Assembly (NCBI GenBank): GCA_024278755.1
Contig: JAJRSO010000069.1
Coordinates: forward strand, 1-64,000
DNA from: Calditrichota bacterium
GTDB taxonomy: Bacteria > Calditrichota > Calditrichia > Calditrichales > Calditrichaceae
Direction of reading: 5' to 3'
Length of the DNA stretch: 64,000 nt
The translations under genes and the position numbers were made by a program. The notes under the pieces were generated by a model. The model saw nothing but the letters and a program-made list of their open reading frames with translations, made no database searches and was not told the DNA's origin. Shown in pieces: positions 1 to 64,000 of the stretch; the first letter of the stretch is position 1, and the number at the start of each line of letters is the position of its first letter.

Positions 1-1308
1 GGCGGTGCCGCTGCCGGGCGTACTTAAATTTACCGTGCCGCTGTTTACAACCGCATTGTCGTACTGATCGTAGGCCGTTATCGTGTACGCGATGCCCGCG
101 CCCGCCGTCGTGCTTTGAGACGCGGACGGATTGAATCCGTAATAACTGACAGCCCCGGCAGTAACTGCGACACTCAATCCTCCGTCGGTAACAGTGGCAA
201 CGCTGCTTGAGTCTAAAACAGCGTCAAAAGTACCGGGATAGGTATTCCCGGTGGATGTGGTTTGTGGCATTCCCTGCGAAAAAAGGACACTCAGCGAATC
301 AATAACCTGAAAATCCGCCGTCTGGATGAGTAAAGAATCCGTACCTGCATCATAGCTCCAAACAGCGTACCCCTGTTCCGTCGGCTTTACAGTTGAATTT
401 TTAATGTAGGCCGATACGCCATTTATTAAAACCTGGGTTACACTGGGAGGAGCAGTTAACGGATTATGGAATGTAAAGCGGTCGGCTTTCCCTAATCCGG
501 CGGGACCCGTAGAGCTGATATTATAATACGTGTAAGTAAAGGTCTGATAATCCCCGGCAGAAACCTGCGTAGGTAAAATATTTGCCGTAGCGCTGCCATC
601 ATTATTTTTTGTATGGAATAAAATCGTTGTATATTGGGCAATATTTCCGGCACCCGTCCCGAAAAAATAGACATTATTTTCAGTAGACGAAGCCTTAATA
701 CCAATGGTAACATCGCCATTCGACCCGTCTAAATAGAAATCTTCAATCGTATTGTATTGGAATTTAATCAGATTTGTCGTTTCATAAAGCGTTGCGGAAA
801 AAATAATTAGGTTCGGCTGTGATAAGCCATCGTATGCTTCCCATTGCACAACGACTCTGCGATTTGGCGCATCGCCAAGCACTTTGTAATAGATGCCGCC
901 ATCTGCCTGCCCAACACCGCCATTGCTGCTGAGGTCCTGCCAAAAAACAGCCAGCATTGTATCCGGATTATTGGAAAAGGCTGTGACCCCGTCCACCGGA
1001 TAGGCATCCGTTTCTTCATGAAAACTAATCCAGCCGTTCGGTGAAATAAAAATACTGTCCTGAGTCGTACCGTAAAAGACAAATCCAAATGGGAGGGCAA
1101 TGCCCAAAGGCGCTTCTTCGTCATATTGTGCGCCGAAATAAGTAAGCATCGAAGCGCTGTCTTTAATATCTTCCCAATTATAAGGGACATTCACCGTCCC
1201 TTTGGAATCCGTCCACATATATCCAAACACATCGTCTCCGCCCTGGTCTGCATATATGTGGCCAACCATTAGCAAAAGGATAAAAACAAAGCCAAATCGT
1301 TTTGACAT
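1..1308 (-). CDS. Large secreted surface protein, C-terminus beyond window (partial)
   Basis: One frame stays open for 436 codons from an ATG at 1306-1308 to the left edge, so the gene is cut by the window. Residues 1-20 form a typical Sec signal peptide ending in HIYA before DQGGDD. Residues about 25-250 look like an all-beta secreted domain, rich in Tyr, Asn and Gly, with motifs such as FISPNGWISF and AVFWQDLSSNGG, of the nidogen-like or lectin-like kind seen on FCB-group surface proteins. Further on, AYDQYDNAVV and VNLSTPGSGTA resemble the start of invasin-type or Ig-like repeats, so the missing part may be a long repeat array. It is 20 bp downstream of the small secreted gene at 1329-1817 and probably co-transcribed. 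The ligand and function are unknown. Confidence 0.8.
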   Translation of the reverse strand, partial: MSKRFGFVFILLLMVGHIYADQGGDDVFGYMWTDSKGTVNVPYNWEDIKDSASMLTYFGAQYDEEAPLGIALPFGFVFYGTTQDSIFISPNGWISFHEETDAYPVDGVTAFSNNPDTMLAVFWQDLSSNGGVGQADGGIYYKVLGDAPNRRVVVQWEAYDGLSQPNLIIFSATLYETTNLIKFQYNTIEDFYLDGSNGDVTIGIKASSTENNVYFFGTGAGNIAQYTTILFHTKNNDGSATANILPTQVSAGDYQTFTYTYYNISSTGPAGLGKADRFTFHNPLTAPPSVTQVLINGVSAYIKNSTVKPTEQGYAVWSYDAGTDSLLIQTADFQVIDSLSVLFSQGMPQTTSTGNTYPGTFDAVLDSSSVATVTDGGLSVAVTAGAVSYYGFNPSASQSTTAGAGIAYTITAYDQYDNAVVNSGTVNLSTPGSGTA

Positions 1309-1328
1309 TTCTATCTACCTTAATTTCA

Positions 1329-1817
1329 TTATTTTATAGTTTGAAACAACCGCTTACTACCGATAAGTGCGGCGGTAGTGAACCCCTGCCCTGCCTGCGG
1401 TTGAATCTCTTTTAGCTCAATTCGGGCAGCATTGGTTGTTTTTCCTGAAATAAAAGACTGGAACTGCAATTGTATTTCTCCAGACACCAGTGTTTCGGCC
1501 GTAAATAAAAACAGAAGTCCGTCTTTCTGCCTGCTCCAGTGCACCATACCGGTTTTTTTCGGCGCGGTTTTAGCCTCTTTTAGCCATAACGGCCCGCTTT
1601 TTATAGAAACAGAAACCGGAGTGGATAAAACGCCGGCAGGAAGCTGAATAAAAAAACCGTTTTGCACTGTATTTGATAAATCAACCGTTACCAGCATTTC
1701 AAAATTATGTGTATCCGACAAAGTATTGGTAATATTTAACGCCGAACGCACATTCTGCGCCGATAATGAAACCGAAAGGAAAAGACCAATAAAAAGAAAT
1801 CGTTTATTAAACTTCAT
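1329..1817 (-). CDS. Small secreted protein of unknown function
   Basis: The frame is open to 1916, but the ATG at 1815-1817 is the better start: it has GGAG seven bases upstream and is followed directly by a signal peptide (MKFNKRFLFIGLFLSVSLSA, then Q). The product is 162 aa. The mature part is beta-rich, with alternating hydrophobic residues (FEMLVTVDLSNTV, GEIQLQFQSFISG), and could be a cohesin-like or Ig-like module, but I do not recognise the family. It lies directly upstream of the large surface protein gene, so the two probably form an operon and may act together at the cell surface. Confidence 0.65.
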   Translation of the reverse strand: MKFNKRFLFIGLFLSVSLSAQNVRSALNITNTLSDTHNFEMLVTVDLSNTVQNGFFIQLPAGVLSTPVSVSIKSGPLWLKEAKTAPKKTGMVHWSRQKDGLLFLFTAETLVSGEIQLQFQSFISGKTTNAARIELKEIQPQAGQGFTTAALIGSKRLFQTIK

Positions 1818-2013
1818 GGAAATTTCTCCATCTGTAAAAGCACCGGAGTAAACAGGGGTAGTACATATCCATCCCCTTTTATTCATGTCGATATTTTCGG
1901 GGAAAGATGCTAACAACCACTGTTTACACTGGATAAAATTAATTTATCTAAAACTGCTGAAAACAAAAACTTTGTTCCGTGTTTTTCCGCACATATAGCT
2001 TAAAAAACAATTT

Positions 2014-3753
2014 TCAGGAACGAAACCGTCGCATATTTTGGTTATTTTCAATCTGATCCAAAAAAATTTTTACAATTTCAGGATCAAATTGTTCTCCGGC
2101 AAACATACGTAAATTATCTTTAGAAACAGACGTTGGAAGCGCTTTTCGGTAGGGACGCGCTGATGTCATCGCATCGTATGAATTACAAACCGACAAAATC
2201 CTGGTTCCCAGTGAGAGCTCATCTTTCCCAACCTTATGCGGATATCCCCTGCCGTTATAAAATTCATGGTGGTGCAATGCCATATCAACAATCGTATCAT
2301 TAAATCCCGCTGCCTTAAGAATTTTAGAACCCTCTACGGCATGTTCAAGAATTTTTTCTTTAAGCACATAATTCGAATTGGAAAATTTTGCTCCGTTTAA
2401 AAGATATTTATCAGAAACAACCACTTTGCCAATATCGTGCAACAGCGCACCGGAGCTAAAATCGCTTATCTCTTTGGAAGATAACCCCATTTGTTTGGAA
2501 ATGATATTGACATAATTTGCCGTACGCATATTGTGCCCGCGGGAATAGATATATCTTGTTTCTAATGAGTTAAGCATCGCTTTCATGGTTTTGGAATAAA
2601 ACTCACGATAGTCGTGGGTCATCTGTGTCTGTTCCAGCACAAATGAAGTTTGATTGGCAATAATCGAAATCAGGCTGATATCATCTTTGCCAAACGGAGC
2701 GCCGCTTATCTTGCCGCCGATCATAAATAAAGCCGAGAGGTTGCCTCTTACAAAAACCGGACAGATTAAATCATTCTTAAAAATATTTAAAATTTTTATC
2801 TCATCCATATACAAATGGTTTCGCGGAATCTGGCTTACGAGAACCGGTTCCCGAATGGAGTTCAGTATTTCAATCAGATTACTATCCAGATAGAAGCGGA
2901 TTTTTTTTAGATCTACCGAGCGCAGCCCTTTTTGCAGATAATAACTAAAAAAATGGTTGTCTTTCTTTAAGCGGGTCATAAGCATGGCATGCTCGCTGCC
3001 AATTTGCCCAACGGCTGTCAAAATAAACGACATCAGCACTTCTTTGGCATCATTTTTAACTTTTAACTGGCCGCTAAGGCTAAGAATGTTTTGAATTTCT
3101 ATATCCCGTTTGCGAACATCTTTGTTTAATACTTCCGCATGCTGACGGCTTACCTTTAACTGGCGCTCCAGATTTTTTGCTTTGGTATGCAGCCGAACTT
3201 TCGAATCCTGCAACCCTCTCTGATGGTCCTGCATTTCGCGGATGGTATGTGCCGTCGTAAGCACACTACTCATTACCAGAATAAAAATAACCGCCTGCGC
3301 AATAAAGACAGTAATTGGTTGTTCAACGGTTCCGCTGATACCAAACATAAATGAAGAGACAATAAAAAGGCTGAAAAAGACGCTAAGAATTTGTTGCAGA
3401 TCTTTACCGCTAAAGAGCATGGGAATGCTAACCAGCGACAAAACGGGTAAAACCAAATAAAAAATATTCTGCGGAATAAAAGGGAAAATTAAAAAGAAAA
3501 ACACAGGAAGTTCGATGAACAATAGAATTTTAGCCGCGTTTTTTTCGAATTCTTTATTTACATAAATCGTACCCCAAAAGGCCGTTGTAAATACAGACAG
3601 AATAAAAGAAATCATCAGTATTTTAAATAGCAGACTACCGGATTGTGCGCCCGAAATAAAAAACAGGGAAAACAATAGCGCGCTGCCGGCTATCTTAAAA
3701 TAAAAAAAGAACTTTGACGGGTTCTCTTCGATATATTTATAAACTGTCTGCAT
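2014..3753 (-). CDS. Membrane HD-GYP cyclic-di-GMP phosphodiesterase with GAF domain
   Basis: This 579-aa protein should hydrolyse c-di-GMP. Residues about 15-180 carry five or six hydrophobic membrane segments, followed by a coiled coil at about 180-225, a GAF-like domain at about 240-380 and an HD-GYP domain at about 390-570. The metal-binding HD motif is visible as LLHDIGK near residue 438, and the GYP signature as HHEFYNGRGYP near 500, followed by the usual SVCNSYDAMTSARPYR stretch. All key motifs are present, so it should be active. It is the last gene of a series containing a diguanylate cyclase and a TPR protein and starts 7 bp after the TPR gene, which implies translational coupling. 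The signal sensed by the membrane and GAF parts is unknown. Confidence 0.9.
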   Translation of the reverse strand: MQTVYKYIEENPSKFFFYFKIAGSALLFSLFFISGAQSGSLLFKILMISFILSVFTTAFWGTIYVNKEFEKNAAKILLFIELPVFFFLIFPFIPQNIFYLVLPVLSLVSIPMLFSGKDLQQILSVFFSLFIVSSFMFGISGTVEQPITVFIAQAVIFILVMSSVLTTAHTIREMQDHQRGLQDSKVRLHTKAKNLERQLKVSRQHAEVLNKDVRKRDIEIQNILSLSGQLKVKNDAKEVLMSFILTAVGQIGSEHAMLMTRLKKDNHFFSYYLQKGLRSVDLKKIRFYLDSNLIEILNSIREPVLVSQIPRNHLYMDEIKILNIFKNDLICPVFVRGNLSALFMIGGKISGAPFGKDDISLISIIANQTSFVLEQTQMTHDYREFYSKTMKAMLNSLETRYIYSRGHNMRTANYVNIISKQMGLSSKEISDFSSGALLHDIGKVVVSDKYLLNGAKFSNSNYVLKEKILEHAVEGSKILKAAGFNDTIVDMALHHHEFYNGRGYPHKVGKDELSLGTRILSVCNSYDAMTSARPYRKALPTSVSKDNLRMFAGEQFDPEIVKIFLDQIENNQNMRRFRS

Positions 3754-3760
3754 ATTAAAA

Positions 3761-4909
3761 TTACCGTAAAATAGCCCTAAGAAGAATTAAAAATTCTTTG
3801 CCGTCATTTTCGACCAGTTTCTTGTTCTTTAGAGCTTTGTTAAATGACGGATTAATTTCCAGGGCTTTATCAAATTCACTCAGCGCCTGTAAAAACAGAT
3901 TCCTGCACTGGATAAGATGCACAACGCCTAAATTATTCCATAAATCCGCATAATTCGGATGTTTATCAATAGCGCTGCTTAAACGTCTTTCGAATTTTTT
4001 AATAATTCTATTATTTAAGCCTTTACCGCCATACATAAATTTTAAATAAAAATCCATTCCTATCAACCCCAGCACTTCACGGGGGAACACCTTATCCCGG
4101 TTATGCAACAGGATTTCCAAAGCATTTTCGATTTCCGAATTTTTTAGCGCTTCATCCAGTCTGCTGTATACGGCATTAAAAGCCGGAATATCCGCTTCGG
4201 TCAATTTTAATAACTGGTACTGTGCGCGTTCCAGACGAATGGAAGGCGGAGGCATTTTGGTATCGCTTTTATCGGCCAGCACGCTTTCCAGATATACGAT
4301 GGCAAGGTTGTATTGTGCTTTTGAATAATTGGGATTCAGACGAAGCGCTTCCTGAAAATTCTGCAAAGCATTAAAGTGCTGTTTTTGATTTAAATATGCC
4401 AATCCCAGATTATGATAAATATCCGCATAAGGGCGGCCTTTTTCGAGGGCGTGCTTTAAATAATTTACCGCTTTTATGTTTTGGCCGCTTAAAATATGCG
4501 CCAGCCCAAGATTATTAAGCGCTGAGGCGGAATCGGGATCGATTGAAAGCGCCGTTTCAAATTGCTGAATCGCGTCTTTCATCAGATTGTTATGCAAAAA
4601 AAGCAGACCCAGCTTAATATTAGAGGGAGCATGACGGAGTTTTTTCACTTTATCTGCAATTTGAAACATTAGATCAATTTCACCTACGGTTTCCTGATGC
4701 AAATCCGATACAATCCGGCGGATTCTCTGTTCCATAGATTCTTCGTCGCTGGCGCGCCTGCGTTCGAACTCTACGACCTGCGTCGTTATCAGCCGCCCCT
4801 CCTCAAACACTTCACAACGGGCCGCGCCTTTATTTAAACTGCTCGCTGTCTGGATATGAAATTTCCGTCCTTCGACGACAATGTTATCATTATATCCAAT
4901 ATCCGACAT
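3761..4909 (-). CDS. TPR repeat protein between cyclase and phosphodiesterase
   Basis: This is a 382-aa cytoplasmic protein with no signal peptide. Residues about 110-215 contain three clear TPR units with the usual pattern (ALNNLGLAHILSGQNIKAV, YHNLGLAYLNQKQHFNAL), and a fourth, more diverged unit lies at the C-terminus (about 320-370). Residues 1-75 form a separate small beta-type domain (VEGRKFHIQT, CEVFEEGRLITTQVVEFERR) that I associate only loosely with hypothetical proteins of other Gram-negative bacteria. Its position between a GGDEF and an HD-GYP gene suggests a scaffold for c-di-GMP enzymes, but that is inference from context. Confidence 0.75.
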   Translation of the reverse strand: MSDIGYNDNIVVEGRKFHIQTASSLNKGAARCEVFEEGRLITTQVVEFERRRASDEESMEQRIRRIVSDLHQETVGEIDLMFQIADKVKKLRHAPSNIKLGLLFLHNNLMKDAIQQFETALSIDPDSASALNNLGLAHILSGQNIKAVNYLKHALEKGRPYADIYHNLGLAYLNQKQHFNALQNFQEALRLNPNYSKAQYNLAIVYLESVLADKSDTKMPPPSIRLERAQYQLLKLTEADIPAFNAVYSRLDEALKNSEIENALEILLHNRDKVFPREVLGLIGMDFYLKFMYGGKGLNNRIIKKFERRLSSAIDKHPNYADLWNNLGVVHLIQCRNLFLQALSEFDKALEINPSFNKALKNKKLVENDGKEFLILLRAILR

Positions 4910-5071
4910 TAAATACCCTTTCTTCTCGTGCTGCCGCTTTAATTAAAATCCTATTTCCGTCCGTTACCAATAATACGATGAAACCGTTAAAAAGGCAACA
5001 TAACTACTTATTTTTTTTAGCCCTTATTGTTTACATTTTTTTAAATCGAAACCGGCGGTATTTTATATAAA

Positions 5072-6712
5072 TTATTTTTTATTCTTTTTTCCGGCCGGTT
5101 TATTTTCATAGAGCGTAAACATATTCCGGCCGGCCTGTTTCGAAGCGTATAATGCCGTATCGGCACACTTAACCAGCCCTTTAAAATCTTCGGCGTCATC
5201 CGGGAAGACAGCGCCCCCCAGGCTAATTGTCAAACGTCCGCCGGGCTGAACTTCTTCCCGGTAAAATCCGGCTTCTTCGATGCTGCTACGAATACGCTCG
5301 GCTAAGACATGCAGCGATTTTTTAGGCAGATCGGGCAATACGATGGAAAACTCTTCGCCGCCATAGCGGTTTACAATATCTTCGTCTCTCGAAACAGCGC
5401 GCAAAATCCTGCCGATACCACGTAGCGCTTCGTCTCCGGCCTGGTGCCCTAAACTATCATTGTAGTTCTTAAAATTATCGATATCCAGCATTAATAGGGA
5501 AACACAGGTTTTTCTTCGGCGGGAACGGTTTATCTCTTCTTTTAACCGCACTTCAAACGAACGGTAATTATTTAAATCGGTCATGGCGTCGGTTAGCGAC
5601 ATCTTTTTCACACTCTCATACATACGCGCATTGCTTACGGAAACGGAAATGATATTGATTAGAATACTGAACATTTGAATATCATTGGCATCAAAATCTC
5701 CGCCAAATAGTTTTTGTCCACAGCCGATAATTCCCAGCATTCGATCCGAATAGACAATAGGCGCCAGAATATAAATATGTTCCTTTTTTAAACGCGTCGT
5801 TAATTTTTCCATTTCGGGCAGCTGGGCAAGGTCGTCGGTATAAACAGGTTGTTTTCGTTTTGTCAGGTATTCTACAATGGGGGCATTCCATTCGATAAAA
5901 AACCCTTCGGAGTCGGCGCCAAATCCTTTGCTAAAATGCTGTAAATAGGCGCCTTCATCCGGCTGATTGAGCAGGGCAAACGATTTTTCGCAACCCAGCT
6001 GGCCCACTAAAATAAGCAAAGCCGAATTAATAAGTTGTTCCAGGTCTAAAATCGAATACAGTTCGCTGCTGATTTCCAGAATATTATTAATTTCGTAGGA
6101 ACGCCGGCGCAGGCTGCGATCGGCTTCCAATAGTTTTTGGCGTAAGGCATCCGTTTCATTTTGCAGAGAATCACTTTTAATACGCAGTTGTTCCAAAGCT
6201 GTCCGACCCTGAAGGGCCGTTACAGACCGGCGGATAAAGGTTATTAAAACATCTATCGTTTTTTTAGACTGACCGCTCATTTCTTCGAGCAATAACAACA
6301 TATAATAGCGTTGGTTTATGCAAAACAGAAAGCCAGACTGAAACAATTCGGCTTGCGCCGAATCCAGGATATGCCGGATTAGAGGATTACTTTTTTGTAG
6401 GTCATAAACGCCTGTATCGTCCGCTAAAAAATACAATTGGCGGGTAACTGCAATATGCCGCTGACGGGATTGGTTTGCGCTGTGCCAGATTTTATCGTTT
6501 GATTCATTATACAAAAAAAGTATCGAAAGACCGGATTGATCAATAACAGCCTGAATGCCTTCAACCATTTTCCGGTGAAATATTTCCGCCGATATTTTCT
6601 CTTCGGAATACGCTTCGAACGCATTAAAAACAACATGCAATACCGATAACAGGGTGGCCTCTTTATGCGTACCACTCGCGTTAAGTGTAAATAACCGTTT
6701 TAAATTAAACAT
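5072..6712 (-). CDS. GAF-GGDEF diguanylate cyclase
   Basis: This 546-aa protein is predicted to make c-di-GMP from two GTP. Residues 1-170 are a helical or GAF-like sensory region, about 170-215 a coiled coil, about 220-365 a second GAF domain and about 370-535 the GGDEF domain. The active site reads RYGGEEF near residue 449, a functional variant. The inhibitory site is also present: RDED lies exactly five residues before GGEEF, so product inhibition is expected. There are no membrane segments, so it should be cytoplasmic and respond to soluble signals. It follows the sigma-54 activator gene by 35 bp and precedes the TPR and HD-GYP genes. Confidence 0.9.
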   Translation of the reverse strand: MFNLKRLFTLNASGTHKEATLLSVLHVVFNAFEAYSEEKISAEIFHRKMVEGIQAVIDQSGLSILFLYNESNDKIWHSANQSRQRHIAVTRQLYFLADDTGVYDLQKSNPLIRHILDSAQAELFQSGFLFCINQRYYMLLLLEEMSGQSKKTIDVLITFIRRSVTALQGRTALEQLRIKSDSLQNETDALRQKLLEADRSLRRRSYEINNILEISSELYSILDLEQLINSALLILVGQLGCEKSFALLNQPDEGAYLQHFSKGFGADSEGFFIEWNAPIVEYLTKRKQPVYTDDLAQLPEMEKLTTRLKKEHIYILAPIVYSDRMLGIIGCGQKLFGGDFDANDIQMFSILINIISVSVSNARMYESVKKMSLTDAMTDLNNYRSFEVRLKEEINRSRRRKTCVSLLMLDIDNFKNYNDSLGHQAGDEALRGIGRILRAVSRDEDIVNRYGGEEFSIVLPDLPKKSLHVLAERIRSSIEEAGFYREEVQPGGRLTISLGGAVFPDDAEDFKGLVKCADTALYASKQAGRNMFTLYENKPAGKKNKK

Positions 6713-6747
6713 CCGGAAGAACCCCGAAAGTAAAAGAGAATCAGCGC

Positions 6748-7687
6748 TTATTTCAGCAACTTTCGTACTGTTTTTATATCTGCCTTTAAAATCCGGGCAG
6801 TTAACTTTTTATTATTTTCGCTGATTTTGTAGATATATTTAGTATAATCTTTTTTTATTTGATCTAAAGTTTTGTATCGAGACGCGCCTAATAAAAGAAC
6901 GCTCTCTGCAGAATCAAACATTACGGTGGGTAAATCATCTATTTCGATGGTTTTTTTTTTTGGAAATCATCAACACTTCAACAACATTTTGCACTTCCCG
7001 AATATTGCCCGGCCATAAATAGTGCTCTAAAACATCGAGTACCAAAGGATTTATTTTAGGAAAGGGGATTTTTTTTTGCTCCACGTATCGGTGTATAAAA
7101 AGATTAAAAAAAAGAGCAATATCCTCCTTACGTTCCCGCAACGGAGGAAGATAAAGTTCGAATGTATTTAAACGGAAATATAGGTCTCTGCGGAACTTGT
7201 GTTCTTCCACGGCACGGTTAATATCTGTATTTGTGGCAGCTATAATGCGGGCATTTATTTTTTCGGATTTGGTACCGCCAACCGGATAGTATTCCTTTTC
7301 ATCCACCACTTTTAGCAATTTTGCCTGAAGGTGCATAGGAATTTCACCGATTTCATCTAACAGGATAGTGCCTTTTTGGGCGGTAAAAAACTTGCCGACA
7401 CTATCCTTATAGGCCCCGGTAAAAGCGCCTTTGAGAACGCCGAACAGTTCGGCTTCTAAAAGATTTTCGGGAATAGCGGCGCAGTTGATATGGACAAAAG
7501 GTTCTGATTTACGCCCAGACTGAAAGTGAATATGGCGGGCTAATTCTGTTTTTCCGCTTCCGGTTTCACCGGTAATTAAAACGGGGAGTTCTGTTTCGGC
7601 AATTTTATGTACCTTATCCAGCATAGCGGCAACAGCCGGATTTTTAGTTAAGTACTCATTTTGCCGAATTTTTTTTTTACGAACCAT
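6748..7687 (-). CDS. PspF-like sigma-54 activator, frameshifted at an 11-A run
   Basis: This is an enhancer-binding ATPase with no N-terminal sensor domain. Residues about 20-245 form the AAA+ core, with Walker A GETGSGKT, the sigma-54 contact loop GAFTGA, DEIGE and WPGNIREVQN. As written, the reading frame stops at 6935, a few codons after an uninterrupted run of 11 A (complement of 6951-6961). Removing one A joins the core to a further 67 codons ending at TAA 6748. That tail has the usual TIEIDDLP linker and a Fis-type helix-turn-helix (NNKKLTARILKADIKTVRKL), giving a 312-aa protein. The short form would therefore lack DNA binding. A second run of 10 A lies directly after the third codon. 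There is no obvious Shine-Dalgarno sequence before the ATG at 7687. Slippage, phase variation, real decay or a sequencing error are all possible. Confidence 0.85.
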
Positions 7688-7753
7688 ACAATTATCAATG
7701 TGCTTACGGACAGAATCCTGTACGCTTATTTTGTTCTGGTGTGTCTGCCGGAA

Positions 7754-9040
7754 TCAAAACCCTTTTTTTATATCTATGGGAACGGTTTTTTTCAATTCTT
7801 TAATCCATTCCGAATATTTTGTTTCCATTTTATGATTGAGAGCCATTTGTTCGATGCGTCCCCAGTCTTTTTCCAGCGTAAAGGTTCGGGCGGCCTGGCG
7901 GTCGTTCAATTTAACAATATGATATCCGAAGTCGGTTTTAAAGGGAGCGCTGATTTCTCCCGGCTTCATTTTTTCTACAACCGTTTTAAACTGCGGAATA
8001 ACCATTTGATCCACTTCAAAAATACCAAGGTGGCCGTTGTCTTTGGTTACATTGTCATCTTCGGAATATTTCAGCGCAAGGCTATCAAAATCCGCTCCCG
8101 CCAGCGCTTGCTCTCGGATCTCATTTAACTTATCGATTACACGCTGTTCGTCGGCCTCGGTGGGCGTAACCCGTACCAAAATATGACGGGTATCTATTTT
8201 TTCTCCCCGGCGTTCAATCATCTGAATGATATGAAAACCAAACTGCGTTTGAACAATATCCGATATTTCTCCGTCTTTTAACTGATAGGCTGCCGCTTCA
8301 AATTCCGGCACAAAATCCCCCCGGCTGATCATCCCAAGGTCTCCTCCACGCTGCGCCGAAGCGGGATCGTCGGAATATTTTTCGGCTTCTTTGGCAAAAT
8401 CTGCGCCGTTTTTAATAGCTTCGTATATTTTACTTATTTTTTTAAAGGCTTCATCCTGAGAAGAATCCGAGGCTTTTACAAGCATCAGAATATGGCTGAT
8501 ATCCACTGTTTCTTTAAGATCGGGCAGACTGTCTTTGTACACTTTATAAAAGGCTTCAACCGCCCTGCGCGATACTTTTAAATCTCTTAGTTTAGCAGCG
8601 CGAACCTGCTCCACCAGAAGCTGTTCTTTAATAACCTTACGCGTATCATGTTTAATTTTTTTCATAGAGCTGCCAAACACTTTTTCCAGCTTATCTTCCG
8701 AACCGGTCTGACCGATTAAATACCGTATCCGTTCATCCACTTTCTGATCCAGCATCGCCTCGTCCACCTGCAGCGTATCCTCTTCGGCCTTGGCCAGTAA
8801 TAGCTTTTGTTCAATCAGCTTTTCCATTGTTTGTAATTTTAACCTGTTGAGCAACTGCTGATTATTCTTTACATCGATCCTGTTTTGTACCACATAACTT
8901 TGGACATATTGCTGAATCTCTGAGCGCAGGATAATTTCTTTACCAACAATGGCTGCTATCCCGTCCACTAATTGCTGTGCCTGTACTGTAGTGAAAAACA
9001 GAGGTAGCATAAGAATGCTTCTTAATACGAATGTACGCAT
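7754..9040 (-). CDS. surA: SurA-type periplasmic peptidyl-prolyl isomerase
   Basis: This 428-aa periplasmic chaperone should help outer-membrane proteins fold. It has a signal peptide (MRTFVLRSILMLPLFFTTVQA), a SurA-type N-terminal region (IAAIVGKEIILRSEI) and two consecutive parvulin domains at about 175-275 and 285-390. Each shows family hallmarks: HILMLVK with FGFHIIQM, and HILVRV with FGYHIVKL. Its length matches E. coli SurA. It is 12 bp downstream of the interrupted PPIase gene and is the third PPIase gene in a row. The usual partner lptD is not nearby. Confidence 0.92.
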   Translation of the reverse strand: MRTFVLRSILMLPLFFTTVQAQQLVDGIAAIVGKEIILRSEIQQYVQSYVVQNRIDVKNNQQLLNRLKLQTMEKLIEQKLLLAKAEEDTLQVDEAMLDQKVDERIRYLIGQTGSEDKLEKVFGSSMKKIKHDTRKVIKEQLLVEQVRAAKLRDLKVSRRAVEAFYKVYKDSLPDLKETVDISHILMLVKASDSSQDEAFKKISKIYEAIKNGADFAKEAEKYSDDPASAQRGGDLGMISRGDFVPEFEAAAYQLKDGEISDIVQTQFGFHIIQMIERRGEKIDTRHILVRVTPTEADEQRVIDKLNEIREQALAGADFDSLALKYSEDDNVTKDNGHLGIFEVDQMVIPQFKTVVEKMKPGEISAPFKTDFGYHIVKLNDRQAARTFTLEKDWGRIEQMALNHKMETKYSEWIKELKKTVPIDIKKGF

Positions 9041-9052
9041 ACGAAATACCTT

Positions 9053-9910
9053 TTATTCTTTTATTTTGCTTAGATAGGTCTGAATCTGAGCATTGTTTTT
9101 TGTTTCTTTTAGCAAACGTTCTCTTTCTTTTTCGCGCCGCTCCCGTTTAATACGGAAAATAATTTGATTCTTAACCAGATCCAGTTCCCGGATGGTTCCT
9201 TTTTTCTCCAAATCCAATAGTTGTAAAAAATGGTAGCCGTCTTTTGTTTTAATCGGCTTCGAAACGGCGCCGGTTTTCATCCGCTTTAGCGTGCGGATAA
9301 AATTATCCGGAAGAACGTTTAGAGGCACATATCCCAAATCGCCATTCGGTTGTTCTTTGGTTGATTTTTCATCAAAATAATAGCGTTTAATAAGCGCGGA
9401 TAAATCATCGGTCTTTTCAATTTCCTTAAAAATAACCTTGTCACGGTGTTAGACAAACAGGTGTACCAGGTGTACTTCGTCTTCCCGCCTTACAAATTCC
9501 CGGCGATGTTTTTGATAATATTCTTCTATATCCTGATGTGAAACGCTATACTCTTTATCCAAACGGGCATTTAAAAAACGCTGGACTAATAATGATTTAC
9601 CATATTCACTAATATAAAAATTCTCTTTAGGACTAAATTTAAAACCTTCCTGAAGCGCTGCCTGATATAACACTTCATTTTCAACCCATTTGGAGATTAT
9701 ATCTCTTTTTAAAACAAGCGCCGTCTCGTTATCCAGACCGTCCGGCAAACTGTAATCCAGTTGTTCTTTAACGAGATAACTATCGTTTACCTGAGCAACC
9801 ATATCTTCGGGCGGCTGGTTGCGCTGCCCGCACTGATTTACTAAAACAAGAAAAAGAGCAGCCGGTATGAATAACCGGATGCTCTTTTTTAGACGGTTTA
9901 ATACAGACAT
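9053..9910 (-). pseudogene. Parvulin-type PPIase lipoprotein interrupted by one in-frame TAA
   Basis: A single frame of 286 codons runs from the ATG at 9910 to a TAA at 9053, broken only by TAA at codon 154 (9449-9451). The first part has a signal sequence with a Cys near residue 27 (a poor lipobox, LVNQC) and a SurA-like helical region. The second part has the parvulin core ending (GDLGYVPL, KDGYHFLQLLDLEKKG) and a charged C-terminus. The codons on both sides of the stop make sense in the same frame (VHLVHLFV, stop, HRDKVIFKEIE), so one base change would restore the protein. The gene overlaps the preceding PPIase by one base (TGATG) and is followed by surA after 12 bp. It may be a recent nonsense mutation, a site of readthrough or a sequence error. 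Confidence 0.82.
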
Positions 9911-11607
9911 CAGATTTTTTCCACCAACGCTGTATTGATTTTAACGGAGTATTTGTTCCGCAGTTCTTTTTCCCAGGCCGCACGAAGTTCTTTGGATTTC
10001 ATATTCTGAATCTTATTTTTTACCTGAGTGCGAACTTCATTAAACGGGCGTAATGTTTTTTCTTTGCGTTTACCTGTCTTAAAAACAGCCCAACCGTTGC
10101 GATACTTCACCGGGCCGCCTATTTTCCCGGGGCCAAGCACAAAGGCTTCTTTCGAAACAGCGCCTCTGCGGTTCTCGGCTTTATATCCCAGGTAACCTTT
10201 TTTCTTTTGATAATATTTATCCTCCGAATAACGGGTTGCTAATTTCTCGAAGTTTGAACCGGCTTTCGCTTTTCGGGCAATTTTTTTGGCCAGGTTTTCA
10301 TCGGTTACATAGATTTCCCAAAGTTCTATCTGCGCGGGACGTTCATATTCGGTAGGGTGTTCATCATAATATGCCTGAACTTCTGCATCGCTAACCTGCG
10401 CCTTATCCTGCACTTCATGTTTCTCTGCCAAACCGGCCAGGCGGGTATCTTTTGCATTTTGCATCTGCGTCTGAATATCCGCTTCTTTATCAATACCCAT
10501 TTTTTCAGCATCCTGAATCACAATATCCAGCAACGAAGCATTGTTTACTTCCTGGGTTAAGGCCTCTTTACTCTTTAAACGGGATTCCAGCATTCGAAAC
10601 CGTTTTCCGTAAAAATTAAAAATATCATTCAGCACCAGTTTACCGCCGGACCATTCGGCCAGTGGAAGATTTCGTTCCTCATCGGTAAACCCGTCGGCGC
10701 CGGAGCCCGGTTTTTTGGTTTTTGCCGCTTCTGCTATTTTTTCAATATTTTCATCAATGGTTTTATAGTCGTAGTCTTTCCGTAGTTTTTCGCTGTGACG
10801 ATTCCACATGGCCGCGCCGCTATCCTGCCTTGACGGGTAGAGCCGGCGTTTAAGGTTTAGCTTTTCTTTATCAAAATTTGCCGGATTATAGGCGGGATTG
10901 GTGCGCCGATCTTCCACTTTAATAATATGAAAACCAAACGGTGTTTCCACGACGTCGGATATTTCGCCGCTTTTTAAGGCAAAGGCCGCGTTTTCAAAAG
11001 AAGGCGCCATACGTCCCTTTGAAAAATATCCGAGATCGCCTTTACTTTTTGCAGACGGACCATCCGAATTCTTCTCTGCCAGCGTTCCGAAATCCTCACC
11101 GTTTTTAGCGCGTTTAGCCAGCTTTGCCGCAATGGCGGCGGCCTCTTCTTTTGTACGATTTACCGTACTGCGCTGAGCGCCTTTATAGGCAATCAGTATA
11201 TGACTGGCTTTTACCTGCTCTTTGTTTTTATCAAACTCCGCCCGCAATTCACTTTCCGGAATGAGCTTATCGACAATTATTTTTTCAAAATAGCGATTGC
11301 TAAGCATGCGGGATTTAAGCATTTTAATATCGGCTTTGTACGATTCATCGTCTTCAAGGCCTAATTTCTCGCCGTCCATCGCCTTCATCTTGTTCAGAAT
11401 CATTTTGTTTAACAGGCTCATTTTAACCGCCGAGTCCACCTCGGCATACGAGTCTTTCGGCCCAAACCGCCGGCTTAAATTTTGTTTAAAAACTTCGGCG
11501 GAAATCTTTGCTCCCCCTACTTTGGCTACCGTATCATCCGATAAACCGCAACCGGTCAGATAGAGCAGGCCACTTAATAAAAATGTAAATAAAACGACTT
11601 TACGCAT
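9910..11607 (-). CDS. Double-domain parvulin peptidyl-prolyl isomerase lipoprotein
   Basis: This 565-aa lipoprotein has a clear lipobox (YLTGC, Cys at about residue 20), so it is probably anchored in the envelope. A complete parvulin domain lies at about 130-240 (ASHILIAYKG, GDLGYFSKGRMAPSF, FGFHIIKVEDRR). A second, more diverged one lies at about 420-530 (IELWEIYVTD, KKGYLGYKAENRRGAVS, GWAVFKTGKR). It is PrsA- or PpiD-like and should act on periplasmic proteins. It follows mfd by 75 bp and overlaps the next PPIase start by one base, giving three PPIases in one transcription unit. Confidence 0.88.
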   Translation of the reverse strand: MRKVVLFTFLLSGLLYLTGCGLSDDTVAKVGGAKISAEVFKQNLSRRFGPKDSYAEVDSAVKMSLLNKMILNKMKAMDGEKLGLEDDESYKADIKMLKSRMLSNRYFEKIIVDKLIPESELRAEFDKNKEQVKASHILIAYKGAQRSTVNRTKEEAAAIAAKLAKRAKNGEDFGTLAEKNSDGPSAKSKGDLGYFSKGRMAPSFENAAFALKSGEISDVVETPFGFHIIKVEDRRTNPAYNPANFDKEKLNLKRRLYPSRQDSGAAMWNRHSEKLRKDYDYKTIDENIEKIAEAAKTKKPGSGADGFTDEERNLPLAEWSGGKLVLNDIFNFYGKRFRMLESRLKSKEALTQEVNNASLLDIVIQDAEKMGIDKEADIQTQMQNAKDTRLAGLAEKHEVQDKAQVSDAEVQAYYDEHPTEYERPAQIELWEIYVTDENLAKKIARKAKAGSNFEKLATRYSEDKYYQKKKGYLGYKAENRRGAVSKEAFVLGPGKIGGPVKYRNGWAVFKTGKRKEKTLRPFNEVRTQVKNKIQNMKSKELRAAWEKELRNKYSVKINTALVEKI

Positions 11608-11682
11608 TATACCTCCTAATAAAAAAAATGAGTTGGTTTTTACATAGCATTAATACGAAATTTATAAAAACGAATGTTTAAT

Positions 11683-14600
11683 TTACCTATTTTCGTCTAT
11701 GGTGCGCAAAAATATTTTGGCAAAGTCCAAAGTGTCTACGCGCGTATGTCCCTGTAATTTTATTTCCACTGCCAAATCTTTCTGGTCCATAAACCGTACT
11801 GCCGCCATTCTCTGCTGCATCAGTCGCGGAATCATTTCCGAAAAAAAACGATCGTCGTGCTGCGCCTCTTCGGCAAAAAACAATTTCATCCGGTCGGATT
11901 TCAGCACAATTCGTTTGGCATAGAGCCGGGCCGCCAGCAGTTTTATCTCGACCGCCGATAAAAAATGTATTACTTCCTGCGGCAGTTTCCCAAAGCGATC
12001 TTCCAGTTCCAGCTTCATTTCGCTTATCTGATCGCCTTCCGAAAAATTTACTAAACGATGGTAAACCGTAATTCGTTCCATTTCGCCGGGAATATATTCT
12101 TCTGGAATAAACAAATCGAAATCCACATCCAGTTTAGCATCCGTTTTTGGGTTGCTTTCGGTCGCGGTTTCGGCAAATTCTTCGCCCGGCGTCAGCCCCT
12201 GTTTCAGCTCGTTTACCGCTTCATCTAAAATTTTGCAATACAAATCAAAACCGACCGTCTGCACAAAGCCGCTCTGTTCTTTTCCCAGTAAATTACCGGC
12301 CCCGCGTATTTCCAAATCCCGCAGGGCAATTTTATAGCCCGAACCGAGATCGGTAAAATCCTGAATGGCCCGCAGCCGTTTGCGCGCTGTTTCGGTTATC
12401 TTATCCATCGAAGGAATAAGCAGATAAGCGTAGGCCTGCACATTGGAACGGCCCACCCGGCCGCGCAACTGATACAATTGCGACAGGCCAAAGGTGTCCG
12501 CCCGGTTGATAATGATAGTATTTACATTGGGAATATCCAGGCCATTTTCGATAATCATACTGGCGACCAGCACATCGTATTTATGATGCATAAAATCGAG
12601 CATGGCCTTTTCTAACTGTTTTTCCGGTAGCTGTCCGTGGGCGGCTTCCACCCGGGCCTGTGGCACCAGCGTTCGCAATGTATCGCGAACCGCGTTGATT
12701 GTCTGTACCCGGTTATGCACAAAATAGACCTGACCGCCGCGGTCGATTTCCGCGCTTATTATCTGATACAAACGGTCCTCGTCCCAATTAATAATTTTAG
12801 TCATTACCGGCAGACGGTTAGCGGGCGGCGTATCGATATTGGATAAATCCCGGGCGCCCATCAAAGCCATATGCAGCGTACGCGGGATGGGGGTCGCCGT
12901 CATGGAAAGAATATCCACGGATAAGCGGTATTTTTTCAGACGCTCTTTCTGTTTTACGCCAAAACGCTGTTCTTCGTCCACAATCAGCAGACCCAAATCT
13001 TTAAACTGTACATCCTGCGAAAGCAAGCGGTGTGTTCCGATGACTAAATCTACTTTTCCCTGAACCAGTTGTTCCAGAATTTTTTTTTGCTGCCCGGCCG
13101 AGCGAAAACGGTTTAGCATTTCCACCTGAACCGGAAATTCTTTTAACCGCTCTTTAAATGTTTCATAATGCTGAAAGGCCAAAATGGTCGTGGGCACCAG
13201 AACGGCCGCCTGTTTGCCGTCCATAATGGTTTTAAAAGCCGCGCGCAGGGCCACTTCCGTTTTCCCAAAGCCTACATCCCCGCAAAGCAGACGATCCATC
13301 GGTTTTTCATTTTCCATATCGGCTTTAATTTCGGCAATGGATTTTAACTGGTCTTCCGTCTCTTCGAAAGCAAAAGAAGCTTCCAGTTCTTTTTGCCAGT
13401 GGCTGTCTTCGGCAAAGGCATATCCGCCCTCCGCCTTGCGGGCCGCGTATAACTGAATCAATTCGGCGGCGGTCTTTTTTAAGCTTTCTTTTGTTTTTTG
13501 TTTGGTGCGCTCCCACTCGGTTGTTCCGAGTTTGGTCATTTTAGGCTGAACGCCTTCTTCGGAGCCGAATTTCTGCACCCGGCTTAAATTATCCACCGTT
13601 ACAAAAAGATGGTCGCCGTCGCGGTAGGCAATTTTAATACACTCTTTTTTGGAGGCGCCCAAATCCAGCATTTCCATGCCGAGATACTGACCGATACCAT
13701 AGTCGATATGCACTACAAAATCATACACATTAAGCGAACTAAGCTGGCGCAGGTATTCGCCGTTTTTAAAGCGTTTGTAGGTGCGCCGCCGCTTAAAACG
13801 GTTAAAAATCTCATGATCGGTTAAAACAAAGATATGGCCCTCGGAAAGACTAAAGCCATTGTGCAAAGCGCCTACTTCGATACGGCCGTTAAAGGGAATT
13901 TCTTCTTCCTCGATAATTTCATTTATACGGTCGGCCTGACTCGGATTAAGGGTTTGAATAAAGAGTTGCGCATGCGGATCGGTTTTATAGTGTTTTATCA
14001 GATATTGCAAAAACAGTTTTACGCTGCCGTTAAAATCAGGATGCGGCTTTACCTTAAAATCAATTGCCGTAAAAGACGCATCCTGAATCAGGTCGCTTTT
14101 ACACAGCGTGTACGTTTCGAATAGTTTCTGTAGCCGTTCTCCGGAAAAATATCGCTCCGCAGGCGGCGGTTCTTCGATATTTTCGTCCTGTAATTCTCTG
14201 TATTTTGCTTCGGCAGCGCTAAAAAGCGCTTCAGTTTTTATAAGGATCTCCTGGCTGTCTTCTATAAAAAAGATGGTTTCTTCGGGAAGAAAATCGCTGA
14301 TAAACGCTTTGGCGGAGGCGTCATTAAACAGATTGGGGAGAATGGTTATTTCATTCATTGTTTCGATGGAACGTTGCGAAAAAACGTCAAACTTACGAAT
14401 GGATTCGATCTCATTTCCGAAAAATTCAATTCGCAGCGGGTCTTCATAATTCCACACAAACAGATCGATAATGCCGCCGCGCACGCTGAAATCGCCTACT
14501 TTTTCCACCATCTCTTCGCGTTTTAAACCGCCTTTCTGAAGCTGGGACACCAGATGGTCAAAAGGGATACTGCCGCCTTTTTTTAAATAGAGCTGTCGGT

Positions 14601-15006
14601 CCAAAAACTGTTCGGGCATGGGAAAACTGCTGACCAGTCCGGCCGGTTCGGCCACGGCAATCCATTGTTCCGATTCAATAAAGGCCTGCATAGCTTCGAT
14701 ACGTAAACTCAGTTGGCTAGGGCTGGGATGGCTCTGGCTATACGGCTCAAACTCGATGGCAGGTAAAAAGACGACCGGTACGTCTTTGCAGATTAACTGT
14801 AAATCGTCGTACATGCGCTCGGCGGAATCCAGGTCACTGGCCAGATACAATAACGGCCGTTTCATTTCCCTAAATAAATAGGAACCGATAAAAGCGCGAA
14901 AGGAGCCCGGAATGTGTTGGAACTGAACTTTGTGCTTTTGTGCAAGCTGCGCTGCCGTTTGCCGCAGAGCGGGATGTTCGTAGATTTTTGATTTCAGAAT
15001 GGTCAT
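11683..15006 (-). CDS. mfd: Transcription-repair coupling factor Mfd
   Basis: Mfd is the ATP-dependent translocase that removes stalled RNA polymerase at DNA lesions and recruits UvrA. At 1107 aa it is close to the family length. The N-terminal UvrB-like region includes FSVRGGIIDLFVW. The polymerase-interaction region follows (VHIDYGIGQYLGMEML). The helicase core shows Walker A GDVGFGKTEVA, the DEEQ box (IVDEEQRFGVKQ), SMTATPIPRTL and the translocation region with QLRGRVGRS. The C-terminus is a TRCF domain. It starts 8 bp after the TPR gene at 15015-15866 and precedes the PPIase genes. Confidence 0.97.
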   Translation of the reverse strand: MTILKSKIYEHPALRQTAAQLAQKHKVQFQHIPGSFRAFIGSYLFREMKRPLLYLASDLDSAERMYDDLQLICKDVPVVFLPAIEFEPYSQSHPSPSQLSLRIEAMQAFIESEQWIAVAEPAGLVSSFPMPEQFLDRQLYLKKGGSIPFDHLVSQLQKGGLKREEMVEKVGDFSVRGGIIDLFVWNYEDPLRIEFFGNEIESIRKFDVFSQRSIETMNEITILPNLFNDASAKAFISDFLPEETIFFIEDSQEILIKTEALFSAAEAKYRELQDENIEEPPPAERYFSGERLQKLFETYTLCKSDLIQDASFTAIDFKVKPHPDFNGSVKLFLQYLIKHYKTDPHAQLFIQTLNPSQADRINEIIEEEEIPFNGRIEVGALHNGFSLSEGHIFVLTDHEIFNRFKRRRTYKRFKNGEYLRQLSSLNVYDFVVHIDYGIGQYLGMEMLDLGASKKECIKIAYRDGDHLFVTVDNLSRVQKFGSEEGVQPKMTKLGTTEWERTKQKTKESLKKTAAELIQLYAARKAEGGYAFAEDSHWQKELEASFAFEETEDQLKSIAEIKADMENEKPMDRLLCGDVGFGKTEVALRAAFKTIMDGKQAAVLVPTTILAFQHYETFKERLKEFPVQVEMLNRFRSAGQQKKILEQLVQGKVDLVIGTHRLLSQDVQFKDLGLLIVDEEQRFGVKQKERLKKYRLSVDILSMTATPIPRTLHMALMGARDLSNIDTPPANRLPVMTKIINWDEDRLYQIISAEIDRGGQVYFVHNRVQTINAVRDTLRTLVPQARVEAAHGQLPEKQLEKAMLDFMHHKYDVLVASMIIENGLDIPNVNTIIINRADTFGLSQLYQLRGRVGRSNVQAYAYLLIPSMDKITETARKRLRAIQDFTDLGSGYKIALRDLEIRGAGNLLGKEQSGFVQTVGFDLYCKILDEAVNELKQGLTPGEEFAETATESNPKTDAKLDVDFDLFIPEEYIPGEMERITVYHRLVNFSEGDQISEMKLELEDRFGKLPQEVIHFLSAVEIKLLAARLYAKRIVLKSDRMKLFFAEEAQHDDRFFSEMIPRLMQQRMAAVRFMDQKDLAVEIKLQGHTRVDTLDFAKIFLRTIDENR

Positions 15007-15014
15007 ATGCAGAA

Positions 15015-15866
15015 CTAAGCGTTCGGCTCCTTCATTTCCCCGTTTCCGCCTTTGCGAATTCTGGCCAATTCCACGCTATAACGTCCGTTGGGATAGTTTT
15101 TTTTCAACTCGGTATAGTATTTTTCAAAAACATCATCCCGTCCCAGATATTTAAAAGAGACGGCCGTTAAAAAGCCCACCGATTCCATATCAAAAAAGGA
15201 AGGGTCATGTTTGGTTACGGTTTCGCATAAATTGATCGTATTCAGATAATTTTTACGGTGGAAATTAATAAAAGCCAGCCCAAAGAGCCCGGTCGCCCGG
15301 CGCGGGTCATTCTGGGCGTTTTCCAGCAGCTCTTCAAAAATGCGTTCGCTTTCTTCCACCTGATTCCGGTAGTATTTAACAAATCCCTTAAAAAACAACA
15401 GGGTCAGCCAGTACTCTTTTTCATTTTGATAAAAATAGCTCTCCACCTGATTGATCCATTTTTCCGATTCTTCATACTTCTGTAACCGGAAATAAATTTT
15501 CAATAGTTCAAAAATGGCCATCTGCTGCTTTTGAGAACTAGTGTCAATTTTTAAGGACTTTTCCAGATATTCCACCGCCTCGTCCATGCGGCTCAGAGCG
15601 CTGTAACTGAACCCGGCCAGACGATACAAGTCTTCTTTTGCCTCGTAATCCGCATTGAGTTCCAACGTGTTTTCGCAGGCTTCCACACAGCGGTCGTATT
15701 GTTTCTGGTGATAAAAAAGCCAGCTTAGCTCGGCCCAGATAACGGCTTTTTGCTGCTGAGCCGGATTTGTTTTTAAGGCGCTTAAATACACTTTGGAGGC
15801 TTCGCTGTATTTTTTCTTTTCAAACAGGTCACGCGCCCGTTTTATCGTTTCGTCAAATGTATTCAT
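15015..15866 (-). CDS. TPR repeat protein upstream of mfd
   Basis: This is a 283-aa soluble protein with no signal peptide, made almost entirely of helical pairs of the TPR type. Examples are YSEASKVYLSALKTNPAQQ, WLFYHQKQYDRCVEACENTL and RMDEAVEYLEKSLKID. About six repeats can be followed. There is no catalytic motif, and it probably mediates protein contacts. It is the first gene of the minus-strand series and is followed by mfd after 8 bp, so the pair is likely co-transcribed. Confidence 0.72.
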   Translation of the reverse strand: MNTFDETIKRARDLFEKKKYSEASKVYLSALKTNPAQQQKAVIWAELSWLFYHQKQYDRCVEACENTLELNADYEAKEDLYRLAGFSYSALSRMDEAVEYLEKSLKIDTSSQKQQMAIFELLKIYFRLQKYEESEKWINQVESYFYQNEKEYWLTLLFFKGFVKYYRNQVEESERIFEELLENAQNDPRRATGLFGLAFINFHRKNYLNTINLCETVTKHDPSFFDMESVGFLTAVSFKYLGRDDVFEKYYTELKKNYPNGRYSVELARIRKGGNGEMKEPNA

Positions 15867-16158
15867 TTTTCGTCTTTCATCTTAAAAGATTAATCAATCT
15901 TATCACAAATGTTCTAAAAAATATGATTACCACTAAAATGAACGTTTGCTTTAAAGTTCTGAACAAAGAAACCGTCATTGCGATCCCGAGAATCGGAAAA
16001 AGCAATCCTACTTAAGATCGCCACATCCGGTAATAGCCGGATTTGCGAAGACGGATAAAAACTGCTCAATTTAGATATTAATTATTCCTCTCTTCATTAT
16101 CTTCGCGAACTTCGTGGTAATTTTTTTATTATTTGCCAGGGATTCCCAAAAAGAAACC
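15867..16158. other. Intergenic stretch with degenerate interspersed repeats
   Basis: I see no gene here. It contains a stretch (15974-16008) starting GTCATTGCGATCCC and ending AAGCAATCC, which resembles a widespread bacterial intergenic repeat. A small hairpin (ATCCGG, loop TAATAG, CCGGAT) follows at about 16028-16045, then a repeat-like TTGCGAAGACGG. The hairpin lies beyond the lon stop codon but has no clear U-tract, so I do not call it a terminator. Confidence 0.5.
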
Positions 16159-18501
16159 CTATTTTTCTTTTTCTTCAAAGGCCAAGTCTACCAGTTCATC
16201 CACTTCTTTTATAAAATGGAATTGCATTTTACTGATATTTTTCTTTGGAATCTCTTCGAGATCGCGGCGGTTTTTCTCGGGCAAGATAATCGTATTAATC
16301 CCGGCGCGCTTGGCCGCCAGTACTTTTTCGCGGATACCGCCCACGGGCAGCACCAGACCGCGCAGGGTTATTTCGCAGGTCATAGCCAGATTGCTTTTAA
16401 GGCGGCGGTTGGTGTACAGTGAAAACAGGGCCGAAAAAATAGTGATGCCCGCGCTGGGTCCGTCCTTGGGAACCGCCCCGGCCGGCACATGAATATGGGT
16501 ATCGTATTTTTCGTAAAAGGATTCTTCCACGCCGTATTGATCGGCGTTGGCCCGTAAATGACTCAGGGCCGCCGAGGCCGATTCTTTCATCACCTCGCCC
16601 AATTTTCCGGTTAAGGTTAAACCGCCTTTTCCTTTCATTCGCGTTGCCTCGATAAACAAAATATCACCGCCCACCGGCGTCCAGGCCAGGCCGGTAGCCA
16701 CGCCGGGACGGGCCACCCGTTCGGCCGTATCCCAGAAAAACCGCTCCGGACCAAGATATTTCGGAACGAGACGCGAAGTAATCGTGCGCCGGGTTACTTT
16801 TTTATCCACAATTTCCTTGGCCGCGCCACGCACAACAGAAGCGATGTTTCGTTCCAGATTACGCACGCCCGCCTCGCGTGTGTAGCGGTGCGCGATTACC
16901 TGAATAGCTTTACGGTTAAACGACACCTGCGTTTCGGTTAGTCCGTGGTTTTCAAGCTGCTTCGGAATCAGAAAACGCTCGGCAATGTGTACTTTTTCTT
17001 CTTCAATATATCCGCTGATGTCGATGATTTCCATCCGGTCGCGCAGGGCGGCAGGAATGGGATCCAGCATATTGGCGGTGGCGATAAACATCACTTTTGA
17101 TAAATCGAACGGCACTTCGAGATAGTGATCGGCAAAGGAAAAATTCTGTTCCGGGTCCAGCACTTCCAGCAAGGCGGACGATGGATCGCCCCGGAAATCC
17201 GTACCCAGTTTATCTAACTCGTCCAGCATAATCACCGGGTTATTGGAACCCACTTTTTTTACCGCCTGGATAATGCGGCCGGGCAGGGCGCCCACATAAG
17301 TACGCCGGTGTCCGCGGATTTCGGCTTCATCCCGGACACCGCCAAGCGACATACGCGAGAACTTGCGGTTCAGGGCGCGGGCAATGGATTTACCCAAACT
17401 GGTTTTCCCCACGCCCGGAGGGCCCACAAAACAGAGAATGGGGCCTTTCATATCCGATTTTAACTGACGCACGGCTAAATATTCCAGGATGCGTTTTTTT
17501 ACCTTTTCCAATCCGTAATGATCTTCATTTAAAATCTCTTCGGCTTTGTTTACATCGAGGCGGTCTTTGGTGCCTTTTGTCCAGGGCATTTCCAGTAGCC
17601 AATCCAGATAGGTACGGGCAACGGTGTATTCGCTGGACATGGGCGACATACGCGACAACCGATTCAATTCTTTCTCGGCCGCTTCCGCCGCCTCTTTCGG
17701 CATTTTCAGTTTGGCGGCTTTTTCGCGCAGATCATCCAGTTCGGTGCTGGTATCTTCGTATTCGCCCAGCTCTTTTTTGATGGCCTTGAGCTGCTCCCGC
17801 AAAAAATACTGGCGTTGCGTTTTATTCAGCTCGCCCTGCACATCGCTCTGAATTTTTGAGCCGAGTTCCAAAATCTGTAATTCTTTGTTCAGCAGATAGT
17901 GCACTTTGCGCAGCCGTTCTTTTAAATCGACAATTTCCAGAACCTGCTGCTTTTCCGGCGTGCCGAAATTCACCTGAGCCGCAATCAAATCTGACAGTTT
18001 TTCCGGTTCTTCCGTGTTTAAAATCATCACCCTGTGTTCATTTGTCAGGTATGGCGTGTGATCCACAATCTTCTGAAAAGCATTTTTAATATTGCTGGCC
18101 AGAGCGTCGATTTCCAGTCCCTCGTCGAAGATATCCGGCATTTGCAGGATTTTTGCTTCGAAGAAAGGCTCTGTCTGATGAATCTCCTCCACCTTAAAAC
18201 GGTACAATCCCTGCACGATGAGCTGCTCGCTGTTATCGGGCATTTTAAACTTCTTAAGAATCAGCGCCGCCGTTCCCCAGTCGTACAAATCTTCTATCAC
18301 CGGCTCTTCCACCCGTCCGTCGCGCTGGGCAATCAGCCCGATAACTTTGGTCTCTTCATCCAGTCCGTTGACCAGATTGAGTGATTTTTTGCGTCCCACG
18401 GCCAGAGGGATTACCTGGTGTGGAAAAACAACGGTATTGCGCAGCGGCATAATTGGTAGTATTTCATGCGCGTCGGATTCTATATGTATGCTGTCAGTCA
18501 A
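16159..18501 (-). CDS. lon: ATP-dependent Lon protease
   Basis: Lon degrades misfolded and regulatory cytoplasmic proteins. The frame is open to 18582, but the likely start is the TTG at 18499-18501, which has AAGGAGA eight bases upstream and gives the normal Lon N-terminus (HEILPIMPLRNTVVFP). The 780-aa product has the LON substrate domain (1-200), a coiled-coil region, the AAA+ domain with Walker A GPPGVGKTS near residue 360, and the C-terminal serine protease. The catalytic Ser is in KDGPSAG (about 680) and the Lys in GGIREKVLAAK (about 722). All key residues are intact. The gene appears monocistronic. Confidence 0.96.
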   Translation of the reverse strand: MTDSIHIESDAHEILPIMPLRNTVVFPHQVIPLAVGRKKSLNLVNGLDEETKVIGLIAQRDGRVEEPVIEDLYDWGTAALILKKFKMPDNSEQLIVQGLYRFKVEEIHQTEPFFEAKILQMPDIFDEGLEIDALASNIKNAFQKIVDHTPYLTNEHRVMILNTEEPEKLSDLIAAQVNFGTPEKQQVLEIVDLKERLRKVHYLLNKELQILELGSKIQSDVQGELNKTQRQYFLREQLKAIKKELGEYEDTSTELDDLREKAAKLKMPKEAAEAAEKELNRLSRMSPMSSEYTVARTYLDWLLEMPWTKGTKDRLDVNKAEEILNEDHYGLEKVKKRILEYLAVRQLKSDMKGPILCFVGPPGVGKTSLGKSIARALNRKFSRMSLGGVRDEAEIRGHRRTYVGALPGRIIQAVKKVGSNNPVIMLDELDKLGTDFRGDPSSALLEVLDPEQNFSFADHYLEVPFDLSKVMFIATANMLDPIPAALRDRMEIIDISGYIEEEKVHIAERFLIPKQLENHGLTETQVSFNRKAIQVIAHRYTREAGVRNLERNIASVVRGAAKEIVDKKVTRRTITSRLVPKYLGPERFFWDTAERVARPGVATGLAWTPVGGDILFIEATRMKGKGGLTLTGKLGEVMKESASAALSHLRANADQYGVEESFYEKYDTHIHVPAGAVPKDGPSAGITIFSALFSLYTNRRLKSNLAMTCEITLRGLVLPVGGIREKVLAAKRAGINTIILPEKNRRDLEEIPKKNISKMQFHFIKEVDELVDLAFEEKEK

Positions 18502-18695
18502 AATATTCTCCTTTGGTTTTTTCTCAGGTACCGCATTGCAACTTACATACCAACTATCGGATAAAAGCAGAATCAAAGCCAACCCATTGTTCCCAAACAG
18601 ATTACGAAATATCCGAAGCCGCGTGTTTTTTTGAAAATTTCAGTCTTCTTTTAAAAGGCTTTGCCATCCTGTCAGACAACAAACACAATAAACGC

Positions 18696-21515
18696 TTAAT
18701 TGATTTCCATACGATCGTAAATAGTTATGGCCGCCATATTCATTTTAAAACCGTTTGCCGAATATTCCGTTTCCGAATCCGAGACGCACTTTTCGGCGGC
18801 ATTCTTGTCCCTCGTTCCGGCAAAAACGGTAATCACGCTTTTTGCATTTAATCCCGGCAGATATTTTTTGGGAAGCATAAAACGCACCTGACTCTGTGTT
18901 TCAAACCAAATCGGGAAGTTTTCTGACACGGGAGCGAAACGGGCCAACCGTTTACCGGATCCGTTTTGTATTTCGATTTCCCGACCGGCAAAAATAATGC
19001 GATTGAAGGCACGTTTTTTAGGTAACCGGTATGCGCCGGCCGGACCCAACGTATTTTTTAACGTACCGTTAACCGATTTATCCCGAATCATAAACGCCAG
19101 AAACAGGGTTTTATTGTTTGCATTAATACGGCGTAGATTAATACGAAACCCCCATCGTTCCGGCATATCGTAAATTGTAAAGGATTCCAAATCCGGAACA
19201 TCTGCCGCCTGCACCCCGTTGCCCCGATACGCTTTTTTTCCAGCGACGGCATACGCATCATTCGGCGCATCCCGTTTAAAAAGCAGCGTGTAACCGTTTT
19301 TGCCCGGCGGGAGAAAAATTTCCCGCCCTTTTAGAATATCATATTCCGGATTAGCCAGAACCGGAAAGGAACGTCTGTTATCGATACGGGCCAACGTCCA
19401 TTCCCGTGGAATTTTACTGGGTGGAATTTCCGGTTTTGCCCTGGGTACATAAGTGTACTGAAATACCGTTCCGGAATCCTGAAGCATAAAATCAACCGCA
19501 GGCTGGCCACCGGGACATTGTAACCGGCCATATACTTTTTCATTCACTTCCGAAGAGAGGCGGATGTCCATGGTTCCTTTTTCCGTAGCAAGCAAAACCG
19601 ATATCCAGCCTGTTTTATAGGGCACGCGGGTTTGAATCGAACCCATGTTTCCCGGCAGCCGCGGTTTAAACACAATTAGCGAATCGGCGGCCGCAGGATG
19701 ATATCCCAAAATATCCTCTAAAAGATTGCTTTGGAATTCTGCCAAGCCCCACATTGATTCCGGCAATCCGTAAGATGGAGGCTCCCTTTTTCCCGAACGC
19801 GCGACGGGTTCCGTCAACTGGGCCAGGCTACCGGGCGGATCACCGTAAAGGACTTGCTGCGCTTCATTTATCAGTATTTCTTGTGTGGTTTGCATCTGAC
19901 CGAATTTTACAAGGGATGAAATGACCGCCCCGCTTAAACCGCTCCAAATCATTCCGTTAAAACGAGCTGCCTGCGGCGAGTAATAGGGCTGGTAATGGTA
20001 AAAGGGATGAAAATTCTGATCGTTTGGCGACAGGGTGAGCACCCCGGCCGGAAGAGTTAATTTCTCTGCGACAATTTTGGAAACGGCCCGTTGCCGCCGC
20101 CGCGAAAGTAACGGCTCGACGCCGTACATATCCGGAATTGCAACGGCAAAAATCTGGTTGGGCCGCAGCGACGTATCGGGCTGCCCCCCGCTGTTCAGAT
20201 GATCGTAAAGCGCTTCTCTGTCCGCATCCCAAAAAGCCCTGTTAAAGTTTTGCTTTAGCCGCCGGGAAATACCTAACCAGGCACTACTCAGCGCATTTTC
20301 CGCGCCGCTGATTTGTGCCAGTTTTGCGCTTATCTGCAAAGCGGTGTACCACAAAGCCTGAATTTCCACGGCGCGGTTTCCGCGGGGCGCGCGGGTATCC
20401 ATCCATGTTTCTGTCTCTCCGTGGGTTAACAGAAAATTTTTATTACAGCGCTGTTTTAAAGCGCCTTCCACCGCCCGCCGTACCACCGGAAAAAGTTCTG
20501 TAACAAGCGTTGAATCGCCGCTAAACAGATAGTAATCATAAAGCGCGCGAATATACCGCCAGGTAACCCCGGCCGAATTATAAATCGCGTCACCATCCGC
20601 GATACGGTTCATCAGCCGCCCAAATTCACGACGGGATTTATTGGTTAATTGGGTAGAAGCATACTTTTTAAGGAGATTTCGCGCCGCGGCGAATTTACCA
20701 CGGAGCAGCAACGCGCCTGTAAACGAACGTAAAACTTCCTGTTCCCGGATATTTTTTCCTGCCAATTCGGTTTCCGCCGAAAATCCGGTAAACGCGTTTA
20801 ATGTCAATCCGGCCCACAAGGCAGCCTGATCGAGCGCCTTATTGGCAATTTTTATTGGCTTCTGCTTTGCTTTGGCAACTGCGTTTTTTATCAAATTACG
20901 GTAGGCCGCGTCGCTTCGTTCCTCTTCATTCAGAGAATGATTCGCACTAAACCAGAAACGGCTGATCCCGTCCGAAATTTTCTGAAAGTATAGTTCCAAA
21001 GAAGGATTATCGCCGGACAAAAAACGGGGATTGTCTTTACCAATTTTCACTGAGCGGGTTACGGTCTGAACGTTTAGAAAAACATCGGCCTGATTTTCAA
21101 TCTGAACCACCAGCGCATTTATGGAATCGACCATCAGAAATTTTTCGACCATTCCGTTTTTATAGAAACGCGTAAAACCAAAGGGAAGACGACTGAACCT
21201 TATTGCTTTTTTACGCGCTATTTTATGGCCTCCGGTGAAAATTTGATAGTCCAGAAAAATACGTGTGTTATCGAGGAGCCAGCCTTCTTTAGGATTCGTA
21301 TTTTCATCCCTGCTGTGTCCGCTAAATAAGCCGGATTTTTTATTGGTCAGCGCAAAACGACGGTCGGTGGTATCCCGGAACATTAAAACAGGAAGTTCCG
21401 TTTCCGCCTGTTTTACTTTAGCTTTTGCTTTTATTTTTTTTCGTTTCGGCTGGGGCAGGCTGCACGACAGCGCCAGGGCAAAAAGAATAAAAAGAATTAC
21501 ACTTCGATTAATCAT
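18696..21515 (-). CDS. Lipoprotein amylo-alpha-1,6-glucosidase-like (GH133) with extra C-terminal domain
   Basis: The best start is the ATG at 21513-21515, which gives a lipoprotein signal (INRSVILFILFALALSC) followed by a Lys-rich linker. The 939-aa product has a glycogen-debranching type (alpha/alpha)6 barrel at about 230-700, recognised from HGETETWMDTR, VEIQALWYTAL and SLRPNQIFAVAIP, which are hallmarks of the C-terminal domain of debranching enzymes. Residues about 730-939 form an additional beta-rich domain of the glucodextranase C-terminal kind. Most GH133 enzymes are cytoplasmic, so the lipobox suggests use on external or periplasmic alpha-glucans. No other glycogen gene is adjacent. 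Substrate specificity is inferred. Confidence 0.78.
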   Translation of the reverse strand: MINRSVILFILFALALSCSLPQPKRKKIKAKAKVKQAETELPVLMFRDTTDRRFALTNKKSGLFSGHSRDENTNPKEGWLLDNTRIFLDYQIFTGGHKIARKKAIRFSRLPFGFTRFYKNGMVEKFLMVDSINALVVQIENQADVFLNVQTVTRSVKIGKDNPRFLSGDNPSLELYFQKISDGISRFWFSANHSLNEEERSDAAYRNLIKNAVAKAKQKPIKIANKALDQAALWAGLTLNAFTGFSAETELAGKNIREQEVLRSFTGALLLRGKFAAARNLLKKYASTQLTNKSRREFGRLMNRIADGDAIYNSAGVTWRYIRALYDYYLFSGDSTLVTELFPVVRRAVEGALKQRCNKNFLLTHGETETWMDTRAPRGNRAVEIQALWYTALQISAKLAQISGAENALSSAWLGISRRLKQNFNRAFWDADREALYDHLNSGGQPDTSLRPNQIFAVAIPDMYGVEPLLSRRRQRAVSKIVAEKLTLPAGVLTLSPNDQNFHPFYHYQPYYSPQAARFNGMIWSGLSGAVISSLVKFGQMQTTQEILINEAQQVLYGDPPGSLAQLTEPVARSGKREPPSYGLPESMWGLAEFQSNLLEDILGYHPAAADSLIVFKPRLPGNMGSIQTRVPYKTGWISVLLATEKGTMDIRLSSEVNEKVYGRLQCPGGQPAVDFMLQDSGTVFQYTYVPRAKPEIPPSKIPREWTLARIDNRRSFPVLANPEYDILKGREIFLPPGKNGYTLLFKRDAPNDAYAVAGKKAYRGNGVQAADVPDLESFTIYDMPERWGFRINLRRINANNKTLFLAFMIRDKSVNGTLKNTLGPAGAYRLPKKRAFNRIIFAGREIEIQNGSGKRLARFAPVSENFPIWFETQSQVRFMLPKKYLPGLNAKSVITVFAGTRDKNAAEKCVSDSETEYSANGFKMNMAAITIYDRMEIN

Positions 21516-21697
21516 TTTTTTACACACTTTTTGGATCGCCAAAAGGAAGCAATCCGGCTTTATCCCGAAAAGATTCCTTTGTTTAATGAATATATATAAA
21601 TCCAACCTCACACGTAAGGCAATCCGCCGGATTGCTTCGCAATTTCACAAACCAGCGGTTCGTGTTACAAACAAATACTTTGATTTAGCTTTGCACT

Positions 21698-23701
21698 TTA
21701 TTTCAAAAATTCGGCAAACCAGTCCTGAACGGTTTTCCACCATAGTTTTGCATTTTGCGGTTTACGCACAAAATGATCCTCATCGGGGAAAAAGAGCAAA
21801 CGTGATTTTACCCCTTGCCGCTGCAGGGCGCTGAATAATTGCAGACCCTGCGTGTACGGCACACGGTAATCGTGCTCGCCGTGGACAATCAGCATGGGTG
21901 TTTTAAAATTCCCGGCGCGATTGGCGGGATTCCATTTCTGATAGAGTGATCCTTTTTCCCAGGGTTTGCCGTTAAATTCCCATTCAGGGAACCACAACTC
22001 CTCCGTCGCGCCCCACATACTCACCTGGTCATAAACACCATCGTGCGAAACAAGACACTGAAAGGGATTCGCTTCGCCGGCAATCCAGTTAATCATAAAA
22101 CCGCCGTAAGAAGCGCCGGCAGCGCCCACACGGTTTTTATCGATAAAAGAATATTTATTCAGCACATAATCGGTACCCAATTTAATATCTTCGTACGGAG
22201 CGCCGCCCCAGTCTTTGGAAACCGCGTCCATAAAATTCTGCCCGTAACCGCGGCTGCCATGAAAATTGATCATAAACACCACGTAGCCGGGCGCCGCAAA
22301 CATCTGATAGTTCCAGCGGAAATGAAAATCATCGCCCCAGGCGCCCTGCGGACCACCGTGAATAAGCTCGATAGCCGGATATTTTTTAGCGGGATCAAAA
22401 TGCGGCGGTTTCATTAAAAAGCCGTGCACCGTTTCGCCTTTGGCCCCGGTAAAGGAAAAGGATTCCAGCGTACCCAGCTCTAACTTGCTTAAACGACTGC
22501 CATTAATCTGTGTACGCTGACTGAGCGTGTTTGTCTTTAGATCGAATGAAAAGATTTCGTAAGGCATGGCTTCCGTTTGTATTTTCATCAGAAGCGCATC
22601 TTTGGAAAGGAATTGAAAGGATGATACATAGTGCCCTTTTAACACAGGCATGACTTTCGGATTTTTCAGCGCCGTTTTGTAGATACTTTTGGAGCCGTTT
22701 TCACTGACGCTGAAATAGATTTCCTTTCCCGATGGATGCCAGGCAATGGACTCCACCGAAAGGGTAAAACCTTTGGTCAGCTCGGTGAATGTTCCCGTAT
22801 TACGATTGTACAGCATCAAGCGCTGGCGGTCTGCCTCAAAGCCGGGACGCTGCATGGAGGCAAAGGCAATGTAACGGCCGTCGGGTGAATAATTGGGATT
22901 GTTATCGTTGGCTTTGTTGGTGGTCAGCCGGGTGATTTTTCCGTCGGCAAGTGTTTCTACAAAAAGATCATTATTGGTGCTTGCGGCCACAATGGGATCG
23001 GTGTTGCGCACAAAACAGACCTCTTTACCGTCCGGAGAAAAGGTGTAATCATGCGCGCTGCCCAAATCCAGCGGAGGGGTGTCGTAGTCGCCGGGGGTCA
23101 GGTCGCGGATATTTTTACCATCGGCGTCGGCAATAAACACATGGCTGCGTTTGCCTTCGAGCCAGCGGTTCCAGTGCCGGAATAGCAGATGGTCGATGAT
23201 CCGCGCTTTTACCGGACTCGCTTCGGCCACAGCGGCTTTTTCTTTATTGCATTCTTCCGTCTGGCAATCGGGATAGACTTCGGACGTAAACAAAAACCGG
23301 CTTCCATCCGAATTAAAAATCATTCCACCCGCTCCGGGAGCAAAATCGGTTACCTGCTGCGCGTCGCCGCCTTTGAGATCCTGTTTCCAAACCTGACCGC
23401 CGCGGTTGAAAAACAAATATTTTCCATCCGCAGACCAGACCGGGCCGGAACTGGATTTTTTGCAGCGGCTGAATGGACGGGAGATGTTGGTTTTTAAATC
23501 CAGTAAAAAAATATCCGTTTTAAAACTATTTTCCTTAATATTCGGCGTGGTCAGCGTGTACGCTGCCGTATTTTTATCGGGACTCAGTACGACTGAACCG
23601 AGGCGCTGCATGGAAAAGAAATCGTCAAAGGTAATGGGACGTTTATCCGCCGCAATAAGCGGTAATGTTAAAAGCAGTAGAAATGAAAGCAGGCGTTTCA
23701 T
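21698..23701 (-). CDS. Secreted S9 family prolyl oligopeptidase (DPP5/acylaminoacyl-peptidase-like)
   Basis: This is a 667-aa exported serine peptidase with a signal peptide (MKRLLSFLLLLTLPLIAA). Residues about 35-400 form a beta-propeller of PD40/WD40-like units (SPDGKYLFF-type repeats such as YSPDGRYIAFASMQ). Residues about 420-667 form the alpha/beta-hydrolase domain. The oxyanion region is HGGPQGAWG, the nucleophile motif is GASYGG (Ser near 531), the Asp region is HGEHDYRVP and the catalytic His is in DEDHFV. It probably degrades peptides in the periplasm. It stands alone between the GH133 gene and the CvfB-like gene. Confidence 0.92.
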   Translation of the reverse strand: MKRLLSFLLLLTLPLIAADKRPITFDDFFSMQRLGSVVLSPDKNTAAYTLTTPNIKENSFKTDIFLLDLKTNISRPFSRCKKSSSGPVWSADGKYLFFNRGGQVWKQDLKGGDAQQVTDFAPGAGGMIFNSDGSRFLFTSEVYPDCQTEECNKEKAAVAEASPVKARIIDHLLFRHWNRWLEGKRSHVFIADADGKNIRDLTPGDYDTPPLDLGSAHDYTFSPDGKEVCFVRNTDPIVAASTNNDLFVETLADGKITRLTTNKANDNNPNYSPDGRYIAFASMQRPGFEADRQRLMLYNRNTGTFTELTKGFTLSVESIAWHPSGKEIYFSVSENGSKSIYKTALKNPKVMPVLKGHYVSSFQFLSKDALLMKIQTEAMPYEIFSFDLKTNTLSQRTQINGSRLSKLELGTLESFSFTGAKGETVHGFLMKPPHFDPAKKYPAIELIHGGPQGAWGDDFHFRWNYQMFAAPGYVVFMINFHGSRGYGQNFMDAVSKDWGGAPYEDIKLGTDYVLNKYSFIDKNRVGAAGASYGGFMINWIAGEANPFQCLVSHDGVYDQVSMWGATEELWFPEWEFNGKPWEKGSLYQKWNPANRAGNFKTPMLIVHGEHDYRVPYTQGLQLFSALQRQGVKSRLLFFPDEDHFVRKPQNAKLWWKTVQDWFAEFLK

Positions 23702-23909
23702 AAAAGTCTTCCTCCTGTGTAAACTCTTTTACTTAAAATCCCAAAAGACAAATAACAAACTACAAACAGATCTCAAATAAACAATAACTTAAATATCAAA
23801 TAGCAATGTACCCTTTGACTGAGTATTTTGATTTTAGAAATTGGTATTTATTTGTTATTTGGCGCTTGTTTTTTGAATTTTCCTAAATTTCATTTTAGAA
23901 ATTTTGGTT
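23702..23909. repeat. AT-rich intergenic repeat (CAAATAACAAA type)
   Basis: This short space contains AAATCCCAAAAGACAAATAA followed by further CAAA-rich text. The same style of sequence recurs at about 30725-30790 and, in the opposite strand sense, in the tandem repeat near 30850. It looks like a non-coding interspersed repeat family. No promoter could be assigned. Confidence 0.35.
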
Positions 23910-24755
23910 TTATTTTTTTCTTTCATTTAAACGGATGCCGTCCGCATCCAGTGAAACTATTTTCTTTTTGTACAGAGCGCCCACGGCCCTTTTATAGGTC
24001 TTTTTACTGACGCCGAACAAGGCGGTTATTTCCTTTGGCTTACTCTTATCGGTAACGGGCAAAAAACCATCGTTTTCAATGAGTTTTTTCAGAATCGCCT
24101 TACTCAAATCGACCGCTTTGTCATAGCCGTATTTTTCCAGACAGACATCGATCTTATAGTCCGGCCGCACCTGTTTGATATAACCCTTGATGCGCTGCCC
24201 GCGATTTAATTTCTGAAAAATATCTTCGTTAAACAGAAACCCCCAGTGCTTATCGTTAATAATCGTATGCACGCCTAAATCGCTTTTATTGCAGATGAAC
24301 AACTCCACTTCTTCGTAAGGTTTGTATGTAATGGGATCGTTGTTCAGCCACACCCCAAGACGGGAAGAGGCCGCGAGGCGGTTGGTCTGCTCATCAAGAT
24401 AAATATAAACCAGATAGGACTTCCCCTTTTCCATGCGCTTCTGCTGTTCCTTTAGGGCCACAAACAGATCCTTTTCAAGCCCCCAGTCCAGAAAGGCGCC
24501 GAAGCTAGTAACCGCCACGGCTTTTAACAGGGCAAAGGTGCCCACTTCGGCTTTGGGTGTTTTGGTGGTGGCAATGATACGATCTTCCGAATCAAAATAG
24601 ATAAAAACGGTAATCTTATCGCCAAGCACGTAATTTTTCGGTACATGTTTTTGGGGAAGTAAAATCTCTTTATAGCGATCATCTCCGGCGAGATAAACGC
24701 CAAATTCCGTTTCTTTAACGATTTCCAGGGTATTTGTTTTTCCAACTTCAAGCAT
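23910..24755 (-). CDS. cvfB: CvfB-like S1 domain RNA-binding protein
   Basis: This is a 281-aa cytoplasmic protein of the CvfB/YitL family, with consecutive S1-like OB folds and a C-terminal winged helix. The N-terminal part (GVYLAGDDRYKEILLPQKHVP) is the first OB fold, and AVTSFGAFLDWGLEKDLFV is the classic S1 signature. The third S1-like part includes GQRIKGYIKQVRPDYKIDV. The C-terminus (ALFGVSKKTYKRAVGALYKK) is the winged-helix region. Family members bind RNA and affect virulence or stress gene expression in Firmicutes; the target here is unknown. No Shine-Dalgarno sequence is evident before the ATG at 24755. Confidence 0.88.
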   Translation of the reverse strand: MLEVGKTNTLEIVKETEFGVYLAGDDRYKEILLPQKHVPKNYVLGDKITVFIYFDSEDRIIATTKTPKAEVGTFALLKAVAVTSFGAFLDWGLEKDLFVALKEQQKRMEKGKSYLVYIYLDEQTNRLAASSRLGVWLNNDPITYKPYEEVELFICNKSDLGVHTIINDKHWGFLFNEDIFQKLNRGQRIKGYIKQVRPDYKIDVCLEKYGYDKAVDLSKAILKKLIENDGFLPVTDKSKPKEITALFGVSKKTYKRAVGALYKKKIVSLDADGIRLNERKK

Positions 24756-25138
24756 GTGTATTCAATCCGTTTTAAAATGCATTGTAGAAAAAAGAAAGAC
24801 TTGGCTTCCTTTTCCGCGGATACAGGGTTTTACTGCAGACGATTTCAATATAATCATTCTGGCAGATAGAATCTATATTAAAAGATATTCCGGATTAAGA
24901 CAGATTAAAATCCCAAAACACAAAGAGCGCAGAGAACGTAAGGAAAGGATAATGAGAAACTGCAGCGGAGCAACACCTTTTTTTTCTTTGGCAAAGATTA
25001 GCCGCGAATGCGCCAATGAACGCGATACACCAAAACAAACAAAACAATGATTTAATCAGTGAGCATTCGTGTGCATCCGCGGCTGAAATAAGGCAACTGC
25101 CTGTACCTTGGGGGAATATTTGAAAGATAAGGTGTCCT
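24756..25138. other. Non-coding stretch with degenerate repeat text
   Basis: No credible gene is visible. It contains degenerate pieces such as AAAGAGCGCAGAGAACG (near 24920), TTAGCCGCGAATGCGCC (near 25000) and CATTCGTGTGCATCCGCGGC (near 25065), which match the style of intergenic repeats elsewhere in the window (30900, 31400, 47770). Confidence 0.45.
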
Positions 25139-26200
25139 CTATTTTTCTTCGTACACAAAGGTAACCGCCCCGGGGATGATACCGGTTTCGTAGCTTTCCT
25201 GTAAAACGCCGTCGGCATTATAAATTTTCAGTGCGCCGTTTTGCGCGTAATTTTTGGCGTCCAGTGCATAAATATTTCCACTGACCGGATCTGCTTCCAA
25301 TCCGTAAAAAAATCCGGAAATCAGCGTATCATTTACAACCGTATGCGTCGTGGTGGAATAGGAAACCACATGGCCGCCGCTTAAAAAATAACCGGTATCC
25401 TTTCCATCATAAGCCAGTCGCGACGGATGCCCGACAATCATAAACGAATCCGTTACCGTATTGCTGACCATATCAATCACATACAATCCGCCGTTGGTGC
25501 CCGTATCGCTAGTATCGCCCCAGGCCGGCCAGCGGCCTTCACAAAGCACATGCAGTTCATCGTTGTTCACCTTGCGCATGGTTCGCGGATTGTCGCCCAC
25601 TTTTATGGTTTTGGTTTCCTGTTCCTGGCCTAAATCGACCACTGAGACCGTATTGTTCCAACCGAATCCGCTGTTGGCCGTATAGGCGGTTCCACCTTCC
25701 AAAACAATCATTTCGGGATTGACGCCCACCGCAATAGAAGATTCCACCCCGTAACCGTTGAGGTTGATTTTGGAAATGCTGTTCCCGAACAGGTTGGTTA
25801 CATAAGCAAATTGCTCGTCGTAAGTTAGATAGCGCGGACTGGAACCGGCCGGCAAATTGATAGTTGTAACTTTTTTCCAGGAATGTGTACTGATCACTTC
25901 AATTTTATTGGAATTATTTACTACGATAAAACCCAGCGTATCGATAATGGTCATACTTTGTACCACATCCCCCAGATCGGCGCCGTTCACCGCCTTAAAA
26001 ACCCCATTCTGAATCGTTTCGTTTGCCGGACTGTAAAATGAGAGCGAACCGTTTCCGCCATTAAAATTTCCCTCGTTTAAAATAAAGGCCCCGCTTAATT
26101 CCGGCGTTTTATCTCTACCTGCCGGCCCGGTGGGGTCTGTTTCGCAGCCAAACATGAATAACCCGGTCATTAGCAACATTAGTGTAAATCTCTTAATCAT
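25139..26200 (-). CDS. YncE/DUF5074-like beta-propeller lipoprotein linked to B12 receptor
   Basis: This 353-aa lipoprotein has a lipobox (LFMFGC) and a seven-bladed beta-propeller made of repeated units such as YLTYDEQFAYVTNLFGNSI and EMIVLEGGTAYTANSGFG. Proteins of this type often accompany TonB-dependent receptors in Bacteroidota, where some bind the ligand at the cell surface. It follows the BtuB-like receptor by 79 bp on the same strand, downstream of a cobalamin riboswitch. I infer a surface or periplasmic accessory role in corrinoid capture. No enzymatic motif is visible. Confidence 0.78.
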   Translation of the reverse strand: MIKRFTLMLLMTGLFMFGCETDPTGPAGRDKTPELSGAFILNEGNFNGGNGSLSFYSPANETIQNGVFKAVNGADLGDVVQSMTIIDTLGFIVVNNSNKIEVISTHSWKKVTTINLPAGSSPRYLTYDEQFAYVTNLFGNSISKINLNGYGVESSIAVGVNPEMIVLEGGTAYTANSGFGWNNTVSVVDLGQEQETKTIKVGDNPRTMRKVNNDELHVLCEGRWPAWGDTSDTGTNGGLYVIDMVSNTVTDSFMIVGHPSRLAYDGKDTGYFLSGGHVVSYSTTTHTVVNDTLISGFFYGLEADPVSGNIYALDAKNYAQNGALKIYNADGVLQESYETGIIPGAVTFVYEEK

Positions 26201-26279
26201 TTTATCTCCTTTTTAAGTAAGTGTGTAATTATTTCAGTAAACTTTCCATATCTTAAAGGTCTGGAAGGTTTATTAAAAA

Positions 26280-28442
26280 CTAATTGTTAATCGACAATCC
26301 CAGCCGGAAATTGCGCGGCGGCATAGGGTAGCCCGGTATCACTTCGTACCGTTTGTCCAAAAGATTCTCGACCGACGCGGAAAGCGCTCCCTTTTGCCCG
26401 GCCACCCTAAAATGAACGGATGCCCAGACCCGCCAAACCGCAAAGGAAGGTAAAATCTGATCCGCATCGTTTTGCATGGTTTTATAGCGGAAACCCGTCC
26501 CCGCACCCTGCAGACCCGCGCGTAAATTTTTCCAGCCGCTCTGCACACCCGCGCTCCACTGCTCCGCCGGGATAAGCTGCAAACGGTTTCCGTTGGTGTT
26601 ATCTCCTTTAAATTCTGCCGCCGTCTTTTTTGCCAATCCATAACGATAATTAAACCACAAACGGTGTACGCCGTTTATATGCGCAACGGAACTTTCCAGC
26701 TCCCCGCCGCGACTGTCCACTTCTAAAATATTAGACGGTTTCCAGAGTCCTGCCTCGGGCAGCCATTTTATCTGATCGGACACCCTGTTTCTATAGAGTC
26801 CGCCATTTAGGGTCACCGCGATCGAATCAAACACTGTTTTATAGCGCGCTCCGCTTTCCAAATTAAGCGATTGTTCCGGTTTTAAATCCGCGTTTCCGCC
26901 GGGCAGCCAGTACAAATCATTAAATGAAGGTGCGCGGTAGTTTTTACCGATGGAAGAGTAGAACTGCAAATTCCGGTAATGAAAGGTAAAACCCGCGCCG
27001 GGCAGAAGAATGGGGCCAAAATTGGAATCATGTTCGAGACGCAAGCTACTGTTTAAAAGGAGTTCGCTTTTAAGTGTCTGATTCTTAAAAATCTGCCAAC
27101 CACTGCTTAAATAAAAAGCCGTTCTGCTTCGCCGGTGTACGCCCGCGGCGCTGCTGTTGATTCTTTGCAGAGAACCTTCCGCGCCGCCCATCAGCAATAA
27201 CGATGGGAAAAACAGATAACGCCCCCGTAAAATCACTCCCGTTTCCCGGTTATAATGGACACTGTGCAGCGGCTGCCCGTTCAGTAAAAAGGCGCTGTCC
27301 CGGTATTCCATCCACTCATTACGCAGGTAGGTTTGCATACTAAATGAACCCTGTATCCCCCGGTATTTCAACTTAAGTGAAGCAAGCGTATTCTCATTTT
27401 TCAGGCGCGCTAAATTGGATGCTTCCGTTTGCGCATTGATGAAGGCCTTTGGAGCGCCGGCTTCACTTTTAAAAGATTTGATAAAAGATGAAAACAGAAG
27501 GCTCTGGGAAATTTTCATGCGATTGGAATAGGCAATATCATGACGGGAAAAATCACGGTTTTGTAATTCTGTTTTTATTCCGTTCTGAAAAGCCGTATAA
27601 GTATTTTCCCCCGCCTGCCCAAAATAATAAAAACGCTGCTTAAACTCTCCCACCGGCATATCGATTGAAAAACCGGTATTCAGATTCCCAAACGAAGCGG
27701 CCCCCGCACGCAGAGAATAGGCCGGTGTTTCCGAAGGCGGAAGCAGATGCAAATTAACCGTTCCGCCCACGGCGCCGCTGCCGCCAAAAAGCGGGCTTCC
27801 TCCGCGGTAAATATCAATGGATTCCAAATCGGCTCCATTAAAAAAACCAATATCGGCGCTGCCCAGTTGCATATTGTTAAGCGGAATTCCATCTAACAGC
27901 ACCTGGGTCTGTTCGGCGCTCATCCCACGCAGAGCAATGGTTTGCAATTGCCCCGCCACGCCGTATGACTTAATAAAAATACTATTTTCGGCGCTCAAGA
28001 CCTGAGCCAAATCCAGATTTTGAATCTGCTTTTGGAATTTTACTTCGATGTGCTCCAGGCGGGAGGGAAGCATCAACCGTAGGCTGGATTCTTTTTGTCC
28101 TTCCACCACAATCGCGGCGGTTTTTAGTATTTCCTTTTCCAGTTTAAAGTGCAGAAGCGCCGATTTTCCCGGCCGTAGCAAAATGTTTTTTTGCGTCTGT
28201 ACCCGGTATCCGGTGCAGTGCACGACAATATCATACGTACCCGGCGCGGCCGTTTCAATTTCAAAATACCCCTCGTCGTCGGTCGAAGCCCCGGCCTTTG
28301 TTCCCAGAATCAAAACATCGGCTCCGGATAGCGGAAGCCCGCTCTCTTTTTCACTTACCGTACCGTGCAAGCGCACAGACGGCCGCGCCGCGGCCGCGGA
28401 GCAAACAGTAAAAGTTAAAAGCAATAAAATTATTTTCTGCAT
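26280..28442 (-). CDS. btuB: TonB-dependent outer-membrane receptor, probably for cobalamin (BtuB-like)
   Basis: This 720-aa protein has a signal peptide and an N-terminal carboxypeptidase-regulatory-like beta-sandwich (about 22-110, LHGTVSEKESGLPLSGADV). The plug domain lies at about 125-230, with the typical IALRGMSAEQTQVLLDGIPLN pattern. A 22-strand-type barrel follows and ends in an aromatic-poor final strand. The extra N-terminal domain is common in Bacteroidota receptors. The assignment to cobalamin rests mainly on the riboswitch just upstream. The gene is followed by a YncE-like lipoprotein. ExbB, ExbD and TonB are not in the window. Confidence 0.88.
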   Translation of the reverse strand: MQKIILLLLTFTVCSAAAARPSVRLHGTVSEKESGLPLSGADVLILGTKAGASTDDEGYFEIETAAPGTYDIVVHCTGYRVQTQKNILLRPGKSALLHFKLEKEILKTAAIVVEGQKESSLRLMLPSRLEHIEVKFQKQIQNLDLAQVLSAENSIFIKSYGVAGQLQTIALRGMSAEQTQVLLDGIPLNNMQLGSADIGFFNGADLESIDIYRGGSPLFGGSGAVGGTVNLHLLPPSETPAYSLRAGAASFGNLNTGFSIDMPVGEFKQRFYYFGQAGENTYTAFQNGIKTELQNRDFSRHDIAYSNRMKISQSLLFSSFIKSFKSEAGAPKAFINAQTEASNLARLKNENTLASLKLKYRGIQGSFSMQTYLRNEWMEYRDSAFLLNGQPLHSVHYNRETGVILRGRYLFFPSLLLMGGAEGSLQRINSSAAGVHRRSRTAFYLSSGWQIFKNQTLKSELLLNSSLRLEHDSNFGPILLPGAGFTFHYRNLQFYSSIGKNYRAPSFNDLYWLPGGNADLKPEQSLNLESGARYKTVFDSIAVTLNGGLYRNRVSDQIKWLPEAGLWKPSNILEVDSRGGELESSVAHINGVHRLWFNYRYGLAKKTAAEFKGDNTNGNRLQLIPAEQWSAGVQSGWKNLRAGLQGAGTGFRYKTMQNDADQILPSFAVWRVWASVHFRVAGQKGALSASVENLLDKRYEVIPGYPMPPRNFRLGLSINN

Positions 28443-28453
28443 TTTTTTTCCAT

Positions 28454-28492
28454 AAAAAAAACCCCGGCCTTCAAAAATGAAAGACGGGGTTT
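28454..28492 (-). terminator. Riboswitch-linked intrinsic terminator before btuB
   Basis: On the minus strand, AACCCCG pairs with CGGGGTT, and an inner TTCA/TGAA stem and a short A-rich loop complete the hairpin. Eight U follow directly. It ends 11 bases before the receptor start codon, so premature termination is the likely output of the upstream cobalamin riboswitch. Because it is so close to the start, it could also hide the ribosome site. Confidence 0.85.
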
Positions 28493-28518
28493 GTATTTTT
28501 AAAAATTATACAACCAAC

Positions 28519-28760
28519 CCTGCCCTCGAAGGTTTATCTGGTTCATAACCTTAGCGGCAGGTCTTCTGGCTTTGGGCATCAAACCTACTCATCACACCTT
28601 CCCATTCATAAACATGAACAGTGGCTATTATTTTTCGATCCGTAGAATTATTAAAAACTCACTGCGTTCGAAAACAATCGTGATTTTCGTAGCCCATTAC
28701 AGCAGCGGGGCTGCAACGGATTTGCACCGTTTTCCCTATTATCCCTTTCGGGCACCGTAT
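28519..28760 (-). promoter_or_regulatory. Cobalamin riboswitch
   Basis: Read on the minus strand, the region has the conserved B12 aptamer parts in order. These are a 5' stem ending in AGGGAAAACGGTGCAAATCC, then TGCAGCCCCGCTGCTGTAA, then GGGAAGGTGTGATGAGTAG, and finally the B12 box AGCCAGAAGACCTGCC (28556-28571). Binding of a corrinoid should favour the downstream terminator and shut off the receptor and the YncE-like gene. The middle arm (about 28630-28690) is longer than usual and AT-rich, which is within known variation. Confidence 0.94.
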
Positions 28761-28762
28761 GG

Positions 28763-29362
28763 TTTTATATAAAGATCAGCGAAACGCCAAAAGGTTAAAC
28801 AATCCCGCGCTTAGATGCAAACCTATTTGTTTTAAATGTCAAATTTTAAATGTTGAATGTTAAATGGACTGGCGACGGGAGATGATTGCTTCCATCCCTT
28901 TAAGAGATGGAAGCCGTTTTGTTGTTTACAGTTTGTCCCATTCAAAATATAATATTTAAAATCGGAGCTGTCCTAAATAATCAGAATATTTATTTACCTG
29001 TGAAATAGCATTTGGCTGTGCGCTGTTTTCCCCCTTAAAAAAGGGGGAAAGGGGGTTGTAAATCTATTAAGCGTAATTGCCTCGGTTGTACAAAAAACAC
29101 CCCCCTTGCTCGGGGGATGCGTTACAACTGCATTCACAGGATTTTTTTTATTGATTTAGGACGGATATGATTTAAAATCTAAAATTTTAGTTCTTCTTTC
29201 CTTAGCAATTGGAAATTTAAAATTGGTTCTTATTTGTGATTTGCTCCCTTCGGCTTTGCGCGGAGCAGGTTTTGTCGTTCGGAATTTCCTGTTGCAGACA
29301 ACTTGCTATTCATTCAGCCGCCCGTTAACTTGCCTGCTTTTTAGAATGGAACCGCAACGTTT
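28763..29362. other. Divergent intergenic region with an inverted-repeat element
   Basis: There is no gene. The left part has ATGTCAAATTTTAAATG-type AT-rich repeat text. Positions about 28969-29163 are bounded by inverted copies of TGTCCTAAAT. Inside are further inverted parts (ACCTGTGAA against TTCACAGGA) and a G-rich hairpin (CCCCCTTAAAAAAGGGGG). It could be a small non-autonomous element. The promoter of the MATE gene must lie to the right, but no clear boxes were found. Confidence 0.5.
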
Positions 29363-30751
29363 ATGCAGACCAAACACACAGAAGCCTTAGATTCCGAAAA
29401 GATTCCCAAGCTACTACTAAAGCTCTCCATTCCTTCCACAGCCGGGATGCTGGCCATGTCCCTGTACAATTTGGTCGACACGATTTTTGTGGGACGCGGC
29501 GTCGGCTCGCTGGCCATCGGCGGACTCACCGTAGTAATGCCGCTGCAGATGCTTATTTTTGCCATGGCTATGACCTTTGGCATGGGCGGTTCTTCCGTTA
29601 TTTCACGCGCCCTCGGCGCCAAAGATAACCTGCGCGCTCAACGCACTTTCGGCAATTTAATTACCCTTACTCTAATTATGAGCATTATAATTCTGCTGCT
29701 GGGTTATGGTCTTACCGAAACGGTTTTATTCCTCTTTGGCGGACAGGCGGAAATTTTATCCTATGCCCGTGACTATTTTATTTATATTCTGGCCGGAACC
29801 CCGTTTTTAAATTTTGCCATGATTTTTAACGCCGTTATTCGTTCCGAAGGGAATGCTAAAATGGCAATGTTTACCATGATCATTGCCGCTCTTATTAACA
29901 TTGTACTGGATCCAATCTTCATTTTCGGACTGCACATGGGTGTTAAAGGCGCCGCTATTGCCACGGTTATTTCACAAGTTATCACTTTTTTTTACATTGT
30001 CTTTTATTTTAGCGGCGGCAAAAGTTCATTTCATTTTAAGCTGGAGAATTTAAAACCGGATGGTTCGGTAATTCGGGAAATCTTTGCGCTGGGGGCCACC
30101 TCCATGGGCAGGCACGGGGCGGGCAGCATTTTGGCGGCCATTCTGAATCACAGTTTATACAGTTACGGCGGCGGGATTGCGGTAGCGGTATACGGTATTA
30201 TTAACCGGATTCTGCGCGTGGTTTTTATGCCCATGTTCGGATTGGTACAGGCTTTTATGCCCGTAACGGGATTTAATTACGGCGCTAAAAAATACGCGCG
30301 CGTTTTGGAAACATTTAAAATTTCAAACGCCTGGGCCACCTATATTTCCATCGGCCTGTTTTTGGCGATGATGATTTTTGCCGAACCGATTCTGCACATT
30401 TTCAGCAATGACGCCGTCCTTATCAAAGACGGCACATCGGCTCTGCGTCTGATTATGCTTTTAGTGCCCATCGTCGGATTTCAGATCATTTCCACCGGCT
30501 ATTTTCAGGCCATCGGAAAAGCCGTCCCCTCGTTTTTTCTGGCCATGTCCCGGCAGGTGCTCTTTTTACTGCCACTTATTTTGATAATGCCGCTCTATTT
30601 TGGATTAGACGGCATCTGGTATTCCTTTCCCATCGCCGATCTCTTGTCGGTTATCGCCGTTACGGCATTGATAATCCCGGAAATCCGGCTTCTGAAAAAA
30701 TCCATCCCGCAAAACACACTCAATAAATCACAACTGACAAAAAACAAATAG
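29363..30751 (+). CDS. MATE family multidrug/cation antiporter
   Basis: This 462-aa inner-membrane protein has about 12 hydrophobic segments and the two-fold MATE repeat. The N-terminal signature PSTAGMLAMSLYNLVDTIFV and the GGSSVISRALGA stretch identify the family. Members export cationic drugs or metabolites using Na+ or H+ gradients, and the substrate here cannot be told. It stands alone on the plus strand, divergent from the B12 uptake genes. The Shine-Dalgarno sequence is weak (GGAA about 14 bases upstream). Confidence 0.93.
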   Translation: MQTKHTEALDSEKIPKLLLKLSIPSTAGMLAMSLYNLVDTIFVGRGVGSLAIGGLTVVMPLQMLIFAMAMTFGMGGSSVISRALGAKDNLRAQRTFGNLITLTLIMSIIILLLGYGLTETVLFLFGGQAEILSYARDYFIYILAGTPFLNFAMIFNAVIRSEGNAKMAMFTMIIAALINIVLDPIFIFGLHMGVKGAAIATVISQVITFFYIVFYFSGGKSSFHFKLENLKPDGSVIREIFALGATSMGRHGAGSILAAILNHSLYSYGGGIAVAVYGIINRILRVVFMPMFGLVQAFMPVTGFNYGAKKYARVLETFKISNAWATYISIGLFLAMMIFAEPILHIFSNDAVLIKDGTSALRLIMLLVPIVGFQIISTGYFQAIGKAVPSFFLAMSRQVLFLLPLILIMPLYFGLDGIWYSFPIADLLSVIAVTALIIPEIRLLKKSIPQNTLNKSQLTKNK

Positions 30752-30848
30752 CAAACAAATTTCAAAAAATTAAAAGCAACGAAACTACAATACACAAGTT
30801 CAAGATTCATCAGAAATTTGGTTTGAGTTTTGAGAATTGACGATTGTG

Positions 30849-31422
30849 ATTTATTTGTGATTTGGGGATTGAAATATGGAATTTACAAGTTCTTTATTCC
30901 GGCCACGAAAAACCGCAGAGGACACTGAGGTTAAAGCGGTTTTGTCTGGATTGCTTCGCTTACGCTCGCAAAGACGGGTAAAGGCGTCGCCTATAGGTGC
31001 GTGGAGCAACCCCCGATATTATTGAAATTATAAGATTTATTCTTAATTTACGTGTTTCTCTGCGGCTAAAAATTTGGCTATTTAAAATTGGCAGTTGGAA
31101 TTTATTTGTGATTTGGGGATTGAAATTTGGAATTTACAAGTTCTTTATTCCGGCCACGAAAAACCGCAGAGGACACTGAGGTTAAAGCGGTTTTGTCTGG
31201 ATTGCTTCGCTTACGCTCGCAAAGAAGGGTAAAGGCGTCGCCTATAGGTGCGCGGAGCAATCCCCGATATTATTGAAATTATAAGATTTATTCTTAGTCT
31301 ACGTATTTCTCTGCGGCTAAAAATTTGGCTATTTAAAATTGGCAGTTGGAATTTATTTGTGATTTGGGGATTGAAATTTGGAATTTACAAGTTCTTTATT
31401 CCGGCCACGAAAAACCGCAGAG
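30849..31422. repeat. 251-bp tandem repeat, 2.3 copies
   Basis: The stretch starting ATTTATTTGTGATTTGGGG occurs at 30849, 31100 and 31351, exactly 251 bp apart. Copies 1 and 2 are nearly identical over their full length, and copy 3 breaks off after AAAAACCGCAGAG. Each unit includes ATTGCTTCGCTTACGCTCGC, which is like other intergenic repeats here. The period is not a multiple of three, and the 60-aa frames inside are incidental. This fills most of the gap between the MATE gene and the glycan operon. Confidence 0.95.
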
Positions 31423-31432
31423 AAGAATGGGA

Positions 31433-32752
31433 TTAAATTGGTTCTTCGCAAAGTGCATCTAACAGCCGCGCCGTCTGTCCGGCCATTTCCCGACGTTCAT
31501 ATTTCTTTATTTTTAAGCGCTCCGGTCTAAATTCATTGAGGCTGTTTTCCTGCCAGGCAGAGAAAAGGCGGAGGATTCTGTTTTTTAAGCCCTCTTCATC
31601 ATCAAAGGCTACCATTGGGCCGGCCCCGGTTTCGGAAAGGATTTCAGCCGCGTCGCCGTCCGGCGGGCCAACGGATAATAGCGGCGTTCCCGAAGCCAGA
31701 TAATCAAACAGTTTCCCGCTTAAAATGCCTTCGTTGCTTTTCGTATCCGGAATAACAAACAGTAGCGTCGAGGCTCTGCGCATAGCTTCTATTGCTTCAT
31801 TATGCGGTTTGTAGTCATTAAATTCCGTAACCTCACCCAGTCCGTTTTCATTTATAGAAGAAATAATATCCTGGTGAATTTTTCCGGTAAATGCCAAACG
31901 GAAAGATTTTTTAAAGGCAGAATTCGATTCCAATAGTTTTTGTAAAATATTCCATAAAACCGGGCAGTTTTGGTTGGCCGAAAAATTACCCACATAACCG
32001 ATTAGAAATTTTTCTTGTTTTGAAGATTGTATTGTATCAAAATCCGTTTCATCGAATCCGTTGTAAATAACGCTGCATTTTGTATCAGGCGCTTTCGATT
32101 CGAACAGACGTTTTAATGCCGGGCTTACCGTTAGCACCCTGTCTGCCTTACGGAGTATTTTTCTTTCCAGATTGCTATCTATGCGCCGGGTTAGTTTAAG
32201 ACGTTTCAAATCTTTGTAATAATAGATATCCGTCCACGGATCGCGAAAGTCCGCCACCAATGGAAGATTACATTTTTGTTTTAGCTTTAGTCCCGCCAAT
32301 TGCAATGAATGTGGAGGAGAAGAGACGAATAGCGCCTGAATATCTTCCGTTTGAATTATTTTTTCCGCTTCGCGAACAAGGTTAAAATACCAACTGATAC
32401 GGGCGTCCGGAATAAAAATATTTCCCCGAAGCCAGCGCACCATTTTTGATTTAAAGGAAGGGTTTTGCTGCTGGGTCAAAACGGCCACCGGAATGGGTTC
32501 CGATTTCTTTATCCCCATCATTTTCCGATACAGGTCGTATGGTTCCCAGATGGGTATTTTATATACCGTTACGTCGGAAGGTATCTCTGCTTCGAGTGAT
32601 TGATCCAAAGCCGGATAGTCGCCGTTTTTAACCGTCAGTACAACCGGCTGCCAGCCGAACCGGGGCAGATATTTGGCCAGTTTCAACACCCGCTGCACAC
32701 CCGGACCGCCCGCCGGCGGCCAGTAGTAGGTGATGATCAGTACTTTTTTCAT
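31433..32752 (-). CDS. Glycosyltransferase family 4 (GT-B fold)
   Basis: This 439-aa cytoplasmic glycosyltransferase has an N-terminal acceptor domain beginning VLIITYYWPPAGGPGVQRV, which is typical of the family. The C-terminal nucleotide-sugar domain includes FLIGYVGNFSANQN and the EGILSGKLFDYLASGTPLL donor-site region. It is the last gene of the envelope glycan operon and overlaps the YfhO gene by four bases (ATGA), so the two are translationally coupled. Donor and acceptor sugars are unknown. Confidence 0.9.
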   Translation of the reverse strand: MKKVLIITYYWPPAGGPGVQRVLKLAKYLPRFGWQPVVLTVKNGDYPALDQSLEAEIPSDVTVYKIPIWEPYDLYRKMMGIKKSEPIPVAVLTQQQNPSFKSKMVRWLRGNIFIPDARISWYFNLVREAEKIIQTEDIQALFVSSPPHSLQLAGLKLKQKCNLPLVADFRDPWTDIYYYKDLKRLKLTRRIDSNLERKILRKADRVLTVSPALKRLFESKAPDTKCSVIYNGFDETDFDTIQSSKQEKFLIGYVGNFSANQNCPVLWNILQKLLESNSAFKKSFRLAFTGKIHQDIISSINENGLGEVTEFNDYKPHNEAIEAMRRASTLLFVIPDTKSNEGILSGKLFDYLASGTPLLSVGPPDGDAAEILSETGAGPMVAFDDEEGLKNRILRLFSAWQENSLNEFRPERLKIKKYERREMAGQTARLLDALCEEPI

Positions 32753-35262
32753 GCGGCGTTTTGTTTTCTTCTTTTCAGAAACATCTGAATTAATGACAGC
32801 AGAATGGTCAGATAAATAATTCCGGCCGATACGGAAGCAATCGTAATATCCCTGTAGTAGGAATCCGGTTCAAAACGTAAATCAATTTTATGATGACCGG
32901 CGGGAACCACGATCGACTGCACCGCGTGATCCGTTTTATAGATATGATTTACAGCCGCGTCATCGATGTAAATTTTCCAGCCCGGCGGGTAATAGACTTC
33001 CGAAATTACGAACAGAGCCTGTTTGTCCGTATATACCTCAAATTGCTCGTGATTGGGCGTGAAGGCGGTTACACGGCTATAGCTGCTGTCCGGCGCCTGT
33101 ACCTGTTCGGAAATCTTTTCTTCCAGAACCGCTGTTTTAGCCGGATCAAATGCGGGGCTGTTTATCAGGCGTAACCGTTTGAATTCATCTTTTTCCACTT
33201 TGTAGCCGTCCACAAAAAAACCGCGGGGCAGCCGGCCGTTAAAACGGTACGTAAATAATTTTTGCCGCGGATCGCTGTTTACCAGAGTAAGTTCCTTGTT
33301 CTGAACGCGGCTTTGCAGGATTACATATTTGACGTTTAAAATTTTCAGTACATTCCAGTTTATAGGCAATGCGCGGTTGGGGCCGTTATATATATTTTTT
33401 TCCACCAGTTCTTCAATCGTATACATTTTGATGGGCGTGTAGCCGCCGATGGTCTGATGAAAATAGGCCCAGCGGTTGTCGCCAAATAATTTCCCCGCGG
33501 GAAAAATACGGAACTTCTCCGAATCCTTTTTAAGAAATGTATCCGTCGGTGTTTCCACAAAATACTGCCGTTTAACCGTTTTCAGATTTGTATATTTTTT
33601 ACTCTGCCGGCTTTGAATATTTACTAAATCCACAACCGAAATCAAAATCAGCGCTGCGGCCAAAATATTAAAATTTATTTTCTTTGTCAGGTAAGCCGTT
33701 AGCAATCCGATTCCCGCAAACAACAACAGGAAATAGCGGATCATATCTCCCGTAAAATACTCTTTACGAATCGTTTTCACAATTTCCAACATCTGTCCCT
33801 GATAGGGCTCGCCCGCGGGTTTTATAAACGACATGGTTTGTCCGGCAAGAAATAACAAAATACCCAACGCAAAAAAGCCGCCCGCTATATAAAGCATATT
33901 TTTATATTCGGTGAGTCTTTTATATTCATCCTTCAATTGACTTAAATAATGCAGTCCGAATCCCGCAAAAATGGCCGCAATGAACGACGTTACCGTAACA
34001 CTCATCATCGGGGCGCGAAATTTATTAAAAAACGGGACATAATCGTAAAACAGACTGTAAAACCAGAGCATATGCCGGCCAAAGGAGAGCAAAATCAAGA
34101 ACCCGGCAAACAGGGCCAGACTGTAAATCATACGCTCCCGGCGGTAAAAATACAACCCGATAATCGCCAGCAACAGTGTCAGTACGCCCATATATTCGTA
34201 ACTTTGTGTAAACGGCATATGGCCCCAGTAACCCGAAACCGGCTGCCCCTTGGCCCGGGGTACGGCGCTGCCTTCGTATTTTTCGTTGGACATGCCGCCG
34301 TAAAAACGCGGTACCAGCCACACCGCCGTTTCCGTGGGATCGGTGGACCATTGCGTGGCGTACTGAATGGAGACGCCATTTGCTTTAGCCGCTTTTTTTG
34401 CTGCCTGATTTTGCTTGTTTATATCAATCGTTGTTTTACCGCGCTTGGAATAGGGCAGGTATTCTTTGGCCAGCAACAAGGGCTGGGCCGACATGGTAAG
34501 CGCCAGGACAACCGCCGCCACGAGCATCAAAGTTGATTTGGAAAAACGTTTATAGTTTTTATCGAGTAAATCGCGGACAAACGGGGCTACGCCGACGGCA
34601 AAAATGAGCAGCGCCGTATAAAATACAATCTGGTAATGCTGCGTACGGATCTGAACGCCAAAGGTTAGACTGAACAGCGCCGCAGAAAGCAGATTGCGTT
34701 TATCTAAAAAATAGTGAAAGGCATAAAAAACCCAGGGGAGCGTCATAATGGCCGTAAACTTGGAAAAATGTCCTTCGATGTACAACGATTTATAGTGCGG
34801 CATCAGCACAAAAAGCAGCGCGGCAAACAGGGCTACAAGCGGCGAGAGTTTAAACCGGCGCATCAACAGATAAAAACCAAGCGCCGCAAGAAAATAATAG
34901 AGGAAAATACGGTTAATCACCCGGCTTAAAAAGCGGATTACCGTATCGGCCGAAAACACTACCGCCGGCAGACGGTGGTATACCGGCATCCCGGCAAACA
35001 CATTGGGATTCCATAACGCCCGTTCCCCGGTTTCTTTATGAAACTGGGTAATCTGATTGCTGGCGCCGATGGAACCGACCACATCTACCCCCTGCGGGGA
35101 GAGACCGTCCAATACGAACGGTTTAAGCAGAATAAGCAGCAGCACGGCAATCAGGCCCATAAAAATAAAGCCTTGCGCCTTTTCGCTTAAGGAAAAATTT
35201 GCCTGCTTTTTTTGCGGCGTTTGGACTGCGATCTTTTTTTCTTTTTTTGCTTTCCTCGCCAT
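32749..35262 (-). CDS. YfhO family multi-pass membrane protein
   Basis: This 837-aa integral membrane protein has about 12 hydrophobic segments in the N-terminal two thirds, an extracytoplasmic beta-rich region at about 620-800 and a final C-terminal segment before a basic tail. The layout is that of YfhO/GT-C-like proteins, which in Bacillus modify lipoteichoic acid; here it would add sugars from a lipid carrier on the outer face. YWGHMPFTQSYEYMGVL and FFVDGYKVEKDEF are recognisable family stretches. It begins 11 bp after the upstream GT2 gene. Confidence 0.88.
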   Translation of the reverse strand: MARKAKKEKKIAVQTPQKKQANFSLSEKAQGFIFMGLIAVLLLILLKPFVLDGLSPQGVDVVGSIGASNQITQFHKETGERALWNPNVFAGMPVYHRLPAVVFSADTVIRFLSRVINRIFLYYFLAALGFYLLMRRFKLSPLVALFAALLFVLMPHYKSLYIEGHFSKFTAIMTLPWVFYAFHYFLDKRNLLSAALFSLTFGVQIRTQHYQIVFYTALLIFAVGVAPFVRDLLDKNYKRFSKSTLMLVAAVVLALTMSAQPLLLAKEYLPYSKRGKTTIDINKQNQAAKKAAKANGVSIQYATQWSTDPTETAVWLVPRFYGGMSNEKYEGSAVPRAKGQPVSGYWGHMPFTQSYEYMGVLTLLLAIIGLYFYRRERMIYSLALFAGFLILLSFGRHMLWFYSLFYDYVPFFNKFRAPMMSVTVTSFIAAIFAGFGLHYLSQLKDEYKRLTEYKNMLYIAGGFFALGILLFLAGQTMSFIKPAGEPYQGQMLEIVKTIRKEYFTGDMIRYFLLLFAGIGLLTAYLTKKINFNILAAALILISVVDLVNIQSRQSKKYTNLKTVKRQYFVETPTDTFLKKDSEKFRIFPAGKLFGDNRWAYFHQTIGGYTPIKMYTIEELVEKNIYNGPNRALPINWNVLKILNVKYVILQSRVQNKELTLVNSDPRQKLFTYRFNGRLPRGFFVDGYKVEKDEFKRLRLINSPAFDPAKTAVLEEKISEQVQAPDSSYSRVTAFTPNHEQFEVYTDKQALFVISEVYYPPGWKIYIDDAAVNHIYKTDHAVQSIVVPAGHHKIDLRFEPDSYYRDITIASVSAGIIYLTILLSLIQMFLKRRKQNAA

Positions 35263-35273
35263 AGCGGCTCCTT

Positions 35274-36293
35274 TTAATTTTTTTGCTCCAGGCCAAAGAC
35301 TACCCGCCGGATGAAATTGGAAATAAACCCCAAACCGTAACCAAACACCTGCGCCGGAATAACAAATGGCAGCAACAGAGCCGGCCGGATTTCTTTATAC
35401 TTTAAAAAGCAGTCTACCATCGAAAAAAGAAGAACCAGGATTCCCAGTATTAGTCCACCTCCCAGCAGCCAGCGCAGCGGCGTCCATAACAGAGCGCCAA
35501 ACAGAACCAGCAAAACCACAAAAGTTACCAGCGCCGGAAGGGTATGCAGCGGTTCCAGCATGGTTTTATCAATTTTATACAGAAAAATACGAGCCGAACC
35601 CATTTTGAATACCTGGGAATAAAATTTGCGCAGATTGGTGCGCCGTTTGTGATATAAAAAAGCCTGCTCGATAAAAATTACCTTTGCCCCGGCATTGATA
35701 ATCCGGTGGCTAAATTCAATATCCTCACCGTAAAAGCGGGGATGAAAGCCGCCTATCTTTTCCCACAGCTTACGGCTCAATCCCATATTAAAGGAGCGGG
35801 GATAATACTTAGCCAGTTTCTTTCCTTTTTTACCGCGCAGTCCGCCGGTGGTGATAAATGAGGTCATGGAATAATTGATGGCCTTTAACAACGGTGGAAA
35901 ACTTTTTAAAAAGGTGTCGGGTCCGCCAAACGAATCGGCCCGTTCCCTGTTTAACGCTTCCAAAATATGCTTTAGCCAGTCTTTGGGCAACAGCACATCG
36001 GAATCAATAAAAATGAAAAAATCGCCGGCAGCCTTTTCCATTCCCAGATTGCGGGCGGCGCCGGGCCCTTTTTTCTGCTGGGTAAAATAGCGTAAGGTAA
36101 ATTTGTTTTTTTGCTGGGTTTCTTTAATTAACTGCGCGGTGGAATCGGTGGAACCGTCATCCGCCACCACAACCTCAAAACGATCCTTCGGGAAATTCAG
36201 TGTTTCGAAGGTTGCAAATAGTTCAAACAGTTCATCGGCCCTGTTATAAGTGGGAATGATGACCGAAAAAAGCGCGTAGGTGTTATTTTCCAT
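35274..36293 (-). CDS. Glycosyltransferase family 2 with C-terminal membrane segments
   Basis: The chosen ATG (36291-36293) follows an AAGAGA-type ribosome site and leaves 16 bp after the upstream gene; an earlier in-frame start would overlap it. The 339-aa product has the GT-A signature VIIPTYNRADEL, VVADDGSTD and the metal-binding IDSD. FYGEDIEFSHRI (an ED-type catalytic region) follows. Three hydrophobic segments lie near residues 240-320. It probably builds envelope polysaccharide at the inner membrane together with its neighbours. Confidence 0.88.
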   Translation of the reverse strand: MENNTYALFSVIIPTYNRADELFELFATFETLNFPKDRFEVVVADDGSTDSTAQLIKETQQKNKFTLRYFTQQKKGPGAARNLGMEKAAGDFFIFIDSDVLLPKDWLKHILEALNRERADSFGGPDTFLKSFPPLLKAINYSMTSFITTGGLRGKKGKKLAKYYPRSFNMGLSRKLWEKIGGFHPRFYGEDIEFSHRIINAGAKVIFIEQAFLYHKRRTNLRKFYSQVFKMGSARIFLYKIDKTMLEPLHTLPALVTFVVLLVLFGALLWTPLRWLLGGGLILGILVLLFSMVDCFLKYKEIRPALLLPFVIPAQVFGYGLGFISNFIRRVVFGLEQKN

Positions 36294-36309
36294 ATTCTCT
36301 TTAGCGTAG

Positions 36310-37233
36310 TTAATCCACTTCCTTCTTAATGGCAAATTTAATAGAATGATCGCGGGTGCTGGTAATCATCTCCCCGATTAAACCCAGCGAAAACGATTGC
36401 CCGCCCACAATGACCATTAAAACGCCCAAAAAGAGCATGGGCCGTTTTCCGATGGGAATACCCTGAAACCAGAGAACGGAAAGATAGGTTAGAATCGCAA
36501 TACCGGTTATTCCGAATATCAGACCAAAAAAACCGAACAGATGCAAGGGTTTTTGGCGGTAGCGGGTAATAAATAAAACGGTCAGCAGATCGAAAAAGCC
36601 GCTAAAGATACGACGGATGCCGAATTTCGACACCCCGTATTTGCGGGCGTGGTGTTTCACTACAATTTCACCCACTTTAAACCCCTGCCAGTGAGCCAGC
36701 ACCGGCAGGTAGCGGTGCAGTTCGCCGTACACGGGAATAGCTTTAATAACTTCTTTGCGGTAAGCTTTCAGTCCACAGTTAAAATCGTGGATTTTTATTC
36801 CGGTCAGTTTGCGGGTTGTAAAATTGAACAATTTGGACGGAATGGTTTTACCGATGGGATCATGCCGTTCTTTTTTCCAGCCGGAAACCAGATCATAGCC
36901 ATCATCTAATTTAGCAACCAAATTCGGGATTTCGGCCGGATCGTCCTGCAAATCGGCATCCATCGTAATTACAATATCCCCATCCGCCTTTTTAAATCCT
37001 TCCGAGAGCGCGGCGCTTTTACCAAAATTCTTCCGGAACTGAATGATGCGGATAATCGGATATTTTTCTTTTAGCTGCATTAAAACATTAAAGGAGGCAT
37101 CCGTACTGCCATCGTCAATAAAGATAATTTCACACTCTTTACCTAAGGAGTTAAACTGCTCCAAAATTTTTTCTGTTAATTCAGGAAGCGAGACTTCCTC
37201 ATTCAATAACGGAATTACAACCGATATGTCCAT
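36310..37233 (-). CDS. Polyprenyl-phosphate glycosyltransferase (GT2, ArnC/DPM1-like)
   Basis: This 307-aa enzyme probably transfers a sugar to undecaprenyl phosphate. It has SVVIPLLNEEVSLPEL, FIDDGSTD and the metal motif MDADLQDDP, with NCGLKAYRKEV and LHRYLPVLA further on, all typical of the dolichol/undecaprenyl-phosphate class. Two hydrophobic segments at about 225-285 anchor it to the membrane. Together with YfhO, it could supply the lipid-linked sugar that YfhO uses; that link is inferred from order only. Confidence 0.9.
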   Translation of the reverse strand: MDISVVIPLLNEEVSLPELTEKILEQFNSLGKECEIIFIDDGSTDASFNVLMQLKEKYPIIRIIQFRKNFGKSAALSEGFKKADGDIVITMDADLQDDPAEIPNLVAKLDDGYDLVSGWKKERHDPIGKTIPSKLFNFTTRKLTGIKIHDFNCGLKAYRKEVIKAIPVYGELHRYLPVLAHWQGFKVGEIVVKHHARKYGVSKFGIRRIFSGFFDLLTVLFITRYRQKPLHLFGFFGLIFGITGIAILTYLSVLWFQGIPIGKRPMLFLGVLMVIVGGQSFSLGLIGEMITSTRDHSIKFAIKKEVD

Positions 37234-37248
37234 ACTCTGCCTGCCGTT

Positions 37249-38025
37249 TTAGTGTTCCAGTGAAAGATCAATTTGTTTTGCGCTATCGAGCATTTTTATG
37301 GAAAAGCGGTTTTTATCGAGCGGTTTATTCAGTTCCAAATGCGTAAAATAAATAGAGAAGCCCTGTTTCTCTTCGGGACGCACAAAATTAATCAGATGCG
37401 GAAAAAGCACGCCGTTCACCTCTTTAAAGCGGCTGTATTCTTTAAAATACAGCAACTGTTTTCCATCATAATATTCAATCTTTTTCAGATGAAGGTGCTG
37501 CCTATCAAACCAGAGATGGTAACTCAGCGTGCCGTTTACGGTTTCGATGTAGTAAGCGTCATCCCGGACTTCAAATTTTTATTTTTTCAGAATGCCAAAA
37601 CGATCCTGGGCGGCAAATACACTTTGCAGCTGTGTCAGAGTAAGCGGGAACTGCATAAAATTGGTATCTTCAAATTCCTGCCGGGTGCCGGTCATAAATT
37701 GATTCATTACCTGGTTGTAAAAGACAAAACGGCGGCCGGCAATTAAAACCTTTCCGGCGCGGATGCCCATGGGGCCGGTTAATGTGATGAGCAGCGAGTC
37801 ACCGCCTGCCATCAAAATATCGGCTGAAAAGTTGCCGGAATATTCCGGCGTATCCAGCGTAAGGCGGGCGCTGCCATCCAGGCTGTGCACCGACTTCTGC
37901 CAGACCTCATTTTGGCGTAACACTTCGCGATAGGATATTTCCCCCGCAGGATGGCGGATTATTTTTTTTGATGTACAGGCGCTAAGTCCAAGCAATATAA
38001 AAAGTAAAATTAACGTAAAACGCAT
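37249..38025 (-). pseudogene. DUF4292-like lipoprotein interrupted by one in-frame TAA
   Basis: A single frame of 259 codons runs from the ATG at 38025 to 37249, broken only by TAA at codon 149 (37579-37581). Residues 1-17 are a lipoprotein signal (LGLSAC). The LolA/LolB-like beta fold follows (LDGSARLTLDTPEYSGNFSA, LLITLTGPMGIRAGKVLI), as in DUF4292 proteins. After the stop the same fold continues (KFEVRDDAYYIETVNG, LKKIEYYDG, FTHLELNKPLDKNRFSI), so the frame is otherwise intact. The start shares one base with the stop of the TPR gene (TAATG). It is the second case in this window of a lipoprotein gene with a lone TAA. Confidence 0.82.
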
Positions 38026-39710
38026 TATCTATTCATTTCTATTTTTTTTAAAAGTTCCGTGTTTGTTTTGTCTAACTCAAAGGCCTGCCGCCAGTATTTT
38101 TGCGCCGCTTCCATCTTTTTCATCGCCGCGTAAACATCGCCGAGATGTTCCAGCACCACCGCAGAAGCGGGACGTTGTTCAACGGATTTTTTTATATATT
38201 TCTCTGCTTCTGTCAGATTTCCAAGTTTAAAATAAATCCAGCCGATAGTATCGAGGTAAGCTGTATTGTCCGGCTGAGCCGCCACCGCATTTTTCGCCAT
38301 TTCCAGGGCGTCCTGCATGCGCAGGCCGCGCTCCGACAGACTGTAACTGAAATTATTCAGTAGTAAATCATAATCCGGCAATCGTTTAATTCCAATTTCG
38401 TACAAGCTGTCGCTGCGGTTAAACATTTTGAGCGTTTCATATACCACCGGCAGGCTGGAAAGCGCGTTGCGATCCAGCGAATCCAGCTCCAACGCCTTTT
38501 CAAAAGCTTTGACGGATTGCCTATATTTTTCCTGTCGCTGCAGATTCGCCCCGTAATAAGACCAGATGGAAGCATCTTCGGGAAATTGTACAAGTGCTTT
38601 TTTATAAATATCTTCGGTCTCTTTCAGGCTGTCCATTTTGCTGGTTGTAAAAGCTAAAAACAACCACGACAGTTTGTTTTCTTTGTCCTGTTCAATCGAT
38701 TTTCGGAAATAGTGCGCGGCCTGAGGTAGGCGGTCCGACTCATATTCAATTCGGCCCATTAATTCCAATAAAGGGCCAACGGGATGTTTTACCTGCACCA
38801 GCGGCAACAGGTAGTTCCGCGCCCGGTCAAAAGCCTCCAGATAATAGTACGATTCGGCAATGATCACCCGCGCCTGGCCGGAAGTAGAATCGGCCGCAAA
38901 TACCGGAAGATACAAATCGATAATTGCCTGCCAGTCTTTATTTGAACGGTACCACAAATTCAAACGTTCCAGCGCTCCCTGCAAAAGCGGATCGAAGCGT
39001 AACGCTTTGTGATAATAAACGACGGCTTCTCTGGGTTTGTTTTGTTTGTCTTTTACCTGGCCTATTAAATAGTAAATTTGCGCCGAAGTAGAATCCATCA
39101 TCAGCAATGCGTTTAAATAATGAAGCGCTTTATCGTACTGTTTTGTTTTTAAATAGAGGTCCGCCAGCCGTTCATTATGGCGGACATCGGCGCCGTATAG
39201 CTTAATCAGCTGCTCATATTGCCTGGCAAGCCCTTTATAGTCCTTATTTTTTTCATAAAGCAATAATACATACTGACGGGCATCATCGTCATATGGATTT
39301 TGTTTTAAAATATTTTCAAACACTTCGATAGCCGCGGCGTCTTTTCCTAAGCGCAGACGACATTGCGCTAAAAGCTGTAAAGCATCTAAATTATGCGGAG
39401 ATATTTTAAGCGCTTTTTTGAGAAGCATTTCCGCACTCTCAAAATGGGCCAGCTTCATATGGTTCTCGGCAATGGCGCTATAAATAGCGGCGGAAAGCGA
39501 ATCATATTGCAAAGCCTGGTAAAACTCGATCAGCGCTTCCGTATAGCGCGCCTCTTGCTGCATGAATATGCCTTTTAGATAAAAATCCCGCGCTTTAAGC
39601 ATCGTTTCTTTGGATTGTGTCTTCGGCTTAACCATCCGAACGGAATAAGTACACCCCCAGAAAGACAGTAACAGAAGAATCAAACTCATATATAATTTAT
39701 TTTTTTTCAT
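38025..39710 (-). CDS. TPR-rich lipoprotein
   Basis: This 561-aa lipoprotein has a lipobox-like LSFWGC at about residue 20 and roughly twelve TPR units covering about 40-550. Clear examples are YTEALIEFYQALQYDSLS, PREAVVYYHKALRFDP and YIKKSVEQRPASAVVLEHL. Proteins like this often precede DUF4292 genes in FCB-group genomes, which supports that reading of the next gene. It is the first gene of the envelope operon running to 31433 and probably sits in the periplasm as an assembly platform. Confidence 0.82.
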   Translation of the reverse strand: MKKNKLYMSLILLLLSFWGCTYSVRMVKPKTQSKETMLKARDFYLKGIFMQQEARYTEALIEFYQALQYDSLSAAIYSAIAENHMKLAHFESAEMLLKKALKISPHNLDALQLLAQCRLRLGKDAAAIEVFENILKQNPYDDDARQYVLLLYEKNKDYKGLARQYEQLIKLYGADVRHNERLADLYLKTKQYDKALHYLNALLMMDSTSAQIYYLIGQVKDKQNKPREAVVYYHKALRFDPLLQGALERLNLWYRSNKDWQAIIDLYLPVFAADSTSGQARVIIAESYYYLEAFDRARNYLLPLVQVKHPVGPLLELMGRIEYESDRLPQAAHYFRKSIEQDKENKLSWLFLAFTTSKMDSLKETEDIYKKALVQFPEDASIWSYYGANLQRQEKYRQSVKAFEKALELDSLDRNALSSLPVVYETLKMFNRSDSLYEIGIKRLPDYDLLLNNFSYSLSERGLRMQDALEMAKNAVAAQPDNTAYLDTIGWIYFKLGNLTEAEKYIKKSVEQRPASAVVLEHLGDVYAAMKKMEAAQKYWRQAFELDKTNTELLKKIEMNR

Positions 39711-40013
39711 AAGAATCCGCTTAATATAAAATTTATCCTCTATAATAACAAGCGTAACCGCCAGACAGATTTAAATGGAACCCAAATCTTCCGATTTCGT
39801 TCCATCTGTACAATTCAGGCTGTTTTTAGTCATATTGGAACGCGGAAGAATGCTTTAAAAACAGGCCAAATATTCAATGAGGCCCAAAGGCGGTTCTAAA
39901 AGCAGAAGCAATGAAAACAGTATTCCTAAACGCTTGCTTCAAAAAAGCGATTTTTTTAAGTTGCTTGGATAATTGAATAAATAAACATATACCCGATCCG
40001 GCGGATAAATTTT
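39711..40013. promoter_or_regulatory. Divergent promoter region with an inverted repeat
   Basis: This 303-bp space separates the TPR/glycan operon from PBP1A and must hold both promoters. ATGGAAC (39775-39781) and GTTCCAT (39799-39805) form an inverted repeat with a 17-bp spacer, extended by AAATC/GATTT inside. That is operator-like spacing, or a weak hairpin. No -35/-10 pair stood out for either gene. Confidence 0.4.
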
Positions 40014-42179
40014 ATGAAAAGACAAATGAGAAGCAGCAAAACCTCAACGCGTATTCCAACGGTAACACAGACAACGCTAAAAAAAACTGCGCCCCCGGCC
40101 GGACGAAATAAGAAAAAGAATATCCGGAGCATTTCCATCGCCCTTGCTTTGTTTATTCTTGTTAGTGTTTTTGGTATTTATCTGTATAAACTGAGCACAG
40201 AACTTCCGCCGCTGACCCAGTTGGAGCAGATCAATCCCGATATGGCTTCGCTGGTCTATTCCTCCGACGGAGAAAAAATCCACTCCTTTTTTACCCATAA
40301 TCGTACTTTTACGCCCTTTGACAAAATTCCTCCTTCCGTAATAAATGCATTGATTGCCACGGAAGACCGGGATTTCTACCACCACTGGGGTATTAATTTA
40401 AGCGGTATTGCCCGCGCGATTTTAGTGGATATTTCCAGTATGAAATTTGTGCAGGGCGCCAGCACTATTACTATGCAACTGGCTCGTAATTTGTATTTCG
40501 GATATGCTCAGAAAATTGATCGTAAAATCAAAGAGGCCATGACCGCCATCCAGATTGAACGCACCTATTCCAAAGATGAAATCTTGGATATGTATTTAAA
40601 TATCAATTTTTTCGGAAACCATGCCTACGGCATAAAAGCGGCGGCCATGCGCTACTTTGACAAGGAAGTGGAAGACCTCGAGGTACAGGAAGCGGCGATG
40701 CTCATCGGTATCTTAAAGGGGCCCAGCCATTATTCGCCCGTCCGATATCCGGAGCGCGCTCTAAAACGCCGCAATATTGTTTTACTCTCTATGATGGCGG
40801 ATAACAAACTAAGCAAAACCGAATATGATAGTCTGAAACAGCTTCCCTTAAGCTTATCGCTTACCAATCCTTATAATATGGATACGGCGCCCTATTTTGT
40901 GGAATATATTCGTCAGCAGATGAATGCCTTGCAGGATTCCCTCGGTATAAATGTGTACAAAGACGGACTTCGTATTTACACTACTCTGAATACAAAAATG
41001 CAGAAATATATGGAAGACGCCGTGGAACGGGAATTACCCGCCATCCAGGCACGGGTGCGCCGCCAAAGAGCCTTTAAAGACTTAAAGGAAACGCTTAGCG
41101 ATTCCGCTTTTAATAAACTGTCTCTGATGCAAATTGCCTTTGTGGCAATCGATCCGCATAACGGCCATATTTTAGCCATGATCGGCGGCCGGAATTTTGA
41201 AGACTCGAAATGGAACCACGTGACGCAAATGGCGCGTCAGCCCGGCTCGGCCTTTAAACCGTTTCTGTACACTGCGGCCATCGATAACGGCTTTACACCG
41301 GCAGACGAATACCAGGATATTCCCACTGTGGAATTTGGCCCGGACAGCACCCGCTGGAATCCGAAAAACTACAGCGGCACTTTTAGCGGGCAAATGGTCA
41401 CTCTGCGTAATGCGCTTAGGCGTTCACTCAATTCGGTGGCGGTACGCCTGATTTCGGATATTACGCCGAAAGTGGTTGTACAATACGCCCGGGCGATGGG
41501 CATCACCACCCAGTTGCGCCCGTTTTCGTCACTGGCGCTGGGCAGTTCCGAAGTAAAGCCGCTGGAGCTGGTTTCGGCTTACGGTACTTTTGCCAATAAT
41601 GGCGTACATATTAAACCGGTATCCATCTTAAAAATCGAAGATAAAAACGGTACGGTTATTTATCAGGCGCATCCCGCTCCCAAAGAAGTGCTATCTCCCG
41701 AAACCACTTATATAATGAACAATCTGCTGCAAAATGTGGTGAACCACGGCACGGGGCTTTCGGTGCGCACCAAGTTTAAGTTTTATCATCCTGCCGGTGG
41801 AAAGACAGGAACAACCAACGACAATACGAACGCCTGGTTTGTGGGCTTCACACCCGATATCGTGGCCGGCGTTTGGGTAGGACTGGAAGATTTTCAGTAC
41901 AATCTGGGACCCGGCATGGCCGGTTCCGTGGCGGCGCTGCCTTTTTGGGCCGATTTTATGAAAACCGTTTATGACTCTCTGGAATTTGACAAAGGCGTTT
42001 TTCCGGAAACATCGGGTGTTGTAAAATTAAAAATTTGCGAAGAGACAAAAAAACTGGCCACGCCATACTGCCCGCATCCCTACGAAGAAATCTTTAATGT
42101 AAAATATAAACCAACCGAATCCTGTGACGTCCATTCGGGTCCGCACAATATAAGACGGGTGCGCAGCAAACGGTTTTAG
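40014..42179 (+). CDS. mrcA: Penicillin-binding protein 1A, bifunctional transglycosylase/transpeptidase
   Basis: This 721-aa class A PBP polymerises and cross-links peptidoglycan. It has a basic cytoplasmic start, one membrane anchor (about 43-62) and a GT51 domain with the catalytic Glu in ATEDRDFYHHWG near residue 115 plus QGASTITMQLARN. The transpeptidase domain carries SXXK in PGSAFKPF (Ser near 410), SXN as SLNS and KTGTT near 596. All motifs are intact. A Cys-containing tail follows. It is transcribed alone, divergent from the glycan operon. Confidence 0.95.
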   Translation: MKRQMRSSKTSTRIPTVTQTTLKKTAPPAGRNKKKNIRSISIALALFILVSVFGIYLYKLSTELPPLTQLEQINPDMASLVYSSDGEKIHSFFTHNRTFTPFDKIPPSVINALIATEDRDFYHHWGINLSGIARAILVDISSMKFVQGASTITMQLARNLYFGYAQKIDRKIKEAMTAIQIERTYSKDEILDMYLNINFFGNHAYGIKAAAMRYFDKEVEDLEVQEAAMLIGILKGPSHYSPVRYPERALKRRNIVLLSMMADNKLSKTEYDSLKQLPLSLSLTNPYNMDTAPYFVEYIRQQMNALQDSLGINVYKDGLRIYTTLNTKMQKYMEDAVERELPAIQARVRRQRAFKDLKETLSDSAFNKLSLMQIAFVAIDPHNGHILAMIGGRNFEDSKWNHVTQMARQPGSAFKPFLYTAAIDNGFTPADEYQDIPTVEFGPDSTRWNPKNYSGTFSGQMVTLRNALRRSLNSVAVRLISDITPKVVVQYARAMGITTQLRPFSSLALGSSEVKPLELVSAYGTFANNGVHIKPVSILKIEDKNGTVIYQAHPAPKEVLSPETTYIMNNLLQNVVNHGTGLSVRTKFKFYHPAGGKTGTTNDNTNAWFVGFTPDIVAGVWVGLEDFQYNLGPGMAGSVAALPFWADFMKTVYDSLEFDKGVFPETSGVVKLKICEETKKLATPYCPHPYEEIFNVKYKPTESCDVHSGPHNIRRVRSKRF

Positions 42180-42237
42180 GAAGTTTTGATTAACAAACTC
42201 AGATTCTTGAGTAGAAGAACGTAGCCACTGAAAATGC

Positions 42238-42281
42238 ACCGAAAAATAATTATTTTCGGTGTACTATCGGTGAAAACCGAT
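42238..42281. other. Two adjacent palindromes after mrcA
   Basis: CACCGAAAA and TTTTCGGTG form a near-perfect hairpin (42238-42262). Four bases later, ATCGGTGAAAACCGAT makes a second one that reuses the same CGGTG core. No U-tract follows, so a Rho-independent terminator is doubtful. A protein site or RNA processing stem is possible. Confidence 0.5.
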
Positions 42282-42370
42282 GACTCTGGCAAACAAAAAA
42301 ATAAGACAGATTTTATATTTGCCCACCGTAAGAGATTCACGATTTTAGATTTTTGATTGGAGCTAAATGG

Positions 42371-43552
42371 CTAGCGCAGCCATTTTTCGGGATCGTAAGT
42401 GCGCTGTTTGCCATAAATACCAAATTGCAGTTTTGCTCCGGCCAGCGATCCGGAATCTCCCACGGCCGCTATTACCTGTCCGGTTTTTATTCCATCCTCC
42501 TTCTGAACATAAATTTCATCCAGATGCGAATAGACGCTGTAATACCCTTTTCCGTGATCCACAATAATGGTATTTCCATAACCCGGAAGGTAGGTAATTA
42601 CCCTTGCCACGCCTTTAAAAACACAATGCACCGGCGTTCCCAGCTTACTCTTAATTTCAATATCCGTATTCTTGGTATACGTTTTGGATCCTTTATCCTT
42701 GTGCTTCCCGTAGCGGGTTACAATTCTTCCTTTTACCGGCCAGAGCAGTTTGCCTTTTGCCTGGGAAAAATCCTCAAACTTAAAATCAATTATCGGCTGC
42801 ATTTCATTACGTTTGCCGCTGCTTATTAGCTGTTGCTGCCGTTGCCGTTCCAACTCGATGATCATCTGAATTAAATTTTCTTTTTCTTTTTGCTTTACGG
42901 AAAGCTGCTTTGAATAACTCGCTTCGTTCCAGCGTATTTTTTTAAGTAGCGAGGCTTTCTTCTTTCTGCGGGAAAGATATAGATTCTCCTGTTTTTTTTT
43001 AGCGGCCAGATTCTGCCGTTTTAATTGCAAATCATTATTAAGGCTCTGTTTAAGCGTTTCCATTTCCTGCTTACGTTTTTGCAAGGAACGTATCGATCGT
43101 TGGTCATGCTCGGCAATTGTTTTTAAATATCGGTAACGGATAAAGGCCTGGTTTACCGAAGCAGACGATAACAGTAATTCGAGGCTGCGTATTTTTCCGT
43201 ATTTATAGGCATAAACGGCGCGCCTGGCATAGAGATTTTTAAGCTGCTCATAACGTTTTCGGGTCTCTTTTAGGCGTTCGTTCGTCTGTGTAATTTTTTT
43301 TCGCAGGATATTGTTTTCCTGTTCCAGCAATCCTTTCGTCCGGGCAATCAGCGCCGTTTCTTTATCAATCAGGGCCAGTTGTTCCTGAAGAGAGGTTTCA
43401 TCTTTTTTTACATTGTCGAGCTTGCTTTTGATTTGGTAAATATCTTTTTTTATGGCGTTCAGTTGCGAACGGTTACGGGATAACTGGCTATCGAACCTTG
43501 ACTGCCCTAAAAGGAACAGGGGGAAAAGAAGAACTAACAGCGTTTTAATCAT
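42371..43552 (-). CDS. envC: EnvC-like coiled-coil protein with degenerate LytM domain
   Basis: The ATG at 43550-43552 lies one base after the stop of the upstream gene and gives a signal peptide (MIKTLLVLLFPLFLLGQS). The 393-aa product has a long coiled coil at about 20-240 and a C-terminal LytM/M23 fold at about 275-390 (GYGNTIIVDHGKGYYSVYSHL). The zinc-binding residues are not conserved: the usual HxGxD position reads NTDIE and the usual HxH motif reads KLQ. That matches EnvC, which has no peptidase activity and activates periplasmic amidases at division. No amidase gene is adjacent. Confidence 0.85.
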   Translation of the reverse strand: MIKTLLVLLFPLFLLGQSRFDSQLSRNRSQLNAIKKDIYQIKSKLDNVKKDETSLQEQLALIDKETALIARTKGLLEQENNILRKKITQTNERLKETRKRYEQLKNLYARRAVYAYKYGKIRSLELLLSSASVNQAFIRYRYLKTIAEHDQRSIRSLQKRKQEMETLKQSLNNDLQLKRQNLAAKKKQENLYLSRRKKKASLLKKIRWNEASYSKQLSVKQKEKENLIQMIIELERQRQQQLISSGKRNEMQPIIDFKFEDFSQAKGKLLWPVKGRIVTRYGKHKDKGSKTYTKNTDIEIKSKLGTPVHCVFKGVARVITYLPGYGNTIIVDHGKGYYSVYSHLDEIYVQKEDGIKTGQVIAAVGDSGSLAGAKLQFGIYGKQRTYDPEKWLR

Positions 43553-43553
43553 T

Positions 43554-44369
43554 TTAAAATACATAACCCATGCTTAAGGAATTACTGCCGCCCAAAGCGG
43601 TATGGTACTCAAATGCATAACCTAAATCAAATTGCTTTAAATGAATGGAAAATCCGGCGCTATATGATTTAACAATGGTTTTAAACCCAAAGCGCAGTTG
43701 TATTCCGGACAGGGGATAAAATACAATTCCGCTGCGGAAATCAAAATCATAGTCCTGCTCTTTTAGCAAATCAATTAGCACTTCCACATTTTTCACGGGG
43801 GAATACGAAACACCCAAGGCCGCGGAAGCGGGAATCGGTTCTTTGGCTTGCCCCAGTTTCGGCTCGTTTACATTTTCAACCGTAAAAGCCGCTCTGGCGT
43901 TCTCAAAAAGTTCATACATGGCGGCAAACGTAAATCCAAAGGCGTAGCTATTCCCATAGTTTTTCAGAAAAATATTATAAATATTGGCCGAGAAGCCCAG
44001 GTCCAGCGCGCCATATAAACGCAGAGCGCTGCCGATTCGTAGCTCGGATTCCAAGTAGGAAGAAATCCCGTAGCGGTTTATTCCGACAGCAAAGGGCTGT
44101 CCCAAAACCGGAACGCGGACTTCGAGACTCATTTGATTTAAATTTTTTATTCCATAGAAATTTTTATAAAATAGGTCAACTTTTACTGCCGTATTCCGGA
44201 TAAGTTTGGCAGGATTTAAAAAGACGGCAAACGAGCCGTCCGACCCGGCGCGTCCGGCGGAACCGGCGGCCAGAAAAGAAGTACCGATTCCTTTAGGCTC
44301 GAAAGCGGCAAAAAGAGAATGGGTCATTAAAAGAATAACGAGTAGTTTTTTATACTGTATCACAGGCAT
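43554..44369 (-). CDS. PorV/UPF0164-like outer-membrane beta-barrel protein
   Basis: The frame is open to 44615, but the ATG at 44367-44369 is followed by a good signal peptide (VIQYKKLLVILLMTHSLFA). The 271-aa protein begins its mature part with GIGTSFLAAGSAGRAGSDG and NPAKL, which is typical of PorV/PorQ/UPF0164 barrels. Amphipathic beta strands follow to a C-terminal SNSLSMGYVF. PorV-type proteins work with type IX secretion in Bacteroidota, but no other T9SS gene is visible here. It is tightly linked to the EnvC-like gene. Confidence 0.75.
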   Translation of the reverse strand: MPVIQYKKLLVILLMTHSLFAAFEPKGIGTSFLAAGSAGRAGSDGSFAVFLNPAKLIRNTAVKVDLFYKNFYGIKNLNQMSLEVRVPVLGQPFAVGINRYGISSYLESELRIGSALRLYGALDLGFSANIYNIFLKNYGNSYAFGFTFAAMYELFENARAAFTVENVNEPKLGQAKEPIPASAALGVSYSPVKNVEVLIDLLKEQDYDFDFRSGIVFYPLSGIQLRFGFKTIVKSYSAGFSIHLKQFDLGYAFEYHTALGGSNSLSMGYVF

Positions 44370-44561
44370 ACAAAAAATAATTGAACCGGCGGTCCGTTCA
44401 GCCAAACGGTTTAACGGAATAGATAAAAATACACTATTCCAGAATAAAAAACCAGCTTTTATCGTTTGTTGAAACAGTTTTTTAAAAATGAATACTTCGA
44501 ACCGCGCTTCGAACAAACGCAATCCGGCGGTTCGCGTTACACGTTTTACATTGGAAGAAAC

Positions 44562-45707
44562 ATGAACATTTATCTCGACAACAGCGCTTCCACTCCGTTG
44601 GACAAGCATGTACAAAAAACGCTCGCCTCATCGGGTAGTCAACTTCCCGGCAATCCCTCCAGTATGCATTACGCCGGAAGGAAATCAAAAGTCCTCATCG
44701 AAGATACGCGCCATCTTATGGCAGAAAAACTTTCCTGCGCGGCTAAAGAGATTAGCTTCACTAGTGGCGGAACCGAAAGCAATAACTGGGCGCTTATCGG
44801 AGCGGCTATGGCAAACAGAGATAAAGGGAACCATCTCATCGTTTCGGCCGCAGAGCACCCCTCCGTTTTGCAGAGCGCCCGTTTCCTCGAAAAAAACGGC
44901 TTTGAAATCGATTATATTCAGCCGGATCACGGTGGAAATATTTCAATCGATTACATAAAGCCGCTTATTAAAAAAGAGACCATTCTAATTTCACTGATGT
45001 ATGTAAATAACGAAACAGGCGCTATCTTCCCGGCTCATGAAATTGCCGCCTGGTGCCAAAAGCAGGCTGTTCTTTTTCATTGCGACGCGGTACAAGCGTT
45101 TGGCAAACTCCCTTTTTCACTCGTAGAACTTCCGGTCGATCTGCTAACCGTTTCGGCGCATAAAGTATACGGCCCCGCCGGCACAGGCGCTCTGTTTATC
45201 CGCAACGGTACACCAATCGTCCCCCTTATCCGGGGCGGCGGACAGGAATCCGGACGACGTGCAGGAACCGAGAACGGGTTGGGGATTGCCGGATTGGGCG
45301 CCGCTCTGGAAATTTTGGATGAAAGCTTTGCCTTTTATGAAACGGCACAACAACTGCGGGACACATTTGAAAACCGGATTCAGTCGGCATTTTCAAATGC
45401 GCAAATCATTGGAAAAGAAACTCCGCGGCTGCCCTATATCAGCCTGATTGCGTTTCCCGGAATCAGTAATGAATCTTTACTGATGGCCTTAGATATGGCG
45501 GGAATCGCCGCCTCTGCCGGTTCGGCCTGTAGTTCAGGCAGTCTCCGCCGCTCGCATGTTTTGGAAGCTATGGATTTAGCAGATGAAATAATGGACGGCG
45601 CAGTGCGCTTTAGCTATGGAAAATTTACGACGATAGATGAGATAAACCGGGCTGCGGATATTGTTATCGACCTTGTGAACCGGCTAAACGGTTCTGCAAA
45701 GGCATAA
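44562..45707 (+). CDS. Cysteine desulfurase (NifS/IscS-like)
   Basis: This PLP enzyme mobilises sulfur from cysteine for Fe-S clusters, thiolation or cofactor synthesis. The ATG at 44562 has GGAAG five bases upstream and gives the normal start MNIYLDNSASTPLD. The 381-aa product shows FTSGGTESNNWAL, HCDAVQAFG, the PLP lysine in SAHKVYGPAGTG (about 199) and the active-site Cys in SAGSACSSGS (about 323). The Cys loop is of the short kind used with various acceptors. No IscU or SufU gene is adjacent, so the partner is unknown. Confidence 0.93.
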   Translation: MNIYLDNSASTPLDKHVQKTLASSGSQLPGNPSSMHYAGRKSKVLIEDTRHLMAEKLSCAAKEISFTSGGTESNNWALIGAAMANRDKGNHLIVSAAEHPSVLQSARFLEKNGFEIDYIQPDHGGNISIDYIKPLIKKETILISLMYVNNETGAIFPAHEIAAWCQKQAVLFHCDAVQAFGKLPFSLVELPVDLLTVSAHKVYGPAGTGALFIRNGTPIVPLIRGGGQESGRRAGTENGLGIAGLGAALEILDESFAFYETAQQLRDTFENRIQSAFSNAQIIGKETPRLPYISLIAFPGISNESLLMALDMAGIAASAGSACSSGSLRRSHVLEAMDLADEIMDGAVRFSYGKFTTIDEINRAADIVIDLVNRLNGSAKA

Positions 45708-45796
45708 TCGGCAGGTATTCTGTAAGAAACTTTATGACGGTCGATTATTTCTTTTTCTTCCTTTATAAGCTCCTTACAGGATGACTGTTTTACTTT

Positions 45797-46381
45797 TTAA
45801 ATCCGGAACGTATCGCCGCCTTTAATATAATCATATCCCGACCAGCGGCCGATAATATTCAGCTCATCCGTATTAATGTAACCATCCTGCCAAATACCGT
45901 CGGCAAAATAAAAATGTACCACTTCCCCGATAACCAAAAACCCGTTTTCACCAACCGGGACAATCTGCATCGCTTTACATTCCATACAGATTTTTGCCTC
46001 TTTGATGCGCGGAACGCCAATCATCCGGCCGGGCGCTTCCGTTAATCCCGTTTCAGAAAACTCATTCACATCGGACGGAAATCCACCGGCGCTTTTATGC
46101 ATGGCTTCCATGATATTTTCACTGACCACATGGACGGCAAATTCTCCGGTCTCTTCTATATTAATCAGGGTGTCTTTTTTAGAACCGTCCGAATTTCGGT
46201 TAGGCGCAAAACAAATGGTGGGCGGGTCGGACGTGATGCCGGTAAAAAATGAAAAGGGCGCTAAATTGGGCACTCCGTTTTTGGAAATAGTAGAGACGAA
46301 GGCAATGGGCCGGGGCAGGATACTGCCGCTTAAAAGTTTATAGCGGTCTTTTACCGCTATTTCGTTGGGATTAATTTCCAT
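45797..46381 (-). CDS. Flavin reductase-like FMN-binding protein
   Basis: This 194-aa protein is of the flavoredoxin/DIM6-NTAB family. The flavin-binding start SGSILPRPIAFVSTISKNG is characteristic, followed by NLAPFSFFTGITSDPPTICF and the EFAVHVVSE stretch. Members bind FMN and reduce it with NAD(P)H, or transfer electrons to a partner. There is no obvious partner gene next to it, so the physiological role is open. Confidence 0.88.
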   Translation of the reverse strand: MEINPNEIAVKDRYKLLSGSILPRPIAFVSTISKNGVPNLAPFSFFTGITSDPPTICFAPNRNSDGSKKDTLINIEETGEFAVHVVSENIMEAMHKSAGGFPSDVNEFSETGLTEAPGRMIGVPRIKEAKICMECKAMQIVPVGENGFLVIGEVVHFYFADGIWQDGYINTDELNIIGRWSGYDYIKGGDTFRI

Positions 46382-46697
46382 CTTATTTCCTTTTAAAACT
46401 TTTTATCGTGAAGAACATAAAGGGGATGAAGTATATTCCCTTTGTCAATCTGTTTTAAAACTATTTGCAGATCACATGAAACATAAATTTCATTTTTGAA
46501 AATTTTCCGATTCTATAGCGATTCGTATGGCTAAAACAAATACAAAAAACAGAGCCCTGATTACCGCCGTAAAAAAACAAATGAACCACCCCGCCGCAAG
46601 TTAAAAATACCGATTTATCGGTGCCGCGGGGTATCCCGAATGACTTTCATCTTTATCGCGATCTTCATGTGCTTCATGATAAAACATACAGCCGCTT
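46382..46697. other. Intergenic region with a nested hairpin
   Basis: No convincing gene. ACCCCGC (46588-46594) pairs with GCGGGGT (46626-46632), enclosing a second palindrome ACCGATTTATCGGT (46609-46622). Read on the minus strand, this lies just after the aldo/keto reductase and is followed some ten bases later by a run of U, so it could act as its terminator. A 25-codon frame at 46527 has no ribosome site. Confidence 0.45.
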
Positions 46698-47666
46698 TTA
46701 TTCATAAAAATTGCGAATCCAGCGGAACTGTTTTAAATCCTCCATCAGCCCGCCGGATAAAGCGCCCTTATTAACCGCCTGTACATTGGCTAATAAATTT
46801 TTCTCCTTGCGCATTCCCGGAATCACCGTCGTCACCGCTTCAAAACCGATTAAAAAACGCAATGCCGCCTCTGCGAGAGAATCCGTTTCGCCTTTCGAAA
46901 TCTCCGAAATTTTTTGCACTCGTTCCCAGACCTGTTCTTTACGGTCATCGCGGAAATAGTGGTTACGGAAATCCTTCGGCGGAAATTCGGTATCCGGTTT
47001 TACATTTCCTGTCAGCGCGCCTTCGTCAAAGGGAACCCGGGCGATGACGCTGATATTTTTTTCCTGGCAGAACGGAAGCAGCTTATCGGCCGGCGCCTGA
47101 TCGAACAGATTAAAGATTACCTGAAAGGAATCAATCAATCCGGTCTCTCCTGCCCGGATTCCGTTCTCCGGCTGATGATCGTTTATGGAAATTCCGAAAA
47201 AGCGCACCTTGCCATCTTTCTTTAAACGGTAAATCGCTTCCTTCCATTCATCCTGATCGGCCCAGTTATCATTCCACACATGGAATTGCTGCAGATCGAT
47301 ATGATCGCGCTTTAAATTACGCAGACTCTTTTCGGTGGTCGAAATAATATGCTCCAGCGGAAAGGACTCTTTTAAGGAGGAAGAATCCTTTGCCGGCCAT
47401 TCAAACCGTTTGGAGGGAATTTTGGAGGTAATGAACAAATCTTTTCCCGATTCCCGTTCGGCCTGCCCTATCAATTGTTCGCTGTGTCCCATTCCGTAAA
47501 CGAGCGCCGAATCAAAAAAATTGATCCCGGAATCGATTGCCTTGCGAAGCGCTTTTTTCGATTCTTTATCATCGGCGCCAATCCATAATGTTTTTCCGAT
47601 TCCCCAGCCGCCGAACCCCAACCGCGAAACCTGCACATCCGAATTTGCAAAATCCTTATATTCCAT
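46698..47666 (-). CDS. Aldo/keto reductase
   Basis: This 322-aa NAD(P)H-dependent oxidoreductase has the (beta/alpha)8 fold. The catalytic tetrad is visible as Asp and Tyr in FFDSALVYGMG, Lys in LFITSKI and His in LQQFHVWND. VSRLGFGGWGIG is the family N-terminus, and VTTVIPGMRKEKNL is the cofactor-binding end. Substrate is not predictable. It is transcribed alone on the minus strand. Confidence 0.9.
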   Translation of the reverse strand: MEYKDFANSDVQVSRLGFGGWGIGKTLWIGADDKESKKALRKAIDSGINFFDSALVYGMGHSEQLIGQAERESGKDLFITSKIPSKRFEWPAKDSSSLKESFPLEHIISTTEKSLRNLKRDHIDLQQFHVWNDNWADQDEWKEAIYRLKKDGKVRFFGISINDHQPENGIRAGETGLIDSFQVIFNLFDQAPADKLLPFCQEKNISVIARVPFDEGALTGNVKPDTEFPPKDFRNHYFRDDRKEQVWERVQKISEISKGETDSLAEAALRFLIGFEAVTTVIPGMRKEKNLLANVQAVNKGALSGGLMEDLKQFRWIRNFYE

Positions 47667-47958
47667 ATTTTCCCCTGATTTTATAGTAAAATTAAATCCC
47701 TTATTTTATCGCTATCGCATTTTTATTTATACATGTGTGAGCCCAGTCTAAAAAGGCATAGCCACTGATTTCCACAGAAAGACACGGATTGTTTTTATTG
47801 AAATTACATTGAATAGATTCGCGTAAATTCGTGGTTTTTATAGTGAACTTATTGATTTAATAAAACAGTTGTCCGCCTTTTTACAGATGGCAAATTTATT
47901 TTTCAAATAGTTCTTTATCCGCATAAAACGATATAAAACCATTTTTTTATGAATACGA
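47667..47958. repeat. Intergenic region with degenerate repeat
   Basis: It contains GATTTCCACAGAAAGACACGG and, further on, GATTCGCGTAAATTCGTGG. Both are degenerate versions of short intergenic repeats also seen near 25000-25100. No gene or clear promoter is visible. Confidence 0.35.
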
Positions 47959-50280
47959 CTATATGTGTTCGCTTTGCCGACGACGCAGATTTTCGATAGA
48001 AAGCAGAATCGCTTCATTGGTGGCCGGAAGATTTAGCTCCGGCTCCAGTTGGTGAGCGGCTACCGCGGAAAGCGCGTCTTTTATGGCCAACCAGACTGAG
48101 ATTCCCAACATAAAAGGCGGCTCGCCCACCGCTTTGCTCTGACGGATGGTTCCCGGATTGGGTACGTCTTTTAAAAGCGCTACCCTAAAATCCCTCGGAA
48201 TATCCCGGATGGTAGGAATTTTATAGGTATCGGGAGAATGGTTCAGCAGATTGCCCTGCTCATCCCATTTGCACTCTTCCGTTGTGCACCAGCCCAAACC
48301 CTGTACAAAAGCGCCCTCAATTTGCCCCCGATCGATATCGGGATTTATGGAATCGCCCACGTCATGCAGAATATCGCTGCGCAGCAATTTATGATTCCCG
48401 GTCAATAGATCCACTTCCACTTTTGAAACGGCCATGCCGTACGCATAATAATAAAAGGGATGTCCCGCTCCTTTTTCCCGATCAAAATAAATATCCGGCG
48501 TACGGTAAAATCCCGTTGCGCTTAATGGCAACTGCCGGAAATAACAGATTTGAACCGCTTCTTTAAAGGAAACGGTACGCGCCGCATCGGTGGCGTCAAA
48601 AACGGCGCCGTTTTTAAACATCACGTGACTGTCCAGGGTACTTTCGACCCCGTATTTTTCATTAAAATATTGTGCCAGCTGAAAGGCGATTCGGAATTTA
48701 AGACGCTCCACGGCATTTTTTACGGCCATGCCGTTTAAATCTGTGCCGGAAGAAGCGGCGGTAGCAGAGGTATTGGGTACTTTAGACGTATTGGTAGCGC
48801 TGACAATCACGCTTTCCAACGGTATCCCAAATTCCAGCGCGGCGATTTGGCGTATTTTCGTATGCAGCCCCTGCCCCATTTCGGTACCGCCGTGATTCAC
48901 CAAAACAGTGCCGTCCTGGTACACATTGACCAGCGCGCCGGCCTGATTTAAAAAGGAGGTGGTAAAGGAAATCCCGAACTTCACAGGCATTAAAGCCAGC
49001 CCCTGTTTTGCAAATTCATTCTGTGCATTAAAGCCGTTAACTTCGCGACGCTGCTCAAAATAGCCGGAGGAGTCCGTCAGACGGTTATAAATTAATTCCA
49101 GATTATTATTGGTAATCACCTGACCGTAAGGCGCCGTGTTATTCTTATCTAATTGATAAAAATTCTTTTGGCGGATTTCGGCGGCGTCTTTTTTAAGAAA
49201 ACGGGCAATGCGATCTATAATTTCTTCCATCGCGGCAATACCCTGCGGCCCGCCGAATCCCCGAAAGGCCGTATTAGACGGTAGATTTGTCTTCCAGACA
49301 CGGCCGGTTATGGAAACATGGGGAATGTAGTAGGCATTTTCCGCATGAAACATGGCCCGTTCCAAAATAGCAAAAGAGAGATCGGTGGCGGCGCCGCCAT
49401 CGGCATTTTGCTCCACCTTTAAGGCGAGGAGCATTCCCTGGTCGTCAAAACCCGCCTCGTAGTCGATGATAAAGGGGTGGCGCTTACCGGTCATAATCTG
49501 ATCGTCATCGCGGAATAAACGGATTTTTACCGGCCGTTTCGTTTTCTGCGCCAACAGCGCTGCCCAGGACGCCACATGATGAGCCTGCGTCTCCTTGCCG
49601 CCGAAAGCGCCCCCCATGCGCCGGGTTTCCACGGTGACCGCATTTCGGGCAATGTTCAGCGCTTCGGCAACGACGGCCTGCACTTCGGACGGGTTTTGCG
49701 TGGAACTGTGGATGAACAGTTCGTCGTCTTCTCCGGGCAGACACAAGGCGGTTTGCGTTTCGAGATACCAGTGCTCCTGCGCGCCGCTTTTAAAACGGCC
49801 TTTAACTATGTGCGGCGCTTCGGCCAACGCTTTGTCCGCGTCACCCCGTTTGATCGTTCGTTTCGGCCCCATCAGGCTGTTTTGGGCCATGGCCTGCTCT
49901 AACGAAATTAGGGCGGGAAGGGTTTTATATTCAACGTAGATTAAATCGGCGGCAGCACGGGCGGTTTCTTCATCTTCGGCGGCAATCAGAAAAACGGCCT
50001 GCCCCACAAAGCTTACTTCGTTTTCCGCGAGACAAGGTTCGTCGTGTACAATGGGGCCCAGATTGTTTTCACCGGGAATATCCGCCGCGCTCAAAACGGC
50101 AAGCACACCCGGCAGCGCTTGCGCCTTTGAAAGGTCAAAGGAGACTATTTTAGCATGCGCATGCGGACTGTAAACTACAAACCCGGTTAGCATCTGATCC
50201 TGAACGGGAATATCGTCCACATAAACGGAGGCGCCGCTTACGTGTTTATAGGCGCTCTGGTGCATATTGGAAGGTATCAT
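47959..50280 (-). CDS. xdhB: Xanthine dehydrogenase molybdenum-binding subunit
   Basis: This 773-aa large subunit binds the molybdopterin cofactor and oxidises hypoxanthine and xanthine. The XDH signatures are intact: MGGAFGGKE, the substrate-binding Arg in AFRGFGGPQG, NHGGTEMGQGLHTK and the catalytic Glu in KAVGEPPFMLG. The sequence AFRGFGGPQ is typical of purine-specific members. It is 63 bp downstream of xdhA, across an inverted repeat. The start at 50280 has only a weak ribosome site (GAGAAAAAT). Confidence 0.93.
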   Translation of the reverse strand: MIPSNMHQSAYKHVSGASVYVDDIPVQDQMLTGFVVYSPHAHAKIVSFDLSKAQALPGVLAVLSAADIPGENNLGPIVHDEPCLAENEVSFVGQAVFLIAAEDEETARAAADLIYVEYKTLPALISLEQAMAQNSLMGPKRTIKRGDADKALAEAPHIVKGRFKSGAQEHWYLETQTALCLPGEDDELFIHSSTQNPSEVQAVVAEALNIARNAVTVETRRMGGAFGGKETQAHHVASWAALLAQKTKRPVKIRLFRDDDQIMTGKRHPFIIDYEAGFDDQGMLLALKVEQNADGGAATDLSFAILERAMFHAENAYYIPHVSITGRVWKTNLPSNTAFRGFGGPQGIAAMEEIIDRIARFLKKDAAEIRQKNFYQLDKNNTAPYGQVITNNNLELIYNRLTDSSGYFEQRREVNGFNAQNEFAKQGLALMPVKFGISFTTSFLNQAGALVNVYQDGTVLVNHGGTEMGQGLHTKIRQIAALEFGIPLESVIVSATNTSKVPNTSATAASSGTDLNGMAVKNAVERLKFRIAFQLAQYFNEKYGVESTLDSHVMFKNGAVFDATDAARTVSFKEAVQICYFRQLPLSATGFYRTPDIYFDREKGAGHPFYYYAYGMAVSKVEVDLLTGNHKLLRSDILHDVGDSINPDIDRGQIEGAFVQGLGWCTTEECKWDEQGNLLNHSPDTYKIPTIRDIPRDFRVALLKDVPNPGTIRQSKAVGEPPFMLGISVWLAIKDALSAVAAHQLEPELNLPATNEAILLSIENLRRRQSEHI

Positions 50281-50306
50281 ATTTTTCTCATTAATTTATT
50301 TTAAAA

Positions 50307-50332
50307 ATGATAGTATCATATGACACTATCAT
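50307..50332. promoter_or_regulatory. Inverted repeat between xdhA and xdhB
   Basis: ATGATAGT and ACTATCAT are perfect inverted arms around a 10-bp AT-rich centre. The site lies in the 63-bp space inside the xdh operon. It could be an operator, a processing hairpin or a stem that changes the ratio of the two subunits. No U-tract follows. Confidence 0.6.
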
Positions 50333-50343
50333 CAAATCAAAAT

Positions 50344-51783
50344 TCATTTATTCTGCGTATCGAGATAAAACTTTAACAGCAAATTACCGGCGACCACGCT
50401 GCGGTACTCCGCGCCGGAGCGGGCATCCGAAATGGGAGTAAACGATTCCCGAATCAGCGGCAGCGTCTGCTCCACAGTTTCCCGTTTCCATTTTTTCCCG
50501 TTTAAAAAGGATTCTGCTTTTATGGCTCTGGAAGTTACCGCCGCCATCCCGCCGTAGGCCGCGATACAGTTTTGCACTATTTCATCACCATCCAACTCCA
50601 CCCGGAACCCGGCGCTGACGGTAGCGATATCCAAATCATAGCGTTTGGAAATTTTATACGCGCCTATTAAAACAGATGGTTTTATAAGCGGCAGCTCCAC
50701 CGAACGGATAATTTCATCCGGGCGCAGGGCCGTCTGCCGGTAACCGGTAATAAAATCATTCATCCTTATTTTGCGTAAACCGTTAACAGACTGCACCGTA
50801 ATGCGCGCGTCACAGGCCAGGAATACGGGAGCAAGGTCGCCAATGGGCGAAGCGCTGCCCAGATTTCCGCCCACCGTTGCCAGATGGCGGATCTGCTTGG
50901 AGCCGAATGTTTTACACATTTTGGAAACAGCGGGGAAACGTTCTTTGGTCAATTCCAGCAGTTCATTAATGGTAACGCCGCTGCCAAAACGTAGTTTGCC
51001 CCCCGAAGCTTGCACCTCTTTTAATTCCCGCACATTGGAGCTGTCGATAATCGCCGGGAGTAATTCGTGATTCTTGGTAACCCGCAGCGCCGCGTCGGTA
51101 GAACCGTTAACAAGCAGAGCCTGCGGATACTTGGAGCGAAGCCGTAGCAGTTCGTTCAAATAGGTCGGCAGATAATAGACCTGCGTCTCTGTTTTTAAGG
51201 TTAGCGAATCTTTGGAAATAGCGTTTAAAACAGCCCGTGTTTCTTCCTGCTCCGCCGAAAAATGATCGCTGTGCACATCCGTTAGCGTCAGTTGTGCGCT
51301 TTCTAAAATGGGTTGATAGCCGGTACAGCGGCAGAGATTTCCGCTTAGCGTATCTTCAATTTCATCCCGTTCAGCAGAAGCCCCGCTTTTATAATGGCCA
51401 AACAGAGACATCACAATACCCGGTGTACAGAATCCGCACTGAGAACCGTTTTGTTCGGCCAGCGTTTTTTGAAGCGGATGCAGATTTCCGTTGCCGTCCT
51501 GAAGATTCTCCACCGTTATCAATTGCTTTCCGTGCAGCTTTGGCAGGAACAGCAGACAAGAATTAACCGCTTTGTATGAAAGACCGCCCTCTTTATCCGG
51601 TTCGGCCAAAACCACGGTACAGGCTCCGCAATCGCCTTCGGCGCAGCCTTCTTTTACGCCTTTGTGCCCGGGCAAATCGCGTAAATACTGCAGAACCGTT
51701 GTAGTGGGTTTAAGATGAGACTGGCGCGAAAAATCAATGATCTGAACTTTTCCGTCCAATAAAAAAGAGATGGTATCTGCCAT
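50344..51783 (-). CDS. xdhA: Xanthine dehydrogenase Fe-S/FAD subunit
   Basis: This 479-aa small subunit carries two [2Fe-2S] clusters and FAD. The N-terminal cluster ligands are in GCAEGDCGACTVV with a later Cys in NSCLLF. The second cluster is in SQCGFCTPGIVMS and GNLCRCTGYQP. The FAD domain has LLVNGSTDAAL and TVGGNLGSASPIGDLAP. The two-subunit arrangement matches bacterial XdhA/XdhB. The XdhC maturation factor is not in this window. AAAGGCAG precedes the ATG at 51783. Confidence 0.93.
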   Translation of the reverse strand: MADTISFLLDGKVQIIDFSRQSHLKPTTTVLQYLRDLPGHKGVKEGCAEGDCGACTVVLAEPDKEGGLSYKAVNSCLLFLPKLHGKQLITVENLQDGNGNLHPLQKTLAEQNGSQCGFCTPGIVMSLFGHYKSGASAERDEIEDTLSGNLCRCTGYQPILESAQLTLTDVHSDHFSAEQEETRAVLNAISKDSLTLKTETQVYYLPTYLNELLRLRSKYPQALLVNGSTDAALRVTKNHELLPAIIDSSNVRELKEVQASGGKLRFGSGVTINELLELTKERFPAVSKMCKTFGSKQIRHLATVGGNLGSASPIGDLAPVFLACDARITVQSVNGLRKIRMNDFITGYRQTALRPDEIIRSVELPLIKPSVLIGAYKISKRYDLDIATVSAGFRVELDGDEIVQNCIAAYGGMAAVTSRAIKAESFLNGKKWKRETVEQTLPLIRESFTPISDARSGAEYRSVVAGNLLLKFYLDTQNK

Positions 51784-52336
51784 TTATCTGCCTTTACATT
51801 ATTGACAAAATCATTTAAACGAATCGTCCGGTACCGAAAGTAAATAAATTCCTCAATTGTATCAGGTTAAATTAAAAACCTGCGTCCTGTTAATGAGATT
51901 ATTTTCCAGTTCTCTCCCGAACCAATATTTGCATAGTGACAAAAGTTTGGCGCCTTTTTCTCAACGGTTGTGCTACAATAAATTTTCAAGCAAATACTTC
52001 TATCCCTAATGACAATAATTTAATCCCCCTTCCCTGTTGTCAGTGAATAGGTTAGGGGACAGGTAAATACCAGAACTTTTAATAACCCATCCTGTCCCGA
52101 TTTATCGGGAGCGGGTTAATATTTAGAATTTTCAGAAAACCTGAACATTCACTCTTTCACCGGATACTATTAAAATCACAATTAAAATAAACAATTTTTT
52201 ATCCATCGTAAAATAAAAAGAGAAACTTCGAAACATTCTCTGCACTCTGCCGTAAAATTGGTCGGTATGGTGGTTTCAATTCGATTATTTATGTAGATTC
52301 CCGTGTTCAAAGCAATTAACTGTATAGGAGTTTTCT
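51784..52336. other. Divergent intergenic region with a palindromic hairpin
   Basis: No gene. At 52083-52118 a nested hairpin has outer arms TAACCC/GGGTTA and a core palindrome TCCCGATTTATCGGGA (52095-52110). The same core occurs inside the IS66 remnant at 63449. The promoters of xdhA and of the Tricorn-like gene must be here. The latter has a good ribosome site (TAGGAG) eight bases before its ATG, but no clear -35/-10 boxes were found. Confidence 0.5.
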
Positions 52337-55300
52337 ATGTTTAAGCATCTTTTATTAATCTTTTTTTTATTTTTATTTATTAGCAGCGCAATGGCCGAAT
52401 CGCATTTAATGCGCTATGCCGACGCTTCTAAGGACAATATCGTTTTTACTTACGAAAGCGATTTATGGCTGGTTTCCATTAACGGCGGAACGGCACACCG
52501 CGTCACCCGCTCTGACGGCGGCGAAGTATTTGCCAAGTTCAGTCCCGATGGCAGCAAGCTTGCATTTACCGCCAGTTATGACGGGGGTACCGACGTCTAT
52601 GTGATGGATGTGAACGGCAGTACGCCGAAACGGCTCACCTACCACCCGGCACAGGATATGGTTTTGGACTGGTACCCGGACGGGAAATCGATTTTATTCC
52701 GTTCCACCCGGGAATATCCTTACCGGGCGCAGATGTTGTACAAGGTTTCCATCGACGGCGGACTGCCCGAAAAATTGCCGGTAGACCGCGCCGGACTGGC
52801 CACCCTTTCGCCGGATGCAAAACGTATTGCCTACAACCGCAACAGCCGCGAATTTCGTCATTGGAAACGCCATCAGGGCGGCACGGCCCAGGATATCTGG
52901 ATGGGCAGCCTGGCCGATAAGAATTATCAGAAAATCACCTCCTTTGTGGGTACCGATAACTTTCCCATGTGGTCCGGCAATGCCATCTATTTTAATTCCG
53001 ATCGCGAAGACGGCACAATGAATATTTACAAATATGACCTGACTACAAAGAAACCGGTTCGCATGACGCCTTACAAAGATTTTGACGTTAAATGGCCTTC
53101 ACTCGGCGTAAACCAGATTATTTATCAATACGACGGTTCCCTGCATCTGCTGGATTTAACGACTGGCGCCATTCAGAAAATCAATATCGAAATCCCCACC
53201 GATGCCGTTTTAACCCGGGACGCTTTTATTAAAAACAGTTCCTTTGCGGGCGGGTTCGGGCTCTCTCCCAAAGGCAGCCGGGTAGTGATGGACATCCGCG
53301 GCGAGATCGTAAATTTTCCGGCGGAAGAGGGCGTTGCCTACCAGGTCACCCGCTCTTCGGCCTCGCGTGAAAAAAATCCGGTCTGGTCGCCGGACGGAAA
53401 ACAGATTGCCTTCTTTTCCGATAAAACCGGCGAAGAAGAACTCTATGTCGCCAATCCGGATGGCTCCGGCGCCTGGCGGCAGATTACCCATAACGGCTCG
53501 CAGTTTCGCACCAATCCCGTTTGGTCGCCCGACAGCAAGTATATTATTTTTCACGACAAAAGCATGGAACTCACCTTAGTCGATGTAAAAACCGGAAAAA
53601 CCAGAGTGATTGCCAAAGGCGATTACGACGACGCCTGGGAACGCTGGGGTATTCAGGATTATGTCTGGTCGCCCGACAGTAAATGGATTGCCTATACAAA
53701 GATGGAACAATCCATGTACGAATCCATTTTTCTCTATTCCCTATCCTCTAAAAAGACGTTTAGGGTAACGAGTGAAATGACCGAAGACTGGAGCCCGTCA
53801 TTCAGTCCCGACGGCCGCTACCTCTACTTTTTATCCAACCGCACCTTTCATCCGGTGATGGGTTTTGTGGATCAAAATCATATCTTTTTGGAAATGGCCA
53901 AACCATACATTCTTCTTTTAAAAGCAGGCGACGCCAGCCCCTTTTTACCGAAAAATGACAGCGACGATGAATCAGATAAAAAGGCAGAAGATCGCAGCAA
54001 AAAAGTAGAGATAACCACTTCTAACTTTGCACAGCGTACCATTGCCGCACCGGTTGCTTCCGGTAATTTATTTCGTCTCGAAGCGGTTGAGGGCGGATTT
54101 GTGTATCTCAAAAAAACCAAAAATGAATTTTTAAAATACCAGGCCGTAACCGACGCCACCGGCGGAACCAATTTAGACCTTTACAAATTCGATTTGAAAA
54201 AAGCCAAAGACACCAAACTGATGAGCGGCCTGACCCAGTACCATCTGTCCGCGGATGGTAAAAAACTCATCTACAAAGCCGGCTCCAAATACGGCGTTAC
54301 CGATTTGGGCAAGGCCAAGGTGGGCGATGGCAGCATCGCTTTAAACAGCGTTCATATCAAAATCAACAAACATCAGGAATTTTTGCAGATTTTCGACGAA
54401 GCCTGGCGGGTTCAGCGCGACTGGTTTTATGATAAAAATATGCACGGGCTGAACTGGAAAAAAGTGCGCGATATGTACCGTCCGCTCGTCAAATACTGCG
54501 GTACGCGCGGCGACGTTAATTATTTGATTGGGGAAATGATTGCCGAACTGAATATCGGGCACACCTATATTTACGGCGGGGATCGTAAAAACGGGCCTTT
54601 TGTTTCAACCGGTCTGCTCGGCGCCGATTTTAGCGTAAAAGCCAACTCGTATCCGAGAATCGAGCGCATCGTAAAAGGAAACACCTGGGATAACAGCGCG
54701 CGTTCTCCGTTTTACCAGCCGGGATGCCCAATCAAAACCGGCGATTATATTCTGGCCATTGACGGACAGAAAATCACTCCCGGCGATAATATTTATAAAT
54801 ACCTGCAAAACCGGGCAGGAAAAGTGGTCGAAATTACCTATAATTCCAAGCCGAATATAAACGGCGCGAAGACCTATCTCGTTAAAACTCTGCGTTCCGA
54901 ACGCGGTCTGCGCTACCGCGAATGGGTTTCGCATAATTACAATTATGTGGCCGCGAAAACAAAGCAGGAAATCGGTTATGTGCATCTTCCGGGAATGATG
55001 GAAGACGGACTGATTGAATTTGCCAAGGCCTGGTATCCGCAATATTACAAGGACGGCATTATCATCGACGCCCGCTACAATGGCGGCGGCTTTACCAGCA
55101 AGCAGATTCACGATCGTCTGGAACGCACCATTAACACCTATATGCAGCCGCGCGAAGGTAAACCGACGCCGGTTCCGGAACGCACCTTTGGCGGTCAACT
55201 GGTTCTGATCATAAACCGTGACACCGGATCCGACGGTGAAATCTTTTCCGACGCCTGGAAAGAGCGGAAACTTGGCCCGGTTATTGGGCAGCGTACCTGG

Positions 55301-55582
55301 GGCGGCGCCGTGGGTATTGAAGCGCACCAGACTTTAATCGACGGCGCAACCACAACGCCACCGCAGTTTGGTGAATACAATATGCATAAGCAATGGATTA
55401 TTGAAGGGCACGGGGTGGAACCGGATATTGTGGTCATCAATATGCCCAAAGATGTGCTGGCCGGAAAAGACGCGCAATTGGATAAGGCCATCGAGGTTAT
55501 TTTGAAACAGGTTCAAACGCATCCTAAAACCGTGTTCGAGCGCCCGGCGTATCCGGATAAAAGCAAGCCGACATTAAAATAA
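52337..55582 (+). CDS. Secreted Tricorn-like S41 protease
   Basis: This 1081-aa exported protease has a signal peptide (residues 1-20). WD40/PD40-like propellers span about 20-650 (FSPDGSKLAFTASYDGGTDV, WSPDGKQIAFFSD). A C-terminal helical and PDZ region lies at about 690-850 (GDYILAIDGQKITPG), followed by the S41 catalytic domain. The nucleophile Ser is in TGSDGEIFSDAW near residue 965, and GYVHLPGM and RYNGGG are also present. Archaeal Tricorn is cytoplasmic, whereas this version is periplasmic or surface-exposed. A short acidic stretch (NDSDDESDKKAEDRSKK) links the propellers. It should trim peptides in the envelope. Confidence 0.94.
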   Translation: MFKHLLLIFFLFLFISSAMAESHLMRYADASKDNIVFTYESDLWLVSINGGTAHRVTRSDGGEVFAKFSPDGSKLAFTASYDGGTDVYVMDVNGSTPKRLTYHPAQDMVLDWYPDGKSILFRSTREYPYRAQMLYKVSIDGGLPEKLPVDRAGLATLSPDAKRIAYNRNSREFRHWKRHQGGTAQDIWMGSLADKNYQKITSFVGTDNFPMWSGNAIYFNSDREDGTMNIYKYDLTTKKPVRMTPYKDFDVKWPSLGVNQIIYQYDGSLHLLDLTTGAIQKINIEIPTDAVLTRDAFIKNSSFAGGFGLSPKGSRVVMDIRGEIVNFPAEEGVAYQVTRSSASREKNPVWSPDGKQIAFFSDKTGEEELYVANPDGSGAWRQITHNGSQFRTNPVWSPDSKYIIFHDKSMELTLVDVKTGKTRVIAKGDYDDAWERWGIQDYVWSPDSKWIAYTKMEQSMYESIFLYSLSSKKTFRVTSEMTEDWSPSFSPDGRYLYFLSNRTFHPVMGFVDQNHIFLEMAKPYILLLKAGDASPFLPKNDSDDESDKKAEDRSKKVEITTSNFAQRTIAAPVASGNLFRLEAVEGGFVYLKKTKNEFLKYQAVTDATGGTNLDLYKFDLKKAKDTKLMSGLTQYHLSADGKKLIYKAGSKYGVTDLGKAKVGDGSIALNSVHIKINKHQEFLQIFDEAWRVQRDWFYDKNMHGLNWKKVRDMYRPLVKYCGTRGDVNYLIGEMIAELNIGHTYIYGGDRKNGPFVSTGLLGADFSVKANSYPRIERIVKGNTWDNSARSPFYQPGCPIKTGDYILAIDGQKITPGDNIYKYLQNRAGKVVEITYNSKPNINGAKTYLVKTLRSERGLRYREWVSHNYNYVAAKTKQEIGYVHLPGMMEDGLIEFAKAWYPQYYKDGIIIDARYNGGGFTSKQIHDRLERTINTYMQPREGKPTPVPERTFGGQLVLIINRDTGSDGEIFSDAWKERKLGPVIGQRTWGGAVGIEAHQTLIDGATTTPPQFGEYNMHKQWIIEGHGVEPDIVVINMPKDVLAGKDAQLDKAIEVILKQVQTHPKTVFERPAYPDKSKPTLK

Positions 55583-55608
55583 ACGATAAAACAGCACTTT
55601 TTACAATG

Positions 55609-55638
55609 GGCTGCCTCTTACCGGGCAGCCTTTTTTTA
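55609..55638 (+). terminator. Intrinsic terminator after the Tricorn-like gene
   Basis: GGCTGCC (55609-55615) pairs with GGCAGCC (55624-55630) across an 8-base loop, followed directly by seven T. It is a classic Rho-independent terminator 27 bases after the stop codon. Confidence 0.93.
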
Positions 55639-55775
55639 TGGCTTTATTTAATTATGCGCTCATTTTATCTATATTGTACCCGTAGCAAGAATCGTTTTGC
55701 AAAGGTGTTGGATAAATCCGGCATAGATTTTGTTGCCATTCCGGTAAACAACAGAATAATGAATTGGTAGAACAA

Positions 55776-57785
55776 ATGAAGCAATCCTCGTTTTCAAAAG
55801 CACTAAGCCCCTGGACAATTATTTTACTGATACTGTTGGCGCTTATCATTTTTATCCCTGCGGTGGGTGAATATTTTTCCAGCCGTCAGACCCTGATGCA
55901 ATTATGGAATCAGCAGGGGCAACTACTATCGGAAACCATTTTGCGCAGCGCCGATAAAATTTCGGCCTTTGATCGGCAAACAAAACTAAACAAAAAAGAA
56001 CGGATGCTGGATTTAGGCCATTATATCCGTGAAATTGATAGTCTTAACTATCCCGATCCTCGTCCCGTACATCATTTTGCCCGCCGGGAGGCACAGGTTT
56101 TGGCGCTTATCATGGATGCAAAGGGACGAGTAAAGAATCCCCGGAACAGTATGTTTATTAAGAAGGTCGCTAAAAAGCTACGGACTTACATTCATTCCGT
56201 AGCAGGTAAGAAACGTGTATCCCTTCTGCCGGGTGATGTGCTTAAAAAGGACGCCGGCAACGGGGTAATCGTTCAACGCTCCCAAAATCACGGATATATT
56301 TTTCTACTTCAGAGCCTTCAGCAAAACCGGAGAATACAAGCCAATAAGCGCCATTTGGTCGGCTGGATGGAACGGCTAAGCGCACATCCTGCCATACAGT
56401 ATATTCTGCTTCTACAGGACAGCACCACGCTTGCTTCCAGCGGAATGCTGCCCAAAAACATCATAGCGGAGTCATCCCCCATTGCTCAGGGAACTATCCG
56501 GCAGACATCCGGGGGACGTATTTTTGAGTACAGCCGTTCGGCGCCGGAAGGTTTGCGGGTAATTATCGGCATTCCCGCGCGCGCTATGGAAAAACTGCAG
56601 GCCAGCCTAATCCGCCGCCTGCTGATAAATTCAATCATTCTGCTGTTGCTGGGTTCGCTGCTGGTTATTTATCTGATCAAAAAACAGAATTACAGTTTTT
56701 TACAGAAACAGTACGCTCATATTCAAACCTACAATAAATCGGTTCTGGAAAACATCGACGAAGGCATTATCGTTCTGAACCAGGATCGTACGATTTCCGT
56801 TTTTAATTTAGCGGCGGCAAAACGGCTGCAAATATCCGTCGAAGAAACAATTGGGAAAAAAATAACCGATCTGAATACCACGCTAAAGGCAAACCTGCTG
56901 TCTTCTTTCTCTTCGTTTGAGACATTAAACGAAGTTCCCTGGCAAATTCATAACGGCGGTTCCAAATATGAACTTTTAATTTCGGCTAACGCCGTAAATA
57001 TAAAAGAGAACGAGGGCGATCAACAGATTTATATCATTCTTTTGCGGGATAACACATTACAGCGCGAACTGCAGGATTTCAGAAACCGCAAGAGTAAATT
57101 GCAAGCCATGGGCGGACTGGCCTCCAGAGTAGCACACGAAATTCGTAACCCTCTTAACGGGATTGCCATGCTGGCGCAACGGGTTCAAAGAGAATTTAAA
57201 CCGCAAAACGAAACCGAAGATTTCCTGCGCATGACCCAATCCATCCGCAACGAGAGTAACCGTATTAACGAAATAATTGAGGCCTTTCTCTTTTACGCGC
57301 GTTCACCGGAATTAAAATTAAAAGAGATGCCGCTGGCCGCCTGGGTTGAAGAGGCCGCGCCGCTATTGGAAGCCCTTGGCCCGGTAACCATCGCAAAAGC
57401 GGACAATGCTGCCGCAAATGTTAAAATTGACCCCGCTCAAATGAAGCAGGCCTTAATAAATCTGGTTAAAAATGCAGTGGAATCTTCGCCAAAAGAAGAA
57501 ACGGTACGGGTATATTTCGAAAAAAAGGAGGAGCAGGTTTGTATCCGGGTGGAGGATCAGGGCAGCGGTATCAATGAAGATAACCGGGAACAGGTGTTCG
57601 ATTTGTATTTCAGCACAAAAGAGCGGGGTTCCGGTTTGGGGCTGAGCATTGTGGAAAAAATCATTTCCGCCCATGGAGGGACGGTGCGTTTTGAAAGTCC
57701 CTATGTTAACGACGGTAAAACTATCTCCGGTACGCGCTTTGAAATAAACCTCCCGGCCGGATTCGGTTCTGGAGAAAACCAATGA
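55776..57785 (+). CDS. Membrane sensor histidine kinase with PAS domain (ZraS-like)
   Basis: This 669-aa kinase has a membrane segment near residues 15-35, an extracytoplasmic sensor at about 40-270 and a second membrane segment at about 275-297. A PAS domain follows at about 315-420. The HisKA domain has the phosphorylated His in VAHEIRNPLNG (about 455). The ATPase domain has LINLVKNAVESS, VEDQGSGI and GSGLGLSIVEKI. The ATG at 55776 is preferred over an in-frame TTG 12 bases upstream. It overlaps the response regulator by four bases (ATGA). The pair plus the Spy-like gene resembles ZraSR-ZraP. Confidence 0.92.
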   Translation: MKQSSFSKALSPWTIILLILLALIIFIPAVGEYFSSRQTLMQLWNQQGQLLSETILRSADKISAFDRQTKLNKKERMLDLGHYIREIDSLNYPDPRPVHHFARREAQVLALIMDAKGRVKNPRNSMFIKKVAKKLRTYIHSVAGKKRVSLLPGDVLKKDAGNGVIVQRSQNHGYIFLLQSLQQNRRIQANKRHLVGWMERLSAHPAIQYILLLQDSTTLASSGMLPKNIIAESSPIAQGTIRQTSGGRIFEYSRSAPEGLRVIIGIPARAMEKLQASLIRRLLINSIILLLLGSLLVIYLIKKQNYSFLQKQYAHIQTYNKSVLENIDEGIIVLNQDRTISVFNLAAAKRLQISVEETIGKKITDLNTTLKANLLSSFSSFETLNEVPWQIHNGGSKYELLISANAVNIKENEGDQQIYIILLRDNTLQRELQDFRNRKSKLQAMGGLASRVAHEIRNPLNGIAMLAQRVQREFKPQNETEDFLRMTQSIRNESNRINEIIEAFLFYARSPELKLKEMPLAAWVEEAAPLLEALGPVTIAKADNAAANVKIDPAQMKQALINLVKNAVESSPKEETVRVYFEKKEEQVCIRVEDQGSGINEDNREQVFDLYFSTKERGSGLGLSIVEKIISAHGGTVRFESPYVNDGKTISGTRFEINLPAGFGSGENQ

Positions 57786-59158
57786 AAGAAAAATACGCCA
57801 TCCTCATCGTGGACGATGAAAAACTGCAACGGGAATCTCTGGCCGGATTTTTAAAGAAATCGGGTTACCAAACCTATACGGCGGCCGGCGTTGACCAGGC
57901 GATTTCCATTGTTTCTGAAAAACAGATTGAAATTATTTTTAGTGATTTTATGATGGGAGAAAAATCGGGTTTTGACCTGCTAAATGAGATACGGCAACTG
58001 AACCCGGAAATCAGCGTGATAATTATGACCGCCTTCGGTACCATTCAGGATGCGGTGGCCGCTATGAAAGCCGGCGCTTTCGATTACCTGACCAAACCCA
58101 TCGATTTGGATGAGGTGGAAATCCTCATTCAGCGCGCGCTGGAACTGCGTCATTTGACCCGCGAAAACAAAGAACTTCGCGAGCGACTGCGCGATAAACA
58201 CAAACTCAGCGGCATCATTACCAGTAGTTCCGTGATGGCCGAAACGCTTAGTCTGGCTGCCCGCGCCGCCAACAGCCGGGCGTCTGTTTTAATTCAGGGT
58301 GAGAGCGGTACCGGGAAGGAGCTTATTGCCCGCGCTATTCATCAAACCAGTCCGCGAGCCGACAAGCCGATGGTCACCATCAATTGCGCAGCCATCCCCG
58401 AAAACCTTTTGGAAAGCGAATTATTCGGCCACGAAAAAGGATCGTTTACGGGAGCCGTTCAGCAAAAATCCGGCCGGGTGGAAGAGGCGGACGGCGGTAC
58501 GCTTTTTTTGGACGAAGCCGGCGACATTCCTCTGTCTGTTCAGGTAAAACTGCTGCGTTTCCTGCAGTTCGGCGAATTCCAGCGCGTGGGCGGCAATACG
58601 GTACACAAAGTGGATGTACGCCTAATCAGCGCCACAAATCGTGATTTACCGACGATGATTAAGGAGAATACATTCCGCGAAGATTTTTACTACCGCCTCA
58701 ATGTAATCAACATTACCGTACCGCCGCTGCGTCAGCGTAAAGAGGATATTCCGCTGCTGATTGATTTTTTTATCCAGAAATATGCCCGGGAAAATCAAAA
58801 AGCTGTGAACCGGCTTACCAGCGGCGCGTTGGATGTTTTAATGAAATACGATTTCCCCGGCAATGTGCGTGAGCTGGAAAACATTATCGAACGTTCGGTG
58901 GTTTTATCCCGGGAAGAGTTGATTGCCAGGACTGATTTACCGCTTACTATTTCTTCTGCTATTAACGGAAGAGGCGCCGGTCAGATTCCCATTGATTATT
59001 ACAGCGGTTCATTAAACGACCGGGTAGCCGCGTTTGAACGGGATTTAATCGAACGGGCTTTAAAAGAACACAACTTTAATCAAAGCCGGGCGGCGGAAGC
59101 GCTGGGACTGAGTGAACGCAATTTGCGTTATAAATTACAAAAATACGGGATGAAGTGA
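57782..59158 (+). CDS. NtrC-family sigma-54 response regulator (ZraR-like)
   Basis: This 458-aa regulator has three domains. The receiver (1-120) shows VDDE, the phospho-Asp in SDFMMG, the Thr in MTAFG and the Lys in LTKP. The AAA+ domain (about 145-380) has Walker A GESGTGKE and the sigma-54 loop GSFTGA. The Fis-type helix-turn-helix lies at about 430-458 (NQSRAAEALGLSERNLRYKL). All motifs are intact. It is translationally coupled to the kinase and should activate sigma-54 promoters such as the one at 59359. Confidence 0.95.
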   Translation: MKEKYAILIVDDEKLQRESLAGFLKKSGYQTYTAAGVDQAISIVSEKQIEIIFSDFMMGEKSGFDLLNEIRQLNPEISVIIMTAFGTIQDAVAAMKAGAFDYLTKPIDLDEVEILIQRALELRHLTRENKELRERLRDKHKLSGIITSSSVMAETLSLAARAANSRASVLIQGESGTGKELIARAIHQTSPRADKPMVTINCAAIPENLLESELFGHEKGSFTGAVQQKSGRVEEADGGTLFLDEAGDIPLSVQVKLLRFLQFGEFQRVGGNTVHKVDVRLISATNRDLPTMIKENTFREDFYYRLNVINITVPPLRQRKEDIPLLIDFFIQKYARENQKAVNRLTSGALDVLMKYDFPGNVRELENIIERSVVLSREELIARTDLPLTISSAINGRGAGQIPIDYYSGSLNDRVAAFERDLIERALKEHNFNQSRAAEALGLSERNLRYKLQKYGMK

Positions 59159-59183
59159 GCAAGTAGCAAGTAGCAAGTAGCAT
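59156..59183. repeat. Tandem 7-base repeat (AGCAAGT)
   Basis: Just after the regulator stop codon, AGCAAGT is repeated a little over three times. It is short, of unknown meaning, and could expand by slippage. Confidence 0.6.
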
Positions 59184-59241
59184 AAGATGTATCCTGTCTT
59201 TTAATTTGTCAAATCGCTGCAATATTTTAAATAAATGGCTG

Positions 59242-59259
59242 CATTCGTTCATCCGAATG
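59242..59259. promoter_or_regulatory. Perfect palindrome, candidate enhancer site for the NtrC-type regulator
   Basis: CATTCG and CGAATG are perfect inverted arms with a 6-base centre. The site lies about 100 bp upstream of the sigma-54-type promoter, which is the normal distance for an NtrC-family binding site. The link to this regulator is inferred from position. Confidence 0.6.
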
Positions 59260-59358
59260 AAAGAAGAGAGAACAAAAAAATGTCTAATTAACTCGGCAGA
59301 ATCGTCGATTTTTTACTTTATTTTAATTTTCCTCCCCGAATACAGGACTTTCTATTAT

Positions 59359-59373
59359 TGGCACAGCCTTTGT
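59359..59373 (+). promoter_or_regulatory. Sigma-54-type promoter before the Spy/ZraP-like gene
   Basis: TGGCAC, five bases, then TTGT gives the GG-N10-GT spacing of a -24/-12 promoter; the consensus ends in TTGC, so one base differs. Transcription would start near 59385, leaving a leader of about 40 bases with GGGAG before the ATG at 59423. Confidence 0.72.
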
Positions 59374-59422
59374 AGTAGAAGACGCAAACACATGAACTTA
59401 ACCAAACACAGGGAGAATTAAA

Positions 59423-59911
59423 ATGAAACGAGTTCTTTTATCCGGTTTAACCCTTATCGTATTATTAACCGCCGGCAGCCTGTTTGCCCAGCCTCCGGGC
59501 ATGAAAGGCAATATGTCGCCGGCTCCTAATTTTCGTCAGGGCGCCGTTCTTGGTTTAAGCGCCGAACAGCAGACTAAAATTGACAAGCTACGTCTGGAAC
59601 ATCAAAAAATGACCGCTCCGCTACGCGCCGATGTACAAAGTCTGCAAACCGCTTACCGTTTGATGATTATTGACCCGAAGATATCGGAATCCAAGTTAAA
59701 AGCGCAGCTTTCTAAAATCAGCGCCAAAAGGCAGGCGCTTGCACTCCTGCGGGCCAAACATCAGCGCCAGGTACGCAGTTTGTTAACAGACGAGCAAAAA
59801 GTAAAATTTGATCAGCGTATTATTTCCGGCCACGGTAAAAAAGGCCGAATGGGGCACAAAGGCCACAAGATGTATAAAGGTGGTTGCAAAGCCGGAGCCC
59901 GCATGCGCTGA
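59423..59911 (+). CDS. Spy/CpxP/ZraP-like periplasmic protein with metal-rich tail
   Basis: This is a 162-aa periplasmic protein with a signal peptide ending in LFA before QPPG. The helical core has the family pattern: LGLSAEQQTKIDKLR near 42-56 and the LTDEQKVKFDQR (LTxxQ) motif near 121-132. The C-terminal 30 residues are basic and rich in His, Met, Gly and one Cys (RMGHKGHKMYKGGC), suggesting metal binding as in ZraP. It follows the kinase and regulator genes with its own promoter and ends at a strong terminator. I infer a zinc- or copper-responsive chaperone or buffer. The metal is not known. Confidence 0.85.
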   Translation: MKRVLLSGLTLIVLLTAGSLFAQPPGMKGNMSPAPNFRQGAVLGLSAEQQTKIDKLRLEHQKMTAPLRADVQSLQTAYRLMIIDPKISESKLKAQLSKISAKRQALALLRAKHQRQVRSLLTDEQKVKFDQRIISGHGKKGRMGHKGHKMYKGGCKAGARMR

Positions 59912-59951
59912 GTTAATTCTGACCTCAAATACACCTCATAAATCCCCCCTC

Positions 59952-59987
59952 GGGACTGTTCGATAATGAGCAGTCCCCTTTCTTTTT
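59952..59987 (+). terminator. Intrinsic terminator after the Spy/ZraP-like gene
   Basis: GGGACTG (59952-59958) pairs with CAGTCCC (59971-59977), followed by a T-rich tract (CTTTCTTTTT). It separates the stress unit from the downstream lipoprotein gene. Confidence 0.88.
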
Positions 59988-60141
59988 ACCAGGCCCGAAG
60001 ACAGGTATTTACCCCGGAATACAGACAAAAGAATATTTTCAAGATTCAAAAAAAGGTTCGATAACAGTAAATAATGTATCATATTATTTATCAATTGACA
60101 TTTGAATAAAAACTGGTGTAAACTGTTTTTTTAATTTTTAA

Positions 60142-61020
60142 ATGAGCTCCTGCATGCTGTCATCAAAAACAATCCTGCTGCTACTCCTGCTTTCTTTTCT
60201 GGTTTCATGCAATTATCATTCGCTGTTACCAAAGATAATCCCGCAAGCTGAAAAACCGGTTCCTAAAAAGCACATCGCAATTCCGGAAGAACCGGGAATG
60301 AAATTTATTCCCGGCGGAACATTTAATATGGGCAGTGCCGCAAAAAAAACGGAAGGTCCGGTACATCGGGTTCGTGTGGATAGTTTTTACCTCGATGAAA
60401 ATGAAGTCACCGTTTATGAGTATCTGCGTTTTTGTAAAGCTACCCGGCGGCATATGCCCAAGCAACCCGTCTGGAGTGATGATGAACATCCTGTGGTTAA
60501 TATCACATGGAAAGACGCCCGGGATTTTGCCGCCTGGAGCGGGAAACGATTGCCCACCGAAGCGGAATGGGAATATGCGGCAAGGAGCACAAAACCAGGA
60601 ACCCGTTACGCTTCTGACCCGAAAAATAGCTATTTTGGTAGTTTCGGCAATATTGCAGACGAATCTCTGTTACGAATAAAAGTACGTTTCCCCGTTAAAA
60701 CACGCTATGATGACGGCTTTGTTCACAGTGCACCGGTAGGAAGTTTTCCGGCAAATATCTTCGGCGTGTTTGATTTGGAAGGAAACGTGCTGGAATGGTG
60801 TTCGGACTGGTATGGCCCGGATTATTATAAAAATTCCGCGAAAAACAATCCTCAAGGAGCGGCAAAGGGAAATTACAAAATAATCCGTGGCGCCTCGTGG
60901 AACCGCAGCGGCGATTACTTACGCTCTACATACCGTTCCTGGTATCCGCCGGCCTGCGCCTTTGATTTTTTAGGATTCCGCTGCGCAAAGGACTACCATC
61001 CCTTCGGCTCGGATAAGTAA
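60142..61020 (+). CDS. Formylglycine-generating-enzyme-fold lipoprotein, catalytic Cys absent
   Basis: This 292-aa lipoprotein has a lipobox (FLVSC, Cys near residue 25) and an SUMF1/FGE-type C-type-lectin-like fold from about 50 to 285. Family hallmarks are FIPGGTFNMGS, DSFYLDENEVTVYEY, GKRLPTEAEWEYAAR, GNVLEWCSDWYGPDYY and RGASWN. The two active-site cysteines of real FGE (in the CHRSYC region) are replaced by RSTYRSWY, so it should not modify sulfatases. Such proteins usually have structural or binding roles. The start has no clear ribosome site; an ATG 12 bases later is also possible. Confidence 0.85.
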   Translation: MSSCMLSSKTILLLLLLSFLVSCNYHSLLPKIIPQAEKPVPKKHIAIPEEPGMKFIPGGTFNMGSAAKKTEGPVHRVRVDSFYLDENEVTVYEYLRFCKATRRHMPKQPVWSDDEHPVVNITWKDARDFAAWSGKRLPTEAEWEYAARSTKPGTRYASDPKNSYFGSFGNIADESLLRIKVRFPVKTRYDDGFVHSAPVGSFPANIFGVFDLEGNVLEWCSDWYGPDYYKNSAKNNPQGAAKGNYKIIRGASWNRSGDYLRSTYRSWYPPACAFDFLGFRCAKDYHPFGSDK

Positions 61021-61196
61021 CAGCCGGACTCTGGTGCATGCAACGTTATCCCGACTGAATATTTGCTTATCAGATTTGATATTTGTCACATACAATTAGA
61101 ACGCCAAATCCTTATACTTCTTTTGTCTTCAATATAAGTTTTATTAAAATCTATTTTCATTTTGTTACTTTAAACATATTTCTCGGAGATTTCCGT

Positions 61197-61577
61197 TTGG
61201 ATCGGCGTCTTTTTACGAGGGTCGAAGTGCCCGGAGCAAAAATTCAGTATAAAAAGTCCGGCGTAAAGAAAATGCTGTCCGGTTTATCAAAACCGAAAGA
61301 AATAAAAAATATTTCTAAGAGCGGCCTTTCCTTTCATTTAGATAAACAGTTTGCGCCGGGCGAACAGATTGCCATGAAACTCCAATTTCCCGACGGGAAC
61401 AATTTTACTCTTAAGGGGCACGTACGTTGGAATAACGCGGTAAATTCATCCGAAACTTTTGCCATTGGAATTCAGTTTTTCCCGTACGGCACTGCGGCAA
61501 ACTATAATCCTCCTTCTGCTCTGGAATACCTGCGTAATATGGAAGGACAGGAAGTAACAAAAATCTCTGCAGAATAA
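61197..61577 (+). CDS. PilZ domain protein (c-di-GMP receptor)
   Basis: The frame is open from 61083, but the TTG at 61197-61199 is the better start, with GGAG eight bases upstream. The 126-aa product is a single PilZ domain. RRLFTRVEV supplies the RxxxR motif and NISKSGLSF the D/NxSxxG motif, both needed to bind c-di-GMP. HVRWNNAV and IGIQFFPYG follow. It could read out the pool set by the cyclase and phosphodiesterase at 2-6.7 kb, though they are far apart. Confidence 0.85.
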   Translation: MDRRLFTRVEVPGAKIQYKKSGVKKMLSGLSKPKEIKNISKSGLSFHLDKQFAPGEQIAMKLQFPDGNNFTLKGHVRWNNAVNSSETFAIGIQFFPYGTAANYNPPSALEYLRNMEGQEVTKISAE

Positions 61578-61675
61578 TCCCGCCGATTTAGTCTTTCTCC
61601 CCTTTTTTTTTAATCTTTATATTGCGTATATTCCAATACTTATCAAAATAGAAATATTTCCTATTTGGAGTTCGC

Positions 61676-62920
61676 ATGAAACTGAAGCTACACTGGCAAA
61701 TTCTTATCGCTCTTGCAGCGGGAGTGTTATTAGCCATTATTTCCAAAGCCATCGGATTTGAACATTTTGTAATTGACGACCTCAGCATTCTCGGCGTTAT
61801 TTTTCTGCGCGCATTACGGATGGTGATCGTTCCGCTGATTGTTTCATCCATTATCTCCGGCGTAACCAGTATCGGCAATGCCGAGAATTTCGGCCGCATG
61901 AGCGCCAAGACCTTTACCTATTATATCACCACCAGCCTGCTGGCTATTTTAACCGGACTTGTTTTGGTGAACCTTATTCAGCCGGGTGTGGGCGCCAACC
62001 TGAGTTTGCAAAGCGTGCCGGAAAATCTACAGGCCAATGTGCAGAAACTGGGCGATACCCTGTTGGGAATTATTCCGCTGAACCCCCTTGCTGTTATGGT
62101 GGAAGGAAAAATATTACCGACGATTTTCTTTTCGCTGCTCTTTGGTTTTTTTATAACTAAAGCGCCCGATCCGTATCGGCAGCAGCTAACCGATTTTTTC
62201 CAGGGCGTGTTTGAAGTGATGATGAAACTAACCCATTTTATTATTCTGTTTACACCCATTGGTGTTTTTGCCATCATTGCCCAAAAGGTAGCTCAAACCG
62301 GAATCGATGTATTTATTCCCCTCGCCGGCTATATGCTAACGGTAGTGGGCGCTCTCGCCATTCATGCCTTTATCACTCTGCCTTTGCTGCTTTCATTAAT
62401 AGGCCGCATTTCGCCGCTGAAAATGTTTAAAGCCATGTCCGCCGCCCTGCTGACCGCCTTTTCCACTTCCTCCTCTTCGGCGACACTGCCGCTAACCATG
62501 TCTTCGATTGAACAAAATGCCGGCGCATCCAACCGGGTGAGTAGTTTTGTGCTGCCGCTGGGCGCGACGATTAATATGGACGGCACCGCGCTGTACGAAT
62601 GCGTGGCCGCTATTTTTATTGCCCAGGTATATGGGTTTGATTTGAGTTTTGCCCAGCAGTTTATTGTCGTATTAACCGCGCTGCTGGCCAGCATCGGCGC
62701 CGCGGGAATTCCCATGGCCGGGCTGGTGATGATGGCCATAATCTTAAATGCGGTGGGATTACCGTTGGAAGGTGTGGGACTTATTTTGGCCGTGGATCGG
62801 ATTTTGGATATGATGCGCACGTCGGTCAATGTGTGGAGCGACAGTTGCGGTACGGCAATCATCGCTAAAACCGAGGGAGAGACGGGGCTGAAGGTTTTGA
62901 GGACAGTGAACAGTGAATAG
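61676..62920 (+). CDS. Sodium/proton-dicarboxylate symporter (DAACS family)
   Basis: This 414-aa inner-membrane transporter of the GltP/DctA type takes up glutamate, aspartate or C4-dicarboxylates. It has about eight membrane segments and the reentrant loops typical of the family: FSTSSSSATLPLTM (HP1), NMDGTALYECVA (the NMDGT cation-binding motif) and GAAGIPMAGLVMM (HP2). VNVWSDSCGTAIIA is the conserved end. The exact substrate cannot be read from the sequence. The ATG follows GGAG. It is transcribed alone. Confidence 0.93.
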   Translation: MKLKLHWQILIALAAGVLLAIISKAIGFEHFVIDDLSILGVIFLRALRMVIVPLIVSSIISGVTSIGNAENFGRMSAKTFTYYITTSLLAILTGLVLVNLIQPGVGANLSLQSVPENLQANVQKLGDTLLGIIPLNPLAVMVEGKILPTIFFSLLFGFFITKAPDPYRQQLTDFFQGVFEVMMKLTHFIILFTPIGVFAIIAQKVAQTGIDVFIPLAGYMLTVVGALAIHAFITLPLLLSLIGRISPLKMFKAMSAALLTAFSTSSSSATLPLTMSSIEQNAGASNRVSSFVLPLGATINMDGTALYECVAAIFIAQVYGFDLSFAQQFIVVLTALLASIGAAGIPMAGLVMMAIILNAVGLPLEGVGLILAVDRILDMMRTSVNVWSDSCGTAIIAKTEGETGLKVLRTVNSE

Positions 62921-62958
62921 TGATAAAGCTGTGTATTTGATTTTAAAATTCAAGTAGA

Positions 62959-63200
62959 ATCATTAGTGTCCGGTTTAAAAAGTAAATGTTCTGGTTTGTT
63001 GAAAGTTCAAAATAATAACCCTCTCCTTTCCGAAATCGGGCTTTCCCCTCCCTTCAAAAAAAGGGAGGGGAAAGAGCCGGAGGCGAGGGGTGGGTTTGTA
63101 CAGATTTAATTTAAAGTCTCAAAAAACGAATTGGACTTTAAATCCTTGTAAATCATAAAGCTAATTGTGTTTAAATAAAACGTAACCGGACACTAATGAT
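62959..63200. mobile_element. 242-bp MITE-like element with 17-bp perfect terminal inverted repeats
   Basis: ATCATTAGTGTCCGGTT (62959-62975) and its exact inverse AACCGGACACTAATGAT (63184-63200) bound a short stretch with no coding frame. The interior has a strong hairpin (CCCCTCCC and GGGAGGGG). Flanking bases give no convincing target duplication beyond GA on each side. It looks like a non-autonomous transposable element whose transposase is elsewhere. Confidence 0.75.
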
Positions 63201-63241
63201 GAATAATAGCATCCCTCCGGTGAAGTACATCTTGCAGACAG

Positions 63242-64000
63242 TTAGGCCACGTTGTTAACTTCCTGGGGGGAATTCTCTTGATTTATCGAGACAGGCAGGA
63301 GCTCTTCCAGCCTGCTCATCGGGTAATCGGGTATTTTTTTAAGTAACTCTTTTAACCATGACTTTGGCTCTAACCCTTTCAGTTCCGCCGTTGCCAAAAG
63401 CGTATAAAGAATCGCCGCCCACCTGGCTCCGTCATGGCTGCCGGCGAATCCCGATAAATCGGGACGGCCAATGGCAATGGGACGAATGGAATTTCCCACT
63501 AAATTGTTATCAATCTCAAAACACCGTCGTCCATATAGCGGATTAAGCGATTCCATAAGTTTAACGTATAGTCAATGGCTTTGCCGATAGAACTTCTCGG
63601 CAGCACCTCGGCTTTGTTTTCTATAAGCCAGCGGCGGATATTGTCCAACTGGCGTACAGAATGGCGCTGCCGAAAGTCATACCGTTCTTCATAAGATAAA
63701 CCGCCATCCCGGGCGCGTGCTTCCACAAGATATAAATAGCGTATGTGCTTCAACATCCACGAAGCGCGTTTTGTATCATTATTTTTGGCAGCGTCAAACT
63801 TTCTCCTGACGTGGGCGAAACAGGCTAACTGAATAACATCCACACGGCGGCCAACTTCGTTGTAACCGGCATAACCATCGGTTTGAAGATGCCCTTTGAA
63901 ATCTTTTAGCGTCTCTGCCGGAAATTTCGAATTTCGTCCCGTCTGATATTCAAAAAAGACCCCTTCACCTAAAGGGTCATAATAAACCCAGTGATAACCG
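63242..64000 (-). pseudogene. IS66-family transposase (TnpC), frameshifted and cut by window edge
   Basis: The right edge carries the C-terminal half of an IS66 transposase: QTDGYAGYNEVG (second catalytic Asp), CFAHVRRKFDAA, LGKALxYALN-like KAIDYTLNLWNRL and RLEELLP. The frame breaks near 63520: RYMDDG is followed by GTTTTGAG, where adding one C (CGTTTTGAG) restores DDGRFEIDNN. The third catalytic residue, normally Glu in NNxVE, reads Gly (GGA, 63494-63496). The usual GRKNYLFAGS stretch is changed to GRPDLSGFAGS by a TCCCGATTTATCGGGA palindrome. It is therefore inactive. The other IS66 genes would lie outside the window. Confidence 0.88.

Follow-up and report, generated by a model that had tools for sequence, protein, structure and literature searches.

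An eleven-adenine tract sets the conserved DNA-binding tail of a sigma-54 activator out of frame in a Calditrichota genome assembly

In the tssM1 gene of C. rodentium, a run of 11 A is followed 28 nt later by a premature stop codon, and deletion of one A restores the full-length frame; the mRNAs of this gene carry from 10 to 15 A, and full-length TssM1 amounts to about 20-25% (PMC4256274). Similarly, about 30% of the transcripts of frameshifted Blochmannia genes are full length (PMC3017870), while poly-A slippage in dnaX is known from Thermus (A9) and from other genera in which the tract is A10 (PMC1088944, PMC3711429). As regards sigma-54 activators deprived of their DNA-binding part, chromosomally encoded PspF1-275 (PspF deltaHTH) gave no support of Psp expression (PMC3709507), and activators naturally devoid of a DNA-binding domain are represented by H. 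pylori FlgR and Chlamydia CtcC (PMC3930126, PMC7482065). It should be stressed that each half of the mechanism considered below is thus already known in other bacteria.

In this study, we analyzed a stretch of 64,000 nt of a Calditrichota bacterium (GCA_024278755.1, contig JAJRSO010000069.1, positions 1-64,000), further referred to as the window. The host genome assembly is a draft of 3.94 Mb in 79 contigs (95.8% complete), and it also encodes sigma-54 (rpoN; PF04552 match at C11, 4e-59). The features of the locus were summarized in Table 1. The Pfam search with the open reading frame 7687-6935 indicated Sigma54_activat (PF00158, 5e-65) and AAA_lid_14, and Walker A (GETGSGKT), Walker B (TILLDEIG) and GAFTGA motifs, i.e., those of the core of a sigma-54 AAA+ activator (bEBP), were all read directly, which bears out the intact AAA+ core with GAFTGA proposed in the original prediction. 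This core is 63% identical to its closest orthologue, encoded by genome G004.

Re-reading of the complement of 6951-6961 gave exactly the eleven A counted before. As the run is directly followed by CCATCGAAATAGATGA, the frame closes with NHRNR and a stop located five codons past the run, and the Fis-type DNA-binding domain, though present in the DNA, is out of frame and absent from the translated product, so gene callers would list this activator as one without a DNA-binding domain. The recomputed products have 312 aa for A10, 250 aa for A11, 249 aa for A12 and 313 aa for A13, the first two being the sizes originally predicted. The geometry is that of tssM1, i.e., a run of at least nine A placed right before a premature stop, with one A fewer or two A more restoring the frame. 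In both genes A11 shortly precedes the premature stop, one A less gives the full protein, and two length variants are expected; in tssM1, however, slippage and heterogeneity of the mRNA were demonstrated and both forms were shown to be needed, whereas the locus analyzed here is known as sequence and its product is a transcription activator. The tail had been described as switched off, and it is indeed out of frame, but this wording is too strong, since tssM1, with its A11, continues to give about 20% full-length protein (PMC4256274). The locus also resembles the Blochmannia genes in that one indel falls within a long A tract and the downstream frame is otherwise conserved, although those are AT-rich reduced genomes with more than 100 genic tracts of at least nine A, compared with 182 A/T runs of at least nine in the 3.9 Mb of the host.

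Table 1. Features of the activator locus and the dnaX tract used for comparison
Feature	Position	Strand	Remarks
HD-GYP-type (GAF-HD_5) protein	2014..3753	(-)	Conserved gene set
TPR protein	3761..4909	(-)	Conserved gene set
GAF-GGDEF diguanylate cyclase	5072..6712	(-)	GGEEF; 35 bp past the stop of the tail
Out-of-frame tail, Fis-type helix-turn-helix	6748..6950	(-)	TIEIDDLP...VRKLLK, stop; homologous to the C-terminal parts of the ten orthologues
Activator, core-only ORF, 250 aa	6935..7687	(-)	PF00158; GETGSGKT, GAFTGA, TILLDEIG, WPGNIRE; ends ...ISKKKNHRNR, stop
A11 run	6951..6961	(-)	A10 or A13 would place core and tail in one frame
A9 run within the AAA+ core	7069..7077	(-)	In frame; absent from orthologues
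A10 run, codons 4-7 of the activator gene	7669..7678	(-)	In frame; absent from orthologues
PpiC/SurA-like peptidyl-prolyl isomerase	7754..9040	(-)	Intact; immediately upstream of the activator
Second PpiC-like gene	9053..9910	(-)	Broken by in-frame TAA 9449-9451
Third PpiC-like gene	9910..11607	(-)	Intact
dnaX A10 of the host	L135:1502-1511		Relatives: L212-L221, L240, L242, L246-L249

For the comparative analysis, ten syntenic orthologues from the same Calditrichota family were used (n=11 together with the window gene). In all ten, core and tail form a single open frame, and the A10 frame of the window gene aligns with them across the junction without any gap (ISKKKTIEIDDLP against, e.g., MYMKPETITLDMMP); A11 is therefore one base above the ancestral frame. 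Runs longer than A8 were found nowhere in the gene in any of the ten orthologues, hence the tract is new in the host lineage and, relative to these orthologues, private to the host genome. The congeneric genome G001, the nearest neighbor of the host (81% DNA identity), misses the activator gene, as its contigs C36 and C154 stop at window position 8601 and resume at 5824, leaving a gap of 2.8 kb; a scan of genome contigs brought up two of the family relatives and no closer strain. Moreover, an N-terminal receiver-like domain of about 125 residues, present in the other orthologues, is missing from the window gene and from that of G004, so that the full-length protein is laid out as AAA+-HTH, like PspF. 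It is not, however, a PspF equivalog under the NCBIfam cut-off (230 vs 443.55 bits, the core only being scored).

The tail was then considered separately. HTH_8 (PF02954) matches five of the eleven members of the tail family (best 1.2e-5), and a search with a profile built of the eleven tails recovers those DNA-binding domains that belong to PrrA, NtrC-family activators and Fis. The predicted structure of the tail has a mean pLDDT of 77, exceeding 90 across the last 37 residues, and the nearest structure is the DNA-binding domain of A. aeolicus NtrC1 (4l5e; Foldseek probability 1.00, E 0.12). The assignment of a Fis-type helix-turn-helix thus holds for the tail family by domain matches, profile and model, but the window tail alone stays below the HTH_8 threshold in the domain search. 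The divergence of the tail relative to the core is ordinary (mean residual +0.014 in the host, -0.062 to +0.055 in the other genomes), and neither further lesions nor relaxed constraint past A11 were found in comparison with the ten orthologues. The sequence beyond the A run has stayed coding, as originally proposed, with conservation equal to that of intact relatives, and a degenerate tail was seen in none of the ten orthologues. Such conservation implies that the lesion is recent, or not real, or bypassed. Two candidate restarts for the tail were rejected: the ATG overlapping the TGA (ATGA) opens the third frame and meets a stop after five codons, and a free DNA-binding piece initiated at the in-frame ATG 13 nt further, which has no obvious Shine-Dalgarno sequence, was rated unlikely.

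A11 might be maintained as a programmed device, in which slippage of RNA polymerase or of the ribosome sets the ratio of the core-only to the DNA-binding form ahead of the c-di-GMP genes. Tract length and geometry are those of tssM1, in which both forms matter (PMC4256274), and dnaX provides an example of a conserved tract in the same organisms. The dnaX gene carries exactly A10, in the same phase and at the end of the clamp-loader (gamma) part, in the host and in all ten family relatives covering this site, and each of the six genomes from the order's sister family has A10 or A9 there, while the flanking bases vary. Furthermore, the dnaX frame of G004 and G019 ends just past the tract, so that tau itself would need recoding in these two genomes. 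The dnaX A10 is likely to be a slippage site, in agreement with the poly-A type of dnaX found in Thermus and other genera, and its conservation suggests that this lineage makes use of poly-A slippage and that poly-A recoding occurs in the family. Both genes combine a long A tract with two potential products of one gene, but the dnaX tract is conserved across family and order, whereas that of the activator occurs in a single genome; at the same codon it is present in none of the ten orthologues, and the rest of the family keeps one uninterrupted frame. This lack of dnaX-like conservation argues against a programmed device, which we consider highly improbable, and the earlier idea of one locus built to give two proteins was not supported by the comparison. 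Equally doubtful is its extended version, in which slippage at A11 would set the proportion of DNA-binding and core-only subunits, mixed hexamers would tune the downstream c-di-GMP operon, and the A10 and A9 runs would make the gene switchable.

The additional tracts may, on the other hand, suggest reversible phase variation, with replication slippage at A11 (and at A10 and A9) toggling the population between full-length and core-only forms. Three of the six A/T runs of at least nine in the whole window lie in the activator gene (A10 and A9 had gone unremarked in the original prediction), and a sigma-54 activator gene of C. jejuni, flgR, does go off through indels in A/T tracts (PMC3930126). 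Three or more such runs within 940 bp would occur by chance with a probability of 1.3e-5 at a single site, but of approximately 0.055 after genome-wide correction, which makes the clustering suggestive rather than strong evidence. Moreover, relatives do not retain the tracts, the flgR variants were observed within a population whereas the window activator comes from a single assembly, and it was argued in a review that the short tracts of flgR do not switch in a truly reversible manner (PMC8355987). On balance, phase variation appears improbable.

The next question is whether the extra base is real, as a consensus or assembly error would leave a true run of A10 and an ordinary 312-aa activator. 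Such an error would fit a draft assembly, and the alternative length is exactly that of the ancestral frame; in addition, a large survey attributed most singleton frameshifts in conserved proteins to sequencing error (PMC3711429). The homopolymers of the assembly were sampled via pattern search, which gave 160 A/T runs with a length of exactly nine, plus 22 that were longer. The four other runs of at least eleven lie outside reading frames or at their ends, so that A11 is the longest tract clearly within a conserved gene and therefore the likeliest to be miscounted. However, the examined long runs clearly placed within genes (including mutS A10, dnaX A10 and two tracts of the activator, A10 and A9) are in frame, no clear split genes were found among 30 A9 tracts checked, and no other frameshift was observed across the part of the window, approximately 29 kb, for which relatives allow a comparison. 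General homopolymer error is thus not evident in this assembly, and a miscount at this one tract was judged less likely than a real indel, though it is the chief alternative. As a separate observation, the in-frame A10 of mutS (L129:1502-1511) is not shared by any family relative; an indel in it would disable mismatch repair.

The surroundings of the activator are conserved. The order Mfd, PpiC, PpiC, PpiC, activator, GGDEF, TPR and HD-GYP (window 2014-15006) is maintained in the family, and the gene set is complete in relatives wherever contigs are of sufficient length, as if it were a fixed link between folding factors, the activator and c-di-GMP enzymes. The c-di-GMP genes placed next to the activator in the original prediction are present, i.e., the diguanylate cyclase downstream and the HD-GYP-type gene. 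Searching for the sigma-54 promoter motif across the window gave 10 matches vs 8.8 expected by chance, which is uninformative.

Within the comparable part of the window only two lesions were found, namely the frameshift of the activator and, 2.5 kb away, the in-frame stop of the second PpiC-like gene, where the host has TAA and G001 has GAA; this gene is open also in all eight other relatives covering it. Antisense ORF matches with several stops, which appeared in the lesion scan, were dismissed as artefacts, and what looked like a stop in the window's first gene precedes the start codon of that gene and is no lesion. The broken neighbor could suggest ordinary decay, with the activator and the PpiC-like gene losing function together. 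Against it, the tail and the core are otherwise normally conserved, ten relatives retain the gene set, and the presence of two lesions within 29 kb does not require a link between them; such a joint decay was found distinctly improbable.

Taken together, we tentatively favor, at slightly less than even confidence, a recent one-base replication indel in a lineage-specific lysine A tract, which, if real, probably gave a leaky frameshift allele and not a selected device. According to this proposal, a PspF-like activator, composed of an AAA+ core and a Fis-type tail with no receiver domain, would have gained an A tract of lysine codons just before the tail, and a recent slip during replication would have left 11 A in place of 10, putting the tail out of frame. 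The extra base, the intact tail and the restriction of the tract to the host genome are seen directly, while it is inferred that the indel is recent and real. If A11 is true, RNA polymerase would be expected to slip on it, and transcripts with 10 A or 13 A would supply some full-length activator beside the 250-aa form, by analogy with tssM1 and the endosymbiont genes. The polymerase of the host phylum would have to slip like that of E. coli, and the dnaX tract is the one indication that it may do so. As for the core-only form, which would not bind enhancers, the behavior of PspF deltaHTH suggests that it would probably have little effect at normal level.

A two-form regulator, if true, would be of greater importance, but it is disfavored by the comparative evidence. 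If A11 is real, this activator would constitute a natural test of how far RNA-polymerase slippage masks frameshifts in free-living bacteria beyond the well-studied groups.
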